Origin: Chloroflexota bacterium
Lineage (GTDB): Bacteria; Chloroflexota; UBA11872; VXNJ01
Length of the DNA stretch: 64,000 nt
Direction of reading: 5' to 3'
Assembly: GCA_009840625.1 (NCBI GenBank)
Contig: VXNJ01000014.1
Location: forward strand, 64,907-128,906
Shown here: positions 1-64,000 of the stretch, in pieces
Position numbering within the stretch: position 1 is the first letter of the stretch
Layout: each line of letters starts with the position of its first letter
Notes under the pieces: model-generated
Databases searched by the model: none
Told to the model about the DNA's origin: nothing
Seen by the model: the letters and a program-made list of their open reading frames with translations, nothing else
Program-made: the position numbers and the translations under genes

Positions 1-1249
1 CGCCGGGCACGATCCCACCGTGGACCGCCGCGCGGGTAGTCGATACGCCGTCTTCGGCGCGGGTCTTGCGCTCGCGCAATTCCACTTCGGTGGCGGCCCC
101 GACCGAGATGATGCCGACGCCGCCGGTCAGGCGCGCCAGCCGTTCTTCCAGTTTTTCCCGGTCCCAGTCGGATTCGGTGGTTTCAAGCTGGGTTCGAATC
201 TGTTCGGCGCGGGCCTGCACCGCGGCGTCGTGACCGGGGCTCTCCAAAAGGATCGTGGCCAAGCGTCCGATGGTCACCCGGTCGGCTTGGCCGAGCCAGC
301 TGACATCGGCTTCCTGCCAGGAAAAGCCGACATGGTCGGAAAAGACGGTTCCGCCGGTCATCGCGCCGATGTCCATCAGGATGGAGCGCATCCGTTCGCC
401 GTAGGAGGGCGCCTTGATCGCGGCCACGTTCAGCTTGCCGCGCAGCTTGTTCATGATCAGCAGGGCTAGGGCGTCGCCGTCGATGTTCGTGGCCACGATG
501 AACAGGTTGCGGATTCCGGCGGCCAGGATCTTGTCCAGGAAGGGCGCGAACGCGCCGGCGCTGGAGATCTTCGAATCGGCCAGCAGTACGCGCGGCCGGT
601 CCAGATAGGCTTCCATGCGCTCGGCGTTGGTGACGAAATAGGGCGAGACCCAGCCCTTGTCCAGCTGCATGCCTTCCACGTAGCGGGTCGAAAGCGCCAC
701 GCCGCTGCGCGACTCGTCGATCTGGACCATGCCGTCGTTGCCGACCCGTTCCATTACCTCGGCGATGTACTCGCCGATCTCGGGGTCGTTGGCCGCGATC
801 GAGGCGACCCGCTCGATGTCTTCCGAGCTCGCCACCGGCCGGGCGATCGAGCGGACGTGATCGTGGGCCATCTTGGCGGCGCGGTCAATGCCCCGCTTGA
901 GGATCATCGCGTTCGCTCCGGCGGCCAGGTTGCGCAACCCCTGACGCGCGATCGACTGGGTAAGCACCACCGAACTTGTGGTGCCGTCGCCGACCGCCTC
1001 GCCGGTCTTCATCGCCGCTTCCTTGACGATCTGGACCCCGATGTTCATGTAGGGGTCGGAGTAGGACTCGGCGAACTGCTTGGCGATCTGGTCGCCGTCG
1101 TTGGTCACCTCGGCGGACTGGAAGCGCTCGTACATGACGTTGCGGCCTCGCGGCCCGTAGGTGGAGCCGACGATGTCGGCGAGCAGGTCGACGCCCTTGA
1201 TCAGGTCGCGACGGGCTTCGTCGGAGAACTTTACGCCCTTGGGCGGCAT
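1..1249 (-). CDS. groEL: Chaperonin GroEL (60 kDa, Cpn60), C-terminus cut off by the window edge
   Basis: ATP-driven barrel chaperonin that works with GroES on cytosolic protein folding. Reading leftward from ATG at 1249, about 416 residues are visible, with no stop before the edge. The N-terminus MPPKGVKFSDEARRDL, the TYGPRGRNV nucleotide loop and GDGTTSS (canonical GDGTTT) are recognisable. The region VGAATEVELRERKTRAED near the left edge carries the catalytic Asp of Cpn60. The canonical KDGVTVAK segment reads NDGDQIAK, so this is a divergent member. groES lies 61 bp upstream on the same strand. Identification is firm; the last quarter of the protein lies outside the window. Confidence 0.95.
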   Translation of the reverse strand, partial: MPPKGVKFSDEARRDLIKGVDLLADIVGSTYGPRGRNVMYERFQSAEVTNDGDQIAKQFAESYSDPYMNIGVQIVKEAAMKTGEAVGDGTTSSVVLTQSIARQGLRNLAAGANAMILKRGIDRAAKMAHDHVRSIARPVASSEDIERVASIAANDPEIGEYIAEVMERVGNDGMVQIDESRSGVALSTRYVEGMQLDKGWVSPYFVTNAERMEAYLDRPRVLLADSKISSAGAFAPFLDKILAAGIRNLFIVATNIDGDALALLIMNKLRGKLNVAAIKAPSYGERMRSILMDIGAMTGGTVFSDHVGFSWQEADVSWLGQADRVTIGRLATILLESPGHDAAVQARAEQIRTQLETTESDWDREKLEERLARLTGGVGIISVGAATEVELRERKTRAEDGVSTTRAAVHGGIVPG

Positions 1250-1282
1250 TGCGGACGGATCCCTGTGTCTGTTATTTGGTCA

Positions 1283-1298
1283 GCGCTTTAAAAAGCGC
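1283..1298 (-). repeat. Inverted repeat between groES and groEL
   Basis: GCGCTTT and AAAGCGC form a 7-bp perfect stem around a 2-nt loop in the 61-bp groES-groEL spacer. Such intercistronic hairpins can stabilise mRNA or adjust the ratio of the two products. A role here is inference; only the symmetry is seen. Confidence 0.45.
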
Positions 1299-1310
1299 GG
1301 GTTCGAGGCG

Positions 1311-1601
1311 TTATCCAACCACCGCGAGGACGTCGCGCTCGGCGATGATGAGGTAGTCCACGCCGTCGGACTTGAATTCGGTCCCAGCGTATTTGGCAAA
1401 GAGCACGGTGTCGCCGACCTTCACGTCGAGCTCGGCGCGTTCGCCCTTGTCGTTGCGGGCGCCCGGACCGGCCGCCACGACCTCGCCCTCCATGGGTTTT
1501 TCCTTGGCGGTGTCGGGCAGCACCAATCCCGAACTGGTCATCTCTTCGCGCTCGATCGGCTTGATCAGCAGTCGGTCGCCGAGCGGTTTGATGTCGGACA
1601 T
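1311..1601 (-). CDS. groES: Co-chaperonin GroES (Cpn10)
   Basis: Ten-kDa lid of the GroEL chamber. The 96 residues begin [15 protein letters not shown], the classic Cpn10 opening, and continue through the mobile-loop region ([18 protein letters not shown]) and the beta-barrel motif [14 protein letters not shown]. Length is normal for the family. An AAGGAA Shine-Dalgarno sits about 8 nt before the ATG. It is the first gene of the groES-groEL pair. No CIRCE operator (TTAGCACTC-N9-GAGTGCTAA) is visible in the 144 bp upstream, so HrcA control is not supported. Confidence 0.97.
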
Positions 1602-1700
1602 GGCCAGAATTCCTTTTCGCGGGGGCGGGGTGCGGTCGGCACGAAGGCAAAGTGCGGATTGGCGCGGGGCGTGACGATACCGCCGCGCCGCGGCCGAGGA

Positions 1701-1706
1701 ATTATA
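1701..1706 (-). promoter_or_regulatory. Candidate -10 box upstream of groES
   Basis: On the minus strand this reads TATAAT exactly, about 100 nt before the groES start, inside a short AT-rich island (GGAATT..AATTCC symmetry) in otherwise GC-rich DNA. No convincing -35 box lies 16-18 nt upstream. It could instead be part of the larA 3' region. Confidence 0.35.
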
Positions 1707-1745
1707 AAAATTCCGAAGCGCTGTGCGCGCGTGGGCGCGCCGCGG

Positions 1746-3002
1746 CTACGCGGCCTTGGCGATGGTGAGCGGGCCTTCCGGCAGCACCGCGATCTTCAGA
1801 CCCGGTCGCGCTCCCGCCAGCTGCCGGGCCAGCGCGCCGATGTCGCGGCAGGGAAGGCAGCCGATTGCGGCTACCTTCGCCGGATCGAGACCGTCGCTGA
1901 ATACATGCACGCGCGACCGCGATTGGATGTCGGCCAGGATCTGGGCCTGCCACTGGTCGGGGAGCGGCCGCCGCTGCGCCCGGATGCTCGCAAGCAGCTC
2001 GGCAGGCTGCAGGCCGCGCTCCAGATAGCGCCCGAAATGGCCGTGGCCGAGCCCCTCGGCGCATTCGCTGGCGATGACCAGGTTGCCGCCGGGGGCGACG
2101 ATGCGGGCCGCCGCCGACAGACCCTTGACCGCCTGGTAGAAGTTCTGGTCCAGGGGAAACCCGCTGTTCGAACTGATCACCAGGTCGAACCGCTCGTCGA
2201 CCGCGACTATTGAACTGGCGGCCACCCGGCGACAGGCCCGGTCGTGGGCGGCCACCAGTTCGCCGCAGAAAACGTCGGTGATCTTTTTCTGCGCGTCAAG
2301 GGCCACGTTGAGGATCAAATCCGGCGGGCACAGCGCGGCCGCCTCGCGCTGCTCGCGGAAGATCGGGTTGGCGGCGGTGCTGCCCCAGGTCGATTCGGGA
2401 TGGTCAATCATCTCGGCGTCGTGGTTGGCCAGGATGGATTCGGGCGCGGCCACCCCTGGCAGGGTGAGCTTTGCCCCGCCGGAGAAGCCGGCGAAAAAGT
2501 GTGGTTCGACGAAGCCGGTCGTTACCCGGTGGTCGGCCTCCACGTAATCGCGGCAAAGGCGCACCGGCCGTCCGGTCGAAGTGGCGCCCACGTCCACGTA
2601 GTCGGCGCCGCCGCTGCCCGGTTGAATCACCGAAAACCTGGCCAGCAGCTCCGGTCCCAGCATCTCCGCCAGCTCCGCATCCGTGTTGGGCCGGTGCAGG
2701 CCAAGCGCGTTGAGCAGCTTGATCGGCCCGCGGTGATTGGCCGGCAGGGCCTCCAGGACCGCCTCGATCATCAGACGGCTCGGGGCCGGGCGGGTGTAGT
2801 CGCAGAAAACTATCGCCAGGCTCGCCTCCGGCCCTACGCAATCGGCCAGCGGGCTGGCCCCCAGCGGGTCGGCGAGCGCCAGTCTGAGCGCTGTCCGCGG
2901 ATCTTTGAGCGGCGCGGGAAAGCGCGGCCTGATCGTCCGCGCGCCGGTGGGCAATTCGATGCGCAGGCGTCCTCGCCCGTAGGCCAGATCGATCGCGGTC
3001 AA
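1746..3002 (-). CDS. LarA-like nickel-pincer racemase family protein (DUF2088)
   Basis: Homologue of the lactate racemase catalytic subunit LarA, which uses a nickel-pincer nucleotide cofactor to racemise 2-hydroxyacids. The 418 residues contain GLHRPN (H103), then EPHFFAGFSGGAK with H168 and K178. The 10-residue spacing matches the catalytic His174 and cofactor-anchoring Lys184 of the Lactobacillus enzyme. The C-terminus carries a PEGPLT motif typical of the family. The start is TTG with GAGG about 6 nt upstream. No larB, larC or larE cofactor genes are in the window, so the true substrate is open; many LarA homologues act on other hydroxyacids. It lies upstream of groES on the same strand, 144 bp apart. 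Confidence 0.85.
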   Translation of the reverse strand: MTAIDLAYGRGRLRIELPTGARTIRPRFPAPLKDPRTALRLALADPLGASPLADCVGPEASLAIVFCDYTRPAPSRLMIEAVLEALPANHRGPIKLLNALGLHRPNTDAELAEMLGPELLARFSVIQPGSGGADYVDVGATSTGRPVRLCRDYVEADHRVTTGFVEPHFFAGFSGGAKLTLPGVAAPESILANHDAEMIDHPESTWGSTAANPIFREQREAAALCPPDLILNVALDAQKKITDVFCGELVAAHDRACRRVAASSIVAVDERFDLVISSNSGFPLDQNFYQAVKGLSAAARIVAPGGNLVIASECAEGLGHGHFGRYLERGLQPAELLASIRAQRRPLPDQWQAQILADIQSRSRVHVFSDGLDPAKVAAIGCLPCRDIGALARQLAGARPGLKIAVLPEGPLTIAKAA

Positions 3003-3046
3003 GTCAGCCTCGCGTTTCGCGGCGCGAAAAACCGGCGGAAGGCGGA

Positions 3047-3063
3047 ATTAACATAAATATATA
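3047..3063. promoter_or_regulatory. AT-rich divergent promoter region between larA-like gene and cyclase
   Basis: This 17-bp all-AT-type stretch (TTAACATAAATATATAG region) stands out in GC-rich flanks and separates two divergent genes. It offers -10-like hexamers on both strands. No exact -35 boxes were identified, so the assignment is tentative. Confidence 0.4.
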
Positions 3064-3163
3064 GGCTCCGTTTCACTCGATCGCGCCGCCGCCCCGCCCG
3101 CTGTCATCAAGCCCAGCGCGGTGCGCCCGGTTCGAGCCGACCGAACCGCCCAGGAGAATCAAA

Positions 3164-3802
3164 ACGCGCATCTACGACATTTCGGTTCCGCTCGACCGCG
3201 ACACCCCCTCCCATCCCGACGAACCCTCGATCGAAGTCGAGGTGGCCACCCGGATCACGGACGGCGCCAACAGCAACGTATCCACGCTGCGAATGGGAAC
3301 CCACTCGGGCACCCACGTCGACCCGCCGGCCCATTTTTTCGACGGCACCATGACGGTCGACCGGCTGGACCTGAACATGCTTTGCGGTCCGGCCTACGTG
3401 ACCGAGATCCTCGGCGTCGATGAAATCGGCCGCGACCACCTCGAGGCCGCCCGAATTCCTCCGGGGGTGCGCCGGCTGCTGATCAAGACTTCCAACTCCA
3501 CCAAGGAGTTGCTAAAGCAACCCGAATATCAGTCGCAGTACTCGGCCCTGATGCCGGGCGGGGCCCGCTGGATCGTGGATCGCGGCGTAAAGGTCGTCGG
3601 TATCGACTATCTGTCTATCGAGCCGATGGACTCGAAACGGTTTGATACCCACCGCGTGATCCTCGGTAACCGCTTGGCGATAGCCGAGGGCCTGGACCTG
3701 GCCAACATCATTCCGGGGCACTACAACCTCTTCTGTCTGCCGCTCAAGATCGCCCGCGGCGACGGCGCCCCGGCGCGGGTGATCCTGGTGGAAGACCTCT
3801 GA
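3164..3802 (+). CDS. Cyclase / kynurenine-formamidase-like metal hydrolase (PF04199), apparent ACG start
   Basis: Metal-dependent hydrolase of the cyclase family, whose members include kynurenine formamidase and other amide or ester hydrolases. The family zinc motif HxGTHxDxPxH is present as HSGTHVDPPAH. The conserved N-terminal stretch RIYDISVPLDRDTPSHP lies upstream of the first in-frame GTG (3242), so translation must begin earlier. A strong CAGGAG sits at 3151-3156, and 7 nt later the codon in start position is ACG (3164). No ATG, GTG or TTG occurs in frame there. From ACG the protein has 212 residues, normal for the family. Either ACG is used or a base is changed or miscalled. The substrate cannot be told. 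Confidence 0.82.
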   Translation, partial: TRIYDISVPLDRDTPSHPDEPSIEVEVATRITDGANSNVSTLRMGTHSGTHVDPPAHFFDGTMTVDRLDLNMLCGPAYVTEILGVDEIGRDHLEAARIPPGVRRLLIKTSNSTKELLKQPEYQSQYSALMPGGARWIVDRGVKVVGIDYLSIEPMDSKRFDTHRVILGNRLAIAEGLDLANIIPGHYNLFCLPLKIARGDGAPARVILVEDL

Positions 3803-3817
3803 CCGCCGCCAGCGGCG

Positions 3818-4729
3818 ATGGTGCAAGAGCGGGGCGCGGCGCCGAGGTTGGCGGCTGACGTAGCCGATTTCCTCCGCCACCTGTCCGCGGAACGCGACCT
3901 TTCGGCAAACACCGTCTCGGCCTATGCGGCCGACGCCCAGCAGTTCGTCGAGCACCTGCTTGAATCCGGCCGCCGCGACTGGGCAATAGCCAAGGCGGAC
4001 GTCGACCGGTACTGCGAGATGCTTGCCGGGCGTGGTTACGCCATGTCCACACAGTCCCGCAAGATCGCCTCGGTTCGGGCTCTTTACCGCTTCCTGCAGG
4101 AGCGGGGGCGCGTGGCCGAAAACCCGACCGACGACCTGACCCGCTCCTGGCAGCGGCAATCCCCGCCTTCGGTGCTGGCCACGGAAGAGATCGACCGTCT
4201 GATCGAGGCTGCCACCGCCAGTCCGGGCGAATTCGCCGGACAGCGTGAGCGGGCCATGTTCGAAGTCCTCTACGGCACCGGAGTACACGCCAGCGAATTG
4301 GTGAGGCTCGACGTTGCCGACGTCGATCTGCGCGCGGGCCAGGTCTGCTGCGGCCGCGGCACGCGCGCCCAGCGCGACCAGCCGGTCGGACCGCGGGTCG
4401 GGCAGGCGTTGCGCTCGTGGATGCACGGCCAGCGTCGCCGGGTAGCCGGCGAGGGGCAGCCGGCACTATTCGTTAACCGTCGCGGCGAACGGCTCACGCG
4501 CCAGGGGTTCTGGTTGATATTCAAGCGTGTCGTCAAAAGCGCCGGACTGGACCGGCGGGTCTCGCCGCGAACCATTCGCCACACGTTCGCCACGAATCTG
4601 GCCGCCCGCGCCGCTTCGGCATCCGATGTCCGCGAAGGTCTCGGCCACAGTAGCGCATCGGCTTCGACGATGTACCGCCGGTTGGCGCGCAAGGACCCCA
4701 AGTCCGGAGACCGTCTGCACGGGTCCTGA
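3818..4729 (+). CDS. Tyrosine recombinase, XerC/XerD-like, with altered catalytic residues
   Basis: The 303-residue protein has the standard layout: an N-terminal SAM-like DNA-binding domain (about residues 12-100) and a C-terminal catalytic domain. The nucleophile Tyr286 (STMY) and the LGH histidine (H277) are present, as is the second arginine (R254). The first catalytic arginine of the usual GLRxSEL motif is His157 (GVHASEL). The His of HxLRH is Arg251 (SPRTIRH), and the GKG lysine position reads GRG (R180). Losing the first Arg normally abolishes strand cleavage, so this may be a non-cleaving relative or a protein with a different role. Its stop overlaps the start of the next gene (TGATG). 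It is likely in one transcript with the cyclase and pnp. Confidence 0.85.
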   Translation: MVQERGAAPRLAADVADFLRHLSAERDLSANTVSAYAADAQQFVEHLLESGRRDWAIAKADVDRYCEMLAGRGYAMSTQSRKIASVRALYRFLQERGRVAENPTDDLTRSWQRQSPPSVLATEEIDRLIEAATASPGEFAGQRERAMFEVLYGTGVHASELVRLDVADVDLRAGQVCCGRGTRAQRDQPVGPRVGQALRSWMHGQRRRVAGEGQPALFVNRRGERLTRQGFWLIFKRVVKSAGLDRRVSPRTIRHTFATNLAARAASASDVREGLGHSSASASTMYRRLARKDPKSGDRLHGS

Positions 4730-5601
4730 TGGCGCTCAGGCCTCGCCTTGACATGCCGGCGTCGGCCCAGGCCGCCGCCGCCGGGATCCTCCAACAGCTG
4801 CCGACCAGGCCGCGCCTGGCGATCGTCCTGGGTTCGGGTCTGGGCGCCGTATCCGCGCGCTGGCCGGCGTTGAGCTCGACTCCCTTCCGCGATTTGCCGG
4901 GGATGCCGGCGGCGACCGTGGAGGGCCACGCCGGGCGCGTGCTCGGCGTGGAAATCGCCGGCGAGTGCGCCCTAATCCTGCAGGGCCGGGTGCACTTCTA
5001 CGAATCGGCCAGTTTCGAACCGGTAGCTGCCTGGGTGCGGGCGCTGTGCGCCTGCGGCATCGAGGCCCTGCTGCTCAGCAACGCCGCCGGATCGCTCAAC
5101 CCGGCCTACCGGGCCGGTGACCTGATGATCGTGCGCGACCACATCTGCCTGCCGGCGCTGACCGGCCCCAACCCCCTGGCCGGCCCCAACCAGGACCCCG
5201 GGCCGCGATTCCTAACCACCGCCGACTGCTACGATTCGCAGCTGTACGTTTGGGCCGGCGAAGCCGCTGCGGAGATCGAGACGACGGTCCACTCGGGAAT
5301 CTACTGCCAGGTAGCAGGGCCCACTTACGAAACCGGCGCCGAGGCCCGAGCACTCGGCCGGATGGGGGCCGATGCGGTGGGGATGAGCACCGCCGCCGAG
5401 GCGCTGTTGGCCAGGCACTGCGGAGTGCGCGTGCTGGCCCTTTCGACGATCACCAACGCCTCCGGGGAGGTGTTCGCCGCCGACGAACACCAGGAAGTTG
5501 TGGCGGCCGCCACCCGCGCCGCATCATCGGTCGGGCACATCCTGGACTCGGTTGCGCGCCGTCTGGTGAAGGAATCAGCCGACCGCTTCGGCGATGAGTA
5601 G
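4729..5601 (+). CDS. punA: Purine nucleoside phosphorylase (trimeric class I)
   Basis: Splits (deoxy)inosine or guanosine with phosphate, in purine salvage. The 290 residues carry the family landmarks in order: VLGSGLG phosphate loop, EGHAGRV, LQGRVHFYE, SNAAGSLN, CQVAGPTYET with the catalytic Glu, GADAVGMST, and ITNASG with the purine-binding Asn. It starts inside the stop of the recombinase gene (1-nt overlap). Its last 27 bp overlap the convergent rsgA gene. The symbol follows the trimeric punA type; a methylthioadenosine preference cannot be excluded. Confidence 0.93.
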   Translation: MALRPRLDMPASAQAAAAGILQQLPTRPRLAIVLGSGLGAVSARWPALSSTPFRDLPGMPAATVEGHAGRVLGVEIAGECALILQGRVHFYESASFEPVAAWVRALCACGIEALLLSNAAGSLNPAYRAGDLMIVRDHICLPALTGPNPLAGPNQDPGPRFLTTADCYDSQLYVWAGEAAAEIETTVHSGIYCQVAGPTYETGAEARALGRMGADAVGMSTAAEALLARHCGVRVLALSTITNASGEVFAADEHQEVVAAATRAASSVGHILDSVARRLVKESADRFGDE

Positions 5602-6498
5602 GCGGTAGCTCGCCCAGCGTTCGCGGCTGATGGCCCCGGACCGGATGTCAGCGGCCACCCGGCAGCCGCCGCGGTCCTCGTGGTCACACCAGCGCTGCCG
5701 GCAACTGCCGGCGGCGCGTTCGATTTCAGGGAACGCCGCCAAGACCATTTCCTGCGGGGCCTGCGCGACTCCGAACGTCTTCAGTCCCGGGGCGTCGACC
5801 ACCCAGCGGTCCGCGTCGACCTGGTACGCCGAGACCGCGGTGGTCACGTGGCGACCCTTGCCGGTGCGCGAATTGACCCCGAGCGTTTTCAGGTCGGCCC
5901 GACCGGTAATGGCCCTGATCAAGGTGGTCTTGCCGGCCCCGGAGGGTCCGATGAAGGCCGAGAGCCCGGGCGGGAGCAGATCCAGCAGCCCGGACACCCC
6001 GTCGCCGGCCGGAGCGATCGTGTAGCAGATCGGCCAACCCTCGTCGCGGTAGGGTCGCAGGCGGTTCCGCAGGTTTCCGGGATCGGTCACAAGGTCCCAT
6101 TTGTTCACGCAGACCAGGGCCGGAATATCCGCCCAGCAAGCTCCAACCAGCATGCGGTCGAGCATGCGCAGGTGACGCCGTTCGGCGGTGGCGGGAAGAA
6201 CGAACGCGGCCATCGCCAGGTTGGCGGCGATGGTCGCCGCCCGCGGGCTGCGCCCCTGTTCGGAATGGGTGCGCTGGAACTCGGAGGTCCGTTCCTCGAT
6301 TCTCTGCAGCACCAGGGTTCCGGACCGCAGCGCCAGCGTGACGAGGTCCCCCACCCGCACCGGATTGCGGCCGCCGTTGTCCCTGATCATCGAGCCCGGC
6401 ACGTGGAATTCGACCTCGTTGTCCCCGACTGCTGCCAAACAGCGGGAGCGCGCCACGTTGGTGACTACGCCCTGCCACGCGGAAGCCGGCCGGCTCAT
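5575..6498 (-). CDS. rsgA: Ribosome small-subunit maturation GTPase RsgA (YjeQ)
   Basis: Circularly permuted GTPase that checks late 30S assembly. It has an N-terminal OB fold (about 1-75), then G motifs in the permuted order NKWD (132-135), GPSGAGKTT (184-192) and DAPG (235-238). The C-terminal zinc knuckle is C266, C271, H273, C279. The 307 residues are normal length. The start ATG overlaps the stop of the upstream glycosyltransferase gene (ATGA), so it is the last gene of the long leftward run. Its 3' end overlaps pnp by 27 bp, a convergent overlap. Confidence 0.95.
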   Translation of the reverse strand: MSRPASAWQGVVTNVARSRCLAAVGDNEVEFHVPGSMIRDNGGRNPVRVGDLVTLALRSGTLVLQRIEERTSEFQRTHSEQGRSPRAATIAANLAMAAFVLPATAERRHLRMLDRMLVGACWADIPALVCVNKWDLVTDPGNLRNRLRPYRDEGWPICYTIAPAGDGVSGLLDLLPPGLSAFIGPSGAGKTTLIRAITGRADLKTLGVNSRTGKGRHVTTAVSAYQVDADRWVVDAPGLKTFGVAQAPQEMVLAAFPEIERAAGSCRQRWCDHEDRGGCRVAADIRSGAISRERWASYRLLIAEAVG

Positions 6499-8180
6499 CG
6501 AGCCTGAGCCTGGGCTGGGTCCAACCCGAGACGGGCTAAGTCTTCGCGCAAGTAGAGGTAAATCTCGGACGATCCGATCGGCGCCGGGGGCTTATGGCTG
6601 ATTACAAACTCGGCCAGCGAACGCCAGTAGTCGGGCTCGGCGATAAAGGCCCCGACCGAATCCCAGGTCCAGTAACGGTAGATGTGTTCGGGGAACCACA
6701 CCCGAATCCGGATTGGCGCCGCCACGTACCCGTCCAGCAGGCCGTCGAATGCACCGGCCTGCTCTTCGGAAAGGACCAGCACCGCTTGGTCCAGGGTCGC
6801 CGGATCGGGTTGCCCGTAGAAGAAGTCGACCGCGCTGTAGCCGCGCAGATACCAGACGAACGGCCAGTGCGCGGCCTGACCCACGTGGATCGGAAGCGCC
6901 CATCCGTAACCGGACCGGGCGCCCGCCTCCTCGAATAGGTCGACCGCGGCCGGGATGTCGCGCGAGGTCTGCGAATAGGCGATCGGGGTCCGCGGCACGT
7001 CGCCGTACAGGAAGGTCGAGGCGATCGAATGCCGGGCGGTCAGCGCCAAAAGCATCGCCCCCAGCACCAGCGCCGCCAGACGCACCCCACCGCTTCGGCG
7101 AAGCAGTCGATCCGATGCCCAGGCGGCGAGCAAGTAGGTCGGCAGCAGCGGGTGCAGCGCGAGCCAGGCGGCCTTCTCGCCGGCGAGGGTATAGATCGCG
7201 AAAGAGGCGGCCAGCCACCACACCAGCAGGCTTGCGAGCAGGTCCGGGCGTCGGATCCAGAGCAGGAGTCCCCCCGCCCCGAAAACCGCTGCCCAGGGCT
7301 CGAGCAGCAGGGTCAGTGCCGGATAGAAAAACCAGGGCTGGTCGATCCGGCCCGATTGGTGGACCTCGGCCCAGACCGCCACCGAATCGTAAAACGCCTG
7401 CGGGACGAGCTGCAGGTTGACCCCGAACGAGCTGTAGAGGGCGATCGGGATCGCCGCCATCGCCGCCAGCGCCAGGGCCAAGCCGCGCCGGTCGACGACC
7501 AGCGCCGTCATCGCGGCGGAGATCGCGTCGATCCCTGGACCGGGCGCGATCACGTTCTGTCTGCGCAGCAGCGCGGCAGCCCCCAACGCGGACAGCGCCA
7601 CGGTGAATATGAAGCCCGAAATGTACGCGTTCTCCTTGGTCACCAGACTGATCCCGAACGCGGTTGCGGCCAGCAGGACCCAGCGCCGCCGCGGCTCGCG
7701 CAGGTAGCGGTACAGCGCGGCCATCGCCAGGAGCGTGAGCAGAGCGATGAATATGTCGTTGCGCAGGAAGCGGGAGTAATAGAGGAAGCCGGTCGAGAGG
7801 GCAAGTCCGAGCATCGCCAACGGCGTACCGTAGCGCCCCAGGCCGTCGCGGAGGAGGTAGCCGACGGCGCATATCAGGGCGATGCCGGAGATTGCCGGCA
7901 GGAGCCGCGCGGCGCCGTCGCTGATGTCGGTAAGGGCGAACACCAGGGCGACCGCGAAGTACAGGAAGGGTCCGTGGTAGAGCGGATCGTATACGTAGGG
8001 GAAATCGAAAAGGCGCTGCAGGGCGGTCGCGGCGTGAATCGATTCGTCGTGGTGCATGGCCCGGGAGCCCAGGTCCAGCAGCCGGCTCACGACCGCTATA
8101 CCCACGATTAGGGCGAACCAGACCGGCCGCCGCCCGATTGCGGTCAGCACTTTCCGCTGCAATTGCGCCGGAGTGACCAT
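6495..8180 (-). CDS. TIGR03663-type polytopic membrane protein, GT39-like glycosyltransferase fold
   Basis: A 561-residue multi-pass membrane protein. Near the N-terminus, SRAMHHDESIHA holds the acidic DE pair seen in dolichol-phosphate-mannose-type (GT-C) transferases, and FLRNDIF matches the second acidic loop. The pattern fits the family TIGR03663, known from Chloroflexi and archaea and of unknown function. The frame stays open far upstream, but the family N-terminus and the position just after the DUF2298 stop favour the ATG at 8180. It probably acts with the neighbouring DUF2298 protein, perhaps transferring a sugar from a lipid carrier; that is inference. Confidence 0.8.
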   Translation of the reverse strand: MVTPAQLQRKVLTAIGRRPVWFALIVGIAVVSRLLDLGSRAMHHDESIHAATALQRLFDFPYVYDPLYHGPFLYFAVALVFALTDISDGAARLLPAISGIALICAVGYLLRDGLGRYGTPLAMLGLALSTGFLYYSRFLRNDIFIALLTLLAMAALYRYLREPRRRWVLLAATAFGISLVTKENAYISGFIFTVALSALGAAALLRRQNVIAPGPGIDAISAAMTALVVDRRGLALALAAMAAIPIALYSSFGVNLQLVPQAFYDSVAVWAEVHQSGRIDQPWFFYPALTLLLEPWAAVFGAGGLLLWIRRPDLLASLLVWWLAASFAIYTLAGEKAAWLALHPLLPTYLLAAWASDRLLRRSGGVRLAALVLGAMLLALTARHSIASTFLYGDVPRTPIAYSQTSRDIPAAVDLFEEAGARSGYGWALPIHVGQAAHWPFVWYLRGYSAVDFFYGQPDPATLDQAVLVLSEEQAGAFDGLLDGYVAAPIRIRVWFPEHIYRYWTWDSVGAFIAEPDYWRSLAEFVISHKPPAPIGSSEIYLYLREDLARLGLDPAQAQAR

Positions 8181-8182
8181 TT

Positions 8183-10423
8183 TCACGGCCCGGCCCGGGG
8201 CAGGGCGTAGATGGTGAGCGTCCCGCGCGGCGAGGTGAACACCGGCCGCAACGGCCCCGCCGGGGCGGGATCGACCGCCCGGTGCAGATCGCGTTCCAGC
8301 TGACCGAGAACGACATGCGTCACCCGGTTGGCTTCGAGTTCGCGGGCGATCTGCGGGTCGTTTAGTTTTCGGTACATCGCATCGACGTTCGCGGCGCGGG
8401 CGGCGAATTCGGCGTACTGGCTGCGGTAACTGAGGAACCCGTGGCCGAGCCAACCGATGACCCCGGGCACCCCGGTCCAGTTGGAGATGCGGTTCGCATC
8501 CGAGTAAGCCCGGCAGCAGGCTTCCATGATCACCGCGTCGCGGGGCAGATTGGCAGCCGCCCAGTTGGCGGCGGCGACATCCTCGGGACGATGGCGCTGC
8601 ATTGTACGCAGGGCATTCAGAGACGGCTCGCCGCCGTCGCGGACGCGCGCCGCCGCCGCGTTGGCCGAGTAACCGAGCGAGATCGCCAGAAGCCCCGCCA
8701 GAAGGGCGGCCACCGACCAGCGCCAGATGTCCAGGGAGATTCCTTTTCCTGTGCCGGCAAGCTCGGTCCAGCCGGAAATCAGCATTGCCGGCAGGGCGGC
8801 GCCGAAAAGGGTCCAGGCTGCAAACCCCAGCTTGAACATCGTGTTCATGCGCACGTACGGAGGCGAATAACCGTCGGCGACGATGATCACCTCCGGAACC
8901 GCGATCAGCAGCAGCGCCGCCGCGGCCAGCATCAGGAACGGGAGTTGTCCGGAACGTTCGCCGCGGGCGCAGTCTGAGATCGCCCACAGGGCCAGCAGCG
9001 CCCCGCCGCCGGAGAGCACCAGCGCGCCGGCCGAGAAGCTTAATTCGGCTAGTCCGGCAAGCGCGATCACCGAACCGGCGGGGGCCGCGCCCAGGGGACC
9101 CCACCGCGCGCAGTCGGACCAGATGCGCCAGGCGTAGAAACCAGACAGGGGAAGACCCCACATCAACAGATAGGGGCCGAGCTGGGAGCGCAGCGGCGCG
9201 CCCGCCGGGCCCAGGTTCAGCGGTTCGTAGGAGAGCAGCTGCGGCGCCGCGCAGAACAAAGCGCTCAGGGCGGCTAGGGCCGCGTGCAGGAAGTACCTCC
9301 TCCAGAGTGGGCGCGGGCGGGCGAGGTTGGCGGCCAGACCGGCGATCGGTCCGAGCCCGAGCGCCAGCGGGAAATCCCAGGAGTTAGTCGCCAGTGCCAG
9401 CCCGGCCACGCCGCCGGAAAAGATTGCCGCGGCGGGGCCCGGCGGTATCGCGCCCGAAAACCCGCGCCACCAGGCGATCGCAGCGACCCCGGCCAGCAGG
9501 ACCAGTGGCAGTCCCAGGGCGTGGGCGTGCAGGTCCCCCAGCAGGAATGTGAATACCGGGGTTTCGGTGATCGGGCAGTCGCGCACCGCGGAATCGCCAC
9601 ACGGCGGCAGCCCGCCGCCGGCGACGTTGCGAATGATGCGGGTGGCGTTCCAGCTGAGGCCCTGGTAGAAGAACGGATCGTCGGCGAAGCGCCCGCTCCA
9701 GTAGGCCAGGGCGGCCAGATTGCCGCTGAGCAGCGTCAGCAGGACCGCTGACGCCCCGCCCGCAGCGGCCAGACGCGCCGATGTCCGCGGCAAAAGGGCG
9801 CACAACTCGCGACCCAGGGCGAACGCGCCGAGCACCGCCAGACCGAACAGGTTGGCCAGAGCCAAGTCGAAGGCCAACAACCGGGGAATACCGGCCGCGG
9901 TTGCCCCAAGGGCCGCCGCGGCATGACCGAAATAGTAATAGACCAGGTGCTGGCCCGCCAGCCAGGCGTCGGCCGGAGGATAGGTGTCCGACCGCATGGC
10001 GGTGTTCAGGATCGCGAAGTTCGCCGGCGCCTCGGTCGCCATGACCCCGGGCACGTGCGCCCGCAGGACCAGGTAACCCCAGAACGCCGCCAGGAACAGC
10101 AGTTCGGCGGTCAGCAATCTCCGCCAGTGCGACTTCCAGAAACTCCGCAGGGCCGGGCTGCGCAGGAGCCAGGCCGCCGCCAGCATCACCATGACCCACC
10201 CGAGCCCGGAATTGAATCCGCGCTGGTTTGCGACCAGTCCGGTGTGCAGGATTGCCCAGCCGGCAAACGTGTACACGAACCAACCGATCGGCTTGGCCAG
10301 CATTTCCCCGCGGGTTGGCAGTGCTCGCAGCGCGTGCATCGCCAACGGGGCGCCGATGAAGGTGCATCCGGCGCTTAGCAGCGGCCACGCGACCAGGTAG
10401 AAGAAAGGGTTGGTCGGGTCCAC
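8183..10423 (-). CDS. DUF2298 / TIGR03662 (Chlor_Arch_YYY) large membrane protein
   Basis: A 746-residue protein with a dozen or more hydrophobic segments. Hallmarks of the Chlor_Arch_YYY family are visible: HYYYFGHAAAALG, GLSWNATRII and TPVFTFLLGDLHAHALGLPL. The family is thought to have a GT-C-like fold, with no proven function. It is followed 2 bp later by the TIGR03663-type gene, the pairing known from Chloroflexi genomes. It starts at ATG 10423, 44 bp after ridA on the same strand. Role in cell-envelope glycosylation is a guess from fold and partner. Confidence 0.82.
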   Translation of the reverse strand: MDPTNPFFYLVAWPLLSAGCTFIGAPLAMHALRALPTRGEMLAKPIGWFVYTFAGWAILHTGLVANQRGFNSGLGWVMVMLAAAWLLRSPALRSFWKSHWRRLLTAELLFLAAFWGYLVLRAHVPGVMATEAPANFAILNTAMRSDTYPPADAWLAGQHLVYYYFGHAAAALGATAAGIPRLLAFDLALANLFGLAVLGAFALGRELCALLPRTSARLAAAGGASAVLLTLLSGNLAALAYWSGRFADDPFFYQGLSWNATRIIRNVAGGGLPPCGDSAVRDCPITETPVFTFLLGDLHAHALGLPLVLLAGVAAIAWWRGFSGAIPPGPAAAIFSGGVAGLALATNSWDFPLALGLGPIAGLAANLARPRPLWRRYFLHAALAALSALFCAAPQLLSYEPLNLGPAGAPLRSQLGPYLLMWGLPLSGFYAWRIWSDCARWGPLGAAPAGSVIALAGLAELSFSAGALVLSGGGALLALWAISDCARGERSGQLPFLMLAAAALLLIAVPEVIIVADGYSPPYVRMNTMFKLGFAAWTLFGAALPAMLISGWTELAGTGKGISLDIWRWSVAALLAGLLAISLGYSANAAAARVRDGGEPSLNALRTMQRHRPEDVAAANWAAANLPRDAVIMEACCRAYSDANRISNWTGVPGVIGWLGHGFLSYRSQYAEFAARAANVDAMYRKLNDPQIARELEANRVTHVVLGQLERDLHRAVDPAPAGPLRPVFTSPRGTLTIYALPRAGP

Positions 10424-10467
10424 GGGCCTACCCCGGTCCCGTCAGCGGGCCACGGGCATGCGAACGG

Positions 10468-10923
10468 TTAGTCGAACTGCACGATCATTTCGATTTCGAC
10501 CGGAGTATTCAGCGGTAACTCGTTGGCGCCGACAGCCGACCGTGCGTGGCGCCCACGCTCGCCGAACACCTGGGCCATCAGGTCCGAGCAACCGTTGATG
10601 ACCTTGGGCTGATCGGAGAATCCCGGCGCCGAATTGACGAATCCCAAGACCTTGACGATCCGGACCACCCGGTCGAGATTTCCCAGCGTGGCGCGGATCG
10701 TGGCCAGCAGGTTGATGCCGACCGCGCGCGCCACGACCGCGGCTTCGTCGGCGTCCAGGTCGGATCCGACTTTGCCGCTCCACGAACCTTCGCTCGCCGC
10801 CGGCAGGTGGCCGGCGAGATAGAGCATGTTGCCGCTTTGTACCGAGGTAACGTAGCTACCGGCCGGCACCGCCGGTTCGGGCAATTCGATCCCCAGTTCG
10901 ATCAATCTGGCTTCAGCGCTCAA
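10468..10923 (-). CDS. RidA/YjgF-family enamine/imine deaminase
   Basis: A 151-residue member of the RidA superfamily, whose classic enzyme hydrolyses reactive enamines and imines released by PLP enzymes. Visible signs are SGNMLYLAGHLP in the first half and the C-terminal motif ELPLNTPVEIEM, preceded by GRHARSAVG, where the substrate-binding Arg normally lies. It belongs to the longer YjgF subgroup rather than the 125-residue archetype. It directly follows a SelA-like PLP enzyme on the same strand (81 bp gap), so detoxifying that enzyme's product is a reasonable idea. Confidence 0.85.
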   Translation of the reverse strand: MSAEARLIELGIELPEPAVPAGSYVTSVQSGNMLYLAGHLPAASEGSWSGKVGSDLDADEAAVVARAVGINLLATIRATLGNLDRVVRIVKVLGFVNSAPGFSDQPKVINGCSDLMAQVFGERGRHARSAVGANELPLNTPVEIEMIVQFD

Positions 10924-11004
10924 GGCGGTTTTTTACCTTTCTGGAGTTCTCGCGTCCGGCCGACCTCGCTTCGGAAACCTGGCCGGAGCAGATGCTCGGT
11001 ACTT

Positions 11005-12183
11005 TCAGGACGCCGTCCCAATTTCTTCCCTGAGGCGCCGGCCGACCAGTTCGGCCTCGCCGTCGCGCAGGCAAGCGACATCGACGTTTAGGAAAGTCGC
11101 CCCCGGGTATCCGCCGCGCAGCCGGATGTCGGCCTCACCGGCACGCAGGGCCGCCGTCACTGATTCAACGTTGGCCGAACCGTCCGGATCCAGGTGCACG
11201 CGCAACCGGGGAACCGGCAGCCCGGTTTCGTCCGGGCAGACTCGCTCGACCCGCACGCCGGGCACGTCGCCCAGAGCGCGCTCAATCTGCGCGCACCGAT
11301 CGGACCAGGCTGAAAGTAGGACGGATTCGTCTTTCTGCATGTAGATTTCGGCCGCAACCTGCAGCCCTACCAGCTGCTCGCGGGCGACCTTGGCGACCCG
11401 GCCAAGCATGCCCTCGGCCGGAGCGGCCATCATGCCGGCGCTGCGCACGTAGGCCGTGGCCCCGACTAGCAGACCGGTCGCATTGGGCCCGCCCAAGGCT
11501 TTGCCGCCGGAGACCGAGACCAGCGTCGCGCCGTCGGAACGCAGCTCGGCGATGCGCCCGATCGGGGGAATCTCGGCGGCCGCATCGACCAGCAGCGGCA
11601 GGCCGTGCGCTTCGGCCAGCTCGGCCAGCGCCCTGATCGAGAGCAGCATCTGGCCCGGCATCTCCCAGGTCAGGATGGCACCAATCGCGCATGTCTGTTC
11701 CCCGATCGCGCTCTCCACCGCGTCGACGGTCGAGGCCAGCACCCGGCCCCCCAACCCGCGGTCGTAGACCGCTTCGGTGGGCGCGACCACCACCCGGGCC
11801 CCCGACATCTCGAAAGTCTTGGTCCAGGTTCCGGCCATCTGGGCCGGGAATACGATTTCATTGCGGTGCCCGCTGCTGTCGGGCAGCCTGGCCATCAGTT
11901 GACGGTCGCCGCCGGCTATCGCCGCCGCCGCGGCAAGCATGTTGGCCGCCCCCGCCCCGGCGGTAACCTGCACCGCGGACCCGGATCCGGCGGTGAATCC
12001 GAGCAACCCCCCGATTTCCTCGGCCACGAGGCGCTGCAGGTCGGGCAGACTGACCCAATCGGCGGCTGCCCGGCCCATCGCCTCGACGACTTCCGGAGCG
12101 CTCAACGACCCGCCCAGCGCGGTGTAGTTTCCGGCGGCGTTGACGATCGGGCGCAGGCCGTAACGTTCGCGGTAAATGCTCAA
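11005..12183 (-). CDS. SelA-like PLP-dependent enzyme (DgaE/SelA family)
   Basis: A 392-residue fold-type I PLP enzyme of the L-seryl-tRNA(Sec) selenium transferase superfamily. The Schiff-base lysine lies in SVSGGKALGGPN and the PLP-ring aspartate in LLVDAAAEIPP. An N-terminal RPIVNAAGNYTALGGS segment is characteristic. No selenocysteine genes (selB, selC, selD) are nearby, so a lyase role like D-glucosaminate-6-phosphate ammonia-lyase is more likely than selenium transfer. It sits between a TPP enzyme (16 bp upstream) and ridA, suggesting a small catabolic module. The substrate is unknown. Confidence 0.82.
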   Translation of the reverse strand: MSIYRERYGLRPIVNAAGNYTALGGSLSAPEVVEAMGRAAADWVSLPDLQRLVAEEIGGLLGFTAGSGSAVQVTAGAGAANMLAAAAAIAGGDRQLMARLPDSSGHRNEIVFPAQMAGTWTKTFEMSGARVVVAPTEAVYDRGLGGRVLASTVDAVESAIGEQTCAIGAILTWEMPGQMLLSIRALAELAEAHGLPLLVDAAAEIPPIGRIAELRSDGATLVSVSGGKALGGPNATGLLVGATAYVRSAGMMAAPAEGMLGRVAKVAREQLVGLQVAAEIYMQKDESVLLSAWSDRCAQIERALGDVPGVRVERVCPDETGLPVPRLRVHLDPDGSANVESVTAALRAGEADIRLRGGYPGATFLNVDVACLRDGEAELVGRRLREEIGTAS

Positions 12184-12199
12184 AGCACCCTCCGGCCGA

Positions 12200-13846
12200 T
12201 CATCCGACTCGGCGGCGTGGCAGCCTGGTGGTCGGCTTGGTTATCACATCAAGCACGGCCGGCTGGCCCTCGCTATTGGCCCGGGCCGCGCGCTCCAGGG
12301 CAGGCCCAATATCGCCCGGGTCGGTGACCCGGATTCCGACGCAGCCCAGCGCCCTGGCCACCGCCGCATAGTCACCGTCGGCGGTGTCCGAGCCAAAGCG
12401 GGCGGCCGACTCGGGAATGTGGTTGTCGGCGTAGCCGGAAAACTTCGAATCGTGCTTGACCACGGTGGTTATCGGGATCTGCTCGCGGGCGGCGGTTTCC
12501 CAGTCCATCGCGGTCATCCCTACCGCCGCGTCGCCCATCGCATTCACGACCCAGCGGTCGGGAGTTGCCAGCTTGGCGCCCATCGCCGCCCCGAGCGAAA
12601 AACCGAGCTGGGTGGACTGACCCCAGCCCAGATAGTCTTCGGGTTCGCGGGTCACGTAGAAGGGGGCCTGAATGTCCCGGCTGGTACCGGACTCGTGCAA
12701 GAGCGTGGATGGCCGGCTTTGCAGCTGCCGCCAGAGCTCGGCAAACAGCCGGTAGCCGTTGATGGGGGTCCCGCTGTCGTTGAATTCGGCTTCGTATTCG
12801 GCCAGCTGTCGCTTGCGCAGGGCGGCCAGGTTCTCCCGGGCAGCCGTGCCCCGGGCGGCGAACTGTTCGCGCCCGCGGCTCTCCAGCTCCTGGTTCAGGG
12901 CGGCGATGAACAATCCGGCGTCGGCCTGCACCGCCACCTCGGCCGGGTAGTTCTTGTGCAACTCGCCGGCAGACACGTTGCACTGGATCATCTTCTTGCC
13001 GGCCGGCACGGTGGGCGTGAACGATGACTGCGACAGGCTGGAGCCGATCGTCAGCAGCACGTCGCAGGATTCCAGGTAGTGGTCGGCCATCGCGGTGGCA
13101 GTTAACGCGCCGACCCCGGCCGCCAGCGGATGGTCTTCGGGGAACCCGCCTTTGCCCATCAGGGTCGTCATTACCGGCGTGCCGCTGGTTTCGGCCAACT
13201 CCACCAGACCGGCGCTGGCGCGGGCCCACTTGACTCCGCTTCCGGACCAGATGAGAGGACACCGTGCCTGCTCAATCAGATCGGCGGCCGCCTCCACGGC
13301 GCCCTGATCGGGCGCCATGCGGATCGGCTCGACCGGCCGGTAATCGAGTTCGCCGGAAAATTCAGCCCGCACCGCCTCGGAGAGGATCTCGACCATGACC
13401 GGTCCCGGCCGCCCCGAACGCAGGGCGACGAATGCGCGCCGCAGCTTCTCCTGGATCTGGCGTTCCAGGTAAAGCCGGGTCCCGAATTTGAGGGTGCCGG
13501 CGTAGTTGTCGAGGCTGTCGAAGGTGGGCGTCTTGCCGATCGCGTCGATCCCGTAGTGACCGGGCAGGAACAGCATCGCGGAGTTGTCGGTGCGGGCGTG
13601 GGCGATCGGTGAAAAGGCGTTCTCGGAACCGGCCGACTGCTGGACCGAGAAAACCCCGATCTTGCGCCCCCAGGTGGCCCGCGACATGCCGTCGGCCATG
13701 TTGCCGGCGACCCGTTCCTGGCGGGCCATGACCACGCGCAGGCCGGCCCGGGCCATCGCTTCCTGCAGGTTGGATATCGGAAAGCAGAACGCGGTGTCCA
13801 CTCCCTCGCGGCGCAGGATTTCGACGATCGCGTCGGCGCCGTTCAA
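12200..13846 (-). CDS. Thiamine-pyrophosphate-dependent enzyme (acetolactate synthase/benzoylformate decarboxylase-like)
   Basis: A 548-residue TPP enzyme with the usual three domains: N-terminal PYR, central and C-terminal PP. The PYR-domain catalytic Glu is in RQERVAGNMADG. The TPP/Mg motif begins NAMGDAAVGMTAMDWE. The frame is open upstream of 13846, but LNGADAIVEILRREGVD is the family N-terminus, so TTG at 13846 is preferred. That start overlaps the ispH stop by 4 nt (TTGA). It lacks an adjacent small regulatory subunit, so it is probably a 2-keto-acid decarboxylase or related lyase rather than biosynthetic IlvB. Confidence 0.8.
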   Translation of the reverse strand: MNGADAIVEILRREGVDTAFCFPISNLQEAMARAGLRVVMARQERVAGNMADGMSRATWGRKIGVFSVQQSAGSENAFSPIAHARTDNSAMLFLPGHYGIDAIGKTPTFDSLDNYAGTLKFGTRLYLERQIQEKLRRAFVALRSGRPGPVMVEILSEAVRAEFSGELDYRPVEPIRMAPDQGAVEAAADLIEQARCPLIWSGSGVKWARASAGLVELAETSGTPVMTTLMGKGGFPEDHPLAAGVGALTATAMADHYLESCDVLLTIGSSLSQSSFTPTVPAGKKMIQCNVSAGELHKNYPAEVAVQADAGLFIAALNQELESRGREQFAARGTAARENLAALRKRQLAEYEAEFNDSGTPINGYRLFAELWRQLQSRPSTLLHESGTSRDIQAPFYVTREPEDYLGWGQSTQLGFSLGAAMGAKLATPDRWVVNAMGDAAVGMTAMDWETAAREQIPITTVVKHDSKFSGYADNHIPESAARFGSDTADGDYAAVARALGCVGIRVTDPGDIGPALERAARANSEGQPAVLDVITKPTTRLPRRRVG

Positions 13847-14736
13847 TTGAGCAGGTCCGTGATCTTTTGCGAATCGGGGCGGAACCGCTCCAGCAGCCTT
13901 ATCACCTCGCGGCCAAGCGGCGAAGGCGTGGAAGCGCCGGCGGTGACCGCCACGCGCCGGGCGCCGGAGAACCACTCGTCGCGCATTTCGGCGGCAGTCC
14001 CGACCAGGTAGGCCGGTATGCCAACCCTTTGCTTGACCACCTCGACCAGCCGGTTGGAGTTCGAACTGCGTTTCGAGCCGACCACGATGACGAGATCGAC
14101 GGTGCGGGCGGCTTCCACGACCGCCTCCTGGCGGTCCTGCGTGGCCCGGCAGATGTCGTTGTGGACGCGGATGTCGGGCCAGCGGTTGCGGGCCGCCCGT
14201 ATGACCGCCGCGGTGTCCCAGATGCCCAGCGTCGTCTGGGTGGTTAGGGCCAGTTTCCGATTCTCGATTCTGAGGTTAACGACGTCTTCCGGGGTTTCCA
14301 CCAGGTGGACCCGGTCCGGCGCCTCGCCGATGCAGCCGACCGCTTCGGGGTGGCCCCGGCGGCCGACGTACAAGACGTCGAACCCGTCGGCGACCAGATC
14401 GTTGATCAAATCGTGGGTGACCTGCACGTCGCGGCAGGTGGTGTCGATCGCCTCGAGCTTTTTGTCGGCGACCAGTTCGCGAACCTGCGGAGAGACGCCG
14501 TGGGCGGTGTAAAGAACGGTGCCGTCCTCGATTTGCTGCAGGCCGGCGATGCGATCGTCCGAGTCGATCAATTTGATTCCGAGTTCTTCGAGCTCGGCGG
14601 TCATGTGCTCGTTGTGGACCAGGTGGCCGAGCATGTAAATTGGCCCGTCCACCGATTTGGCGGCCTTGCGGGCCATCGTGACCGCGGTCACGACCCCGTG
14701 ACAGTACCCTCGCGGGTTGACCGCCACTACTTCCAT
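13843..14736 (-). CDS. ispH: 4-Hydroxy-3-methylbut-2-enyl diphosphate reductase IspH
   Basis: Last step of the MEP isoprenoid pathway, a [4Fe-4S] reductase making IPP and DMAPP. The three cluster cysteines are visible in GYCHGV (C12), DTTCRDV and NDICRATQ. The active-site Glu is in GHPEA and the Thr in TTQTT. 297 residues is standard. It lies 72 bp after thyX on the same strand and overlaps the next gene by 4 nt. Confidence 0.97.
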   Translation of the reverse strand: MEVVAVNPRGYCHGVVTAVTMARKAAKSVDGPIYMLGHLVHNEHMTAELEELGIKLIDSDDRIAGLQQIEDGTVLYTAHGVSPQVRELVADKKLEAIDTTCRDVQVTHDLINDLVADGFDVLYVGRRGHPEAVGCIGEAPDRVHLVETPEDVVNLRIENRKLALTTQTTLGIWDTAAVIRAARNRWPDIRVHNDICRATQDRQEAVVEAARTVDLVIVVGSKRSSNSNRLVEVVKQRVGIPAYLVGTAAEMRDEWFSGARRVAVTAGASTPSPLGREVIRLLERFRPDSQKITDLLN

Positions 14737-14808
14737 TCAGGAACCTCAAACGCTGTGCTCGAACCGCCCCTAAATCTTAAGAACGGGTCGCCGCCGAACC
14801 GCGCGAAG

Positions 14809-15642
14809 TCAGACTTTGCGATGCTCGGTTACCGCCTGGCTGGTCCCGTCGGGCAGGGACTGGAGCTGGTAGTCGCCGAACAGGTTCGGGGCTTCCTCCT
14901 GCATGATCGCCAGCACCTTGGTGGCCACGCGGCGGATCTCGGGTTCGGCATGCTCGTTGCCGCGCAGCTCGATGAAGTGGCGCAGGGCGCGCGCGTTGGC
15001 GGTGACGAAGATCTTGGTCTCGGTCGCGTTGGGCAGCACCGAACGGGCCGCCTGGCGGGCCATCTTGCGGCGCAGGGTGCGGCTTTCGACATCTGCGAAG
15101 CGTCCGCGCAACGCGCGCACGAGCTTGCGGTACGAATCCAGCGAATTGCGAATCGACTCGACCCAGATCCGGTGGGCTTCCGGGTCGTTTGCGATCACGT
15201 CGGGCTCAACGAACTGGGAATTGGCGGCGTTCACGTAGCGCTGCGAAAGCTGGCTGTAGCCGAATCCGGCGCGGTGGCGGATCAGTTCATGCGTAAATGA
15301 GCGCGATACCCCGCTGAAAATGAAATTCCAGACCGCGTGCTCGAGCACGCTGCCGTGACCGGAGGCGATGATGTTGCCCAAATATTCCCGGTTGGATTTG
15401 CGACCCTTGCCGAATGACATGTAGCAGAGTCTTCCGCCGGCTTCGGCCAGGAGCTCGGCTGCGTTGTCGGAGTCGGAGACCCATTCCAGGCCGTGATCGG
15501 CCAGGAATTGCGCGGTTCCGGCGTCGACCATCGATTGACGGCCGACCAGCACGACCTGCGGTTCGGTAATCACCGCGAGGTCGTCGGGGGCTTGGCTATT
15601 GGGTTCAGCCGGTACCGGTTTGGTTGCTTTTGATGTGGCCAC
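14809..15642 (-). CDS. thyX: Flavin-dependent thymidylate synthase ThyX
   Basis: Makes dTMP from dUMP with FAD and methylene-tetrahydrofolate. The signature is RHRAGFGYSQLSQRY (R122-H123-R124, S133), with 8 rather than the canonical 7 residues between RHR and Ser. SGHGSVLEHA, another conserved block, lies near residue 94. The frame is open to 15813, but the upstream part is low-complexity and runs into the divergent gene. GTG at 15642 (277 residues) gives the family length. It heads the long leftward run ending at rsgA. Confidence 0.93.
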   Translation of the reverse strand: MATSKATKPVPAEPNSQAPDDLAVITEPQVVLVGRQSMVDAGTAQFLADHGLEWVSDSDNAAELLAEAGGRLCYMSFGKGRKSNREYLGNIIASGHGSVLEHAVWNFIFSGVSRSFTHELIRHRAGFGYSQLSQRYVNAANSQFVEPDVIANDPEAHRIWVESIRNSLDSYRKLVRALRGRFADVESRTLRRKMARQAARSVLPNATETKIFVTANARALRHFIELRGNEHAEPEIRRVATKVLAIMQEEAPNLFGDYQLQSLPDGTSQAVTEHRKV

Positions 15643-15687
15643 GAAGCCCGCTCTCGTGTCTTGGTTCGATCTTGCGCTGGATGATTG

Positions 15688-15960
15688 ATGCCGCCGTCCG
15701 CTGATGCAGCCGCCGAATCGGCCAACCTGCCCCAGGGCGACTGGTATATCGTTCCGCCGGTCGAGGGCGAATGGAAGGTCGAGGCCACCCCGGACGGACG
15801 CGGAGGGCAGCACCTTCGCATGCTATACCCCGCCGGGTACGCGGCGACGGTTTACATGCGTGCCGACGGGAGGTTGCGGGTGCGGCTCTACCGCGACAAT
15901 CGACCTCACCCGATGGAGATCGACCATGATCGGTTGCACATTTGGTTCGTAGACGAATGA
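15688..15960 (+). CDS. Small conserved-looking hypothetical protein
   Basis: A 90-residue protein, not recognised. It opens with an Ala/Pro-rich tail, followed by a compact beta-rich segment (WYIVPPVEGEWKVEATPDG, then alternating polar and hydrophobic stretches ending IWFVDE). No signal peptide or membrane segment is seen. Its stop overlaps the start of the metalloprotease gene (ATGA), indicating co-translation. ATG at 15688 is chosen; a TTG one codon earlier is also possible. It reads as a real coding gene because its strand, frame and coupling fit the next gene. Confidence 0.6.
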   Translation: MPPSADAAAESANLPQGDWYIVPPVEGEWKVEATPDGRGGQHLRMLYPAGYAATVYMRADGRLRVRLYRDNRPHPMEIDHDRLHIWFVDE

Positions 15961-17057
15961 ATGCCCTTCCGGGACTGAAACTGGCCCGCGCGTTGGCGCC
16001 AGCGACCCCGCTGCTGCTCGGCGCCGGATACGCGGTCGGGCGCCTCACCGCCCGGGGCCTGACCGGCTGGCTTTCCCGCGACAGCGTGCTGGACCTGGGC
16101 CTTGCCCGCACGGTGGCCTACTCGGTGCAGAGGCCGGTGCCGGCGGCGTATTTCGGCGCCGAATTTTCGGCCGCGGCGGGCCGCGATTGCGCCGACGCCA
16201 TCACCCGCGTGCTCGACCGCCCCTGGGGCGGAGATCGCCGGGTCCACGGAATCGGCCCTGATGAATGGCTGGAATTGAACCTGCACCGGTTCGCCCAGAT
16301 GCTGGAACCGGTCGGCGCCGACCATGCGCCGGAATTGCACAACCCGCTGGCCAGGACGGTCATCAGCGTCCAGCTGGGCCTGATGCTCGGATACCTATCC
16401 ACTCGGGTACTGGGCCAGTTCGACCTCCCGCTGTTTGAAAGCGGCAGCGGCCGGACCTACCTGGTCGAACCCAATATCCACGCCCTGGCCGGGCGCCTGC
16501 AGATCGATCCCGAGCAGCTCTGGCGCTGGGTGGCGGTACACGAACTCACCCATGCTCTCGAATTCGAACGCGCGCCCTGGCTGGCCGAGTACCTGCGAGG
16601 CCAGATCGTGACCTTTTTCAGCGGCGTGGGCGAGCCCGCCGAATCCGAATCGAAGTCCGGCAACCGGAATTCGAAACTCATGTGGTTCGCGCTCAGCGGG
16701 CGCCAGCGCCAGGTCGTGGAACAGATTCAGGCCTGCATGAGCCTGCTGGAGGGCTATTCGAATCTGCTGATGCGCCAGGTCGGGCGCGAGACCCTGTCGC
16801 AATGGCGTCAGATCGATTCGAAATTGCGGGCCCGCGACAAGTCGCGGTCACTGATTACGGGAATCGTGCTCCGCATCCTCGGGCTGGGGCTGAAGATGGA
16901 ACAGTACCAGCTCGGCGACCGTTTCTGTCAGGAGATTGACCGCCGCTACGGGCGGGACTTCTTGGACTTGGCCTGGGAATCGCCCGGTCAGCTACCCACC
17001 CTGGCCGAGATCGCCGAACCCCAGCGCTGGGCGCGGCGTCTGGAGTCCGGCCCCTAG
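15957..17057 (+). CDS. Zinc-dependent metalloprotease-like protein, DUF2342 family
   Basis: A 366-residue protein of the family annotated as coenzyme F420 biosynthesis-associated or zincin-like metallopeptidase type 2, common in Actinobacteria and Chloroflexi. The zinc site is VHELTHALEFERAPWL, an HExxH with a downstream Glu. Conserved helical blocks follow (residues about 255-340). The start ATG overlaps the stop of the small protein by 4 nt. The biological substrate is unknown, and the link to F420 is only by family name. Confidence 0.82.
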   Translation: MNALPGLKLARALAPATPLLLGAGYAVGRLTARGLTGWLSRDSVLDLGLARTVAYSVQRPVPAAYFGAEFSAAAGRDCADAITRVLDRPWGGDRRVHGIGPDEWLELNLHRFAQMLEPVGADHAPELHNPLARTVISVQLGLMLGYLSTRVLGQFDLPLFESGSGRTYLVEPNIHALAGRLQIDPEQLWRWVAVHELTHALEFERAPWLAEYLRGQIVTFFSGVGEPAESESKSGNRNSKLMWFALSGRQRQVVEQIQACMSLLEGYSNLLMRQVGRETLSQWRQIDSKLRARDKSRSLITGIVLRILGLGLKMEQYQLGDRFCQEIDRRYGRDFLDLAWESPGQLPTLAEIAEPQRWARRLESGP

Positions 17058-17114
17058 CCGAGCGAATCGAATAGGCCGCCTCGCAAATGGCTGGGCCAGG
17101 TCGCCGCCGTCCGG

Positions 17115-17642
17115 CTACTCGCCGGCGCCGTAGTGAATGAGCGTGTGCACCGGGTAATTCCCTAGTTCCCCGCGCCCGCCAAGAAAATCGAGTTCGATCA
17201 GGAACGCCGCGCCGACCACCCGGCCGCCCAATTGCTCGATCAACTGCTCGCACGCGACCAGCGTCCCCCCGGTGGCCAAAAGATCGTCGACCAGCAGCAC
17301 GCGTTGTCCGGACGCGATCGAATCGGCGTGCAGCTCGATGGTGGACTCACCGTATTCGAGCGCATAAGTGTGGGCCACGGTTGCTCCGGGAAGCTTGCCC
17401 TCTTTGCGGGCCACCGCGACGCCGCAGTCGCCCAGCAGCGGCGACATCGCGGTGGCGAAAACCCAGCCGCGCGCCTCGGGAGCCACGATCACATCGGGCG
17501 GGTCGGCTCGGTATGGTTTGGCCAGTTGCGCGGCCGCTTCGGTAATCGCTTTTCCGTTGAGCAGAAGGGGCGTGATGTCCTTGAAGAGGATCCCTTCGAT
17601 TGGGAAATCGGGAATCGTGCGGATGTATTTGGATAGGTCCAA
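17115..17642 (-). CDS. apt: Adenine phosphoribosyltransferase
   Basis: Salvages adenine to AMP using PRPP. The 175 residues begin with the typical IRTIPDFPIEGILFKDITPLL and carry the PRPP-binding motif VLLVDDLLATGGT and the adenine-loop segment EARGW. Length is normal. A TTG or other upstream start is not needed, since the ATG gives the exact family N-terminus. The 175 bp upstream, toward the DNA glycosylase gene, show nothing recognisable. Confidence 0.95.
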   Translation of the reverse strand: MDLSKYIRTIPDFPIEGILFKDITPLLLNGKAITEAAAQLAKPYRADPPDVIVAPEARGWVFATAMSPLLGDCGVAVARKEGKLPGATVAHTYALEYGESTIELHADSIASGQRVLLVDDLLATGGTLVACEQLIEQLGGRVVGAAFLIELDFLGGRGELGNYPVHTLIHYGAGE

Positions 17643-17817
17643 TTTTTCTGCGTTCCGGGAAGGGTTGTGCGACTGGGCATTTGGCCTTGGAATTGTCGGC
17701 GAGGCGCGAGCGGTCGCAGCGGCACCTTCGAGATTCCTGAGCCGATCGTCGGATGCCGCGCGGGGGCACCCGGATCTAGAACGGCCACGTAGGTTCCGGC
17801 CGGATCGGCAAGTCCGG

Positions 17818-18435
17818 TTAATCCGCCGGAAAATCCTTCCCGACTAGCGCGCTCAGGATCTGCCAATCGCTTGCCTGTTTTTCGAACCGCCGGTGGCTCG
17901 CGGCCACCCGCGGCGAGGGGTGATATAGGGGAACCAGCCAGCGTCCCATCCAGCGCTGCGGCCGTGCGCAATCGCGTTTGAGCGCCAACCCGTGGGCGTC
18001 AACGCGCCCAAGCGCCGCCAGGGCGACCGCGCCCAGTGTGGCGACGACTTGCGGATCGACCAGCTCGATGGTCGCCCGAAGCCAGCGTGAGCAGGCCGCG
18101 AGTTCGCTCGCTGACGGCGGCCGGTTGGTTCCGTCAGCCGTTTGCGGGTTACAGATTACCGCGTTGGTGACGAATACTTCCTCTCTGCTGAAACCGGCCT
18201 GTTCAAGCAATTTCTCGAAATTGCGGCCGCTCGCATCTCCACAGAAGGGGATCCCGGTCCGCTCGGCCCCGCGCGCACCGGGAGCTTCGGCAACCAGCAT
18301 CAACCGGGCCGACGTATCACCGTTGCGGGCTGAGAGTACGCGCCTGCGGCCTTCCATTTCCGGGCAGGTCCGGCAGGCCGCCGCCGCGGCAAACAGTTCC
18401 TGGCAGTTTGTTGGATTGCGGACTGGGGCTACCAA
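17818..18435 (-). CDS. Iron-sulfur uracil-DNA glycosylase, family 4/5-like
   Basis: Base-excision repair glycosylase removing uracil from DNA. The 205 residues hold motif 1 as AEAPGARGAERTGIPFCG and motif 2 as YHPSPRV. Four cysteines fit a [4Fe-4S] cluster: CRTC near residue 22, NAVICNPQ, and the C of AACSRWL. TTG at 18435 is the likely start and overlaps the PIG-L-like gene by 7 nt, so the two are probably co-translated. Exact subfamily (UdgA or UdgB) is not settled. Confidence 0.85.
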   Translation of the reverse strand: MVAPVRNPTNCQELFAAAAACRTCPEMEGRRRVLSARNGDTSARLMLVAEAPGARGAERTGIPFCGDASGRNFEKLLEQAGFSREEVFVTNAVICNPQTADGTNRPPSASELAACSRWLRATIELVDPQVVATLGAVALAALGRVDAHGLALKRDCARPQRWMGRWLVPLYHPSPRVAASHRRFEKQASDWQILSALVGKDFPAD

Positions 18436-19058
18436 GGTTGGCCGACCAGAAACAGCTCTTCGGCCGGCCCGTCATCGTTAAGGTCCCGATCGCGGGCCAG
18501 TTGCTCCGGGTCCGGCAATGGATCGCCGATTTCGGATTCGAGCTGCCCCAGCAATCCGTACTTGCGTTCGGCGAATTCGCCGGTCGGAAACCGCACCCGC
18601 GGCAGCCCGGGTTCAGCGTCGCCGAATGACCATATTTGCAGCGCCTCTTCCAGCGGCGCGCCGGCGATCAAGCCGCCGCCGGACCGGGCCAGAACCGCGG
18701 CGCGCCAGGCTATCGCGAACGCGGCCGAGCAGTCGGGATTGGGCGAGCGGCCGGGATGGGTGATCAGGTTCCCAGGACGCCGTCGCCGCAGGATCTGCCC
18801 GAGCTGGGCGGCTGCGACCGGGTCATCGCGAATGGTCTGCTGGGAAAAATCAAGCACTTCGCTGCTGGCCCCGAACGCCGCCGCCGATTCCGTCAGCCCG
18901 ACGAATGCCCGTTCCGACGAATCATCTGGTTGGTCCGGCCCCGCAAGAAGCCGGGGAGCCAGGACGACGATCGTGGCCGCGACCGAAGCTTCGGCCAGCG
19001 CCAGGAGCAACCCGCCGACCGCGACTTCGGCCGCGTACGGGTAGGCCGCCACGACCAT
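18429..19058 (-). CDS. PIG-L/LmbE-like protein lacking the catalytic HPDD motif
   Basis: The 209-residue protein aligns by eye to GlcNAc-deacetylase (PIG-L) enzymes. These open with a short strand, then AHPDDxxxGxGG; here the same place reads AAYPYAAEVAVGG, so the zinc-binding His and both Asp are gone. The second metal motif is also altered (THPGRSPNPDC). The fold is kept but the deacetylase is presumably dead. ATG at 19058 is chosen because AAGG lies 6 nt upstream and it gives the family N-terminus; ATG 19100 and TTG 19106 are in frame. It overlaps the downstream glycosylase gene. Confidence 0.65.
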   Translation of the reverse strand: MVVAAYPYAAEVAVGGLLLALAEASVAATIVVLAPRLLAGPDQPDDSSERAFVGLTESAAAFGASSEVLDFSQQTIRDDPVAAAQLGQILRRRRPGNLITHPGRSPNPDCSAAFAIAWRAAVLARSGGGLIAGAPLEEALQIWSFGDAEPGLPRVRFPTGEFAERKYGLLGQLESEIGDPLPDPEQLARDRDLNDDGPAEELFLVGQPW

Positions 19059-19140
19059 CGTGGGCCTTAAGAGGCGGTCAGGCGCTAGAGTTGCCGGCAT
19101 GGCCAAATTCTGATTTGGGCATCGGTCGCTGATATATGGA

Positions 19141-20430
19141 TTGAATTTTCAGTTGAGCCAATTCCTCGACACCGCCGAGATTCTCGTGACGGCCGGCCGC
19201 GGCGGGCGCGGGTCGGCATGGCTGCGTCGCGAAAAATACGTGCCGCGGGGCGGGCCCGCCGGTGGCGACGGCGGCCGCGGCGGGCACGTGCTGTTGCGGG
19301 CCAGGTCGGGCGAGAACACCCTGCTGAAATTCCGGTTCGAGCGCCGCTTCCGGGCCGGCCACGGCGGTCCCGGCGGGCGGAACCGCGCGACCGGCGCCCA
19401 GGGCGACGACCTCTACCTGGACGTTCCCTGCGGGACGGTGGTGCTGGAAGCGGAAGGCGGGGGCCTGATCGGGGACCTGACCGCCGACGGCCAGGTCCTG
19501 ACGGTCGCGCAGGGCGGCGAGGGGGGATTCGGCAACACGCACTTTAAGTCCTCGCGCAACCAGACACCGCGCATGGCCCTTAAAGGCTCACCGGGTCAAT
19601 CGCGGAGATTGCGGCTGGAGTTGAAACTCATGGCCGATGTTGGCCTGGCCGGGGCGCCAAATGCCGGCAAGTCCTCGCTGCTGTCGGCCATTTCGGCGGC
19701 CCGCCCTCAGGTGGCCGCGTATCCCTTTTCGACCAAACACCCGGTCCTGGGAGTGGTCCGCTTCGGAGACCGCCAGCTGGTGTTCGCCGATGCCCCCGGG
19801 CTTATCGAGGGCTCCCACCTTGGCCATGGGCTGGGCCACGAGTTCTTGCGCAATCTCGAACGCACGAGGTTCCTGATCCAGGTGGTCGACCTATCGGGTG
19901 AGTCCGGCGACCCGCTTGAAACCTACCGGCAGGTGCGAAGCGAGTTGCGCGACGCTCCGCACCCGCTCGACGACCGCCCCTTCATAGTTGCCGCCAACAA
20001 GATGGACACCTTCACCGCGCGCGCGGCCTGGCCGGCGTTCGCCGGCGCGCTCGCTGATATCGGGGAGAGCGCGTTTCCAATCTCGGCCGTTACCGGCGAG
20101 GGATTGAACGAACTGCTGGCGGCGGCCTTCGAGGGCGCCGGCACCGCCCCCGTGCCGGATTTGGCCGGGGATTTGGTTCCGGTCCTGCGCCCCGCCGACG
20201 CCGAGCGGCCGCTGGTCGTCAACCGCCTCGGCGAGGGGAGGTTTCAGGTTTCCGGCGGCACGGTCGAGAACCTGACCGAACGGGTTGATTTCGCGCTCCC
20301 CGATGCGCTGGCATGGTACTGGCGCCAGCTCGAACGCGGCGGCGTGATGACGGCCCTGCGCCGCGCCGGCGTGCGGGCCGGCGACCAGGTCGAGATCGGC
20401 GGCCGGGCGTTCGAATGGCGAGAGGGCTAG
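19141..20430 (+). CDS. obg: Ribosome-assembly GTPase Obg (CgtA)
   Basis: Essential GTPase for 50S maturation and stress signalling. It has a glycine-rich Obg fold at about residues 5-160 (GPAGGDGGRGGHV, GGPGGRNRATGAQGDD). The G domain carries GAPNAGKSS, DAPGLIEG and NKMD. A C-terminal OCT domain covers about 350-429. The start is uncertain between TTG 19141 and TTG 19153, since neither has a good ribosome site. The gene is divergent from the PIG-L-like gene and has no L21/L27 genes beside it. Confidence 0.95.
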   Translation: MNFQLSQFLDTAEILVTAGRGGRGSAWLRREKYVPRGGPAGGDGGRGGHVLLRARSGENTLLKFRFERRFRAGHGGPGGRNRATGAQGDDLYLDVPCGTVVLEAEGGGLIGDLTADGQVLTVAQGGEGGFGNTHFKSSRNQTPRMALKGSPGQSRRLRLELKLMADVGLAGAPNAGKSSLLSAISAARPQVAAYPFSTKHPVLGVVRFGDRQLVFADAPGLIEGSHLGHGLGHEFLRNLERTRFLIQVVDLSGESGDPLETYRQVRSELRDAPHPLDDRPFIVAANKMDTFTARAAWPAFAGALADIGESAFPISAVTGEGLNELLAAAFEGAGTAPVPDLAGDLVPVLRPADAERPLVVNRLGEGRFQVSGGTVENLTERVDFALPDALAWYWRQLERGGVMTALRRAGVRAGDQVEIGGRAFEWREG

Positions 20431-20461
20431 GAATGCACTGCGCCCGACGGGTATTTGGCTC

Positions 20462-21631
20462 CTAGACAGCTATCCCGTAGTGGTCGGCCACGCGGGCATC
20501 CAGCGCCGGCAGGTCCAATCCGTTGTCGGTCAGCCACGATTCGGCGGTTGACGTCAACTCCTCGCCGGTCCAATCCGATTCGGTCCGCAGGGCGAGGTAG
20601 AAGCGGTCTTCGGCCTGGGCCTGCAGGTCGGCCAGCGTCTCGGCTTCAATGGTGCGGTCGGATTCGAACCCCTCGACGAAGAAAAGGATGTCGCTGGCAT
20701 CCTCGACGGTGAAAATGCGGGCTTCGCCAACCGGTTGCTCCCACACGTCGTCCACGTATGTCGCCGGGATTCGCTCGCGCACGCTCCACCCGTAATCGAA
20801 CGCGGTGTAATCGGTGTTTTCGGCGTCGTTGGCGACCACCTGATCGCGCTCGCCGGCCTCGAGCTGGTCGGCCAATTCCTCCAGCAAAACGCGATCGGTC
20901 GAGCGAAGAATCAGCAGCTTCGCCTGGTCGGCGGAAACCGGGACCGCGGCGCGCGCCTGGGCCAGGGCGTAATCCTCAAGGGCCAGGCCGCGCAGGTGAG
21001 CTTCAAGGTCTTCGGAATCGACTCCGATGCGCTCGGCCAAGTCTTCGGTCACCGCGCCCTCGCCCCCGTATTCGGCCAGTCTGGACGCGTACTCGGCCTG
21101 GGCCGGAAATTCGGTCTCAGCGTAGCGGTCGGCAAGCAATTGGCGGTGGATCAAGTCGTCGATCGCGCCCGACTCGGCGGCGAAGAATCCCCGCGCGAGC
21201 TCATCGGATTCTTCGGTTGGGGCGAAATCGGCAAATTCCGGCACCGCGGCCGCGAGCGCGTTGAGTCCGCTGATGGACCGCCAGCGCTGCAGATCGCGCT
21301 CTATCGCGACCTGGCGCAGCGTGATAGTCGATTCGCCGATCCGGGCCTGCGAGCTGCCGGCGATTCCGATCCGGTTGTAGTAGAGCATCGACCCCAGCAC
21401 CGCCAACAAGACAAGGGTGATCAGCCAGGCAAAAGCCTGAACTAATTTGGTACCGGCCTGGGTGCGGTTTAAGTCCGACTGGCGGTTCCAAGTTCGCAGG
21501 ACCTGGGGCAGCTGCCGCCAAGCCAGCCGGTGTTCGGCTTCGATCTGAGTCCGACGCGAGACCCGTTCGCTCTCGCGTTGCTGTCGGCGCCGTTGACCGC
21601 GGTTGTGTGGCCGGTTGCTGCGTGCCGCCAT
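20462..21631 (-). CDS. Membrane-anchored SurA/PpiC-like foldase
   Basis: The 389 residues start with a very basic cytoplasmic tail (about 1-60, many Arg) and one transmembrane helix near 65-87 (AWLITLVLLAVLGSMLYY). The outside portion is acidic and helical and resembles SurA N-terminal plus parvulin-type domains: IGESTITLRQVAIERDLQRW after the membrane, then a segment around 310-350. Family members help fold exported proteins. The parvulin active-site pattern is weak, so it may be a chaperone without isomerase activity. It is convergent with obg (31 bp apart). Confidence 0.6.
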   Translation of the reverse strand: MAARSNRPHNRGQRRRQQRESERVSRRTQIEAEHRLAWRQLPQVLRTWNRQSDLNRTQAGTKLVQAFAWLITLVLLAVLGSMLYYNRIGIAGSSQARIGESTITLRQVAIERDLQRWRSISGLNALAAAVPEFADFAPTEESDELARGFFAAESGAIDDLIHRQLLADRYAETEFPAQAEYASRLAEYGGEGAVTEDLAERIGVDSEDLEAHLRGLALEDYALAQARAAVPVSADQAKLLILRSTDRVLLEELADQLEAGERDQVVANDAENTDYTAFDYGWSVRERIPATYVDDVWEQPVGEARIFTVEDASDILFFVEGFESDRTIEAETLADLQAQAEDRFYLALRTESDWTGEELTSTAESWLTDNGLDLPALDARVADHYGIAV

Positions 21632-21662
21632 CTTGGCGAAGGATTAACGCGGGATGTTTGGC

Positions 21663-21956
21663 TTAGCGGCGCTGCGTAAAGGGCAGGAGCGCCAGGTACC
21701 GGGCACGCTTGATCGCCCGCGACAGCTTGCGCTGCTGCTTGGCGTCGAGACCGGTCTGGCGCCTGGCCAGGATCTTGCCCGACGGGGCGATGAAATTGCG
21801 AATCCGGTCGATGTCTTTGTAGTCGAGGACGACATCCTCGCCGGGCTCGAACACGTTACCGATCACGCCGCGCCGGCGCCGGCGCATGTCGGAGCGGCGT
21901 CGGTTGTCTGGGGTGCGGGCCGGGCGGTTGTCGGCGGAACCTGACTGGGTGGACAT
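21663..21956 (-). CDS. rpsR: 30S ribosomal protein S18
   Basis: Binds S6 in the 30S platform. After a disordered N-terminal tail of about 30 residues, the core is [19 protein letters not shown] ending [11 protein letters not shown], the invariant S18 pattern. ATG at 21956 is chosen; a TTG two codons earlier is also in frame. It is the last gene of the rpsF-ssb-rpsR operon, 48 bp after ssb. Confidence 0.95.
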
Positions 21957-22004
21957 TGGCAATCTTTCTGGCTAGTGAATCAGGATGGAGCTGGTTTTGC
22001 GCGG

Positions 22005-22520
22005 CTAAAAGGGCAGGTCGTCGATGTCGATTTCCTGCTCCTGGCGGCGGCCGCCCTGCGCCGGTCGGTTGCGGTCCTGGCCGGACCCGGCCTGTTCCCA
22101 GGATTCGACCGCTCCGGAGGTCGGTTGGGCCCGCCCCGGCGAAGCGCCGCCGTAGCTTTCGCGATCGCCCGAGAGCATCAGCATTTCGGACGCCGACACT
22201 TCCATCGCCGTGCGCGTCTGGCCGTCATTGCCGCGCCAGTCGCGGGTCCGGAATCGGCCCGATACGTAGACCTTGGATCCGCGCGCCAGGTACTGGTTTG
22301 CGACCTCGGCCAGCCTTCCCCAGGCGGTGATCCTGAACCAGTCGGTGTGCTCTGTCCACTGCCCGTCCGGGCCGCGAACGTTGTCGTTTACGGCGACCGA
22401 GAAAGTCGAATACTCGCGACCGTTCTGGGTGAACCGTTTTTCCGGGTCCGCGCCCAGGTTGCCAACCAGAGTGATGTTCTTGACTCCGCGCGCGCGGCGC
22501 GGGCGCCCGTCTGCGTTCAT
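22005..22520 (-). CDS. ssb: Single-stranded DNA-binding protein
   Basis: OB-fold protein protecting ssDNA. The 171 residues have KNITLVGNLGADPEKRFTQNG and the TDWFRITAWGRLAEV strand. A Gly/Gln-rich linker follows, then the acidic tip DIDDLPF that docks repair proteins. The N-terminus carries an extra basic dozen residues before the OB fold. The start overlaps the rpsF stop (ATGA), so translation is coupled. Confidence 0.95.
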   Translation of the reverse strand: MNADGRPRRARGVKNITLVGNLGADPEKRFTQNGREYSTFSVAVNDNVRGPDGQWTEHTDWFRITAWGRLAEVANQYLARGSKVYVSGRFRTRDWRGNDGQTRTAMEVSASEMLMLSGDRESYGGASPGRAQPTSGAVESWEQAGSGQDRNRPAQGGRRQEQEIDIDDLPF

Positions 22521-22885
22521 TCCCTATCTTCCCCGTTTGATAGTCCGCCTTGTTCGTCGGCTGCGGCTTCTTCGTCCTCCAGGACCGGGCCGATTCCACC
22601 TTCGTCCACGGTGATCAAGAAGCGCATCAAGCCCGACTCCAGGCGCAGCGCGTCCTGCACCGGCTTGATGGCCGTCGGTTCGATTTCGATCTTGAACAGG
22701 GTGTAGAAAGCCTCGCGCATCTTGTTGATCTCGTACGCCAGGCGCCGGCGTCCCCACTGGTGGGTGGCAGTGATTGCGCCGCCGTTGGCGGTCACGTGGC
22801 GTTCGACCGTTTCCATCTGCTCCGGCGAGGCTTCAATGCCCTCCGGCGTGGCGTTGAAGAGCGCCACGATTTCGTACTGGCCCAA
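22517..22885 (-). CDS. rpsF: 30S ribosomal protein S6
   Basis: S18 partner on the small subunit. The 122 residues show YEIVALFNATPEG, then WGRRRLAYEINKMREAFYTLF, typical of S6. An acidic tail ends the protein. It heads the operon rpsF-ssb-rpsR. The 5' leader has a purine-rich AGGAAGGGGG ribosome site and, further upstream, two strong inverted repeats (22920-22951) that may be regulatory. Confidence 0.95.
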   Translation of the reverse strand: MGQYEIVALFNATPEGIEASPEQMETVERHVTANGGAITATHQWGRRRLAYEINKMREAFYTLFKIEIEPTAIKPVQDALRLESGLMRFLITVDEGGIGPVLEDEEAAADEQGGLSNGEDRE

Positions 22886-22919
22886 TTGGACCCCCTTCCT
22901 ACGGGTTTGTCGACGTGCG

Positions 22920-22951
22920 GCCGCGCGTTAACGCGCGGCGGTCCGACCGCC
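22920..22951 (-). promoter_or_regulatory. Two adjacent inverted repeats in the rpsF leader
   Basis: 22920-22939 is a perfect palindrome (10 bp each side of the centre GTT/AAC, arms GCCGCGCG). 22937-22951 is a second hairpin, GGCGGT-CCG-ACCGCC in plus-strand writing, overlapping it by 3 nt. They lie 35-66 nt before rpsF. They could be an operator or an RNA element through which S6:S18 represses its own operon, as known in other bacteria. The symmetry is seen; the role is inferred. Confidence 0.45.
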
Positions 22952-23106
22952 GACAGAAAGGTAGAACGTCGTCCGGGCGCATACGACCCGGGCCGGGCGA
23001 TTCTAGGTGAAGGAACCGCCCGTTTCCATTGAACGGACCGGGTGGCGCGGATAATCGGGGACACGAATCAGGAACTCGCCCGGTTTATAGGCCCGATCAT
23101 CCGCTG

Positions 23107-24054
23107 ATGGGACCGGTTTTCAGATTGCGCCAGCAGCGCATGCGCACCCGCAGCGTCCTCGAACGCCTGGGGTTGACCCCGGTCCCGATCGCCCCGAATG
23201 AATTCCTGGGCGCGGCCGACTGGGTCGAATGCGGAGACGCGCGCGCGGTGGTGGAATCCGTTGGCCAGGGACCCCCCATCCTGGCGCTGCCCGGTTTCGC
23301 GGGCACCAGCCGGGCCTGGCTGCCGCTGGCCGGCCGGCTGGCCGCGAACTGGCGATTGCTGCTGATCGATCCGCCCGGATTTGCCCTGGCTGACAAACCC
23401 GCGGGCGCCGATTACAGCGCCGAGGCGCAGGCGCGGCGGTTGCTGGGAGTCATGGATCGACTCGAAATCGGCGCCGGGGCGCTGATGGCGACTTCCGGAA
23501 CCGGACCGGCCGGACTGGCGGCGGCGGCGATTGCGCCGGACCGCATCAAGGCGCTGATTCTGGTCGCCCCCTTCCTTAGCCCTTCGGCGCTGGCGCGCTG
23601 GGCGATCCGGATCGCCGGCAACGACCTGGTGGCGCCGGTCGCCGGTCGGATCGCCTCGCTGCGCACGGTGGTTGGGCTGGCCAACATCATGGGCATGGAG
23701 GACGCGCGCTCGGTCACCGATGAAGTCATCGACGAACAGTATCTGCCGTTCGGCGCGCCGGATTTTGTGCGCGCCAGCTTTGAAATCCTCAAGCACCTGG
23801 CGCCGGATGACCTGGACCGGTTGCTGCCGTCGATATCTGTGCCGGTTCTGGCGGTGCACGGAGAATCCGACCTTGCCTCCGACCAGGCCCGGACGCTGCG
23901 GCTGCTGAATATGCTGCCCGACATTCAGCAGGTGGAGCTGGAGCACTGCGGGCACGTGATTCAGCGCGAATTCCCCAACGAACTGGCGACCCTGATCGAC
24001 GAATTCCTTAGCCGCCGCCTTGAGGCGGTGCGCTCAAGCGCCGCCGCGGCCTAG
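23107..24054 (+). CDS. Alpha/beta-hydrolase fold protein
   Basis: A 315-residue single-domain protein of the alpha/beta-hydrolase superfamily. The oxyanion region reads LALPGFAGTSRAW and the C-terminal His lies in HCGHVIQREFP. The acid residue is probably in HGESD. The nucleophile elbow, usually GxSxG, reads MATSGTG, so the Ser is present but the first Gly is replaced. ATG at 23107 is chosen; the frame is open to 23029 and an internal ATG lies at 23140. The substrate is unknown. It is followed 11 bp later by an aldo/keto reductase. Confidence 0.75.
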   Translation: MGPVFRLRQQRMRTRSVLERLGLTPVPIAPNEFLGAADWVECGDARAVVESVGQGPPILALPGFAGTSRAWLPLAGRLAANWRLLLIDPPGFALADKPAGADYSAEAQARRLLGVMDRLEIGAGALMATSGTGPAGLAAAAIAPDRIKALILVAPFLSPSALARWAIRIAGNDLVAPVAGRIASLRTVVGLANIMGMEDARSVTDEVIDEQYLPFGAPDFVRASFEILKHLAPDDLDRLLPSISVPVLAVHGESDLASDQARTLRLLNMLPDIQQVELEHCGHVIQREFPNELATLIDEFLSRRLEAVRSSAAAA

Positions 24055-24065
24055 CGACGCATCCG

Positions 24066-24860
24066 TTGAGCGGCAACGCGATCGCCAGTATTCCGCTCAA
24101 GGGTGGAATCGACGCAATGCCGGCGATCGGATTCGGCACCTGGCTCTACCGGGGCGGGGCGGGCGTTCTGGTGCGGGCGACCGAGCTGGGCTGCGGATTC
24201 ATTGACACGGCCGAGTCCTACGGCAACGAGGACCTGGTCGGGACCGAGCTGGCGCCGGTTCGAGACCGGGTGTTCCTGGCCACCAAGGTCTCGCCGGAAA
24301 ACCTGCGGCTGGCGGACGTTATCCGCCATTGCCTGCGGTCGATCGAGCGGCTCGGGGTGTCCGCGATTGACCTGTATCAGGTGCATTGGCCGAACCCGCA
24401 CATCCCGATCAACGAGACCATGCGCGGCATGCGGCACCTGGTGGAAGAAGGCCTGGTGCGCTACGTTGGGGTCAGCAATTTCTCGATCGACCAGATGCAG
24501 GCGGCCCAGGCGGCCCTGGGCGACATACCGCTCGTTTCGAACCAGATCCGCTACAACCTGGTCGATCGCCAAATGGAACGCGATACGGTCGCCTGGTGCC
24601 GCGATAACGGAGTCCTGGTGATTGCCTACCGGCCGCTGGCGCGCTTTGAACTGGGGGCTTCAAAACCCGTTGTCGAGTCGATCGCCGAAGAGGTCGGACG
24701 ATCACCCGCCCAGGTCCTGCTCAACTGGGCGATTGGCGGCGGCGGCGTGACCGCGATTCCGAAAACCGATCGGATCGAGCGTGTCGACGACCTGGCCGCT
24801 GCGACCCGGTGGCGCTTGACCGGCCGCCAGCGTCGACTACTGGAAGCGGGCACCGCCTGA
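24066..24860 (+). CDS. Aldo/keto reductase
   Basis: NADPH-dependent TIM-barrel reductase of carbonyls. The 264 residues hold the tetrad: Asp and Tyr in IDTAESYGNE, Lys in ATKVSP, His in YQVHWPNP. The cofactor end has AIPKTDRIERVDDLAA. It resembles the 2,5-diketo-gluconate reductase group, but the substrate cannot be read from the sequence. Translation starts at TTG 24066. It ends 5 bp before the convergent tRNA-Leu. Confidence 0.88.
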   Translation: MSGNAIASIPLKGGIDAMPAIGFGTWLYRGGAGVLVRATELGCGFIDTAESYGNEDLVGTELAPVRDRVFLATKVSPENLRLADVIRHCLRSIERLGVSAIDLYQVHWPNPHIPINETMRGMRHLVEEGLVRYVGVSNFSIDQMQAAQAALGDIPLVSNQIRYNLVDRQMERDTVAWCRDNGVLVIAYRPLARFELGASKPVVESIAEEVGRSPAQVLLNWAIGGGGVTAIPKTDRIERVDDLAAATRWRLTGRQRRLLEAGTA

Positions 24861-24865
24861 AACGG

Positions 24866-24949
24866 TACCGGGGGCGGGATTTGAACCCGCACGGGCCAAT
24901 GGCCCAGCGGATTTTAAGTCCGCTGCGTCTGCCGTTCCGCCACCCCGGC
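24866..24949 (-). tRNA. tRNA-Leu (anticodon TAA)
   Basis: An 84-nt cloverleaf on the minus strand. The acceptor GCCGGGG pairs with CCCCGGT (one G-T pair). The T arm is GCGGG-TTCAAAT-CCCGC and the anticodon loop contains TAA within GACTTAAAATC. A long variable arm (GGGCC-ATT-GGCCC) is diagnostic of Leu. CCA is not encoded: after discriminator A the DNA reads CCG. Confidence 0.95.
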
Positions 24950-25057
24950 AGGGTCACCGCACGGATTTTCGCCTGTGCACGAGCCCCGGGCGAGCTGACC
25001 CTGGAGGGTCGCGCCTCCACGCTCCTTCCCGCCCGCCCCAGCGGAGGCTGACTGAGC

Positions 25058-25807
25058 GTGCTGCTGGCGGTCGACCTGGGCAACAGCGCGGTCAGTCTGG
25101 GAGCATTCGACGGCGACCGGCTGGTAAGGCGCTGGCAGATCGACGTCGACGGCGAATCTGACCCGGAATCCTGGCGCCAGCGATTGCGGGTGGTGCGCGA
25201 TGCGGGTCCGCAATTCGGGCGGTGTCTTATCGCTTCGGTTGCCCCCAGTCACACCGAATCGCTGGCAGCAGCAGCAGCAGCCTTCTGCGACTCGGTCACG
25301 CTACTGCAGGGGACGGCGCTGCCCGGGGTGCGGGCGCTCGTGCGGGAGCCGCGGCGGGTAGGAATAGACCGCCTCCTGAACTGCCTTGCCTGCGCCCGAC
25401 TGCACGCCGCGCCGGCGATCGTCGTCGATGTCGGGACGGCCACCACGCTCGATTTCGTGACCGGCGCAGGCGACTACGGCGGCGGGGTTATCGCCCCGGG
25501 TCCGCGGGTGAGCGTAGCCGCGCTGGCCGCCGCCGCCCAATTGCTGCCGCCGGTCCGATTCGCCCGCCCCGACCGAATCCTGGGGTTGGACACCGAGACC
25601 TGCATGCAGTCGGGCGCCTACTGGGGGTTCGTGGGCTTGGTGCGCGAACTGTTGGCCAGACTCAGGGAGGAGGTCGGGCCGATCGACGCGGTGGTCGGCA
25701 CTGGCGGCAACTGCGCATTGATTGCCGAAGACGTACCCGAGCTCGAGCGTATAGATCCGGACCTGACCCTGCGCGGGATCGCGCTTGCCGGGGAGGGGAC
25801 GGGGTGA
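25058..25807 (+). CDS. coaX: Type III pantothenate kinase CoaX
   Basis: First step of CoA synthesis, phosphorylating pantothenate. The 249 residues carry the ASKHA-fold motifs of type III: DLGNSAVSLG (phosphate loop), GIDRLLN, DVGTATTLDFV with the catalytic Asp, and GTGGN. GTG is the start, with GGAGG about 10 nt upstream. It is directly coupled to coaBC by a GTGA overlap, so three CoA steps are encoded together. Confidence 0.95.
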   Translation: MLLAVDLGNSAVSLGAFDGDRLVRRWQIDVDGESDPESWRQRLRVVRDAGPQFGRCLIASVAPSHTESLAAAAAAFCDSVTLLQGTALPGVRALVREPRRVGIDRLLNCLACARLHAAPAIVVDVGTATTLDFVTGAGDYGGGVIAPGPRVSVAALAAAAQLLPPVRFARPDRILGLDTETCMQSGAYWGFVGLVRELLARLREEVGPIDAVVGTGGNCALIAEDVPELERIDPDLTLRGIALAGEGTG

Positions 25808-26997
25808 AGGTGCGGGTGCTTGCCGGCCGCCGGATCCTGCTCGGCGTCACCGGATCGATCTCCGCCTACAAGGCGGCCGTGGTCGCCAGCATGCTCACCC
25901 GCGCCGGCGCCGGCGTGGACGCGCTGTTGACGCCGGCGGCGCAAAAGTTCGTCGGCCTGGCGACTTTTTCCGGGCTGACCGGTCGGCGCGCGTACGGCGA
26001 CATCGAGGCGATGACCGATGAAGGGGCCATAGCCCACGTGGAACTGGGCCTGGCGGCCGATGCGGCCCTGGTGGCGCCGGTGACGGCCGAAAGTCTGGCC
26101 CAGATCGCCGCCGGGCGGGCCTCGAACATCCTCACGGCGGCCTTGCTTTCGGTGCGCGGTCCGATTTTGCTGGCTCCGGCGATGGAGGAGAACATGCTTG
26201 CCAGTTCGCCGGTGCGGGATGCCCTGGCCAGCCTGACCGCGGCCGGGATGCAGGTGCTGGAACCTGCCGTCGGACGGCATGCCTCGGGCCGGGATGGCCG
26301 CGGCCGGCTGCCCGAACCGGCCGAACTCGTCGATCACCTGCGCCGCGCCCTAGGGACGGAAGGGACGCTGCGCGGTCGTCGTGTGGTGGTAACTGCCGGG
26401 GCCACGCGCGAGGCGGTCGACGCGGTCCGTTTCCTGAGCAATCCCTCGACCGGGACCCAGGGCACGGCGCTGGCCGAAGCGGCGCGGGACCGGGGTGCAA
26501 CGGTGACCCTGATCGGCGCCCATCTGCAAACCCGCATACCGGCGGGCATGGATTTCGTCTCCGCCGGCGACGCCGACGCCTTGGCGTCGGCGGTGGCCGA
26601 GCACACCGAGGGTGCCGACGCGCTGGTGATGTGCGCCGCGGTCGGTGACTTCCGGCCGCTGGAGCGATTTCAGGGCAAGTTGCGTCGCCGGGAGAAATTG
26701 CGGATCGACCTGGAACCAACCCTGGACATAGTCAAGTCGGCCTGCCGCGCGCGGGTGCGCATCGGTTTCTCGCTGTCGGTAGGCGATCCGGCCGGCGACG
26801 CCCGGCAAAAGATCGCGCAAAAGTCGCTCGATGCGATCGTGGCCAACGATTTGTCGGACGCGCAAGCAGGGTTCGGCTTCGGTCCCAACACCGTCACCAT
26901 CTACGGCCGCGACGGGGTTTGGGACCGGGTCGGTCCTGCGCCCAAGGCCGCGGTCGCCGAACGGGTCACGGATCTGCTCGAGGAGCTGCTGGGTTGA
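25804..26997 (+). CDS. coaBC: Bifunctional phosphopantothenoylcysteine decarboxylase/synthetase CoaBC with altered active-site residues
   Basis: The 397 residues include an N-terminal flavin decarboxylase (about 1-175) and a C-terminal CTP-dependent synthetase (about 180-397). GVTGSISAYKA and catalytic H78 (AHVEL) are intact. The PxMNxxM motif reads APAMEENM, with Glu128 where Asn is usual. The ACG-x-x-G-x-GR loop reads HASGRDGRGR, with Ser161 for the catalytic Cys (E. coli C158). The synthetase half is normal: FLSNPSTG and IVANDLS. Either this decarboxylase uses different chemistry or that half is weakened. The start is GTG overlapping the coaX stop. Confidence 0.93.
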   Translation: MKVRVLAGRRILLGVTGSISAYKAAVVASMLTRAGAGVDALLTPAAQKFVGLATFSGLTGRRAYGDIEAMTDEGAIAHVELGLAADAALVAPVTAESLAQIAAGRASNILTAALLSVRGPILLAPAMEENMLASSPVRDALASLTAAGMQVLEPAVGRHASGRDGRGRLPEPAELVDHLRRALGTEGTLRGRRVVVTAGATREAVDAVRFLSNPSTGTQGTALAEAARDRGATVTLIGAHLQTRIPAGMDFVSAGDADALASAVAEHTEGADALVMCAAVGDFRPLERFQGKLRRREKLRIDLEPTLDIVKSACRARVRIGFSLSVGDPAGDARQKIAQKSLDAIVANDLSDAQAGFGFGPNTVTIYGRDGVWDRVGPAPKAAVAERVTDLLEELLG

Positions 26998-28655
26998 TCG
27001 GGACCGCGCGCGTCCGCGGACTCGACGGGCGCGTCTGGGAGCCGGCGCACCCCGCCGCCGACGACCGCCCGGCCGACCCCGCTGCGGTGCGCGCGGCGGT
27101 GCTGGCGGGGCGCGGCTACGGCGCCGACCGACCGGCCCCCGAGGAGATCTTTGCCGGCGCGAGCAGCAACCCCTTCATGGTTCCGGGCCTGAAGGATGCC
27201 GCCGAACGCCTGCTGTTGTCGATCGAACGCGGCGAACGCGTCGCGATCTACGCCGACTTTGACTGCGATGGCATGTGCGCGGCGGCCCTGCTTGCGGTGC
27301 TTTTCCAGCGCCGCGGCCTGGAGCCGCTGATTTATTTTCCGGACCGGCTGCGCGACGGATACGGGCTCAATCCGCGCGGCGTGCGGCATCTGGCCGAAAA
27401 CGGCGCCCAGTTGCTGCTGGCCCTGGACCTGGGCGCCAACGCCCAGGCCGAGATTGACCTTGCGGTGGAACTGGGGATGGACGTGGTGGTGATTGATCAC
27501 CACCTGCTGGAGGCGCCGCTAGCGAACGTGGTCGCGGCCGTGAACCCGCTGGCGGCCGACCTGCCGGACCGGTTCTGCGCCGGGGCCCTTGCCCTGAAGC
27601 TGGCCCAGGCGATCGGTTGGCTTGGCGGCGGGGGCGACAACGCGGATCTGGTCGACCTGGCCGCAATCGCGACCGTGGCCGACGCGATTCCGCTGACCGG
27701 GGAGAACCGCTGGCTGGTGAGCCAGGGACTGCAAGCAATCGCCTTGTCGCCGCGGCCGGGGGTCGAATCCCTGCTAAAGGCCGCGCGGATCGGGTCGGCG
27801 CCCAGCGCGCGGGACGTGGCTTTTCGGATCGCTCCCCTGATCAACAGCGCCGGCCGGATCGGCGACCCGGCGTTGGCTACTCGGTTGCTGGCCAGCCCGG
27901 ACCTTGCCGCGGCCCGCCCGCTGGCAGCCGATCTGGTGGCCCTGGGTCGGCGGCGCCGGGAAATGTCCGAGCAGGTGGAAGCGATCCTGCGGTCCGGGCT
28001 TGGGTCCCAGGGACCGGTCTTCAAATTCGACGAGCGGTTCCATCCCGGGGTGATCTCGGCCACCGCGACCCGGCTCTGCGCCCGGCGCAACGCACCGGTC
28101 TATCTGTGCGCCCCGGCCGGCGAGGTGGTTCGGGGATCGGGCCGCACTCCGGCCGGGCATGACGCGATGGCCCCCCTGCAGCGCCTCTCGCCGGCCCCGC
28201 TGCAGCTCGGCGGCCACCCGCAGGCCTGTGGTTTCACGATTGCGCCGGCGCAGATCGAACAATTGGCCCGGGTCATCGGCGAATTCTGGGCCGACCGAAC
28301 GGATCCGTGGACGCCTGCCCCGCTCGGCTACGATTTCGCGCTGGCGCCCGCCGACCTGGTCCCCGAATTGCTGGAAGCGCTGCTGCCGCTGGAGCCGTTC
28401 GGACGCGGCTTCGCGCCGCCGCGCTGCCGCCTGAACGGGGCGATCGTCGGTCAGGTGATCGGTTTTTCGAGGGGCCGCCACCTGCGCCTGAAGCTGCGCG
28501 ATTGCCCGCAGGCCGACGTGGTCTGGTTCAGCGGCGGCGTCCACCGATCCGAGGTCGTGCCCGGGTCGATTGTCGACATAATTGGCGAAATCTCACGCCC
28601 CCGCCCCGGATATGCTGGGGTTGTGGTCATAGTAGAGGACTTGCGACCGGCATGA
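26994..28655 (+). CDS. recJ: Single-stranded-DNA exonuclease RecJ (DHH family)
   Basis: 5'-to-3' ssDNA exonuclease in recombination and mismatch repair. The 553 residues show the DHH motifs: YADFDCDGMC, VIDHH near residue 165, LINSAGRIGDP, and the DHHA1 motif GGHPQACGF. LALDLGAN stands where DCG is usual. A C-terminal OB domain follows. TTG at 26994 overlaps the coaBC stop (TTGA), and the gene ends overlapping the rel start (ATGA). Confidence 0.93.
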   Translation: MIGTARVRGLDGRVWEPAHPAADDRPADPAAVRAAVLAGRGYGADRPAPEEIFAGASSNPFMVPGLKDAAERLLLSIERGERVAIYADFDCDGMCAAALLAVLFQRRGLEPLIYFPDRLRDGYGLNPRGVRHLAENGAQLLLALDLGANAQAEIDLAVELGMDVVVIDHHLLEAPLANVVAAVNPLAADLPDRFCAGALALKLAQAIGWLGGGGDNADLVDLAAIATVADAIPLTGENRWLVSQGLQAIALSPRPGVESLLKAARIGSAPSARDVAFRIAPLINSAGRIGDPALATRLLASPDLAAARPLAADLVALGRRRREMSEQVEAILRSGLGSQGPVFKFDERFHPGVISATATRLCARRNAPVYLCAPAGEVVRGSGRTPAGHDAMAPLQRLSPAPLQLGGHPQACGFTIAPAQIEQLARVIGEFWADRTDPWTPAPLGYDFALAPADLVPELLEALLPLEPFGRGFAPPRCRLNGAIVGQVIGFSRGRHLRLKLRDCPQADVVWFSGGVHRSEVVPGSIVDIIGEISRPRPGYAGVVVIVEDLRPA

Positions 28656-30877
28656 GCGCCGAGAGCCACGCGCCGGGCGGCGTCACCGTCGCCCGCGCCG
28701 ATCCGGACCCCTCCCCGGAGCCGTTGCTCAGCGCCGTTTCCGAATACCTGTCGGAAAACCGGGCCGCCGATCTGGCCAAGATCAGACGCGCCTACGAATT
28801 CGCCGCCCAGGCCCACGCCGGGCAGATGCGCCGGTCCGGCGATCCCTACGTGTCGCACCCGCTGGCGGTGTCGATGTTGCTAGCCGAACTGCGCATGGAC
28901 GTGGACACCGTCGTCGCCGGACTGCTGCACGACGTGCAGGAGGACTGCGGAGTCGAATCGGGCCTGATCCGCAAGAAATTCGGCCGGGAAGTGGCCGAGT
29001 TGGTCGACGGCGTTACCAAGTTGACCCGCCTGGACCTTGACCACATCGAGGGCGAGCGGGCGCTGACGATGCGCAAGATGTTCCTGGCCATGGCGCGCGA
29101 CATAAGAGTGGTGATCGTAAAGCTCGCCGACCGTCTGCACAATATCCGGACCGTCTCGGCGCTGGGCCCGGCCCAAATCCGGCACGTCTGCGAGGAAACG
29201 CTCGAGCTATACGCCCCGCTGGCGGGACGGCTGGGGATGTGGACCTGGCGCTGGCAGCTCGAGGACGAGGCCTTCCGGCAGTACGATCCCGCCGAGTACG
29301 CCAAGATCGCGGGGATGCTGGAGATGCGCCGCGGGCAGCGCGAGACACTGGTTAACGAGGTCGTCGAGACGCTCGGCAAGCACCTGGGCGACGCGGACCT
29401 GAAGGCCCATCTGTCGGGGCGCGCCAAGCACATCTATTCCATATATCGGAAGATGCGGCGCAAAAGCGTCGATTTCGAACAAATCCACGACCTGATCGCG
29501 GTCCGCGTCATCGTGCGCACGGTCGAGGAGTGCTACCGCGCGCTGGCGGTGGTCCACTCCAACTGGCGGGCGATCGCGGGGCAGTTCGACGACTACATCT
29601 CCTCGCCCAAGTCCAACCGCTACCAGTCCCTGCACACTGCGGTGCTGGGGCCCGGCCGGCAGCGCTTCGAAGTGCAAATCCGGACCGAAAAGATGCACCG
29701 CGAAGCCGAATACGGCGTGGCCGCCCACTGGCGGTACAAGGAGGGAAGGGTCAACCCGGAGAGTTTCGACGAAAAACTGGCCTGGATCCGGCAGGTGCTC
29801 GAATGGCAGGACGACCTGGAGTCGGCCGAACCGCTCATCGACATGCTCAAGACCGACGTGTTCGCCGACCAGCTCTTCGTGTTCACCCCCAACGGCGACG
29901 TGATCGACCTGCCGCGCGGTTCAACTCCGCTCGACTTCGCCTACCGAATCCACACCGAGGTAGGGCACCGTTGCGTCGGCGCCCAGGTAAACGGCCGCCG
30001 GGTGCCGCTGCGCTATGAGCTGTCGACCGGGGACACGGTCGAGATCCAGACGAACAAGGCCAGCAAGGGCCCGAGTCGGGACTGGCTCTCGATCGTGGCC
30101 ACCGGCAGCGCCCGCAACAAGATCCGGCAGTGGTTCAAGCATCAGACGCGGGCCGAAAACGAAGCCCACGGGCGGCGGCTCCTGGAGCGGGAACTGAACC
30201 GGATCGGCCACGGACCGCTGGCGGCCATCGCCGAGGAAATCCTGCTCAAAGCCGCCCGGCGACTCTCCTACCCGGACGTGCCGGGCCTATTGATGGGGGT
30301 GGGCTACGGCGCGGTCACTGCGACGCAGGTGGTGAACCGGCTCGGTCTGGAGACAGCCGCGCCCACCGTACTGATACCCGAATCGGCGCCCTCGCGCGAC
30401 GTCGAAGGCGGCGTCGCGGTCGGCGAAATTGACAATGCCCTGACCCGGCTGGGCGCCTGCTGCGGACCGCTGCCGGGCGATGCGATCGTCGGCTACGTCA
30501 CCCGCGGTCACGGGGTTACCGTGCACCGCGCCGGATGCGTCAACGTGGTCAAGTCGCTTGACCAGGGCCGCCTGGTGGAAGTCCGCTGGAAGCAGGCCGA
30601 TTCGCGCTCATTCCCGGCGCGCATCCTGGCCGTCGCCGAAGACCGCGAGGGATTGCTGCGCGACATCGCCACGGTCGTTGCCGAGGAGGGCCACAACATC
30701 GAATCGGCCGAAGTGCTTACCGACCGGGCGGGCACCGCCCGTGTCCGGATCGTGGTTGCCCTGACCAGCATCGGCGAACTCACCCGGCTTTTGAACCGCC
30801 TCCACCTGGTCCGCAACGTAACCGAAGTCCGCCGCGAAATCGGAGAGCAGGTCGCCAATGCGCCCCCGCACGGATGA
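28652..30877 (+). CDS. rel: Bifunctional (p)ppGpp synthetase/hydrolase Rel/SpoT
   Basis: Stringent-response regulator that makes and breaks (p)ppGpp. The 741 residues run: HD hydrolase with HDVQED at 93-98, synthetase (IYSIYRKM, DYISSPKSNRYQSLHT), TGS (VFTPNGDVIDLPRGST near 410), a Cys/His zinc-finger region (GACCGPLPGD), and an ACT domain at the end. Both catalytic halves look intact. ATG at 28652 overlaps the recJ stop, and the last 20 nt overlap the next gene. Confidence 0.96.
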   Translation: MSAESHAPGGVTVARADPDPSPEPLLSAVSEYLSENRAADLAKIRRAYEFAAQAHAGQMRRSGDPYVSHPLAVSMLLAELRMDVDTVVAGLLHDVQEDCGVESGLIRKKFGREVAELVDGVTKLTRLDLDHIEGERALTMRKMFLAMARDIRVVIVKLADRLHNIRTVSALGPAQIRHVCEETLELYAPLAGRLGMWTWRWQLEDEAFRQYDPAEYAKIAGMLEMRRGQRETLVNEVVETLGKHLGDADLKAHLSGRAKHIYSIYRKMRRKSVDFEQIHDLIAVRVIVRTVEECYRALAVVHSNWRAIAGQFDDYISSPKSNRYQSLHTAVLGPGRQRFEVQIRTEKMHREAEYGVAAHWRYKEGRVNPESFDEKLAWIRQVLEWQDDLESAEPLIDMLKTDVFADQLFVFTPNGDVIDLPRGSTPLDFAYRIHTEVGHRCVGAQVNGRRVPLRYELSTGDTVEIQTNKASKGPSRDWLSIVATGSARNKIRQWFKHQTRAENEAHGRRLLERELNRIGHGPLAAIAEEILLKAARRLSYPDVPGLLMGVGYGAVTATQVVNRLGLETAAPTVLIPESAPSRDVEGGVAVGEIDNALTRLGACCGPLPGDAIVGYVTRGHGVTVHRAGCVNVVKSLDQGRLVEVRWKQADSRSFPARILAVAEDREGLLRDIATVVAEEGHNIESAEVLTDRAGTARVRIVVALTSIGELTRLLNRLHLVRNVTEVRREIGEQVANAPPHG

Positions 30878-31973
30878 GTTTGATGCAAAGCTAGGGGCCG
30901 TGCGCCAGTTGATGGACGGGCACGGCTGGGACTGGCTGCTGCTGCAGTCGCCGGGGTCGTTCGCGTGGCTCAGCGGCGGCGGACGTTCCTACATCGTCGA
31001 CGGCGACCCGCGGGGGGTGGGGCTGATGCTAATCTCCCGCCAGAGCGTGCACCTGCTGGCCGCCAACATCGAATTGCCGCGGCTTCCCGAAGAGGAACTG
31101 CCGGGACTTGAGATTGCGATCGAGTCCGTCCCGTGGACGGAATTCTTCGCCGATCCGGAGCCGGCGGTGCGCGCCCTCACCGGCGGTTCGCGCCTGGCCA
31201 GCGACCTGCCGTTCCCCTGTGCGGTTGACGCCCAGCGGGCGGTTTCCGAGCTGCGCTCCCGGCTGGGGCCGGCCGACATAGCCCGGTACCGGGCCCTGGG
31301 CGCCGACACCGCTGCCGCGGTTGAGGCCACGGCCAGGGAGATCAGTCCGGGGCAGAGCGAATTCGAGGCCGCGGCGCTGCTGCAGGAAAAACTCAACCGT
31401 ACCGGGATCGTGGCCCCGGTGTTGCTGGTGGCCTCCGACGACCGTATCCGCCGCCACCGCCACCCGCTTCCGGTGAACAAGTCAATCGAGCGTTACCTGA
31501 TGCTCGTCTCCTGCGCGCTGCGCGACGGGCTTTGGTGCTCGATCACCAGGCTGGTCCATTTCGGCCCAATCGACCAGGACCTTAAGGCCCGGGCGCTGGC
31601 CTGCGCGAGCGTCGACGCGGCCTTCATCGCCGCCAGCAGGCCCGGCAATCGGGTGTCCGATGCGTTCGCGGCCGGCCGGGCCGAGTACGCCGCCCAGGGT
31701 TTCGCCGGCGAATGGCGCGAACACCATCAGGGCGGTCCGGCCGGGTACGGGTCGCGCGAGTTCTTCGCCGGCGCCGGGGTCGACATGGAGATCGGCAGCG
31801 GATATTCGTTCGCCTGGAATCCGTCGATCGCCGGGGTCAAAAGCGAGGACACGGTGATTGTCGGCGGCGGACCCGATGAACCCGACTTTGAAGTGATCAC
31901 CGAGACCGGCGAGTGGCCGGCGATAGAACTGCCCGGCAGACCGGTGAGGCGGCCCGCCATCCTGCAGCGCTAG
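30858..31973 (+). CDS. M24 (creatinase/prolidase-fold) protein lacking metal ligands
   Basis: The 371-residue protein has the two-domain layout of Xaa-Pro peptidases: N-terminal creatinase domain, C-terminal pita-bread domain. HHQGGPAGYGSRE is the conserved HxGGxxGY region. However, the first metal aspartates are absent: the strand where they lie reads MLVSCALRDGLWCSITR. The second Glu ligand is also unclear. This suggests a metal-free creatinase-like hydrolase rather than a peptidase. Its start lies inside the end of rel, so it is co-translated with the stringent-response gene. Confidence 0.7.
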   Translation: MRPRTDEFDAKLGAVRQLMDGHGWDWLLLQSPGSFAWLSGGGRSYIVDGDPRGVGLMLISRQSVHLLAANIELPRLPEEELPGLEIAIESVPWTEFFADPEPAVRALTGGSRLASDLPFPCAVDAQRAVSELRSRLGPADIARYRALGADTAAAVEATAREISPGQSEFEAAALLQEKLNRTGIVAPVLLVASDDRIRRHRHPLPVNKSIERYLMLVSCALRDGLWCSITRLVHFGPIDQDLKARALACASVDAAFIAASRPGNRVSDAFAAGRAEYAAQGFAGEWREHHQGGPAGYGSREFFAGAGVDMEIGSGYSFAWNPSIAGVKSEDTVIVGGGPDEPDFEVITETGEWPAIELPGRPVRRPAILQR

Positions 31974-31980
31974 GCGGCGG

Positions 31981-33303
31981 ATGCGGCCGGCGAAGTCCCC
32001 GCGCTGGGGGGATTTAAAGCGGCGCCGGGACGGCTTGGCCATTGTCGAGGCCGGAATAGCAGCGGCGCGCCCGGAGCGGTGCTTGGCCGCCGCGCTGGAA
32101 CCCGCAACGGTGGCGCCGGGGCGGGTCGCCCGGGAAATAGTGGTCGTGGGCGCGGGCAAGGCCGCGGCGGCGATGGCGGCGCAGGCCGAAGCGCGGCTCG
32201 GTTCGCGGATTTCTGCCGGGGTGGTGGCGGTCAAGGACGGGCACGTCCTGCCGCTCGATCGGATCGGACTGCTTGAAGCGGCGCACCCGGTGCCCGACTC
32301 GCGCGCCCAGCGCAATGGGCGCCGGATTCGCGAGACGATCTCCGCGGCTCCGCGGGACGCGTTGATCCTGGCCCTTTTTTCCGGCGGCGGATCGGCGCTG
32401 ATGATCGATCCGATTCCGCCGGCCGGCATCGCCGATCTGGCCTCGACGACCGACATTCTGCTGCGCGCCGGGGCAGACATCGGCCAACTCAACTCGGTCC
32501 GCAAGCACCTATCTGCCACCCATGCGGGCCGCCTGGCGCGGGCCGCCGAGGGGCGCGAGGTGCTGGTCGTGGCGATATCGGACGTGCTCGGCGACGATCT
32601 CTCGACGATTGCCTCGGGCCCCTTTTGCCCAGATCCGTCGACCTGGCGGGACGCGGCGGCGGTGATCGATCGCTTCGAGTTGTGGGGACGCCTGCCGGCG
32701 GCAGTGGCCCGGCTGCTGGCGCGCGGCCGCGATGGCGAGCTGGCCGAAACTCCCAAGCCCGGTGACGCGGCCTTCGCGCGGGTCCGTCATCGCGTGGTGG
32801 CCAACCTTCGGACCGCGGCCCGGGCGGCCTCGGCGCATGCCGAATCCCTCGGCGTGCGGGCGCGGATCTGCGATCTGGCGGTGACCGGGCAGGCCGAAGC
32901 GGCCGCCGGGCGCCTGGTCCGCGCCGGCCGCGCCGAACTGGAACGGGCCGACCGCCCGTTCTGCCTGGTCTACGGCGGAGAGACCGTCGTTCGGGTTCGC
33001 GGCCAGGGTCGCGGCGGGCGTTGCCAGCAACTGGCGCTGCGGGCCGCCGAGGTCCTGGTCGGGGAGCCGCGGTTGACGGTCTTGGCCGCTGGCACCGACG
33101 GCACCGACGGCCCGACCGACGCCGCCGGGGCGCTCGTCGACAGCGGAACGATCGCGCGGGGCGCACGGGCCGGACTGGATGCATCGCGGCACCTGATGGA
33201 CAATGACGCATATTCGTATCTGCGCGCCAGCGGCGATCTCGTGATCACCGGTCCTACGCACACGAACGTGAACGATCTCCTGCTGGTCCTGGGGGCACCT
33301 TGA
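31981..33303 (+). CDS. Glycerate 2-kinase, MOFRL/DUF4147 family
   Basis: Phosphorylates D-glycerate to 2-phosphoglycerate. The 440 residues have GAGKAAAAM, FSGGGSALM, NSVRKHLSATHAG and ISDVLGDD in the N-terminal domain. The C-terminal MOFRL part has VYGGETVVRV and GTDGTDGPTDAAGA. It lies 8 bp after the M24 gene and is coupled by a TTGA overlap to the LysM gene. Confidence 0.93.
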   Translation: MRPAKSPRWGDLKRRRDGLAIVEAGIAAARPERCLAAALEPATVAPGRVAREIVVVGAGKAAAAMAAQAEARLGSRISAGVVAVKDGHVLPLDRIGLLEAAHPVPDSRAQRNGRRIRETISAAPRDALILALFSGGGSALMIDPIPPAGIADLASTTDILLRAGADIGQLNSVRKHLSATHAGRLARAAEGREVLVVAISDVLGDDLSTIASGPFCPDPSTWRDAAAVIDRFELWGRLPAAVARLLARGRDGELAETPKPGDAAFARVRHRVVANLRTAARAASAHAESLGVRARICDLAVTGQAEAAAGRLVRAGRAELERADRPFCLVYGGETVVRVRGQGRGGRCQQLALRAAEVLVGEPRLTVLAAGTDGTDGPTDAAGALVDSGTIARGARAGLDASRHLMDNDAYSYLRASGDLVITGPTHTNVNDLLLVLGAP

Positions 33304-33809
33304 GCGAACAAGACCAAGAGCCGCCCGTCTCCCCGCAAATGGTCGACGGCCGCCTGCGCTGGCGGCCGGTGACCGGCGACGCGATCGTTGCCGCGGGTCG
33401 GTTCGACTGGGTAGCCCTGGTGCGGCTGATGATCCTGGCCGCCGCCGCCGCGGTGGCCTTTCTGGCCCTTGAATGGCAGACCGGCGTGTACGAGGACGCG
33501 GCCCACAATTCGGAAGCAATCCTGGCCCGCCAGGAACCGGGCCGCTCGGCGCCGGCCCCGGACTTTGGGCCCCTGCCGACGGTCGCGCCGCGGGAGCAGT
33601 CGCCACCCGCGCCGTCGCCGGCCGATCCGTTGGCCGTCGAGCCGGACCGGTCGCACTCGGAGTTTGAGCACGTGGTGCAACCGGGGGAGACGCTCGATGA
33701 AATCGCCACCCGCTACTCGGTGAACCTGGAGGATCTGCTGCAGGCGAACCCGGGCATCGTGGACCCCGACCTGATCGTTGCCGGCGACACGATAACGATC
33801 ATCGTCTGA
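33300..33809 (+). CDS. Membrane-anchored LysM protein
   Basis: The 169 residues comprise a cytoplasmic tail of about 35, one transmembrane helix (LVRLMILAAAAAVAFLALEW), a Pro/Ala-rich linker of about 60, and one C-terminal LysM domain (EHVVQPGETLDEIATRYSV through AGDTITII). LysM binds peptidoglycan or chitin-like glycan, so the protein likely tethers the membrane to the cell wall. TTG at 33300 overlaps the kinase stop. No enzyme domain is present. Confidence 0.85.
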   Translation: MSEQDQEPPVSPQMVDGRLRWRPVTGDAIVAAGRFDWVALVRLMILAAAAAVAFLALEWQTGVYEDAAHNSEAILARQEPGRSAPAPDFGPLPTVAPREQSPPAPSPADPLAVEPDRSHSEFEHVVQPGETLDEIATRYSVNLEDLLQANPGIVDPDLIVAGDTITIIV

Positions 33810-34062
33810 CGGGTCGGTTTGGCCAGTCTCGATCCGGTGGTTTACCGGCTTCGGCGGCGGGCCTGGGACCTGCCCGGCACCGGCAGCACTCCGACCGCGA
33901 AGCAGGTCCGGTCCGGATCGCCCGACGGCAAACTGGGCCAACGTCCGATAATTGGTTTGTGATTGAGCGTGCCCTGCCTGCGACCGCGCCCCAACCTACG
34001 CGCCGGTAGCCGGATCACCCCAAGGGTCATCAAACCTCCTGCGGCGAGCACCGGAATTGCCC

Positions 34063-36102
34063 ATGGCCAGTGAACTAATCACCGTACCCGCCAACACCTG
34101 GCAGCGCGTTGGCGGTAAGAGCGGCGGTACCGTATCGGCGATCGTCGCCGCTCCCGGCACCAGCGCCGAACGGATTCTTTACGCCGGCACCATGTCGGGC
34201 GTGTACACCTCGACCGACAACGGTCGGACCTGGACGGTTTCCAATGAGGGGCTGCAGAGTCCCTTCATTCAGAACCTGGCGATCGCCCTTGAGCCGGGAT
34301 CCTCGCCGCGGTTGTTCGCCACCGCCGCCGGAGTCGGCGGGTTCATGTCGTTCGGCGGCGTGAACTGGCGCCGGCTCGGATTCTGGGGAGTAAAGCCCGA
34401 GATCGCCGCGTTTGCGGCCTCGCCGGATTTTGCGCGCGACCGCGCCGCCCTGACCGCGACGCTGACCGACGGGGTGTTTCGCACCGACAACGCCGCCAAG
34501 ACTTGGAATGCCGCCAACGCCGGATTGCCCCAGGACGAGGATGGCGGCGAGGTTCTCGCCATCGCCTACTCGCCCGACTTTGCTTCCGACCAACGCGCCT
34601 ACTGCGCGGTTGCCGGTCATGGGCCGTTCCGCTCGTCCGACGGCGGTCGCAACTGGATTGCGGCCGGCATCGAAGGTGAGGACGCCCCCTCGAACATCCA
34701 GGTGATCGCCTGCGCGCCGGTCGGGCGGACCGGGGCGGCTCTTTTCCTGGGTGACGAGGAAAGAGGGATATGGTACAGCCACGACGGCGGCCGCTCCCTG
34801 GCGCGTTCTTCAGGCGTTGAGGACGAATCCATCAACGCACTGGCCGTTTCGCCCCGCTTCGCATCCGATTCGACCGTCTATGCCGGCGCCGGCAACGGCG
34901 CGGTTTACCGCTCCGAGGACGCTGGCGAGAGCTTCCAAAAGCTCGCCGATCCGGCGGACTCGGCCCCGGTGCTGGCGCTGCTGGCGCTGGCCGAACCGGG
35001 TGGCAAGACCCTGCTGCTGGCCGGGACCTACGGCGCCGGGCTGGCGCGATCCGACGACGAGGGCCAAACCTGGTCGGATTCGGCCGCCGGGATTCCCAGC
35101 CAGAACTGGCTGAGCTTTGCCATGGTTCCCGACTTCGGCACCCGCCCAGTGATGTTCGCGGGCGGTTCCCAGGGGGGTCTTTTCCGATCCACCGACGGCG
35201 GTCGCGGGTGGTCGGAAGCGGCACCCGGCACCGAGGGCATCCCGGTGTTCCAGATCGCGCCCTCGCCCCTGTTCGCCGCCGACGGCCGCGCGTTCGCGGC
35301 GACCGCGGTCGGACTGTATTCGACCGCCGACGGCGGCGAAACCTGGCATCGCTCCGACCAGGTCGAGGAGTGCGAGCTCCGCTGCGTGGCCGTATCCGGC
35401 GCCAGCGACGGGAATTTCGCGGTGTTTGCCGGCGGGATCGAGGGCAAGGCCTGGCTGAGCCGCGACAACGGCGCCGAACTGGAGCGCGTGGATCACGATT
35501 TCCGCGGCGACACGGTCCTCGACGTGCAGTTTTCGCCGGATTTTGCCGCCGACGAGATCATCGTGGTGGCCTCTTACGGAGTCGGGCGGGTGGTGGTTTC
35601 CTTGTCCGAGAACGCCGGCACGAGCTGGCGCCGGGTGGTGCGCCACCGCACCCACGCCGAATGGGCGAGCGTGGCGATTCCCGACGACTTCGACGCGGTC
35701 GAGCGGCGGTCCTGGTCGTTCGCGGCCCACAACCAGGTTTTCACGCCCGCGCGGCGCTTCCGCAATGTCTGGTCCGGTTCGCGGCCGGCGCACAAGAACA
35801 CATCGGTCCTCGACCTGGCGATCGCGCCCGGTTATGCCGACGAACCGTTGCTTTTCGCCGCGACCAGCTCCGGCGTGCGCCGCTCCGGCGACGGCGGCGG
35901 GACCTGGCACGCGATCAACGAGGGGCTGGCCAACCGGTCGGTATTGCAAGTGGCGTTGTCGCCCGATTTCAGGAACGACCGAATGGTCTACATACTGGCA
36001 ATCGGCGGCGAAGTGTGGTCTTATCGCGATGACCCTGCCACGCTCAAGTTCGAAGCCCCCGATCAAACGGAATTGATCTACCGGCCCGATGGGATTGGCT
36101 GA
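34063..36102 (+). CDS. BNR/Asp-box repeat beta-propeller protein
   Basis: A 679-residue protein with at least ten Asp-box repeats of the form SxDxGxTW, for example STDNGRTW, SSDGGRNW, SDDEGQTW, STDGGRGW and SGDGGGTW, spaced about 45-75 residues apart. This fits one or two sialidase/sortilin-type beta-propellers. No signal peptide is seen at ATG 34063 or at TTG 34057, which is odd for a family usually outside the cell. No sialidase Arg triad is obvious. The stop overlaps the start region of the lipoprotein gene, linking the two. Confidence 0.8.
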   Translation: MASELITVPANTWQRVGGKSGGTVSAIVAAPGTSAERILYAGTMSGVYTSTDNGRTWTVSNEGLQSPFIQNLAIALEPGSSPRLFATAAGVGGFMSFGGVNWRRLGFWGVKPEIAAFAASPDFARDRAALTATLTDGVFRTDNAAKTWNAANAGLPQDEDGGEVLAIAYSPDFASDQRAYCAVAGHGPFRSSDGGRNWIAAGIEGEDAPSNIQVIACAPVGRTGAALFLGDEERGIWYSHDGGRSLARSSGVEDESINALAVSPRFASDSTVYAGAGNGAVYRSEDAGESFQKLADPADSAPVLALLALAEPGGKTLLLAGTYGAGLARSDDEGQTWSDSAAGIPSQNWLSFAMVPDFGTRPVMFAGGSQGGLFRSTDGGRGWSEAAPGTEGIPVFQIAPSPLFAADGRAFAATAVGLYSTADGGETWHRSDQVEECELRCVAVSGASDGNFAVFAGGIEGKAWLSRDNGAELERVDHDFRGDTVLDVQFSPDFAADEIIVVASYGVGRVVVSLSENAGTSWRRVVRHRTHAEWASVAIPDDFDAVERRSWSFAAHNQVFTPARRFRNVWSGSRPAHKNTSVLDLAIAPGYADEPLLFAATSSGVRRSGDGGGTWHAINEGLANRSVLQVALSPDFRNDRMVYILAIGGEVWSYRDDPATLKFEAPDQTELIYRPDGIG

Positions 36103-36115
36103 GCCGCGCCGACTT

Positions 36116-37513
36116 ATGCCGCGGCGGCGGCTGCTGGGCGCCGCCGGATCCTTCGCCGCCCTGCTGGCGGCCTGCGGAAGCGGCGCGGACGGGTCCCTGC
36201 CGCCGCTAAATGACCAGCAACGCGAGATTCTCGATTCGGTGGGAGCGATCTCGTCCGACCAGATCGAATTGGTCGCCGACTACCTGGCCGACCAGACGGT
36301 CAAACTCGGCTACGTGCAGTCGCCCTGGGGCGGCCGCAACGAGCACTACCGCAACCTGGCCATCGGCGCCAATTCCTGGCAGGAAATCTACCCCCGGATC
36401 AGGGACGACCGGGTCCTTATAAACCAAGCCGAGGGCCTCGGAGTCGCCGAAACGCTGAGCACCCTCTCGAACGAGGCCCGACCCGACCTGCTGCTCTTCC
36501 CCGGCCGCGACCTGGCCGAACTAAATCGCGCCGGCCTGCTGATCGAGCTTGACAAAGCCGGCGGCGTCGAATCGCTGCTGCGCCCGGGCGAATACTGGGG
36601 CCGGACGCTGGCGGCCGGTTCGGTGCGCGGCCGTCAATTGGCGATTCCGTTGATGCTGGGCCCCTGGATGATGATGTGTCAGCTGGACCTGCTGTCCACG
36701 GTCGGGGTCGATCCGCCAATCGACCGCCCATGGGACATTCGCCAGTTCCTGACCAACGTGGCCCGCCTGACCAATCCGTCCAGCAACCCGACCGAGCGGG
36801 GCGCTTTCGGCTTCATGCAGCTGGTTTCGACCAACGCCAATTCCGATTCCATGCCACCTTCCTGGATCTGGATGCTGGCAATGGGGGCCGACCTGCCCGG
36901 TCTCGATGACGGCGAGGAGCGCCTGCAGTCGGCTGAAGCGCTGGCCGCCTACGAGCTGATTTACGCTCTCGTGCACGATCAACGCAGCGCCATAAAGTTC
37001 GACGGCGTCGGCGGGCGCAGCCTACGCAACACGTTGTTCGAAAACGCCAACGCAATGGTCTCCTATCCGTTCAACAGTGGATGGCTTTCGCAGTTCTGGC
37101 GAGGCCGCGAGGAACCCGTCAGCCTAGCCCACCTGCCGGCCGGACCTGGGCACTACACGCCGGTGGAAATGCACATGATGCTCGGTGTGCTAACGTCGGC
37201 GCGCGACCAGGAAGCCGCGATAGCGAGCATGCAGGCGATAGCCCGAACCGCCGGCGACAGCGTATTTCCCACCGCGCGAAGGTCAGACGTGACCAAGATC
37301 ACGGCCCTCCAGCCGCGGATTACCCGCGAAGACGTCGATTTCATGGACCAGGCCCTGTCCGAAGCCGAGCCGGTGATGCTGCCCGGCCAGGAACGTTCGA
37401 TCATGCGCCGCAACATCGATCTGCCGCTGATGGTCGGGCGCGAGAACCCCGAATCGGCCGCCAGCGCCGCATTCGCGGCCCTATCCGAACACCGCTTCAA
37501 CAGGGGCCAGTAA
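36116..37513 (+). CDS. Tat-exported lipoprotein, extracellular solute-binding protein family 1
   Basis: The 465 residues start MPRRRLLGAAGSFAALLAACG, a twin-arginine signal ending in a lipobox (LAAC), so the mature protein is a lipid-anchored extracytoplasmic protein. The rest is a type 2 periplasmic-binding fold typical of sugar ABC transporters: ELNRAGLLIELDKAG, then WDIRQFL.. and MVSYPFNSGWL. No ABC permease or ATPase genes are near. ATG 36116 is chosen; ATG 36089 is in frame. It is closely coupled to the BNR-repeat gene, which may be its functional partner. Confidence 0.78.
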   Translation: MPRRRLLGAAGSFAALLAACGSGADGSLPPLNDQQREILDSVGAISSDQIELVADYLADQTVKLGYVQSPWGGRNEHYRNLAIGANSWQEIYPRIRDDRVLINQAEGLGVAETLSTLSNEARPDLLLFPGRDLAELNRAGLLIELDKAGGVESLLRPGEYWGRTLAAGSVRGRQLAIPLMLGPWMMMCQLDLLSTVGVDPPIDRPWDIRQFLTNVARLTNPSSNPTERGAFGFMQLVSTNANSDSMPPSWIWMLAMGADLPGLDDGEERLQSAEALAAYELIYALVHDQRSAIKFDGVGGRSLRNTLFENANAMVSYPFNSGWLSQFWRGREEPVSLAHLPAGPGHYTPVEMHMMLGVLTSARDQEAAIASMQAIARTAGDSVFPTARRSDVTKITALQPRITREDVDFMDQALSEAEPVMLPGQERSIMRRNIDLPLMVGRENPESAASAAFAALSEHRFNRGQ

Positions 37514-37559
37514 GGCCGGGCGATGCACCGGCTGGCCGGTGCGGGCAACGCCGGCTAGG

Positions 37560-37694
37560 TCAAGCCCAGGCTACGTAGCTCCAGCTGCCGAATATCGCCA
37601 GCACCACGACCGCCGCCATCACCAGTGAAACGAATCCCCACGGAATCGTCATCCGGGGCCGTTTGATGGGAGGTCTTTTCAGGGGGTCGTACAT
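37560..37694 (-). CDS. Small single-pass membrane protein, 44 residues
   Basis: A short minus-strand reading frame, ATG 37694 to TGA 37560. The protein starts MYDPLKRPPIKRPRM, rich in Lys and Arg, then has one hydrophobic helix (FVSLVMAAVVVLAIFGSW) and a short tail. Basic N-terminal side inside is expected from the positive-inside rule. No clear ribosome-binding site is visible, and the upstream in-frame acidic codons (EEPLNEPDQD) have no start. It occupies the otherwise empty 320-bp gap before the ATP synthase operon. Not recognised; offered as a plausible small gene. Confidence 0.5.
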   Translation of the reverse strand: MYDPLKRPPIKRPRMTIPWGFVSLVMAAVVVLAIFGSWSYVAWA

Positions 37695-37835
37695 GTCTTG
37701 GTCGGGTTCGTTGAGGGGTTCCTCAAATCTTAAGTACCGGCACGATTCGATTACGCCCCGGACGGCGCTCGAAACTCCCCAAAATGTTAGGATTTACCGG
37801 CGCAAGGTCCGGCTCAAAAGGATTGCTGTGCGGCC

Positions 37836-38036
37836 GTGCGGGTGGTAAAGGTCGCGGCGCTGGCGCTCGAGTTTGGCTTCATAGTCGGAGCATTCCTGAT
37901 AGCCGGAATTCAAATCGGCGGATGGCTGGATGACCAGTTGTCGAGCCGACCGTTCTTCCTGACCGCGGGCGTCCTGTTGGGCCTGCTGGCCAGTTTCTCC
38001 GTTTTCTGGCGAATCTACCGCTGGCAGTCTGACTAA
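37836..38036 (+). CDS. AtpI/AtpZ-like F0F1 ATP synthase assembly protein
   Basis: A 66-residue protein with two membrane helices (about 7-27 and 39-60) joined by GGWLDDQLSSRPFF. This fits the putative F0F1-ATPase subunit family PF09527 (AtpI/AtpZ), thought to help c-ring assembly or Mg2+ entry. The start is GTG, 16 bp upstream of atpB, at the head of the operon as usual. Confidence 0.8.
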   Translation: MRVVKVAALALEFGFIVGAFLIAGIQIGGWLDDQLSSRPFFLTAGVLLGLLASFSVFWRIYRWQSD

Positions 38037-38052
38037 CCGAGAGCCGACCGAC

Positions 38053-38832
38053 TTGCTGCCCGAATTCGTTCTCCCTGCCGAACCGATCTGCGAAGAGTGT
38101 CACTTTTCGCTTCTGGGAGACTCGGTGGCCCGCCCCTACGGCGAATTCGTCATCACCAACTCGATGGTGATCATGTTCGTGGTCATGGCATTCATGCTCC
38201 TCGTCGCGCTGGCGGTGCGCAGCCGAATCGGAATCATCCCTTCCGGACTGCAGTCGATCATCGAAGTAACCTACGACCAGATCGGCGCGGCGACGCGTTC
38301 GGCGCTGGGGCGCTTCACCGATCCCCGGCTCCCCTTGCTGATGGGGTTCTTCACCTTCATATTGCTGGCCAACTGGTTCTCGCTGCTGCCCTTCGTGGGC
38401 ACCATCGGCTATTTCCACGAGCACCACGGTCACGAGGTGCTGGTGCCGTTCCTGCGGCCGGCCACGGCCGACATCAACATGACGCTGGCCCTGGCCCTGG
38501 TCGCGTTCATCCTCATCCACTCGACCGGGATCGCCGCGCACGGCCTGACCGGCCATCTCAAGGAAGTGGCCCAGAATTCCTGGCTGCTGGCGCCGATCTT
38601 CGTGCTGATCGAACTGTTCGTGATCGTTTCGCTCTCATTCCGGCTTTTCGGCAATCTCTTCGCCGGTGAAGTGCTGCTGGGACTCTCTGCCACCTACATG
38701 CCGGTAATCGGCGTTATCTTCCTGCTGCTCGAATTGCTCTTCGGCCTGATCCAGGCGCTGGTGTTTGCGATATTGACTTTGAGCTTCACCGGCGTGGCGA
38801 TCGGAACCGATCCCGAGGCGGAGCACCATTGA
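38053..38832 (+). CDS. atpB: ATP synthase subunit a
   Basis: Proton channel subunit of Fo in the membrane. The 259 residues have five or six helices; the essential Arg lies in SLSFRLFGNLFAGE. MGFFTFILLANWFSLLPF and the C-terminal QALVFAILTLSF are conserved. The start is TTG. It precedes atpE by 68 bp. Confidence 0.95.
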   Translation: MLPEFVLPAEPICEECHFSLLGDSVARPYGEFVITNSMVIMFVVMAFMLLVALAVRSRIGIIPSGLQSIIEVTYDQIGAATRSALGRFTDPRLPLLMGFFTFILLANWFSLLPFVGTIGYFHEHHGHEVLVPFLRPATADINMTLALALVAFILIHSTGIAAHGLTGHLKEVAQNSWLLAPIFVLIELFVIVSLSFRLFGNLFAGEVLLGLSATYMPVIGVIFLLLELLFGLIQALVFAILTLSFTGVAIGTDPEAEHH

Positions 38833-38871
38833 GCCGCAACCTCAACCTGTTTGCGCGTAAGCGTTCAGCCA

Positions 38872-38887
38872 CCTTAACTGCTTAAGG
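38872..38887 (+). promoter_or_regulatory. Hairpin overlapping the atpE ribosome-binding region
   Basis: CCTTAA-CTGC-TTAAGG forms a perfect 6-bp stem 13 nt before the atpE ATG, and its right arm provides the AAGG of AAGGAAAGG. Folding would cover part of the Shine-Dalgarno sequence. Translational tuning of the highly expressed c-subunit is plausible; the stem is short and AU-rich, so the effect may be weak. Confidence 0.35.
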
Positions 38888-38900
38888 AAAGGTACCGCAC

Positions 38901-39128
38901 ATGGAATATGGACCCATCGGAGCCGGTCTGGCGATCGGTTTGGCCGGGATCGGCTCGGGCATCGGCCTCGGATTAGGCACCGCGGCCGCAATGTCGGCCC
39001 TGGGCCGCAACCCCGAGGCGGAAAACACGGTCCGTCCGAACATGATCGTGGCCCTCGGCCTCACCGAAGCGATCGGGATCTACGGGTTCCTGATCGGACT
39101 ATTCCTCGCCCTCGGACTCGGTGCTTAG
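38901..39128 (+). CDS. atpE: ATP synthase subunit c
   Basis: The c-ring protomer. 75 residues form two helices joined by the RNPE loop (LGRNPEA). The ion-binding Glu is in GLTEAIGIYGF. Helix 1 is Gly-rich (GIGSGIGLGLG) and lacks the Gln of sodium-type rings, so protons are the likely coupling ion. AAGGAAAGG precedes the ATG. Confidence 0.97.
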   Translation: MEYGPIGAGLAIGLAGIGSGIGLGLGTAAAMSALGRNPEAENTVRPNMIVALGLTEAIGIYGFLIGLFLALGLGA

Positions 39129-39197
39129 TCACGCACCGAGGCGACGCCAACATCAATTCAGCTGCCGAATGCGTGCAGGGGAGGCCGTTGAAATCAA

Positions 39198-39707
39198 GTG
39201 ATTGAGCTATTTGAGGGTGTGGGGATCCTATTCCCCAACCTGCTGTTCCAGCTCGTCACCTTCCTGCTGTTTGTTTGGGTAATCAATCGGCTGTTGTTCA
39301 AGCCGATCGCCCGGGCGCTGAGCGAGCGACGCGAGCGCATTGCCGGCGACCTGGACAAGGCCGCCGAACTCCGCGAGCAGGCCCGGGCCGAACAGGACCG
39401 CTTTCAGGCCGAACTGCGTGAGCAGCAGGCCGAAGCCCAGCGAATGCGCCAGGAAATGGCGGCCCGCTTGGCCGAACTTGAAGAGCAGCAGATGCAGTCC
39501 GCCCGCGACGCCGCCGCCCGGATTCGCGCCGAAGCCCAGCAGGAATCCGAGCGATTGCGGGAGCAGGCTTTGGCTTCCGCCCGCGGTGAACTGGCCGAGT
39601 TGGTGGCGGAGGCGACCACCAAGGTGCTCGGGCGGGCGATTGACGACGAGGAACAAGCGCGGCTGGTCGACGAAGCGATCGCCGAGATCGGCGGCCGGTC
39701 GAGTTGA
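39198..39707 (+). CDS. atpF: ATP synthase subunit b
   Basis: Peripheral stalk. 169 residues: one N-terminal membrane helix (LLFQLVTFLLFVWVINRLLF), then a long charged coiled coil rich in Glu, Arg and Gln. GTG is the start. It is coupled to atpH by a TTGA overlap. Confidence 0.95.
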   Translation: MIELFEGVGILFPNLLFQLVTFLLFVWVINRLLFKPIARALSERRERIAGDLDKAAELREQARAEQDRFQAELREQQAEAQRMRQEMAARLAELEEQQMQSARDAAARIRAEAQQESERLREQALASARGELAELVAEATTKVLGRAIDDEEQARLVDEAIAEIGGRSS

Positions 39708-40234
39708 TTCGGGACCGTCATTCGGCGCGCCGGCTGGTGCGATCTTACGTCGATGCGGTGATCGCCGACGCGCGCGCCAACGCGAGTTGGCTCGCCTGGG
39801 ACGAGGATCTGGCGGTGCTGGGCCGGATCGGCGCCGATCGCGATTTTTCCGCTGCGCTCGCCGAACGCGCCGGCCGACCCGGCCAGGTCGAGGACCTGTT
39901 GGCGGGAATCTGCGGCGAACGCGGGGTCGCGTTGGCCCAGGTGCTATCCGGAGCCGGCCACCTCGAGTTGCTGGAAGCCATTCGGGACCGGTTTCAGCGC
40001 CGGTCCAGCACCGACGGTCCCCTGGACCGGGTGCAGATTACCTCGGCCCAGCCGCTGCCGTCGGCGCAGGTGGACGAGCTGACTTCGCAGCTTGCCCGCG
40101 AGGGTCGCGAAGTGGTCCTGCAGACGCGCGTGGACCCCGGTCTGATCGGCGGCGTCGTGGTGCGACTGGGCGACTGGCGCTACGACTTTTCAATTCGCTC
40201 ACGCTTACAAGCCCTTCGGCGATCCATCAACTGA
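39704..40234 (+). CDS. atpH: ATP synthase subunit delta
   Basis: Top of the peripheral stalk (OSCP), joining b to the F1 head. 176 residues; the C-terminal signature VDPGLIGGVVVRLGDWRYDFSI is clear. The N-terminal half is divergent, as is common. The start TTG overlaps the atpF stop. It lies 20 bp before atpA. Confidence 0.93.
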   Translation: MIRDRHSARRLVRSYVDAVIADARANASWLAWDEDLAVLGRIGADRDFSAALAERAGRPGQVEDLLAGICGERGVALAQVLSGAGHLELLEAIRDRFQRRSSTDGPLDRVQITSAQPLPSAQVDELTSQLAREGREVVLQTRVDPGLIGGVVVRLGDWRYDFSIRSRLQALRRSIN

Positions 40235-40254
40235 CACGGAATCGGTAAAGCAAT

Positions 40255-41778
40255 ATGGCCCAATCTCCGCAAGATATCGCCGCGCTGCTGCGGCAGCGCA
40301 TCCAGGATCTGGACCCCTCAACCGACGCGGCGAACGTCGGGACGGTCGTGGAAGCCGGCGACGGTATCGCCCGCATTCACGGCCTATCGCAGGCTTTGGC
40401 CGGCGAGCTGGTCGAATTCCCCGGCAACGTGCTCGGAATGGCCCTCAATCTGGAAGAAGACTCGGTCGGGGCGGTCTTGCTGGGCGAATTCGGCCACATC
40501 CGCGAAGGCGACGAAGTCCGGGCGACCGGGCGGGTGGCCCAAGTGCCGGTCGGCGAGGCGCTGCTGGGACGGGTGGTCAACGCGGTCGGCGAGCCGATCG
40601 ACGACCGGGGTCCGATCGCCACCGAGGATTCCGACGTTATCGAGAAGGTTGCCCCCGGGGTAACCGCCCGCGCCAACGTTGACACCCCGCTGCAGACCGG
40701 GATCCGGGCGATCGACTCGATGATCCCGATCGGGCGCGGACAGCGCGAACTCATCATCGGCGACCGCCAGATCGGCAAGACCGCGGTCGCGATCGATACG
40801 ATCATCAATCAGCGCGACACCGGCGTCAAGTGCATTTACGTTGCGGTCGGCCAGAAAGCCGGTCAGGTCGCCCAGGTCCGCGCGGTGCTGGAGCAGCACA
40901 ACTCGATGGACCACAGCGTGATCGTTGCCGCGACCGCCTCGGACCCGGCCGGGATGCAATACATTGCTCCGTTCGTGGGCTGCACCATCGGCGAGTACTT
41001 CCGCGACCGCGGGCAGGATGCGCTGGTCATCTACGACGACTTGACCAAGCACGCCTGGGCCTACCGGCAGATTTCGTTGCTGCTGCGGCGTCCGCCCGGC
41101 CGCGAAGCCTATCCGGGGGATATCTTCTACCTTCACTCCCGGCTGCTGGAGCGCGCGGCCCGGATGAGCGAAGCCGAGGGAGGCGGTTCGCTGACCTCCT
41201 TGCCGATCATCGAGACCCAGGAAGGGGACCTGACGACCTACGTCCCCACCAACGTGATCTCGATCACCGACGGTCAGATTTACCTGGAACCGAGTCTGTT
41301 CAATGCCGGCAACCGGCCCGCAATCAACGCCGGGCTTTCGGTCTCGCGGGTCGGCGGCGACGCCCAGCTGCGCAGCATGCGTTCGGTGGCCGGCGGGCTG
41401 CGGCTGGCCCTGGCCCAGTACCGGGAAGTGGCCGCGTTCGCCCAGTTCGGTTCCGACCTGGACCCGGCCACCCAGCAGCAACTAACGCGCGGCCAGCGGC
41501 TTCTTGAGATCCTCAAGCAAGACCAGTACCAGCCCCAGTCGGTCGTAGATCAGGTCATCTCGCTGCGGGCCGGAACCTCCGGCCAGGCCGACGCGGTCGA
41601 GGTCGAGGACGTTCGCCGATTCATCGCCGAACTTATCGAGCACGTGCACGCGAGCAAGGCCGAACTGGTGGCTGCGGTTGCCGCGAGCGGACGCGTCGAG
41701 GATGACCAGATGACCGAACTTGACGAGACCATTTCGGCGTTTGTCGCGACCGGGTTCATACCCGGGACGGACGGCTAG
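40255..41778 (+). CDS. atpA: ATP synthase subunit alpha
   Basis: Non-catalytic nucleotide-binding F1 subunit. 507 residues with the P-loop GDRQIGKTA (canonical GDRQTGKT, so Thr to Ile), the Arg-finger region [14 protein letters not shown] and the GQ-rich C-terminal domain. Length is standard. Confidence 0.97.
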
Positions 41779-41789
41779 GGAACGGCCCC

Positions 41790-44115
<2,326 letters not shown>

Positions 44116-44154
44116 GCCTTCAAGAACTCGCACCAGAACACGGAGGTTGCGGCA

Positions 44155-44571
44155 TTGGATCAGCACAAGCTGACCGTCGAGTTGATCACCCCGGAGCGGT
44201 CCCTGATTACCGAAACGGGCGTTGAGCAACTGGTGGCGCCGAGCGTCGACGGCCAGGTGACCATCCTGCCGCGCCACGCGCCGTTGCTGACGATCCTGGA
44301 CCCGGGTGTCGTACTGGTGCGACGCGACGGTTCCGACGAGGTCCTGGCGGTCAGCGGCGGATTTTTGCAGGTGCAGGAAAATCGGGTGACGATATTGGCT
44401 GACGCGTCGGAACGTTCCGGCGAGGTCGACCGCGAGCGGGCCGAGCGCGCTCGCGCCGAGGCCGAGCGACAGATTTCGGAAGCCCAAGACTTCGATTCGA
44501 TGCTCGAGGCTCGGATCCGACTGATGCGAGCGCTCTCGCGGCTGCGGGCTGCCGAACGGGGTTCGCGTTAA
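44155..44571 (+). CDS. atpC: ATP synthase subunit epsilon
   Basis: Regulatory subunit of the rotor. 138 residues: N-terminal beta-sandwich (LTVELITPERSL, DGQVTILPRHAPLLT) and two C-terminal helices rich in Arg/Glu that can brake rotation. TTG is the start, with CGGAGG 8 nt upstream. It ends the classic I-a-c-b-delta-alpha-gamma-beta-epsilon order; murA follows 43 bp later. Confidence 0.95.
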   Translation: MDQHKLTVELITPERSLITETGVEQLVAPSVDGQVTILPRHAPLLTILDPGVVLVRRDGSDEVLAVSGGFLQVQENRVTILADASERSGEVDRERAERARAEAERQISEAQDFDSMLEARIRLMRALSRLRAAERGSR

Positions 44572-44614
44572 GCCGGACATAGGGAGCAATTCCCGGAAAG
44601 CAAGGCGGGCGGTA

Positions 44615-45916
44615 GTGGCGACGCGGTTGCAGGGGCTGCAGCGGCCGGTGGCGAGCCATTACAGGATCGGCGGCGGCGACAACCGCCTTCAGGGCGTCTA
44701 TCGGGTTCCGGGCGCCAAGAACGCCATTCTGCCGATGATGGCGGCCACGCTGCTCACCGAGGAAACCTGCCACCTGACCAACGTCCCCGCGATCGGGGAT
44801 GTCGAAGCGATGATGGAACTGCTCGGCATGCTGGGCGCGGATGTCGAGCGCGACCGGACCGGGCGCCGCCTGACGATCACCGCCGCAAATATCGATTCCT
44901 TCGAGCCCGATCCCGGCCTGGTGGCCGGGATGCGAGCCTCGTTCCTGGTGACCGGACCGCTCCTGGCCCGCTTTGGACGGGTCGTAGTGGCGCCCCCCGG
45001 CGGATGCGAAATCGGAGTCCGCCCGGTCAACGTCGACATCGACGGGTTCGTGCGCATGGGGGCCCGGGTCGACCGGTTCGAAGGTGGCTACGATGTCACT
45101 GCCGGGACCTTGCGCGGGGACCGGATCTATCTCGACTATCCGTCCCACACCGGCACCGAAAACCTGATCATGGGGGCAACCCTGGCCGACGGCGTGACGG
45201 TGATCGTAAACGCCTCACGCGAACCCGAAGTCCTGCACCTGTGCGGTTTCCTGCGCGCAATGGGGGCCGACATTCGTGGCGCCGGCACCAGCGTGATCTC
45301 GGTGCACGGGCGTCGAAGGCTGTTCGGCGCCGGCTATCGGACCATGCCGGACCGCATGGTGGCCGGGACGATCGCCATCGCCACCGCCGCGTGCGGCGGC
45401 GAGGTCCTGCTCGACGACGTCGTCCGCGACGACCTGGAGCCGGTCCTGCTCAAACTCGAAGAAATCGGGGTGGACGTCTTCTACGAGGGCGATTCGGTCG
45501 TAATCGCCTCCGACCGGCAGCTGCGCGCGGTCGAGGTCCAGAGCATGCCGCATCCCGGCTTTCCCACCGACAAGCAGGCCGAAATGGGGGCCCTGCTCAC
45601 CCAGGCCAGCGGACGCAGCACCATCTCCGACCGGGTCTTTGAGAACCGGTTCGGATACCTGGACGGCCTGCAGCGTCTGGGAGCCAAGATCGACCGGCGC
45701 GAATCGCACGCCCTGATCGCGGGCCCGCAGCAGCTGCGCGGGGCGCAGGTAGAGCTCGAGCGCGACCTCAGGGCCGGAGCCGCCCTTACCATCGCCGCCT
45801 TGGTGGCCGAGGGACAGTCGGTGCTGTCCGGCGTCTCATTCATCGACCGCGGTTACGAGGACCTGGCAGGGGACCTGGCCGCGCTGGGGGCCGACATACG
45901 GGTGGCCCGCCAATGA
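44615..45916 (+). CDS. murA: UDP-N-acetylglucosamine 1-carboxyvinyltransferase MurA
   Basis: First committed step of peptidoglycan synthesis. 433 residues; the catalytic Cys131 (PPGGCEIG) makes it fosfomycin-sensitive in type. GAKN (K35, N36) binds UDP-GlcNAc, and FPTDKQAEM holds the Asp base. GTG start. The position downstream of atpC, before an MreB homologue, implies a cell-wall-making bacterium. Confidence 0.95.
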   Translation: MATRLQGLQRPVASHYRIGGGDNRLQGVYRVPGAKNAILPMMAATLLTEETCHLTNVPAIGDVEAMMELLGMLGADVERDRTGRRLTITAANIDSFEPDPGLVAGMRASFLVTGPLLARFGRVVVAPPGGCEIGVRPVNVDIDGFVRMGARVDRFEGGYDVTAGTLRGDRIYLDYPSHTGTENLIMGATLADGVTVIVNASREPEVLHLCGFLRAMGADIRGAGTSVISVHGRRRLFGAGYRTMPDRMVAGTIAIATAACGGEVLLDDVVRDDLEPVLLKLEEIGVDVFYEGDSVVIASDRQLRAVEVQSMPHPGFPTDKQAEMGALLTQASGRSTISDRVFENRFGYLDGLQRLGAKIDRRESHALIAGPQQLRGAQVELERDLRAGAALTIAALVAEGQSVLSGVSFIDRGYEDLAGDLAALGADIRVARQ

Positions 45917-45941
45917 ATTACCGATCCCGGCCGGCGGGGCG

Positions 45942-46949
45942 ATGATCGGTACCCGCAAACTCGGGATCGACCTAGGCACGGTCAACGTCGTCGTTTACGC
46001 GCAGGGGCGAGGCATCGTGCTGCGGGAGCCGTCGGTCGCGGCCGTGAGCAAACCGGGCCGCCAGATAGTGGCGGTCGGATCCAGCGCCTACGACATGGTC
46101 GGACGCACTCCGGATCGAATCGAGATTTCCAATCCGCTGCGCGACGGCGTGATCGCCGACTACCTCGTCACCGAGGCGCTGCTTTCGTACTTCGTGCGGC
46201 GGGCGTGCGGCCGGCTTCGGGTACTGCAGCCCGATGTGGTGATATCGGTGCCGGCCGAAGCTACAGGCGTGGAGCGGCGCGCGGCGCGCGAGGCCGCCCT
46301 GGCAGCCGGTTGCCGCTCCAGCGTCCTCATTCCCGAATCGCTGGCGGCGGCGCTAGGGGCGCGACTACCAGTCCAGGAACCGTTCGGCAGCATGATCGTC
46401 AACGTCGGTGGCGGGACCGCTGAAATAGCCATCCTTTCGCTCTCCGGCATCGTCGCATCGCGATCGCTGCGGGTCGCCAGCATCGCCTTCGACGAGGCGA
46501 TCATCACCTATCTGCGCCGCCAGTTCAATTTCCTGATCGGCAATCGGACCGCCGAACACCTGAAGATGTCGATCGGATCGGCCACCGCCCCGGCTGGTGG
46601 CGAGGTGGTCGACATAAAGGGTCTGGATATGGAGACCGGTCTGCCCAGCAGCATGCAGATCCAATCGTTCCAGGTCCACGAAGCGCTGAGCGATCCGCTG
46701 GCCGAACTTGTCCGCGGCGTCAAGTCGGTGCTGGAGCAAGCGCCCCCCGAAATCGCTGCCGACATCGTTGACAACGGGATAGTGCTCTCCGGCGGCGGTT
46801 GCCTGTTAAGCGAACTTGATACCCTGATTTCGGTCGAAACCGGCATTCCCTGTTTCCGGGCCGAGCACCCGCTGCTGTGCGTCGCACTTGGCACTGGGAT
46901 CGCATTGGAGCGATTCGAATTGATTCGTCGCATTTCCGAATTCGATTGA
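45942..46949 (+). CDS. MreB-like bacterial actin
   Basis: Actin-fold cytoskeletal ATPase that guides wall synthesis in rods. 335 residues: phosphate 1 motif GIDLGTVNVVVY, phosphate 2 VNVGGGTAEIAI, adenosine motif VLSGGGCLL. It could be MreB or the paralogue Mbl; mreC and mreD are not adjacent. It lies 25 bp after murA. Confidence 0.92.
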   Translation: MIGTRKLGIDLGTVNVVVYAQGRGIVLREPSVAAVSKPGRQIVAVGSSAYDMVGRTPDRIEISNPLRDGVIADYLVTEALLSYFVRRACGRLRVLQPDVVISVPAEATGVERRAAREAALAAGCRSSVLIPESLAAALGARLPVQEPFGSMIVNVGGGTAEIAILSLSGIVASRSLRVASIAFDEAIITYLRRQFNFLIGNRTAEHLKMSIGSATAPAGGEVVDIKGLDMETGLPSSMQIQSFQVHEALSDPLAELVRGVKSVLEQAPPEIAADIVDNGIVLSGGGCLLSELDTLISVETGIPCFRAEHPLLCVALGTGIALERFELIRRISEFD

Positions 46950-46960
46950 CGGGGCAGGCC

Positions 46961-47932
46961 ATGGACTTGAAGATCCTTCAGACGTACCCGATGCCGGAGG
47001 CCGATCTTGCCGTTCTGCGCGAGTTGGGCCAGATCAAGCTCGTACACAGCGACGACGTCGAGGTCCTCAAGCGCGAGGCCCGCGACGCCCATGTAATCGT
47101 CTGCGGGACCGAACCGATAACCGCCGAGGTGATTTCAGCCGCCAAGGACTTGCGGGCCATCGACCGCTTCGGGGCCGGCTATGACAACATCGACGTGGCT
47201 GCGGCGACGGCTCGGAATATTCCGATATTCTTTTCGCCCAAGGTGAACGCGCAGACGGTGGCCGAACACACCGTCGCCCTCATGCTGGCCACCAGCTGCA
47301 ACGTCGCCCGCGGCGACCGCTCGGTGCGGGTCGAGGGATTTGCGATGCGACCACGCGTACTCGGCCGCGAGATCGGTTCGAAAACCCTGGGCGTGGTCGG
47401 CTTTGGCGAAATCGGCGCCCGCGTGGCGCGGATTTGCCAGCACGGCCTGGGCATGAAACTGCTGGTCAATACCGCCCACCCGGACCCGCAGCGCCTGGTC
47501 GACGCCGGCGTGGAGGGGCGATTCGTGGAGCTCGAGGAGTTGATGTCCGCCTCCGACGTGGTCACCGTGCACGTATTCCTGCAAGCCTCGACCGAGGGAC
47601 TGATTTCGCGGTCGCTGATCGACCGGATGAAACCCACGGCGTTCCTGGTGAACACCTCCCGCGGGGGGCTGCTCGACGAGCAGGCGTTAATCGACGCCTT
47701 GACCGAAGGCCGAATTGCCGGAGCGGGACTCGACGTCTTCACGATCGAACCTCCGGAACCGGACAACCCCCTGTTGAAGATGGAACAGGTAGCCCTCACC
47801 CCCCACATCGCCTCCAATTCGCACGAAGCGTTCCACCGCATCGGGGCTCTGTGTCACTCGTCGACGGCCGAATTTCTGCGGGGCGGTAGGCCCGCGGCCG
47901 TAGTGAATCCGGAGGTCTACGACCGTCTTTAG
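46961..47932 (+). CDS. D-2-hydroxyacid dehydrogenase (phosphoglycerate-dehydrogenase-like)
   Basis: NAD-dependent oxidoreductase. The 323 residues show the Rossmann motif GFGEIGARVA and the catalytic Arg (NTSRGGLLDE), Glu (EPPEPDNPLL) and His (TPHIASNS). It lacks the ACT/ASB domains of long SerA, so it may act on other 2-hydroxyacids. ATG at 46961 lies 11 bp after the mreB-like gene. Confidence 0.9.
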   Translation: MDLKILQTYPMPEADLAVLRELGQIKLVHSDDVEVLKREARDAHVIVCGTEPITAEVISAAKDLRAIDRFGAGYDNIDVAAATARNIPIFFSPKVNAQTVAEHTVALMLATSCNVARGDRSVRVEGFAMRPRVLGREIGSKTLGVVGFGEIGARVARICQHGLGMKLLVNTAHPDPQRLVDAGVEGRFVELEELMSASDVVTVHVFLQASTEGLISRSLIDRMKPTAFLVNTSRGGLLDEQALIDALTEGRIAGAGLDVFTIEPPEPDNPLLKMEQVALTPHIASNSHEAFHRIGALCHSSTAEFLRGGRPAAVVNPEVYDRL

Positions 47933-47977
47933 GCCGGGGCGGTCGGCCGATCCGGCGCCTCGAGAGGGGAATTGAGG

Positions 47978-49153
47978 GTGCTTGACCGATTGGCCTCCGA
48001 AACGCTGGCGGCGCTCGGCCGACGCGGCGTCGGCGTATCGTTCGCGCTGGCCGGCGGCGGCTCGACCGCGCTATCCGCGCTCGCCGGATGCGAGGGGGCG
48101 TCGGCGGTGCTGATTGCCGGTCGGCTTGCCTATTCGAGAAAAGCCGCGGTCGAACTGCGCGGCTTCGACAGCGCCGCCGGCTTCTGCTCGGCGGAGACGG
48201 CGTTGGACCTGGCCTTGGCGGCACACGATTCGGCGGTCGCCCTTGACGACCGGCACCGCGAGCGGCGAATCGGGGTGGGGGTTGCCTCGGCCCTGGCGAC
48301 CTTTCCGGCGCGGGCCGGGCGCGATCGGGCCCACCTGGCGGTGGTTGGCGACGGTTCGGCCCGCGGATGGCGCCTGGAACTGGACGCCTGGCCCGGCGAT
48401 CGCGGCCGCCAGGAGCTCCTGACCGGTGCGGCCGCATTGCTGGCGGCCTGGCGCGGCGGCGGCTGCGGACCCCATGAGCCAATGGGGCCTGACGGGCTGG
48501 CCGAAGCCTTAAGTTGCGAGGAGCAGGACCCCGCCTACTGGATCGAACGGGTGGTTCGCGGCCGGATTGCCTGGGCGCGTCGCAGTCCGGACGGCAACTG
48601 GTCGGGCCGGGGCGCTTCGCCGACCGCGGTTTTGGCCGGGTCGTTCGATCCTCTGCACGACGGCCACCTGGGGCTGGCCGCCGCCGCGGGGGTCCATCTC
48701 GGGAAGCCGGTCGAACTGGAGCTTTCGCTTCAGAACGTCGACAAGGATCGGCTCGACCTTTCCGAGGCGGGCGACCGTCTTGCCGCCGTAGCCGGACGAG
48801 CGCCGCTGGTTATCGATTCGGCCGCCACGTTCGTGGATAAGTCGGCGATTTTTCCGGGGGCCGTGTTCGTTGTGGGGGCCGACACCGCGGTCCGGATCGT
48901 CGATCCAAAGTACTACCGCGGCGACGCCGGGGCGATGCAGACCGGTTTGGACCGGATCCGTGCGAACGGATGCAGTTTCCTGGTGTCAGGACGAGAGATC
49001 GCCGGTCGCTACGTCGGCTTCGACCAGCTGAACCTGGCGGTCGCCCCCGACCTGTTCGCGGAACTGCCGGAAGGCGCTTTCCGCCTCGACATCTCATCGA
49101 CCCAGATCCGGGCCCGGCGCTCAGCCCGCCGTGGCGGCGGCGGCGGGGCCTGA
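47978..49153 (+). CDS. Fusion of CinA-C-like domain and NMNAT-type nucleotidyltransferase
   Basis: The 391-residue protein has two parts. Residues about 1-165 resemble the CinA C-terminal (nicotinamide-nucleotide amidase) domain: ALAGGGSTALSAL, VLIAGRLAYSRKAAVE, FCSAETALDLALAA. Residues about 218-391 are a HxGH nucleotidyltransferase: AGSFDPLHDGHLGL (221-230), VGADTAVRI, and DISSTQIRAR at the end, as in NadD or CoaD. A joint role in NAD recycling is attractive but unproven. GTG at 47978 is preferred because GAGGGGA lies 7 nt upstream; TTG 47972 is in frame. It converges with uppP 1 bp away. Confidence 0.8.
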   Translation: MLDRLASETLAALGRRGVGVSFALAGGGSTALSALAGCEGASAVLIAGRLAYSRKAAVELRGFDSAAGFCSAETALDLALAAHDSAVALDDRHRERRIGVGVASALATFPARAGRDRAHLAVVGDGSARGWRLELDAWPGDRGRQELLTGAAALLAAWRGGGCGPHEPMGPDGLAEALSCEEQDPAYWIERVVRGRIAWARRSPDGNWSGRGASPTAVLAGSFDPLHDGHLGLAAAAGVHLGKPVELELSLQNVDKDRLDLSEAGDRLAAVAGRAPLVIDSAATFVDKSAIFPGAVFVVGADTAVRIVDPKYYRGDAGAMQTGLDRIRANGCSFLVSGREIAGRYVGFDQLNLAVAPDLFAELPEGAFRLDISSTQIRARRSARRGGGGGA

Positions 49154-49154
49154 G

Positions 49155-49982
49155 TCAGGCGACGACCAGGCGGACCAATACCACCGCCCCCAGCAGCATC
49201 CTGTATACGCAGAACCCGGCGACCCCGGATCGGGCGACCAGGCCCGGAAGGGCGCGCGCGACAAGATAGCCCGAGCCGGCGGCGCTGAGGATGCCGACCG
49301 CGTAGAGGGTCAGGTTCTCGCCGCCGAATTCCGGACTGCCGATCAGCCCCGGCAGGCGGTAGGCGGCGGCTCCGATCACCACCGGTGCCATAAGCAGGAA
49401 GGCAAAGTCGATCGCGCTGCGGCGGTCCATACCCAGAGAGCGGGCGACCGTAAAGATCGCGCCCGAGCGCGAGACCCCCGGCACCAGCGCCAGCACCTGG
49501 GCCGATCCGGCCAGCGCCAGATTGCGGAATCGGGAGCGATCGGGGTTACCGGGCAGGCGGTCGGCCAGATACATCAGCACGCCGCCGACCACCAGCACCG
49601 ACGCCGCCAGGGCCGGCTCGCGGAACGCCGACTCGGCCAGGTCCTCGACCAGGATGCCGACGATCCCGGTAACCGTGCTGGCCAGCGCGATCGCCGCCAG
49701 CATTACCCGGGCGCCGGGGCCTTTGCCGCGATCGTTCGCGGGGCGGGCGGCGGCGCGGAGCAGCCTCCACCAGGCCGGCGCCATCGCCGCGGAGATTGCC
49801 AGCGCGGTTCCCAGGTGCAGCGCGACCGAAAAATCAAGCGACCGCAGGACCTTGTTTTCTGCGCCAAGCAGCTCCGGAATCAGCAACAGGTGCGCCGAGC
49901 TGGAGACCGGGACGAATTCGGTAATCCCCTGAACGATGCCGAGCCCGATGGCCCACAGCAATTCCGCCGTATCGACTCCCAC
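49155..49982 (-). CDS. uppP: Undecaprenyl-diphosphatase UppP (BacA)
   Basis: Recycles the lipid carrier for wall synthesis and gives bacitracin resistance. 275 residues, about eight membrane helices; the two signatures are GITEFVPVSSSAH and VPGVSRSG. It lies 44 bp after hppA on the same strand, so the two are likely one transcript. Confidence 0.95.
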   Translation of the reverse strand: MGVDTAELLWAIGLGIVQGITEFVPVSSSAHLLLIPELLGAENKVLRSLDFSVALHLGTALAISAAMAPAWWRLLRAAARPANDRGKGPGARVMLAAIALASTVTGIVGILVEDLAESAFREPALAASVLVVGGVLMYLADRLPGNPDRSRFRNLALAGSAQVLALVPGVSRSGAIFTVARSLGMDRRSAIDFAFLLMAPVVIGAAAYRLPGLIGSPEFGGENLTLYAVGILSAAGSGYLVARALPGLVARSGVAGFCVYRMLLGAVVLVRLVVA

Positions 49983-50026
49983 CAGCTGCTACCCCATTTC
50001 GCGGCGCCGCGGCGCCGCGCGCGAGC

Positions 50027-52162
50027 CTACACGAACAGCGGCGTGAGCACCAGCGTAATTGTGCTCAGGATCTTGATCAGGACGTTCAGCGAAGGTCCCG
50101 CGGTGTCCTTGAAGGGGTCGCCCACGGTATCGCCAACGACCGCTGCGGCGTGCTCATCGGAGCCCTTCGGATAGGGGTTGCCGTCAGCGTCCTTGAGGCC
50201 GCCCGCCTCGATGAACTTCTTGGCGTTGTCCCAGGCCCCGCCGCCGTTGTTTAGGACCAATCCGAGCACGACGCCGGATATGGCCCCGATCATCAGGAAG
50301 CCGGCCGCCGCCTCGGCGCGCAGGATCAGGCCGACCGCCAGTGGCGCGATCACCGGCAACAGTCCGGGCAGGATCATGTTGCGCAGCGCCGACGCCGCCG
50401 CGATGTCGACCGCGCGGCCGTACTCGGGGCGTTCTTCGCCGGTCATGATCCCGGGGTGCTCACGGAATTGGCGCCGAACTTCCTCGATGATCGTGCTGGA
50501 AGATACGCCGACGGCGCGGATCGCCAGGGCGCAGAACAGGTAGACGACCATCGCGCCCAGGAACGCTCCGATGAACACCCGGACGTCGGCCAGGTTGATG
50601 GTGTTGGAAGCAATCTCGGCCTTCTGGATGAATGCCGATAGGAGGACGAACGCGGTCAGGGCCGCCGAACCTACCGCGTAGCCCTTGGTCAGCGCCTTGG
50701 TCGTGTTGCCGACCGAGTCCAGGCTGTCGGTGATCTCGCGGGTTTCCTTGCCTGCGTGCGAGAACTCGGCGATACCGCCGGCATTGTCGGAGATGGGCCC
50801 GAAGGTGTCCATGGCCAGGATGTAGGCCGCCGACATGAGCATTCCCATCGTCGCCACGGCGGTGCCGTAGACGCCGCTGATGAAGTCGGACTGGACGGTC
50901 AGCCCCAGTTCGGCCACCGCCTGGACGCCGAAGAAGTAGGAGCTCCCCAGGGCGCTGACCAGAACCAGCACCGGCAGCGCGGTGTTCTCGAACCCGATCG
51001 CGATACCGGCGATGATGATCGTGGCCGGACCGGTGCGGGCGGCGTCGGCGATATGGCGGACCGGGCGCCATTCACCGGCGGTGTAGTACTGGGTTATGTA
51101 GTAAAAGAGGATCGTCGTCACGATTCCGGTGACCCCGGCCGCGAACAGCCAGGCGCTGCCGATCATGCCGAAAGTAACCGCGGCCAGGCCGGCGATGGAC
51201 AGCAGCGCGGTGGTCCAAAACCCGATGTCGAGGTTGCGCTGGGCGCTGGAAACGGTGCCGCCGCGGACGGCCAGCAGGCCGACCAACGAGGCCAGGATCC
51301 CGACCGCCCGAACGACCAGCGGAAACAGGATCCAGGTGATCGAGTTGTCGGGGTCGGCCAGGTAGAGCGAAATGCCCAGGATCATCGAGCCGATGTTTTC
51401 GGCCGCCGTCGATTCGAAAAGGTCGGCGCCCCTGCCGGCGCAGTCACCGACGTTGTCGCCGACGAGGTCGGCCACGACCGCCGCGTTGCGCGGATCGTCT
51501 TCGGGGATGCGGGCTTCGACCTTGCCCACCAGGTCGGCCGCGACGTCAGCGGCCTTGGTGTAGATCCCACCGCCGAGAAGGGCGAAAAGGGCGACGAAAC
51601 TTGCGCCGAATCCGTAACCGACGATCAGGTACGGGGTCGTCTGGGGATCGTCCAGGCCCCCGTAGACCAGGTAAAGCACGTAGACGCCGAGCAGGCTCAG
51701 GCTGGTAACCGTGAACCCGGTTACCGCTCCGCCACGCAGGCCGATCCGCAGCGCCTCGCCGAGCGAACGGGTCGCGGCGGAAGCCGTTCGGACGTTGGAC
51801 TTGACCGCCGTGATCAACCCGATGATGCCGGCGATTGCTGACATCGCGGCGCCGATCACGAACGCCACCCCGGTCCGCCAAGCGATGTCGAATCCTTCGA
51901 TCTTGCCGCCGCCGGGAGTGTCCTCGCTGCCGAAGATTCCGACAATTCCGGACACCACTACCGCCACCAGGATTGCCAGCAGGGCGATCGTTCGATACTG
52001 GCGCCGGATAAACGCCATCGCGCCTTCGTAGATGTACCCGCCGACTTCGCGCATCCGCTCGTCGCCGGTATCGGACTTGAGGACGTCGATGGCCAGATAG
52101 GCGGAGAAAAACAGCGCCAGGACGGCGACGGCGGGTATGAACCAGAGGGCGAAATCTTCCAA
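50027..52162 (-). CDS. hppA: K+-independent proton-pumping pyrophosphatase
   Basis: Membrane enzyme that splits PPi to pump H+. 711 residues, about 16 helices. DVAADLVGKVE, DNVGDCAG and GPISDNAGGIAE are diagnostic. The segment GNTTKALTKGYA has Lys where K+-dependent enzymes have Ala, placing it in the K+-independent group. It complements the F-type ATP synthase in energy saving. Confidence 0.95.
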   Translation of the reverse strand: MEDFALWFIPAVAVLALFFSAYLAIDVLKSDTGDERMREVGGYIYEGAMAFIRRQYRTIALLAILVAVVVSGIVGIFGSEDTPGGGKIEGFDIAWRTGVAFVIGAAMSAIAGIIGLITAVKSNVRTASAATRSLGEALRIGLRGGAVTGFTVTSLSLLGVYVLYLVYGGLDDPQTTPYLIVGYGFGASFVALFALLGGGIYTKAADVAADLVGKVEARIPEDDPRNAAVVADLVGDNVGDCAGRGADLFESTAAENIGSMILGISLYLADPDNSITWILFPLVVRAVGILASLVGLLAVRGGTVSSAQRNLDIGFWTTALLSIAGLAAVTFGMIGSAWLFAAGVTGIVTTILFYYITQYYTAGEWRPVRHIADAARTGPATIIIAGIAIGFENTALPVLVLVSALGSSYFFGVQAVAELGLTVQSDFISGVYGTAVATMGMLMSAAYILAMDTFGPISDNAGGIAEFSHAGKETREITDSLDSVGNTTKALTKGYAVGSAALTAFVLLSAFIQKAEIASNTINLADVRVFIGAFLGAMVVYLFCALAIRAVGVSSSTIIEEVRRQFREHPGIMTGEERPEYGRAVDIAAASALRNMILPGLLPVIAPLAVGLILRAEAAAGFLMIGAISGVVLGLVLNNGGGAWDNAKKFIEAGGLKDADGNPYPKGSDEHAAAVVGDTVGDPFKDTAGPSLNVLIKILSTITLVLTPLFV

Positions 52163-52190
52163 GGCGAGTTATCCCTGACGGCGATTAGGG

Positions 52191-52219
52191 GGCAAAGAAA
52201 CGCCCGGCCGGGGCCGGGC
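52191..52219 (-). terminator. Rho-independent-type terminator after hisC
   Basis: On the minus strand, GCCCGGCC-CC-GGCCGGGC (52202-52219) forms a perfect 8-bp GC stem followed by GTTTCTTTG. It lies 72 bp beyond the hisC stop and just before the hppA gene, so it would separate the two transcripts. Confidence 0.55.
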
Positions 52220-52290
52220 ATGGGAAGAACCTTTTTTGGGGCAGACCCATTATCGGCAACTCGCGGCCGCGCCGGGCCGCGGACTCTGCG

Positions 52291-53346
52291 TCAGCAGGCG
52301 TGACAGATCGCCGAAAGTTCGCCGAGCAACCGTTCGATTTCGGAGACCTTGCCGACGGTAATGCGAAGCGCGTTCTCGGCGCCCCGAACGTGGCCGAGGT
52401 GGCGAACCAGGATTTTTCGGGCGGCCAGTTGCTCGAGCAGCCAGGGAGCGCTATGGGGGCCGCAGTCGACGAGCACGAAATTTGCCTGCGACGGGTGCGG
52501 TTCAAGCCCCGGTATCAAGGAAAGTCCGGCGATCAAACGGGACCGGCGGGATCGTACCGATTCCCACATCGCTTCGGCCCAGTCACGGTCGCGCAGCGCC
52601 GCCTGGGCCGCCGCCTGGGCCGCCGCCGAGATGTTGTAGGCATCTTTTATGGCCAGCAAGGTCTGGCACAGTTCGGCCGGGCCCAGCAGGTAGCCGACCC
52701 GCGCACCGGCCAGCCCGTAGGCCTTGGAAAACGTCCGCGCAATCGCCAGATTGGGGAATTCGCCCAAAAGGCCGAGCGCGTTCGATTCCGCGAATTCGGC
52801 GTAGGCCTCGTCCACGACAACCAGGTTGTGTCCGCTGGCGCAGATGCGCGCGATCTGCCGGGCCGGATAAGACGTTCCGGCAGGATTGTTGGGGCTGGTG
52901 ATGAACGTGATCGCCGGGCGCGCGGCGCACATTGATTCAAGGTCCAGGGCGAAGTCGTCGAGGCACGCAATCGCCCGATAGCTGGCGCCCTGGGCGGCGG
53001 CCAGCACCGGGTACAGCGAATAGGCAGGATCGGGGGCCAGGACCTCGGCGCCGGGATCGCAAACTGCCCGGAGCAGCAGACTCAGAATCTCGTCGGACCC
53101 GTTGCCGACGACGACGCGGTCAGGTGTCAGCCCGTAATGGCTGGCCAAATCGCGGCGCAGGGGCATTGCGGTCGGATCCGGATAGCGGAACAATCCCTCG
53201 GGACCAAGCGCGTTCAAGGCCGCCAACGCGCCGGGCGGGCATTCGCTGGCCTCGTTGGTATTTAGCTTGATCCAATTCCCGTCCTCCGGCTGCTTGCCGG
53301 GGACGTAGGGGGCGAACGTTGCTAAATCGGTTCGAATCCGAACCAT
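52291..53346 (-). CDS. hisC: Histidinol-phosphate aminotransferase
   Basis: PLP enzyme of histidine synthesis. 351 residues; PLP lysine in RTFSKAYGLAG, Asn/Asp in SPNNPAG and VVDEAYAEF, and the phosphate-binding Arg in GARVGY. ATG at 53346 is preferred over TTG 53355. Other his genes are absent nearby, so a broader substrate range is possible. It is divergent from the Mre11-like gene. Confidence 0.9.
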   Translation of the reverse strand: MVRIRTDLATFAPYVPGKQPEDGNWIKLNTNEASECPPGALAALNALGPEGLFRYPDPTAMPLRRDLASHYGLTPDRVVVGNGSDEILSLLLRAVCDPGAEVLAPDPAYSLYPVLAAAQGASYRAIACLDDFALDLESMCAARPAITFITSPNNPAGTSYPARQIARICASGHNLVVVDEAYAEFAESNALGLLGEFPNLAIARTFSKAYGLAGARVGYLLGPAELCQTLLAIKDAYNISAAAQAAAQAALRDRDWAEAMWESVRSRRSRLIAGLSLIPGLEPHPSQANFVLVDCGPHSAPWLLEQLAARKILVRHLGHVRGAENALRITVGKVSEIERLLGELSAICHAC

Positions 53347-53496
53347 TAAGTGCAATTCCTCGCATCAGCGGCAGATGAATCTGGCCCGCAGATTCTCGTA
53401 TGCGGAGTCGGCAAACTTGCCGCGGCCAATAACATTGAATGTCGGCATGGGGAGGCGCCGGCAGCCCTGCTATCGGTATTCCACAAGTTCGGTGCG

Positions 53497-54672
53497 ATGT
53501 CCTTCCTGACCGCCAACAATCGCCCGCGCGGAGTCGCAAGAGTCCTTTTCTGCGCCGACGTGAGGCTGGGCGACGCACCGCTCTGGCTGCCCTCCAAACA
53601 GCGTCAATCCGCGTTGCTCGAGCGCCGTCTTGCGTTCGGGGCGGTAGTCAACGCAGCCACCCAGAGTCCGGCCGACGGCCTGGTGATCTGCGGCGGGTTA
53701 TTCAGCCGCTACGATCCTCAACCGGCCGAAATCGCGGCCGCCGCGGCCGGCCTGGAGACTTTGCGCAACGCCGGGATTTCCTGCTACGCGATCCACGCTC
53801 CGGACGAGATCCCCCCGGAAGATTCGCTTTCGGGACTGGAGCTGCTTTCCCGATTGGGATTGATCGAATGCGTCGAATCCAAAGTGGGGACTCGGGTATT
53901 TGACCTGCGGGGCCTGCGCGTGGCAATGACCGCGCTCGTCGCAGATCCCTCCCTGCGCGGGAATCCGCTGCGAAAGCTCAATTTCGCAATGGCCGGCGAT
54001 GTCCACGTATTGCTCGCGCGCGCCTCGGTCGAGCGGCTGGCTCCGGCGGGGGTGAACGGACCCATCATCGATTCGGATTCGATCAATGCCCTGACCGGGG
54101 TGAGCCTGCTGGTGGCCGGCGGAAGTCCGAGGCCGCAGCGCCTGAAGGCCAAGAAAACGACGGTGATCTCGCCCGGGGCCCCCCTGCGTCCGGCTCCGGA
54201 TGGCGGATTTGCCAACGTCACCTTTGGAAAAAACGGGGTCCTCGAGGTCCAATTCGAATCCGGCGTCGGCTTGCCGGCCGGCGAGGTTCTGGTGCCCGCG
54301 AGCCTCCTGGAGACGCAAGACGCCAATACCCAGATCCGGCGCATGCTGGACGAGGCTTCGGTCGGCTCCACCGAAGTGACGATGCGGGTATACGGTCGCA
54401 CCGCAGCGCCGGTCCTGCGCGAAGCGGGCCTGTCCGAATTGTGCGAATACGGACGCTCGCTTACCGCCCGCTTCAGTCTGGATGTCTCGGGCCTGCTGAC
54501 GGTGGAGGAACCTGAAGACTGCGGACGCGGGCCGCTGGCGGTCGTCGAACAGATCGAAGAGCTCTTGGAAGCAGATGATTCGACGTGGCGCAGCTCCGAG
54601 GAGCGGATTGCCGCACGCAGTGAAGTCGGGGCCTTGTTGCGCACCGCCCGGGGAATCGGCGGCATGGCGTGA
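53497..54672 (+). CDS. Mre11/SbcD/YhaO-like metallophosphoesterase-fold protein, metal site lost
   Basis: The 391 residues follow the layout of bacterial YhaO-type DNA repair exonucleases. But each metal motif is altered: DxH reads ADVRLGD, GDLFD reads GGLFSRYDP, GNHD reads HAPDEIP, and no GHxH motif is visible. It is therefore unlikely to be a nuclease. ATG at 53497 is chosen because the fold begins at ARVLFCAD; the frame is open to 53350. It overlaps the Rad50-like gene by 4 nt (GTGA), so the two surely act as a pair. Confidence 0.72.
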   Translation: MSFLTANNRPRGVARVLFCADVRLGDAPLWLPSKQRQSALLERRLAFGAVVNAATQSPADGLVICGGLFSRYDPQPAEIAAAAAGLETLRNAGISCYAIHAPDEIPPEDSLSGLELLSRLGLIECVESKVGTRVFDLRGLRVAMTALVADPSLRGNPLRKLNFAMAGDVHVLLARASVERLAPAGVNGPIIDSDSINALTGVSLLVAGGSPRPQRLKAKKTTVISPGAPLRPAPDGGFANVTFGKNGVLEVQFESGVGLPAGEVLVPASLLETQDANTQIRRMLDEASVGSTEVTMRVYGRTAAPVLREAGLSELCEYGRSLTARFSLDVSGLLTVEEPEDCGRGPLAVVEQIEELLEADDSTWRSSEERIAARSEVGALLRTARGIGGMA

Positions 54673-57149
54673 TCACAATCGCGCGATTGCGGATTCGCAA
54701 TTTGCGGGCCGTGACCGACTTCGATCTTCGTATTCCGATGCGGGGCCGCTTCCTGGTAGACGCTGCCGCCGGCATGGGCAAGACCAGCATTGTCCTGGGA
54801 CTGCGACTGGCGCTCACCGGAACGGTACCCGGATTGGCGATCGGCGACATCGTCCGTTCGGGGACCGATTCGGCCCGGGTCGAACTGGAACTTAGCGACG
54901 GACGCGACCGCCTGCGGCTGCGACGCACGTTTTCGCGGACCGAGCAGAGCGCGTCCGTCCTTTTCTCACGCGGACTGGGCGAGATTCGGGCCGACGACCC
55001 CGACCAGGTCGCGGCGTTGCTCGGCGAGTTCTTCGCGTACCCACCGGACCAAATTGGCGATTTCTTCCTCTGGAGCTGGCCCCACAACATCCAGCAAACG
55101 ACGCTCGCGGCCGATCGCGGTTATCTCCACCGGGCCGCCGCCAAGCTGACCGGAGACTCCGACCTGGAGCGGGCCATTGCCTCGGCCCGCGGCGCGGTAA
55201 AGCGCGGCCACGACTCCAAGCGCCACCGCGAACTAGTGGCCCGCCGACTCAGATTGCTGCGCGATTGGGCCGGCCAGGCGTTGGCGGTCATCGCGCCGGC
55301 GCTTGCATCGGCGCGCGAGGAAGCCGGATCGGTACGGGCTGAGCTGGCCCGCCTGCAACGGCAACTGACCGAAGTCGAAACTCTCGGCAAATTGGGGGGA
55401 CGCTCCGGCCAGATCTACGCCGCCGCCGGTCAGATCATTGAGCAGTCACATACCCTGGACCGCGCCTGCGCCCGCCTGCGATTGCTGCACGACATGGCGA
55501 CCGAGCCCGACGGCGGCGAATCGGAACTAATCAAATTGCGCGCGCGAGCCAATCGATTGCGCAGCGCCCGCGAGTCGCTGACCGAGGCGATTTCGCTGGA
55601 ATCCCGGGGCGCCGGTGAGGCAGTCGATCCCGGTTCGACCACCGGTGCGATGCTCTCCAGATTGGTCGATTTGCGCGACGGAAAAGCGGTTTCCGAACCG
55701 GCGCGGCGGGCCTATGCCCGCTGGTGCCGGTTGAGCGAGCAAATCAGCATCGCGGCGCCGGCTGGAATCGCGTCGCGGTTTGCGCTGGGCGGCGCCGGCG
55801 GCGAGGATCCGGTTCGCCTCAAGGCTGAACTGCGGATTCTCGAGCGCGAGATGGCGCGTCAAGGGATTGACGTCCCGGCCACGCTCGACCAGGCCAGGCA
55901 ACTGGCCGCCGGCGAGGCTGGGGAGGCGATAGCCGACCTCGAGGAAATGCTGCGCGCGCCAACTGCGGTTGAAGACCCCGGCACCGGCGGCGACCATGAC
56001 GATTTCGCCGAGCGAGCCGCGGCGCTGCGCGATCGGGCGACCACCATGCTCTTCGGGCTGGACCTGCCGCTGGACCTGCCGCAAATCGAACGCAGCCTGA
56101 CCGCCGCCGAGACCGAAGTCGCCCGCCTGGAACACATGGCAAATGACCCTCCAGCGCTGATAGCCCACACCCAGGAACTCGAATCCGAGATAGCCCGGAT
56201 CCGGGCGCTGCTCGAAAAAGGGCGCGAACAGCTGTTGCAGCTTGCGCCGGAAGAAGGGTTCGAGGACTTTGAGCTGGACTTGGACCGAGTGGCGGCGCTA
56301 CGCAAATCAGTCCTGGAAGACAGCGGCGGCCGCGACGCGGTCGAGGTCCCCTCCAACCCGGCGCTGGAGCGGCGTCTCTCGCACGCTCGGCAGCGGGCCG
56401 CCCGCCTTGACGAGAAGGTGATCGCGTTGGAGACCGACGCCAAGGAGGCCGCCGGCGTCCTGGACTTGGAACTGGAACCGGCGCTGATCGAGGCACGGGA
56501 CCGCAAGGCGGATGAATCTCGCAAGCGCCAGTTGGAAGCCGAGTTGGAAGGTGTGGAAGGCGAACTGGAGCGGCTCGACGATTCGTTGCAGATCATCACC
56601 GACGGCGACACCGGACCGCTGGTTGAGGCAGACATCGGACAAGCCGAACTAAATCTGACCCGGCTTCAACAGCGACAGCGGATTCGGGCCAAGCTGGCCG
56701 CGACTCTGCGCGGAATGGATTCGACGCTGGCCAATCGTGCTGCCAATCGGACCCTGCAGAACGCGCGCAACCTGCTGCCGGAACTGAGCGGCGGCCAGTT
56801 CTTTGACCTCCGCGTCGCCGCCGACGGCTCAATCGAACTTTGGGAAGAATCGACCCGCAGCTGGATCGGCGCGGCCCAATGCGGCAGCGCGGTTTACGAG
56901 CAGACGTCGCTGCTCCTATGGTTGGCGCGCGCATTGACCCACGGAGCGCCGGGGATGGTCGGCATACCCGGATTCTGCGTGTTGGATGACCCCGGCGCCC
57001 TCACAACCGAACGACTGCGACAGCTCCTGGCGGACTCGTTGGTGCGCAATCCGATGCTGGATTCGATCCCGCAGATCTTGGTTCTCAGTGAGCGGTCCGC
57101 CTTCGCCGAGGCCGGATTCAGCCGGCTGCATTCGCTTGGTCCGAATTAA
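54669..57149 (+). CDS. Rad50/SbcC/YhaN-like coiled-coil ATPase with degenerate motifs
   Basis: An 826-residue SMC-type ATPase: N-terminal head lobe (IARLRIRNLRAVTDFDLRIP), long coiled coils (about residues 180-690) and C-terminal head lobe. Walker A reads AAAGMGKTS, keeping GKT but losing the first Gly. Walker B ends VLDDPGA (Asp for Glu). The signature LSGG before the last helix is replaced by AQCGSAVYEQ, though an LSGGQ lies earlier at LLPELSGGQFF. There is no CxxC zinc hook. GTG start overlaps the Mre11-like gene. ATP binding may persist, but hydrolysis is doubtful. Confidence 0.75.
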   Translation: MITIARLRIRNLRAVTDFDLRIPMRGRFLVDAAAGMGKTSIVLGLRLALTGTVPGLAIGDIVRSGTDSARVELELSDGRDRLRLRRTFSRTEQSASVLFSRGLGEIRADDPDQVAALLGEFFAYPPDQIGDFFLWSWPHNIQQTTLAADRGYLHRAAAKLTGDSDLERAIASARGAVKRGHDSKRHRELVARRLRLLRDWAGQALAVIAPALASAREEAGSVRAELARLQRQLTEVETLGKLGGRSGQIYAAAGQIIEQSHTLDRACARLRLLHDMATEPDGGESELIKLRARANRLRSARESLTEAISLESRGAGEAVDPGSTTGAMLSRLVDLRDGKAVSEPARRAYARWCRLSEQISIAAPAGIASRFALGGAGGEDPVRLKAELRILEREMARQGIDVPATLDQARQLAAGEAGEAIADLEEMLRAPTAVEDPGTGGDHDDFAERAAALRDRATTMLFGLDLPLDLPQIERSLTAAETEVARLEHMANDPPALIAHTQELESEIARIRALLEKGREQLLQLAPEEGFEDFELDLDRVAALRKSVLEDSGGRDAVEVPSNPALERRLSHARQRAARLDEKVIALETDAKEAAGVLDLELEPALIEARDRKADESRKRQLEAELEGVEGELERLDDSLQIITDGDTGPLVEADIGQAELNLTRLQQRQRIRAKLAATLRGMDSTLANRAANRTLQNARNLLPELSGGQFFDLRVAADGSIELWEESTRSWIGAAQCGSAVYEQTSLLLWLARALTHGAPGMVGIPGFCVLDDPGALTTERLRQLLADSLVRNPMLDSIPQILVLSERSAFAEAGFSRLHSLGPN

Positions 57150-57204
57150 CCCGGCAACGCCCCGTCACCTGCGGGGAGCCGTCGTCCGCGTTCGGAGTTG
57201 AACA

Positions 57205-57645
57205 GTGCAGGCGACTGAACTGCAGGCGCTGGCGCGTCAACCGCGGCGGTTTGCCGGAACGCGACTGCCAGGGCCGCCGATCCGCCGGTTCGCGCGGGCG
57301 ATTCCCTGTGCGGTCGCAATCGGTGCGGCTGCATTCGTCGCGGTCGCAATCGTTCTGCTCCTGATCGCCGATCCCGAGCTGCCGGTGACCCAGCTCGCGT
57401 TTTACGCGGCATCTTTGGTCGCCGGATTTTTGGCGGGACTCGCCGCCGCCTGCCGATGGGCAAATCGACGCGGCGCAGTTGGCCCTCCCTGGCGAGAAGG
57501 GATATTTGCCGGAATGGCCGTGGCCGGGGCGACCGGGCTGGCGTTCGCCGGGCTGCGATTGGGCCTGGGCGTCTTTTGGCCGCTGCCGCCGTCCCTGTTG
57601 CTGGCGGGACTGGCGGTTGCCGGTTGGCGCAATCGACGCACCTAA
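57205..57645 (+). CDS. Small multi-pass membrane protein of unknown function
   Basis: A 146-residue protein with four predicted hydrophobic helices (about residues 31-55, 64-86, 98-118, 122-140) separated by short Arg/Pro-rich loops. Not recognised. GTG start, 55 bp after the Rad50-like gene on the same strand, so it may belong to the same transcript. The N-terminal 30 residues are basic and lie inside by the positive-inside rule. Confidence 0.65.
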   Translation: MQATELQALARQPRRFAGTRLPGPPIRRFARAIPCAVAIGAAAFVAVAIVLLLIADPELPVTQLAFYAASLVAGFLAGLAAACRWANRRGAVGPPWREGIFAGMAVAGATGLAFAGLRLGLGVFWPLPPSLLLAGLAVAGWRNRRT

Positions 57646-57708
57646 ATCGGCACGGCCGAGCGGCCGCGTTTGCGAACATCAATAAGCTTTATTCGCACTG
57701 TTAAAAGC

Positions 57709-58896
57709 ATGCCCATGCAGAACGCGCAATTGATCAACGGACATCGCCTTGCCACCGCCATGGGCAGGCTGGGAACCGAGTCCGCATTCGAGGTGCTCGC
57801 GCGGGCCAAGGCCTTGGAAGCCACCGGCCGGGAAGTAATCCACCTGCAGATCGGCGAGCCCGATTTCGATACCCCCGACAACATCGTTGAGGCCGGGATC
57901 AAGGCGCTGCGTGACGGGTACACCCATTACGGACCGGCGCACGGATTGCCGGAGCTGCGCGAGGCCATCGCCGCCAATTCGCTGGAACGTCGCGGAATCG
58001 AGCATGCCCCCGATCAAGTTCTGGTCACCCCCGGGGCCAAACCGGTGATGTTCTACGTGATCCTGGCTCTTTGCCAGCCGGGCGACGAGGTCATTTACCC
58101 GAACCCCGGATTTCCGATATACGAATCGATGATCAAGTTCGTGGGCGCGCGCCCGGTTCCCATGCCGCTGCTGGCCAAGAACAACTTCCGGGTCGACGTA
58201 GATCGATTCACGGCCGACCTTACGGATCGAACCCGGCTGGTGATCCTGAATTCGCCCGGCAACCCGACCGGGGGCGCTTTCACCGGTGAGGACATGGCCG
58301 CGATGGCCGATCTGCTGGCCGACCGCGACGTGATCATCCTGGCAGATGAGATCTACAAGGACATCATCTACGACCAGCGATTCCATTCGATAACCCAATT
58401 CGGCGACCTGGCCCGCAAGACCGTCATATTGGATGGTTTTTCAAAGTCCTACGCCATGACCGGTTGGCGATTGGGGTACGCGCTCGGTCCCCGGGACCTG
58501 ATTGATGCGATGGCCCAGTTGCAGGTGAACGCGGTGAGCTGCACCGCCGGGTTCGTCCAGATGGCCGGCGTCGAAGCGCTCAACGGGCCGCAGGACTCGG
58601 TGCATGCGATGGTTGAAGAATTCCGCGCTCGGCGCGACATCGTGGTAGAGCTGCTCAACGGAATCGAAGGGGTTCACTGCCCACGTCCGGAGGGCGCTTT
58701 CTACGCTTTTCCGGAATTCGGTCCGGATGCCGGCGAACTGGCGGACCGGCTGCTCAACGAGGCCGGCGTGGCGGTTCTGGGCGGGTCGGCATTCGGCGAA
58801 TTCGGCTCCACCGGAATGCGCGTCTCCTTTGCAAATTCCCGCGAAAACCTGCGCGCCGCCCTGGCGAAAGTCAAAGAATTGGTCGAATCCGGCTGA
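57709..58896 (+). CDS. Class I/II PLP-dependent aminotransferase
   Basis: A 395-residue aspartate/aromatic-type transaminase. PLP lysine in LDGFSKSYAMTGWRLGY, the Asn in NSPGNPTGG, Asp and Tyr in LADEIYKDIIYD. The N-terminal VIHLQIGEPDFDTP is typical. ATG at 57709 is chosen although the frame is open to 57670. The amino donor and acceptor cannot be told. Confidence 0.9.
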   Translation: MPMQNAQLINGHRLATAMGRLGTESAFEVLARAKALEATGREVIHLQIGEPDFDTPDNIVEAGIKALRDGYTHYGPAHGLPELREAIAANSLERRGIEHAPDQVLVTPGAKPVMFYVILALCQPGDEVIYPNPGFPIYESMIKFVGARPVPMPLLAKNNFRVDVDRFTADLTDRTRLVILNSPGNPTGGAFTGEDMAAMADLLADRDVIILADEIYKDIIYDQRFHSITQFGDLARKTVILDGFSKSYAMTGWRLGYALGPRDLIDAMAQLQVNAVSCTAGFVQMAGVEALNGPQDSVHAMVEEFRARRDIVVELLNGIEGVHCPRPEGAFYAFPEFGPDAGELADRLLNEAGVAVLGGSAFGEFGSTGMRVSFANSRENLRAALAKVKELVESG

Positions 58897-59032
58897 AATG
58901 AATCCCGGCGTGTTCGGAAGGAATTCGAACCGCCGGTCGAGCGGCGGGAACGCTGACCAGACGGCTTGCCTCCCGAACGCAATGATCAAGCCGCGCGGGT
59001 AGTCCCCTCTCCAACTAAAATCCCGCTGGCCG

Positions 59033-59109
59033 GGGCCACTAGCTCAGTCGGTTAGAGCGCGCCTCTGATAAGGGCGAGGTCATTGGTTCGATTCCAATGT
59101 GGCCCACCA
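59033..59109 (+). tRNA. tRNA-Ile (anticodon GAT)
   Basis: A 77-nt cloverleaf including an encoded CCA. The acceptor GGGCCAC pairs with GTGGCCC, the anticodon loop is CTGATAA, and the T arm is ATTGG-TTCGATT-CCAAT. It is not in a rRNA operon. The DNA downstream is a non-housekeeping stretch with a toxin-antitoxin remnant. Confidence 0.96.
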
Positions 59110-59301
59110 ACGCGTACGGCAGACAGCAACGTCTTCGAACTGTGGCTGGGCGGCAAGTGTGCCGCGGACATAGTCCACCGCGAGAACCCACACGCATTCC
59201 CTGGGGACCCCATCTCAACGGGCTGCCGCGACCCTGCGGTTGCCTGCAATCTGGAGTCACCGGGTAACGCCCGCCGACCAGCCTGGCCCGATCAAATCCA
59301 G

Positions 59302-59710
59302 TCAAGGCAGCGCCGGATTCAAATCGAATGCTGGAATGCCGATGGCGCCGGCAGCGTCGAGCAATCGCAGATCGTAGCTTGCCAGCGAAATCCGCTGGCC
59401 GCGCCCAGAGAGGTAATCGCACGTCGCAAGGTGAAATGCGTCCACCGTCCTCACTGCCGTTGCCCCGGGGTATGGCTCCAGCGCGCGGGCCAGTACCCGG
59501 TCGTTCAGGCTGACGAACGCGATTCTCTCGATCAGAGCCGCGCCGATTCCCCGCAACGCTCGACAAATCCGCGCCGGTTCAGCGTGATCCAGACCTCGTG
59601 CTCCAACAGCCGGCTGGAGAACAGACGATTGCGCCAGAGAGAGAGTCGCTGGGGCGCAGATCTTCAGCGAGGAGGTAGGCCAGTGCGACGGACGAATCCA
59701 AATAGATCAA
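59302..59710 (-). pseudogene. PIN-domain toxin (VapC-like), broken by two frameshifts
   Basis: Reading leftward from TTG 59710 (overlapping the antitoxin stop), the product begins LIYLDSSVALAYLLAED, a PIN-domain N-terminus with its first acidic residue. It runs into a stop in its first frame after a (CT)5 tract near 59636-59645. The next frame continues the family (RNRLFSSRLLEHEVWITLNRRG), then a second shift near 59540 leads into ALIERIAFVSL..VRTVDAFHLATCDYLSG and SYDLRLLDAA, the C-terminal half with the other acidic residues. All three pieces are colinear. The toxin is thus either a recent pseudogene or carries sequence errors. Confidence 0.75.
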
Positions 59711-60000
59711 CGGTTGCCGCGCGTCTCATCCAATTCGGCCATGACCTCGTCAAATTTCATAACAGCCGCAGGCCTTGGCGGTGCCGTAGTTGCGGGCAGC
59801 AGCGGAGGAGTGATATCGCCGGCCCGCACAGCTTCGGCCAGGAGCGCGTCCGCCAGCATTGGGCTGCGCGTTTTCAGCGGCGGACCAAGTTCGGCAACTA
59901 TGCGATCCCGGTCAGTGACCAGCACCGTTTCGCCGCTGGCGGCGAGCCGAACATATTCGCTTAGGCGACTGTTGAGTGTTTTTATCCCTACCGACCTCAT
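59707..60000 (-). CDS. Phd/YefM-type antitoxin
   Basis: A 97-residue DNA-binding antitoxin. MRSVGIKTLNSRLSEYVRLAASGETVLVTDRDRIVAEL is the classic Phd/YefM fold, with a C-terminal tail that would neutralise the PIN toxin. Open and intact from ATG 60000. Its stop overlaps the toxin TTG (TTGA). Confidence 0.85.
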   Translation of the reverse strand: MRSVGIKTLNSRLSEYVRLAASGETVLVTDRDRIVAELGPPLKTRSPMLADALLAEAVRAGDITPPLLPATTAPPRPAAVMKFDEVMAELDETRGNR

Positions 60001-60525
60001 GTCCGCATGGTAGCGACCGGTAGCTAATTGCGCCTTTTTCGATCCAGATTGTTGAACGCGGCGGGCTTTTCGAATCGCTCGCCGGGCATTTGCGAAACTG
60101 CGAGCTTCCGGCCGATCGATAACCAAAAAGCCCGGCAAAGCGAAGCCGATGAACTGATTGCCGCGAACGGCCGTTCCGGGCTATTGGGCCCAGGCAGATC
60201 ACCTGACTTGGCGTTATCCGAGAGCACACAAAACGGGCCCAGGGTAATTGAATGGAGCGCGAACTCGACAGATCGCACTCGAGGAACGGGTTCCAATATT
60301 CCCGTTCCCCTTCACGAGAACAGTTTTTTGATGCGCCCGCTGGAACCGGTGAAGGGGAACGGTTTAGGGGCGGTTGGCCGAAGCAAGCAGTACGCTGCCC
60401 GACGAGTCAGGCCCCCATTTCTTCAGAGCGAGCAACCCCACACGGCATGGACCCGCCTCTCAGCAGCTGGAATCTTCATCTTCCGTTGTTCGAACTCAGG
60501 GCAGCTGCTAGGCCTTAGCCAACGC
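60001..60525. other. Intergenic stretch with no supported gene
   Basis: About 525 bp between the antitoxin and the next membrane protein. Reading frames here lack family-like composition. The only structure seen is the pair of competing inverted repeats at 60283-60362. Confidence 0.5.
60283..60362. repeat. Overlapping inverted repeats with mutually exclusive pairing
   Basis: 60283-60290 (GGAACGGG) pairs with 60301-60308 (CCCGTTCC). 60302-60315 (CCGTTCCCCTTCAC) pairs perfectly, over 14 bp, with 60349-60362. The middle arm can join only one partner at a time. A TTTTTT run lies between the second pair at 60323-60329. This could be an attenuator-like RNA or a remnant of a mobile element. Confidence 0.5.
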
Positions 60526-61206
60526 TCATTGCCACAGGTCGGGATCGGGTCGGTTCATCAGTCCGATGCCCAAATAGCCGAACCAGATTACCAACAGCAC
60601 GTAGCAGCCCCGGGCCATGGTGATGAAGGTGTCGCGGCTGTCGTTGTCGAGGATTGCCAGCGCGTAGAAAACCAAGATTGCCAGGCTGACCAGGGCGGCC
60701 AGAAGGGCGACGATCCGGTTGAAGTCGTCGCGCGTGGAAAGACCCAGCGCAAACAAAATTCCGCCGAATCCGAGCGTGATCCCTCCGGCATAGATGAGGC
60801 CGACGCCGGCGTTGTAGACGGGAACGCTTGCCGTGACCTGTTCACTGGTTTGAGCATCGGCCAAGACGAAGTCCATGCCGCCGGAAAACATCCAGCCTAT
60901 GAGCCCGGCAAACATCATGAAGAAACCCATCTGGACCAGCGCTTTGCCGTTTCCCTGCAGGGTTACGTTTCGCATCAGCGCATAAAGGCCCGAGATGATC
61001 AATGCCAGCCCGAGAAGGATCGCGATGTTGGTCACATTGGTCAGTTCGGGATTGTCACCCTTCGCGGTTATCGAGCCGATCGCGTCCGTAACCTTGGCGT
61101 TGTCGATGAATAGCCCGCCCGGCTCAATGAGAAAGAAGATGAATGCGACGACCGGGCCGAATATGAGGGAAAGACCGGCTAGCCGGTTGACGGAAATTGT
61201 GCCCAC
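60526..61206 (-). CDS. Hypothetical six-helix membrane protein
   Basis: A 226-residue protein, not recognised, with six hydrophobic helices of about 20-25 residues and short polar loops. GTG at 61206 is preferred over the upstream ATG because an ideal AAGGAGG lies 7 nt before it. The loops contain Asp, Asn and Gly but no catalytic motif. Possibly a DUF4386-like integral membrane protein. Confidence 0.72.
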   Translation of the reverse strand: MGTISVNRLAGLSLIFGPVVAFIFFLIEPGGLFIDNAKVTDAIGSITAKGDNPELTNVTNIAILLGLALIISGLYALMRNVTLQGNGKALVQMGFFMMFAGLIGWMFSGGMDFVLADAQTSEQVTASVPVYNAGVGLIYAGGITLGFGGILFALGLSTRDDFNRIVALLAALVSLAILVFYALAILDNDSRDTFITMARGCYVLLVIWFGYLGIGLMNRPDPDLWQ

Positions 61207-61514
61207 GTTTGCACCTCCTTCATGCAATGCCGCCAGGAGGGCCTGTTGGGCCGCACCCTCCTTGCTACATCCTGACGACAGACATGGAGTATTGCAATAG
61301 GTAGGTGACCAGCCCCGCTAGTTGCGGGGCCTTCGGCGTACACGATCTCGTCCGGTTCCACCTTCGAAGATTTGCCGCCGCCGCCGCGGCGATCGCCCGG
61401 GCGCGACTCCGGCGTCCAACGCAGGCCGCTTCGTTCAACTTTTGCGGGCGCCTGCCGCTCCGGCCGGTTAGCTTAAGGCGAGTCCATTCGCCCGTCAATT
61501 GCTTCTCCTCGCCC
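61207..61514. other. Intergenic region with one GC-rich hairpin
   Basis: About 308 bp divergent between the membrane protein and the MFS gene. The hairpin GCCCCGC-TAGTT-GCGGGGC (61312-61330) lies in the leader of the membrane protein gene. No T-run follows it. The rest shows nothing recognisable; the MFS frame is open back to 61305, but without a signal. Confidence 0.45.
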
Positions 61515-62834
61515 ATGCCCGATCGCGTTTCTGAGCCCCTCGCGCCCGCACGCAGGGGCGGAATCTTCTGGGGCTGGTGGATTGTGATCGGGGCGATCGT
61601 GGGCCAGTTTGCGGCCATGGGTAGCGGCGGGGCAATCGCCGGAGTCTTCCTGCGCCCGATGACCTCCGACCTTGGCTGGGCCGCGGCCGAATACACGCTG
61701 GGCGGTTCGACCGCATTCCTGGTTGGCGGAATTGCCGGTTTCATTGTCGGTCCCCTAGTCGACCGCTTCGGCGCCCGCCCGCTCATGCTCATCGGCGCCT
61801 GCATCTACGCGATGTCGTTCTTTCTCATGTCCCAGATAAGCGCGCTCTGGCAATTCGTGGCCCTGTCGATGCTGGCCGGTGGAGCCGGATTCGCGATGAT
61901 CGGGACCCTGGTCGTCAATTCGACGCTCGCCAAGTGGTTCGTGGTGCGGCGCGGCTGGGCGATCGCGCTGGGCTCGTCGGGAATTTCGCTCGCCGGGCTG
62001 ATCATGCCCGTTTCGATGACCGGCATCGTCGACTGGGTCGGCTGGCGCGACGCCTACGTGGTACTGGCGGCGGTGATGTTTGCGATCATCGTGCCGGCCG
62101 CCCTGGTGATGCGACGCCGCCCCGAGGATTACGGGCTATTGCCGGACGGCGCCGATCCGCGGGCCTGGGCGCGGGCGGGTGCCGAACTTGCAGCGGCGCA
62201 GGCTCGCGACGCCGAGAACTCGCTCTCCCGCGGCCAGGCCCTGCGCACCAGCGCAATCTGGTTGCTGATCGTCGGTTACGGGTGCAACACGCTGGCCCTG
62301 ACCGCGGTGCTGGTGCATGCTATCCCTTTCCTTACCGATCACGGATTCGCGCGCACCGAAGCGGCATTGGCGATCGCCGTCAACGGGGGAGCCAATCTGA
62401 GCTCGAAGTTCGTGTGGGGCTTCCTGCTGCAGCGGATCCACGTGCGCAAACTCTCGGCGACGGCGCTCTGCACCTCGGCGACGGGCGTCGCCCTGATGCT
62501 CCTTTCGGCCCAGGCCGGCTCGCTGGGACTCATGTTCGTAGCGTTCAGTTTCTGGGGATTCGGATTCGGCGGCTCCGTGCCGCTCAGCGAATTCATATGG
62601 GCCAAGTACTTCGGGCGCGTGCACATTGGGGCGGTGCGCGGCGTGGGGGCACCATTTACGGTCGCGCTGGGTGCGGTCGGGCCGGTGCTGGCTGGGCTGT
62701 ACTTTGATGCGATCGGATCGTACACCGGCGCATTTGTGGCGTTCGCGGGCGTGTATCTGGTAGGTGCGACCGCGATATTCGTCTCCCGCGAACCGCAACC
62801 GCGGCCGGGTCCGGCCGCGGAGTCTGGGGATTAG
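61515..62834 (+). CDS. Major facilitator superfamily transporter
   Basis: A 439-residue, 12-helix MFS carrier resembling monocarboxylate or oxalate/formate antiporters. Helix 1 GWWIVIGAIVGQFAAMG is typical of that group, and GPLVDRFGARP is the motif A loop between helices 2 and 3. ATG 61515 is chosen for the family N-terminus. Substrate unknown. Confidence 0.85.
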   Translation: MPDRVSEPLAPARRGGIFWGWWIVIGAIVGQFAAMGSGGAIAGVFLRPMTSDLGWAAAEYTLGGSTAFLVGGIAGFIVGPLVDRFGARPLMLIGACIYAMSFFLMSQISALWQFVALSMLAGGAGFAMIGTLVVNSTLAKWFVVRRGWAIALGSSGISLAGLIMPVSMTGIVDWVGWRDAYVVLAAVMFAIIVPAALVMRRRPEDYGLLPDGADPRAWARAGAELAAAQARDAENSLSRGQALRTSAIWLLIVGYGCNTLALTAVLVHAIPFLTDHGFARTEAALAIAVNGGANLSSKFVWGFLLQRIHVRKLSATALCTSATGVALMLLSAQAGSLGLMFVAFSFWGFGFGGSVPLSEFIWAKYFGRVHIGAVRGVGAPFTVALGAVGPVLAGLYFDAIGSYTGAFVAFAGVYLVGATAIFVSREPQPRPGPAAESGD

Positions 62835-63105
62835 CCAGTCCGGCGCGGCCGGCGATTGGGGTAAATCGGCCGGTTTCGGCCATTCCAACACCGTGACCCG
62901 CGGTCCGGCGCGCGCCCTTCGGTCGTCGGCAACCAGGCGCACGCGGGGACGAATATTGCGGCGAGGAGAAGCGCATCGAAAGGTCCCGCGCAGTTCACAA
63001 TCAGTTGAGGGCGAATTGGCCGGCCGGCGTACCAATCTCTTGATCGGCTAACCGTTTGCAAGGCCTCTCCAGGAGTGCCTGGAAGAATCGGGGGTTGCGG
63101 ACCAG

Positions 63106-64000
63106 ATGGACTTGGGTCTATTCCTGATGCCGCTGCATCCACCCGAGAAACCAACCGCCCAGGGCTTCGACGAAGACCTTGAACTGATCTGCCGTGCCGA
63201 CGAGCTCGGATTCCGCGAGGCTTGGGTTGGCGAACACATGACCTCGCGCTGGGAAACGATAGCCGCACCGGACCTTTTTCTGGCCAAGGCGTTCGCGCTC
63301 ACCCGCAACATCCGCCTGGGGACCGGCGTCTACCTGCCGGCCTTGCACCATCCGGCCGAACTCGCGACCCGGGCCGCGATGCTGGACCAGCTCTCGCGGG
63401 GAAGGTTCAACCTGGGTATGGGTACCGGATCGATTCCCGCCGATCGCCCGTTCATGGGGGTGGACGGCAGCCCGGATTCAATGCAGGAACGGTTCGTCGA
63501 AGGGTTCGAGGTCATCTTGGAACTTTTCTCGGCAAATCCCCCCTGGCGGCACGAGGGAAAGCACTGGACCGTTGAGCTGACCGGGGCCCAGGTCGACCTG
63601 GACATGGGATTTCCGATTCGCCCCTACACGCGCCCTCATCCCCCGATCGGAATTCCCGGTTATTCGCCCAATTCCGGATCGATGCGCATGGCCGGGCGGC
63701 GCGGTTACTGGGCGCTGTCTACAAATCTGGCCGCCAACTGGATCCTTGGCACCCACTGGGACGCCTACCGCGCAGGATTGGCCGAAGGCGGTCACCCAAT
63801 AGACCCTGGCGGGTGGCGGGTGGCGCGCGAGGTGTACGTGGCCGACACTGATGAAGAGGCCTTCGCCTACGCGATTGACGGACCGATGGGAAAAAATTTC
63901 CGGCGCTTCATGATGCCGCTGCTGGTGCGTAACACCCCCGACGGGCTGGGCACGTTCAAGGACGATCCGGATATGCCCGACAGCGCCGTGACCGTTGAAT
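63106..64000 (+). CDS. LLM-class flavin-dependent oxidoreductase, C-terminus cut off by the window edge
   Basis: Luciferase-like TIM-barrel monooxygenase using reduced FMN or F420. 298 residues visible: MDLGLFLMPLHPP, then EAWVGEHMTSRWE, the conserved RIRLGTGV-type strand (NIRLGTGVYLPALHHP), and LDQLSRGRFNLGMGTG. ATG at 63106. No stop before 64000. This family is expanded in SAR202 Chloroflexota. The substrate cannot be told. Confidence 0.9.
   Translation, partial: MDLGLFLMPLHPPEKPTAQGFDEDLELICRADELGFREAWVGEHMTSRWETIAAPDLFLAKAFALTRNIRLGTGVYLPALHHPAELATRAAMLDQLSRGRFNLGMGTGSIPADRPFMGVDGSPDSMQERFVEGFEVILELFSANPPWRHEGKHWTVELTGAQVDLDMGFPIRPYTRPHPPIGIPGYSPNSGSMRMAGRRGYWALSTNLAANWILGTHWDAYRAGLAEGGHPIDPGGWRVAREVYVADTDEEAFAYAIDGPMGKNFRRFMMPLLVRNTPDGLGTFKDDPDMPDSAVTVE

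Follow-up and report, generated by a model that had tools for sequence, protein, structure and literature searches.

A Mre11-Rad50-like gene pair with degenerate nuclease and ATPase sites, and a probable membrane-protein partner, retained throughout an order of Chloroflexota

How the work of Mre11-Rad50, a near-universal DNA-break machine, divides between enzymatic and structural parts has long been argued. A locus of a Chloroflexota bacterium (assembly GCA_009840625.1) raises the question of what such a machine might do once the catalytic sites of both of its subunits have degenerated. Within the window, a stretch of 64,000 nucleotides of contig VXNJ01000014.1, a Mre11-like gene is followed by a Rad50-like gene and by an open reading frame for a small membrane protein (Table 1). 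In what follows, f1 denotes the family of the window genome, and f2 a sister family in the same order.

Table 1. Genes and motif positions of the Mre11-Rad50-like locus, in window coordinates
Feature	Positions	Strand	Basis or detail
Mre11-like pseudonuclease gene	53497-54672	+	391 aa, ATG start
Degenerate metal motif I, ADVRLG (intact relatives ADNHLN)	53554-53571	+	alignment
Degenerate metal motif II, GGLFS (intact GDLFD; GD to GG)	53692-53706	+	alignment
Degenerate metal motif III, HAPDE (intact: GGNHD region)	53794-53808	+	alignment
C-terminal helices, Rad50-binding position of Mre11 (residues 346-390)	54532-54666	+	AlphaFold secondary structure
Rad50-like coiled-coil pseudo-ATPase gene	54669-57149	+	826 aa, GTG start
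Altered Walker A, AAAGMGKT, GKT retained (intact GRNEAGKS)	54762-54785	+	alignment
LSGGQ string, residues 706-710, at LTxGRY position of relatives	56784-56798	+	alignment position
True signature site, degenerate CGSAVYEQTS (intact SGGTQDQFS)	56880-56909	+	alignment
Walker B FCVLDD, Asp for catalytic Glu	56973-56990	+	alignment
H-loop position, His to Glu, LSERS (intact ISHSQ)	57090-57092	+	alignment
Small four-helix membrane protein, probable third subunit	57205-57645	+	146-aa ORF, four hydrophobic segments

The end of the Mre11-like gene and the GTG-initiated start of its neighbor overlap by four bases (GTGA), and the membrane-protein frame begins after a gap of 55 bp; the description of the first two frames as long, clean and translationally coupled, given in a first-pass annotation of this DNA, holds. 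A miscalled or frameshifted gene was considered and rejected, since the same coupled order and open frames recur in essentially all 24 genomes examined of the order. The flanking genes are hisC-like, pyrophosphatase and aminotransferase genes. A methyltransferase gene lies downstream of the pair in the rest of the order, but does not adjoin it in the window, and no clear ortholog of this gene was seen elsewhere in the window genome.

The first protein had been described as keeping the layout of SbcD/YhaO nucleases, and its predicted structure bears this out. Mre11 models match it weakly but specifically (E 1.7e-4), and when its AlphaFold monomer model (pLDDT 86, pTM 0.75) is compared with the PDB by Foldseek, all top matches are Mre11 (E ~1e-15 to 1e-11), pointing to a Mre11 phosphoesterase fold with its capping domain. 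The metal site is another matter. In alignment to intact relatives, the DxH of motif I reads D-V-R, and the histidines of motifs IV and V are missing; of the nine residues for metal binding or catalysis, one is retained; the earlier statement that every metal motif was lost is correct in that the motifs are degenerate, but overlooks the surviving first Asp. No member of the order carries an intact dinuclear set (DxH, GD, GNHD, H, GHxH), although the motif IV His is still present in three f1 members. In f2, most of the former catalytic positions are free to change, with column entropies near 2 where the mean is 1.39, whereas they are invariant in active forms, and no other conserved set of metal-binding residues has taken their place. 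In genera g5 and g6, conservation is higher in the C-terminal helices than in the second half of the core, the reverse of what is seen in active relatives.

The second protein also gives weak but specific family matches (AAA_23, E 1.6e-4; Rad50, E 4.9e-6), and its predicted structure matches Rad50, SMC and MukB chains. Of the Rad50 ABC ATPase set (Walker A, Q-loop, signature, Walker B Glu, H-loop), the window protein keeps GKT only in part, and everything else in the set is altered. A changed Walker A and a Walker B with Asp in place of Glu, both reported by the first reading, are confirmed by the alignment, and so is the lack of LSGG at the usual site, which is occupied by a degenerate sequence. 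The LSGGQ string at residues 706-710 was considered as a functional ABC signature and rejected as a coincidence, since it falls at the LTxGRY position of relatives. An LSRGT-type signature together with intact nuclease motifs, which characterizes YhaO-YhaN pairs, is absent from the window pair. In f2 the P-loop has been lost altogether; in f1 several members retain Walker A. Could nuclease or ATPase activity nevertheless survive through catalytic residues that have migrated, in an enzyme that is changed and not dead? The Asp and GKT kept in the window, like the Walker A and motif IV His of other f1 members, would suit this explanation, but the lack of an alternative metal-binding set, the above-average variability of most former sites in f2 and the complete loss of its P-loop make it very improbable.

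Loss of the zinc hook had also been listed among the signs of degeneration. The window protein indeed has no CxxC, but the active relatives also lack it at the coil apex, with the exception of a single CEAC in one of them; its absence is therefore no evidence of degeneration, and is ancestral, not lineage-specific. Mid-coil hydrophobic segments of transmembrane type are found in f2, in G002 and G004, in most active relatives and in the YhaN-like protein of the window genome itself, and in these last two they replace the zinc hook. Such a hairpin is absent from the window protein and from G001 and G003.

The Mre11-like/Rad50-like pair with degenerate sites is present in all 24 genomes examined of this order of uncultured bacteria, none of which has an intact nuclease site, and intact motifs are restricted to families and classes beyond the order; some 45 Chloroflexota relatives there carry the same pair with nuclease and ATPase motifs largely intact. 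Genome contigs were scanned with the f2 profile alone, a whole-order profile being too diverse, and the class of G052 is represented by one genome. Degenerate sites are common to the whole order, in which the pair and the membrane protein also stay together. Pairwise dN/dS in the order is ~0.2-0.4, near the values of active relatives: two genera have medians of 0.22-0.30, and the g3 pair gives 0.27-0.36, versus 0.27 in active Mre11 relatives. These values agree with the earlier proposal of selection, and depart from the value near 1 that had been named as the mark of decay. In the g3 pair, the complex genes do evolve faster than housekeeping genes (0.02-0.06), as decaying pseudogenes would, but open frames, coupled order and retention across the whole order refute decay within the order, and its probability is negligible. 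The degenerate pairs form one clade (support 97/90), for which a grouping with active members of its own class is not rejected by the AU test (p 0.18), so that its placement as sister to every active form could be an effect of long branches; orthology of the dead clade with active members is possible.

The first-pass annotation had remarked on the four-helix membrane gene 55 bp downstream. Its position stands, and in every one of the 22 other genomes of the order with a contig long enough to show it, the Rad50-like gene is directly followed by a member of a genuine membrane-protein family; the identity of the window copy is less secure, as it matches this family weakly (hhalign E 6e-4, probability 29%; hmmsearch 5.5 bits). 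The window frame is probably the third subunit of the predicted complex. No such gene was found beside active relatives of the pair, including the intact Chloroflexota family members; a small multi-helix membrane protein has joined the operon in the lineage with dead enzymes.

The question of whether canonical complexes exist elsewhere in the genome is answered in the affirmative: alongside a YhaO/YhaN-like pair that is intact, it encodes an intact SbcCD whose zinc hook has the motif CPVC. The window pair lies in a clade separate from that of SbcCD, and the idea that it represents the genome's own SbcCD or YhaON was rejected on these grounds. Could it instead be a regulatory decoy, mixing or competing with the intact complexes and so limiting nuclease activity? 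The intact paralogues and the retained Mre11 fold are compatible with this, and live paralogues are often regulated by dead ones (PMC5201418). Canonical SbcD from these genomes, however, falls in a separate, distant clade, and the joint retention of both halves with their own membrane partner is more than a simple inhibitor requires, making a decoy unlikely. As regards defence, the window ATPase shares distant SMC/Rad50 kinship with Lamassu LmuB, Wadjet JetC and other SMC-like defence ATPases. SMC-type phage defence was rejected in view of marginal PADLOC matches (mad8, 2.6e-3; PtuA, 6.8e-3), the neighboring genes, the lack of an effector gene beside the pair and the fixed chromosomal place of the family.

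With Mre11-Rad50 and SbcD-SbcC, the window pair shares both subunit folds, gene adjacency, the coiled coil and C-terminal helices at the Rad50-binding site, but it lacks the metal ligands, ABC signature, H-loop and zinc hook. With YhaO-YhaN (SbcF-SbcE) pairs and intact Chloroflexota relatives it shares gene order, overlap and a large SMC-like partner, while differing in that their nuclease and ATPase motifs are intact. A parallel for the loss of activity is provided by eukaryotic DNA polymerase B-subunits, which contain an inactivated Mre11-like calcineurin-like phosphoesterase described as turned into a scaffold (PMC4996933); this nuclease of the Mre11 superfamily has likewise lost its metal site, yet belongs to polymerases and has neither a Rad50 partner nor a membrane link. 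Archaea possess a PolB family that is conserved, selected and apparently dead, with its own clade (PMC2527604), but that is a different enzyme, whereas the present case concerns a machine of two enzymes, both of whose subunits are dead.

The loss of both sites, maintained selection and the gain of a membrane protein together suggest that a cutting machine has been turned into a non-cutting membrane scaffold. We therefore favor, with moderate confidence, the view that the products of the three genes form a membrane-associated complex, derived from the Mre11-Rad50 type but no longer catalytic. The pseudonuclease would still bind the base of the Rad50-like coiled coil via its C-terminal helices, in an assembly that would neither cut nor undergo an ATPase cycle, although f1 proteins may still bind ATP through the retained GKS/GKT. 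The small protein, joined in most members by the apex transmembrane hairpin, would attach the assembly to the membrane, making it a fixed scaffold that most plausibly keeps chromosomal DNA or repair proteins there. The weak match of the window membrane protein and the missing hairpin of its Rad50-like neighbor count against this scaffold.

Evidence for a DNA role comes from f2, where the pair sits just behind DinB/Pol IV and DUF4130 genes, a DNA-repair context. These repair-gene neighbors occur in f2 and not in the window's family, which also weighs against the scaffold reading. Charge gives no support to DNA binding, nor to the possible DNA tethering or sensing role suggested in the first-pass annotation: the pseudonuclease and the heads range from neutral to acidic, and acidity is greater in f2 heads than in those of active relatives. 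A structural scaffold of the membrane or cell envelope with no DNA role, whose SMC-like rods would be spacers or cytoskeleton, could accommodate the acidic heads, the membrane partner, the hairpin and the methyltransferase gene downstream in the order, but it sits poorly with the f2 operon and with DNA-repair ancestry, and is judged rather improbable.

No prior description of such a complex was found in the open-access literature searched, itself a part of the whole literature. The fuller proposal, of a purely structural, membrane-embedded, SMC-like Mre11-Rad50 scaffold with both enzymes dead and a new integral-membrane subunit, kept order-wide and holding DNA or repair enzymes at the membrane, is advanced tentatively, as falling slightly short of an even chance. 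A lineage that drops both activities while selection maintains the complex amounts to a separation-of-function experiment performed by nature. It also highlights a widespread Chloroflexota relative in which a hairpin, at the place of the zinc hook of others, probably provides the membrane anchor.

The two overlapping genes tabulated below lie on contig 14 of a 2.27-Mb genome and had been described in the first-pass annotation as an Mre11/Rad50-like pair. In family library searches, the product of the first gene yielded weak matches only, to Mre11 models, and that of the second weak matches only, to AAA_23 and Rad50 models; the small membrane protein gave no convincing match. The AlphaFold model of the first protein (27-row alignment) has a mean pLDDT of 86 and a pTM of 0.75, and Mre11 structures account for all of its best PDB matches. 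The second protein's model (pLDDT 74) combines a split ATPase head and long coiled coils and resembles Rad50, SMC and MukB structures. Since family matches and modelled folds concur for both proteins, the pair really is Mre11/Rad50-like.

Genes of the pair and the gene that follows them
Feature	Position	Strand	Remarks
Mre11-like pseudonuclease gene	53497-54672	+	long open frame
Rad50-like pseudo-ATPase gene	54669-57149	+	long open frame; 4-base overlap (GTGA) with 53497-54672
Small membrane protein gene			146-aa frame; starts 55 bp past Rad50-like gene

The proposed loss of every metal motif holds for eight of the nine metal or catalytic residues of the first protein, but alignment with intact relatives reveals that the motif I Asp is still present; DxH has become DVR, GD has become GG, the GNHD region reads HAPDE, and the histidines of motifs IV and V are gone. 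The ATPase changes proposed for the second protein are all confirmed by alignment: Walker A reads AAAGMGKT instead of GxNEAGKS, Walker B LDD instead of LDE (Asp for Glu), and the usual signature site, devoid of LSGG, CGSAVYEQTS instead of SGGTQDQFS; in addition, the H-loop His is replaced by Glu. An LSGGQ string at residues 706-710 was rejected as an ABC signature, being a coincidence at the LTxGRY position of relatives.

The pair is present in all 24 genomes examined of the window's order, which comprises two families, f1 (the window and G001-G004) and f2 (19 genomes), and its nuclease site is degenerate wherever readable; in G004 and G018 the pair lies partly on broken contigs, and the nuclease motifs are legible only in part. 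Family f1 retains remnants: every N-terminus covered has a GKS/GKT P-loop, three members still have the motif IV His, and two have the GD Asp. Family f2 has lost the whole set (nuclease, P-loop, Q-loop, signature, Walker B and H-loop), and its two sampled pairs gave no convincing Pfam family match. Intact sites were found only outside the order, where the same gene pair, with motifs largely intact, occurs in two families of the window's class (f3 and f5) and in a wide sample of other Chloroflexota (the 'active' relatives). The exception is a second copy in G144 (L239, G144:C26:18642-19937), which has lost nuclease residues (TAGNRLG, GGVLDT, GYHQ) beside intact ATPase motifs, apparently through an independent loss. 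The named relatives are Chloroflexota MAGs, and several have bin names that suggest marine sponges as the presumable habitat. At L179:153-1800, on a contig filed as Planctomycetota, a pseudo-Rad50 N-terminus continues in frame into TPR-like repeats, either a chimeric contig or a real fusion; at L114:5868-9827 the pseudo-Rad50 ORF of the single-contig genome G006 is, over its first part, in a different frame from that of relatives, through either sequencing error or a real frameshift.

In the Mre11 tree the order's proteins form one clade (support 97/90), apart from the canonical SbcD proteins of the same genomes and placed as sister to all active members. The data do not reject (p 0.18) a grouping with active members of their own class, and long branches may therefore be at work in this placement. 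In f1, hisC-like and pyrophosphatase genes keep their place upstream, which speaks for vertical inheritance. In f2 the pair lies shortly downstream of Y-family polymerase (DinB/Pol IV) and DUF4130 genes, which stand directly upstream at L059:11058-13155 and its equivalents in genera g5 and g6, possibly forming a repair operon with the pair. Next after the membrane protein comes, throughout the order, a methyltransferase gene that is missing from the window. Near the window's pair, small genes resembling a Phd-type antitoxin and then a PIN-domain fragment were noted by eye at 59302-60138 (minus strand). Canonical complexes of both kinds that were sought elsewhere in the window's genome are present on contig 10, as an intact SbcCD (about 85-89 kb) and an intact YhaO/YhaN-like pair (about 241-245 kb); a rival explanation is that the inactive pair serves as a decoy for intact complexes.

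Decay, which would bring dN/dS near 1, is not what was observed in the comparisons, all made among species other than the window's. Pairwise Nei-Gojobori medians were 0.24 (g5) and 0.30 (g6) for the pseudonuclease; the pseudo-ATPase gave 0.24 (g5) and 0.22 (g6), and three active Mre11 relatives 0.27. The sole close f1 pair, G002/G004, gave 0.27 and 0.36 for the two genes, 0.11 for the membrane protein and 0.02-0.06 for two housekeeping neighbours. Columns that were once catalytic and do not vary among active proteins are for the most part of above-average variability in f2. Conservation in g5 and g6 is stronger in the C-terminal helices than in the second half of the core, whereas active relatives show the opposite ranking. 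This pattern is the one expected if catalysis were dropped and a partner interface kept, the helices being a putative interface from their position in Mre11.

The suggestion that the three genes stay together holds for position, a profile search having found the membrane protein in each of the 22 other genomes of the order in which the contig runs beyond the Rad50-like gene, but the window's copy, with four hydrophobic segments in the right position, matches the order's profile weakly. In several g6 genomes its frame begins directly at the Rad50-like stop. The profile matched no active locus searched; those of f3, f5 and G052 run well beyond the ATPase gene, and some others do not. The zinc hook is indeed absent from the window's Rad50-like protein, but this is an old trait of the branch and not degeneration, since most active relatives carry mid-coil segments instead: one or two hydrophobic segments occupy the place of the hook in f2, G002, G004 and most active relatives. 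The window, G001 and G003 proteins lack them. A hairpin of this sort is present as well in the YhaN-like protein that the window's genome encodes. Active Chloroflexota relatives (L206-L239, L062, L068), with one or two such segments and no zinc hook, represent a widespread, probably membrane-anchored Mre11-Rad50 type.

Alongside the observed membrane partner, dead sites, selection and gene order, the best-supported reading is an Mre11-Rad50-type assembly that would have ceased to cut and to cycle ATP and would now act as a scaffold at the membrane; its assembly, location and ligand are what we infer. A role in holding DNA would accord with the ancestry and the f2 operon, yet charge lends it no support, the heads being neutral to acidic; the rival here is a scaffold without DNA. 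There are precedents for a DNA enzyme that lost its activity and was retained as a scaffold (PMC4996933, PMC2527604). Searches of open-access papers turned up no account of a conserved Mre11-Rad50 pair with both members inactive.
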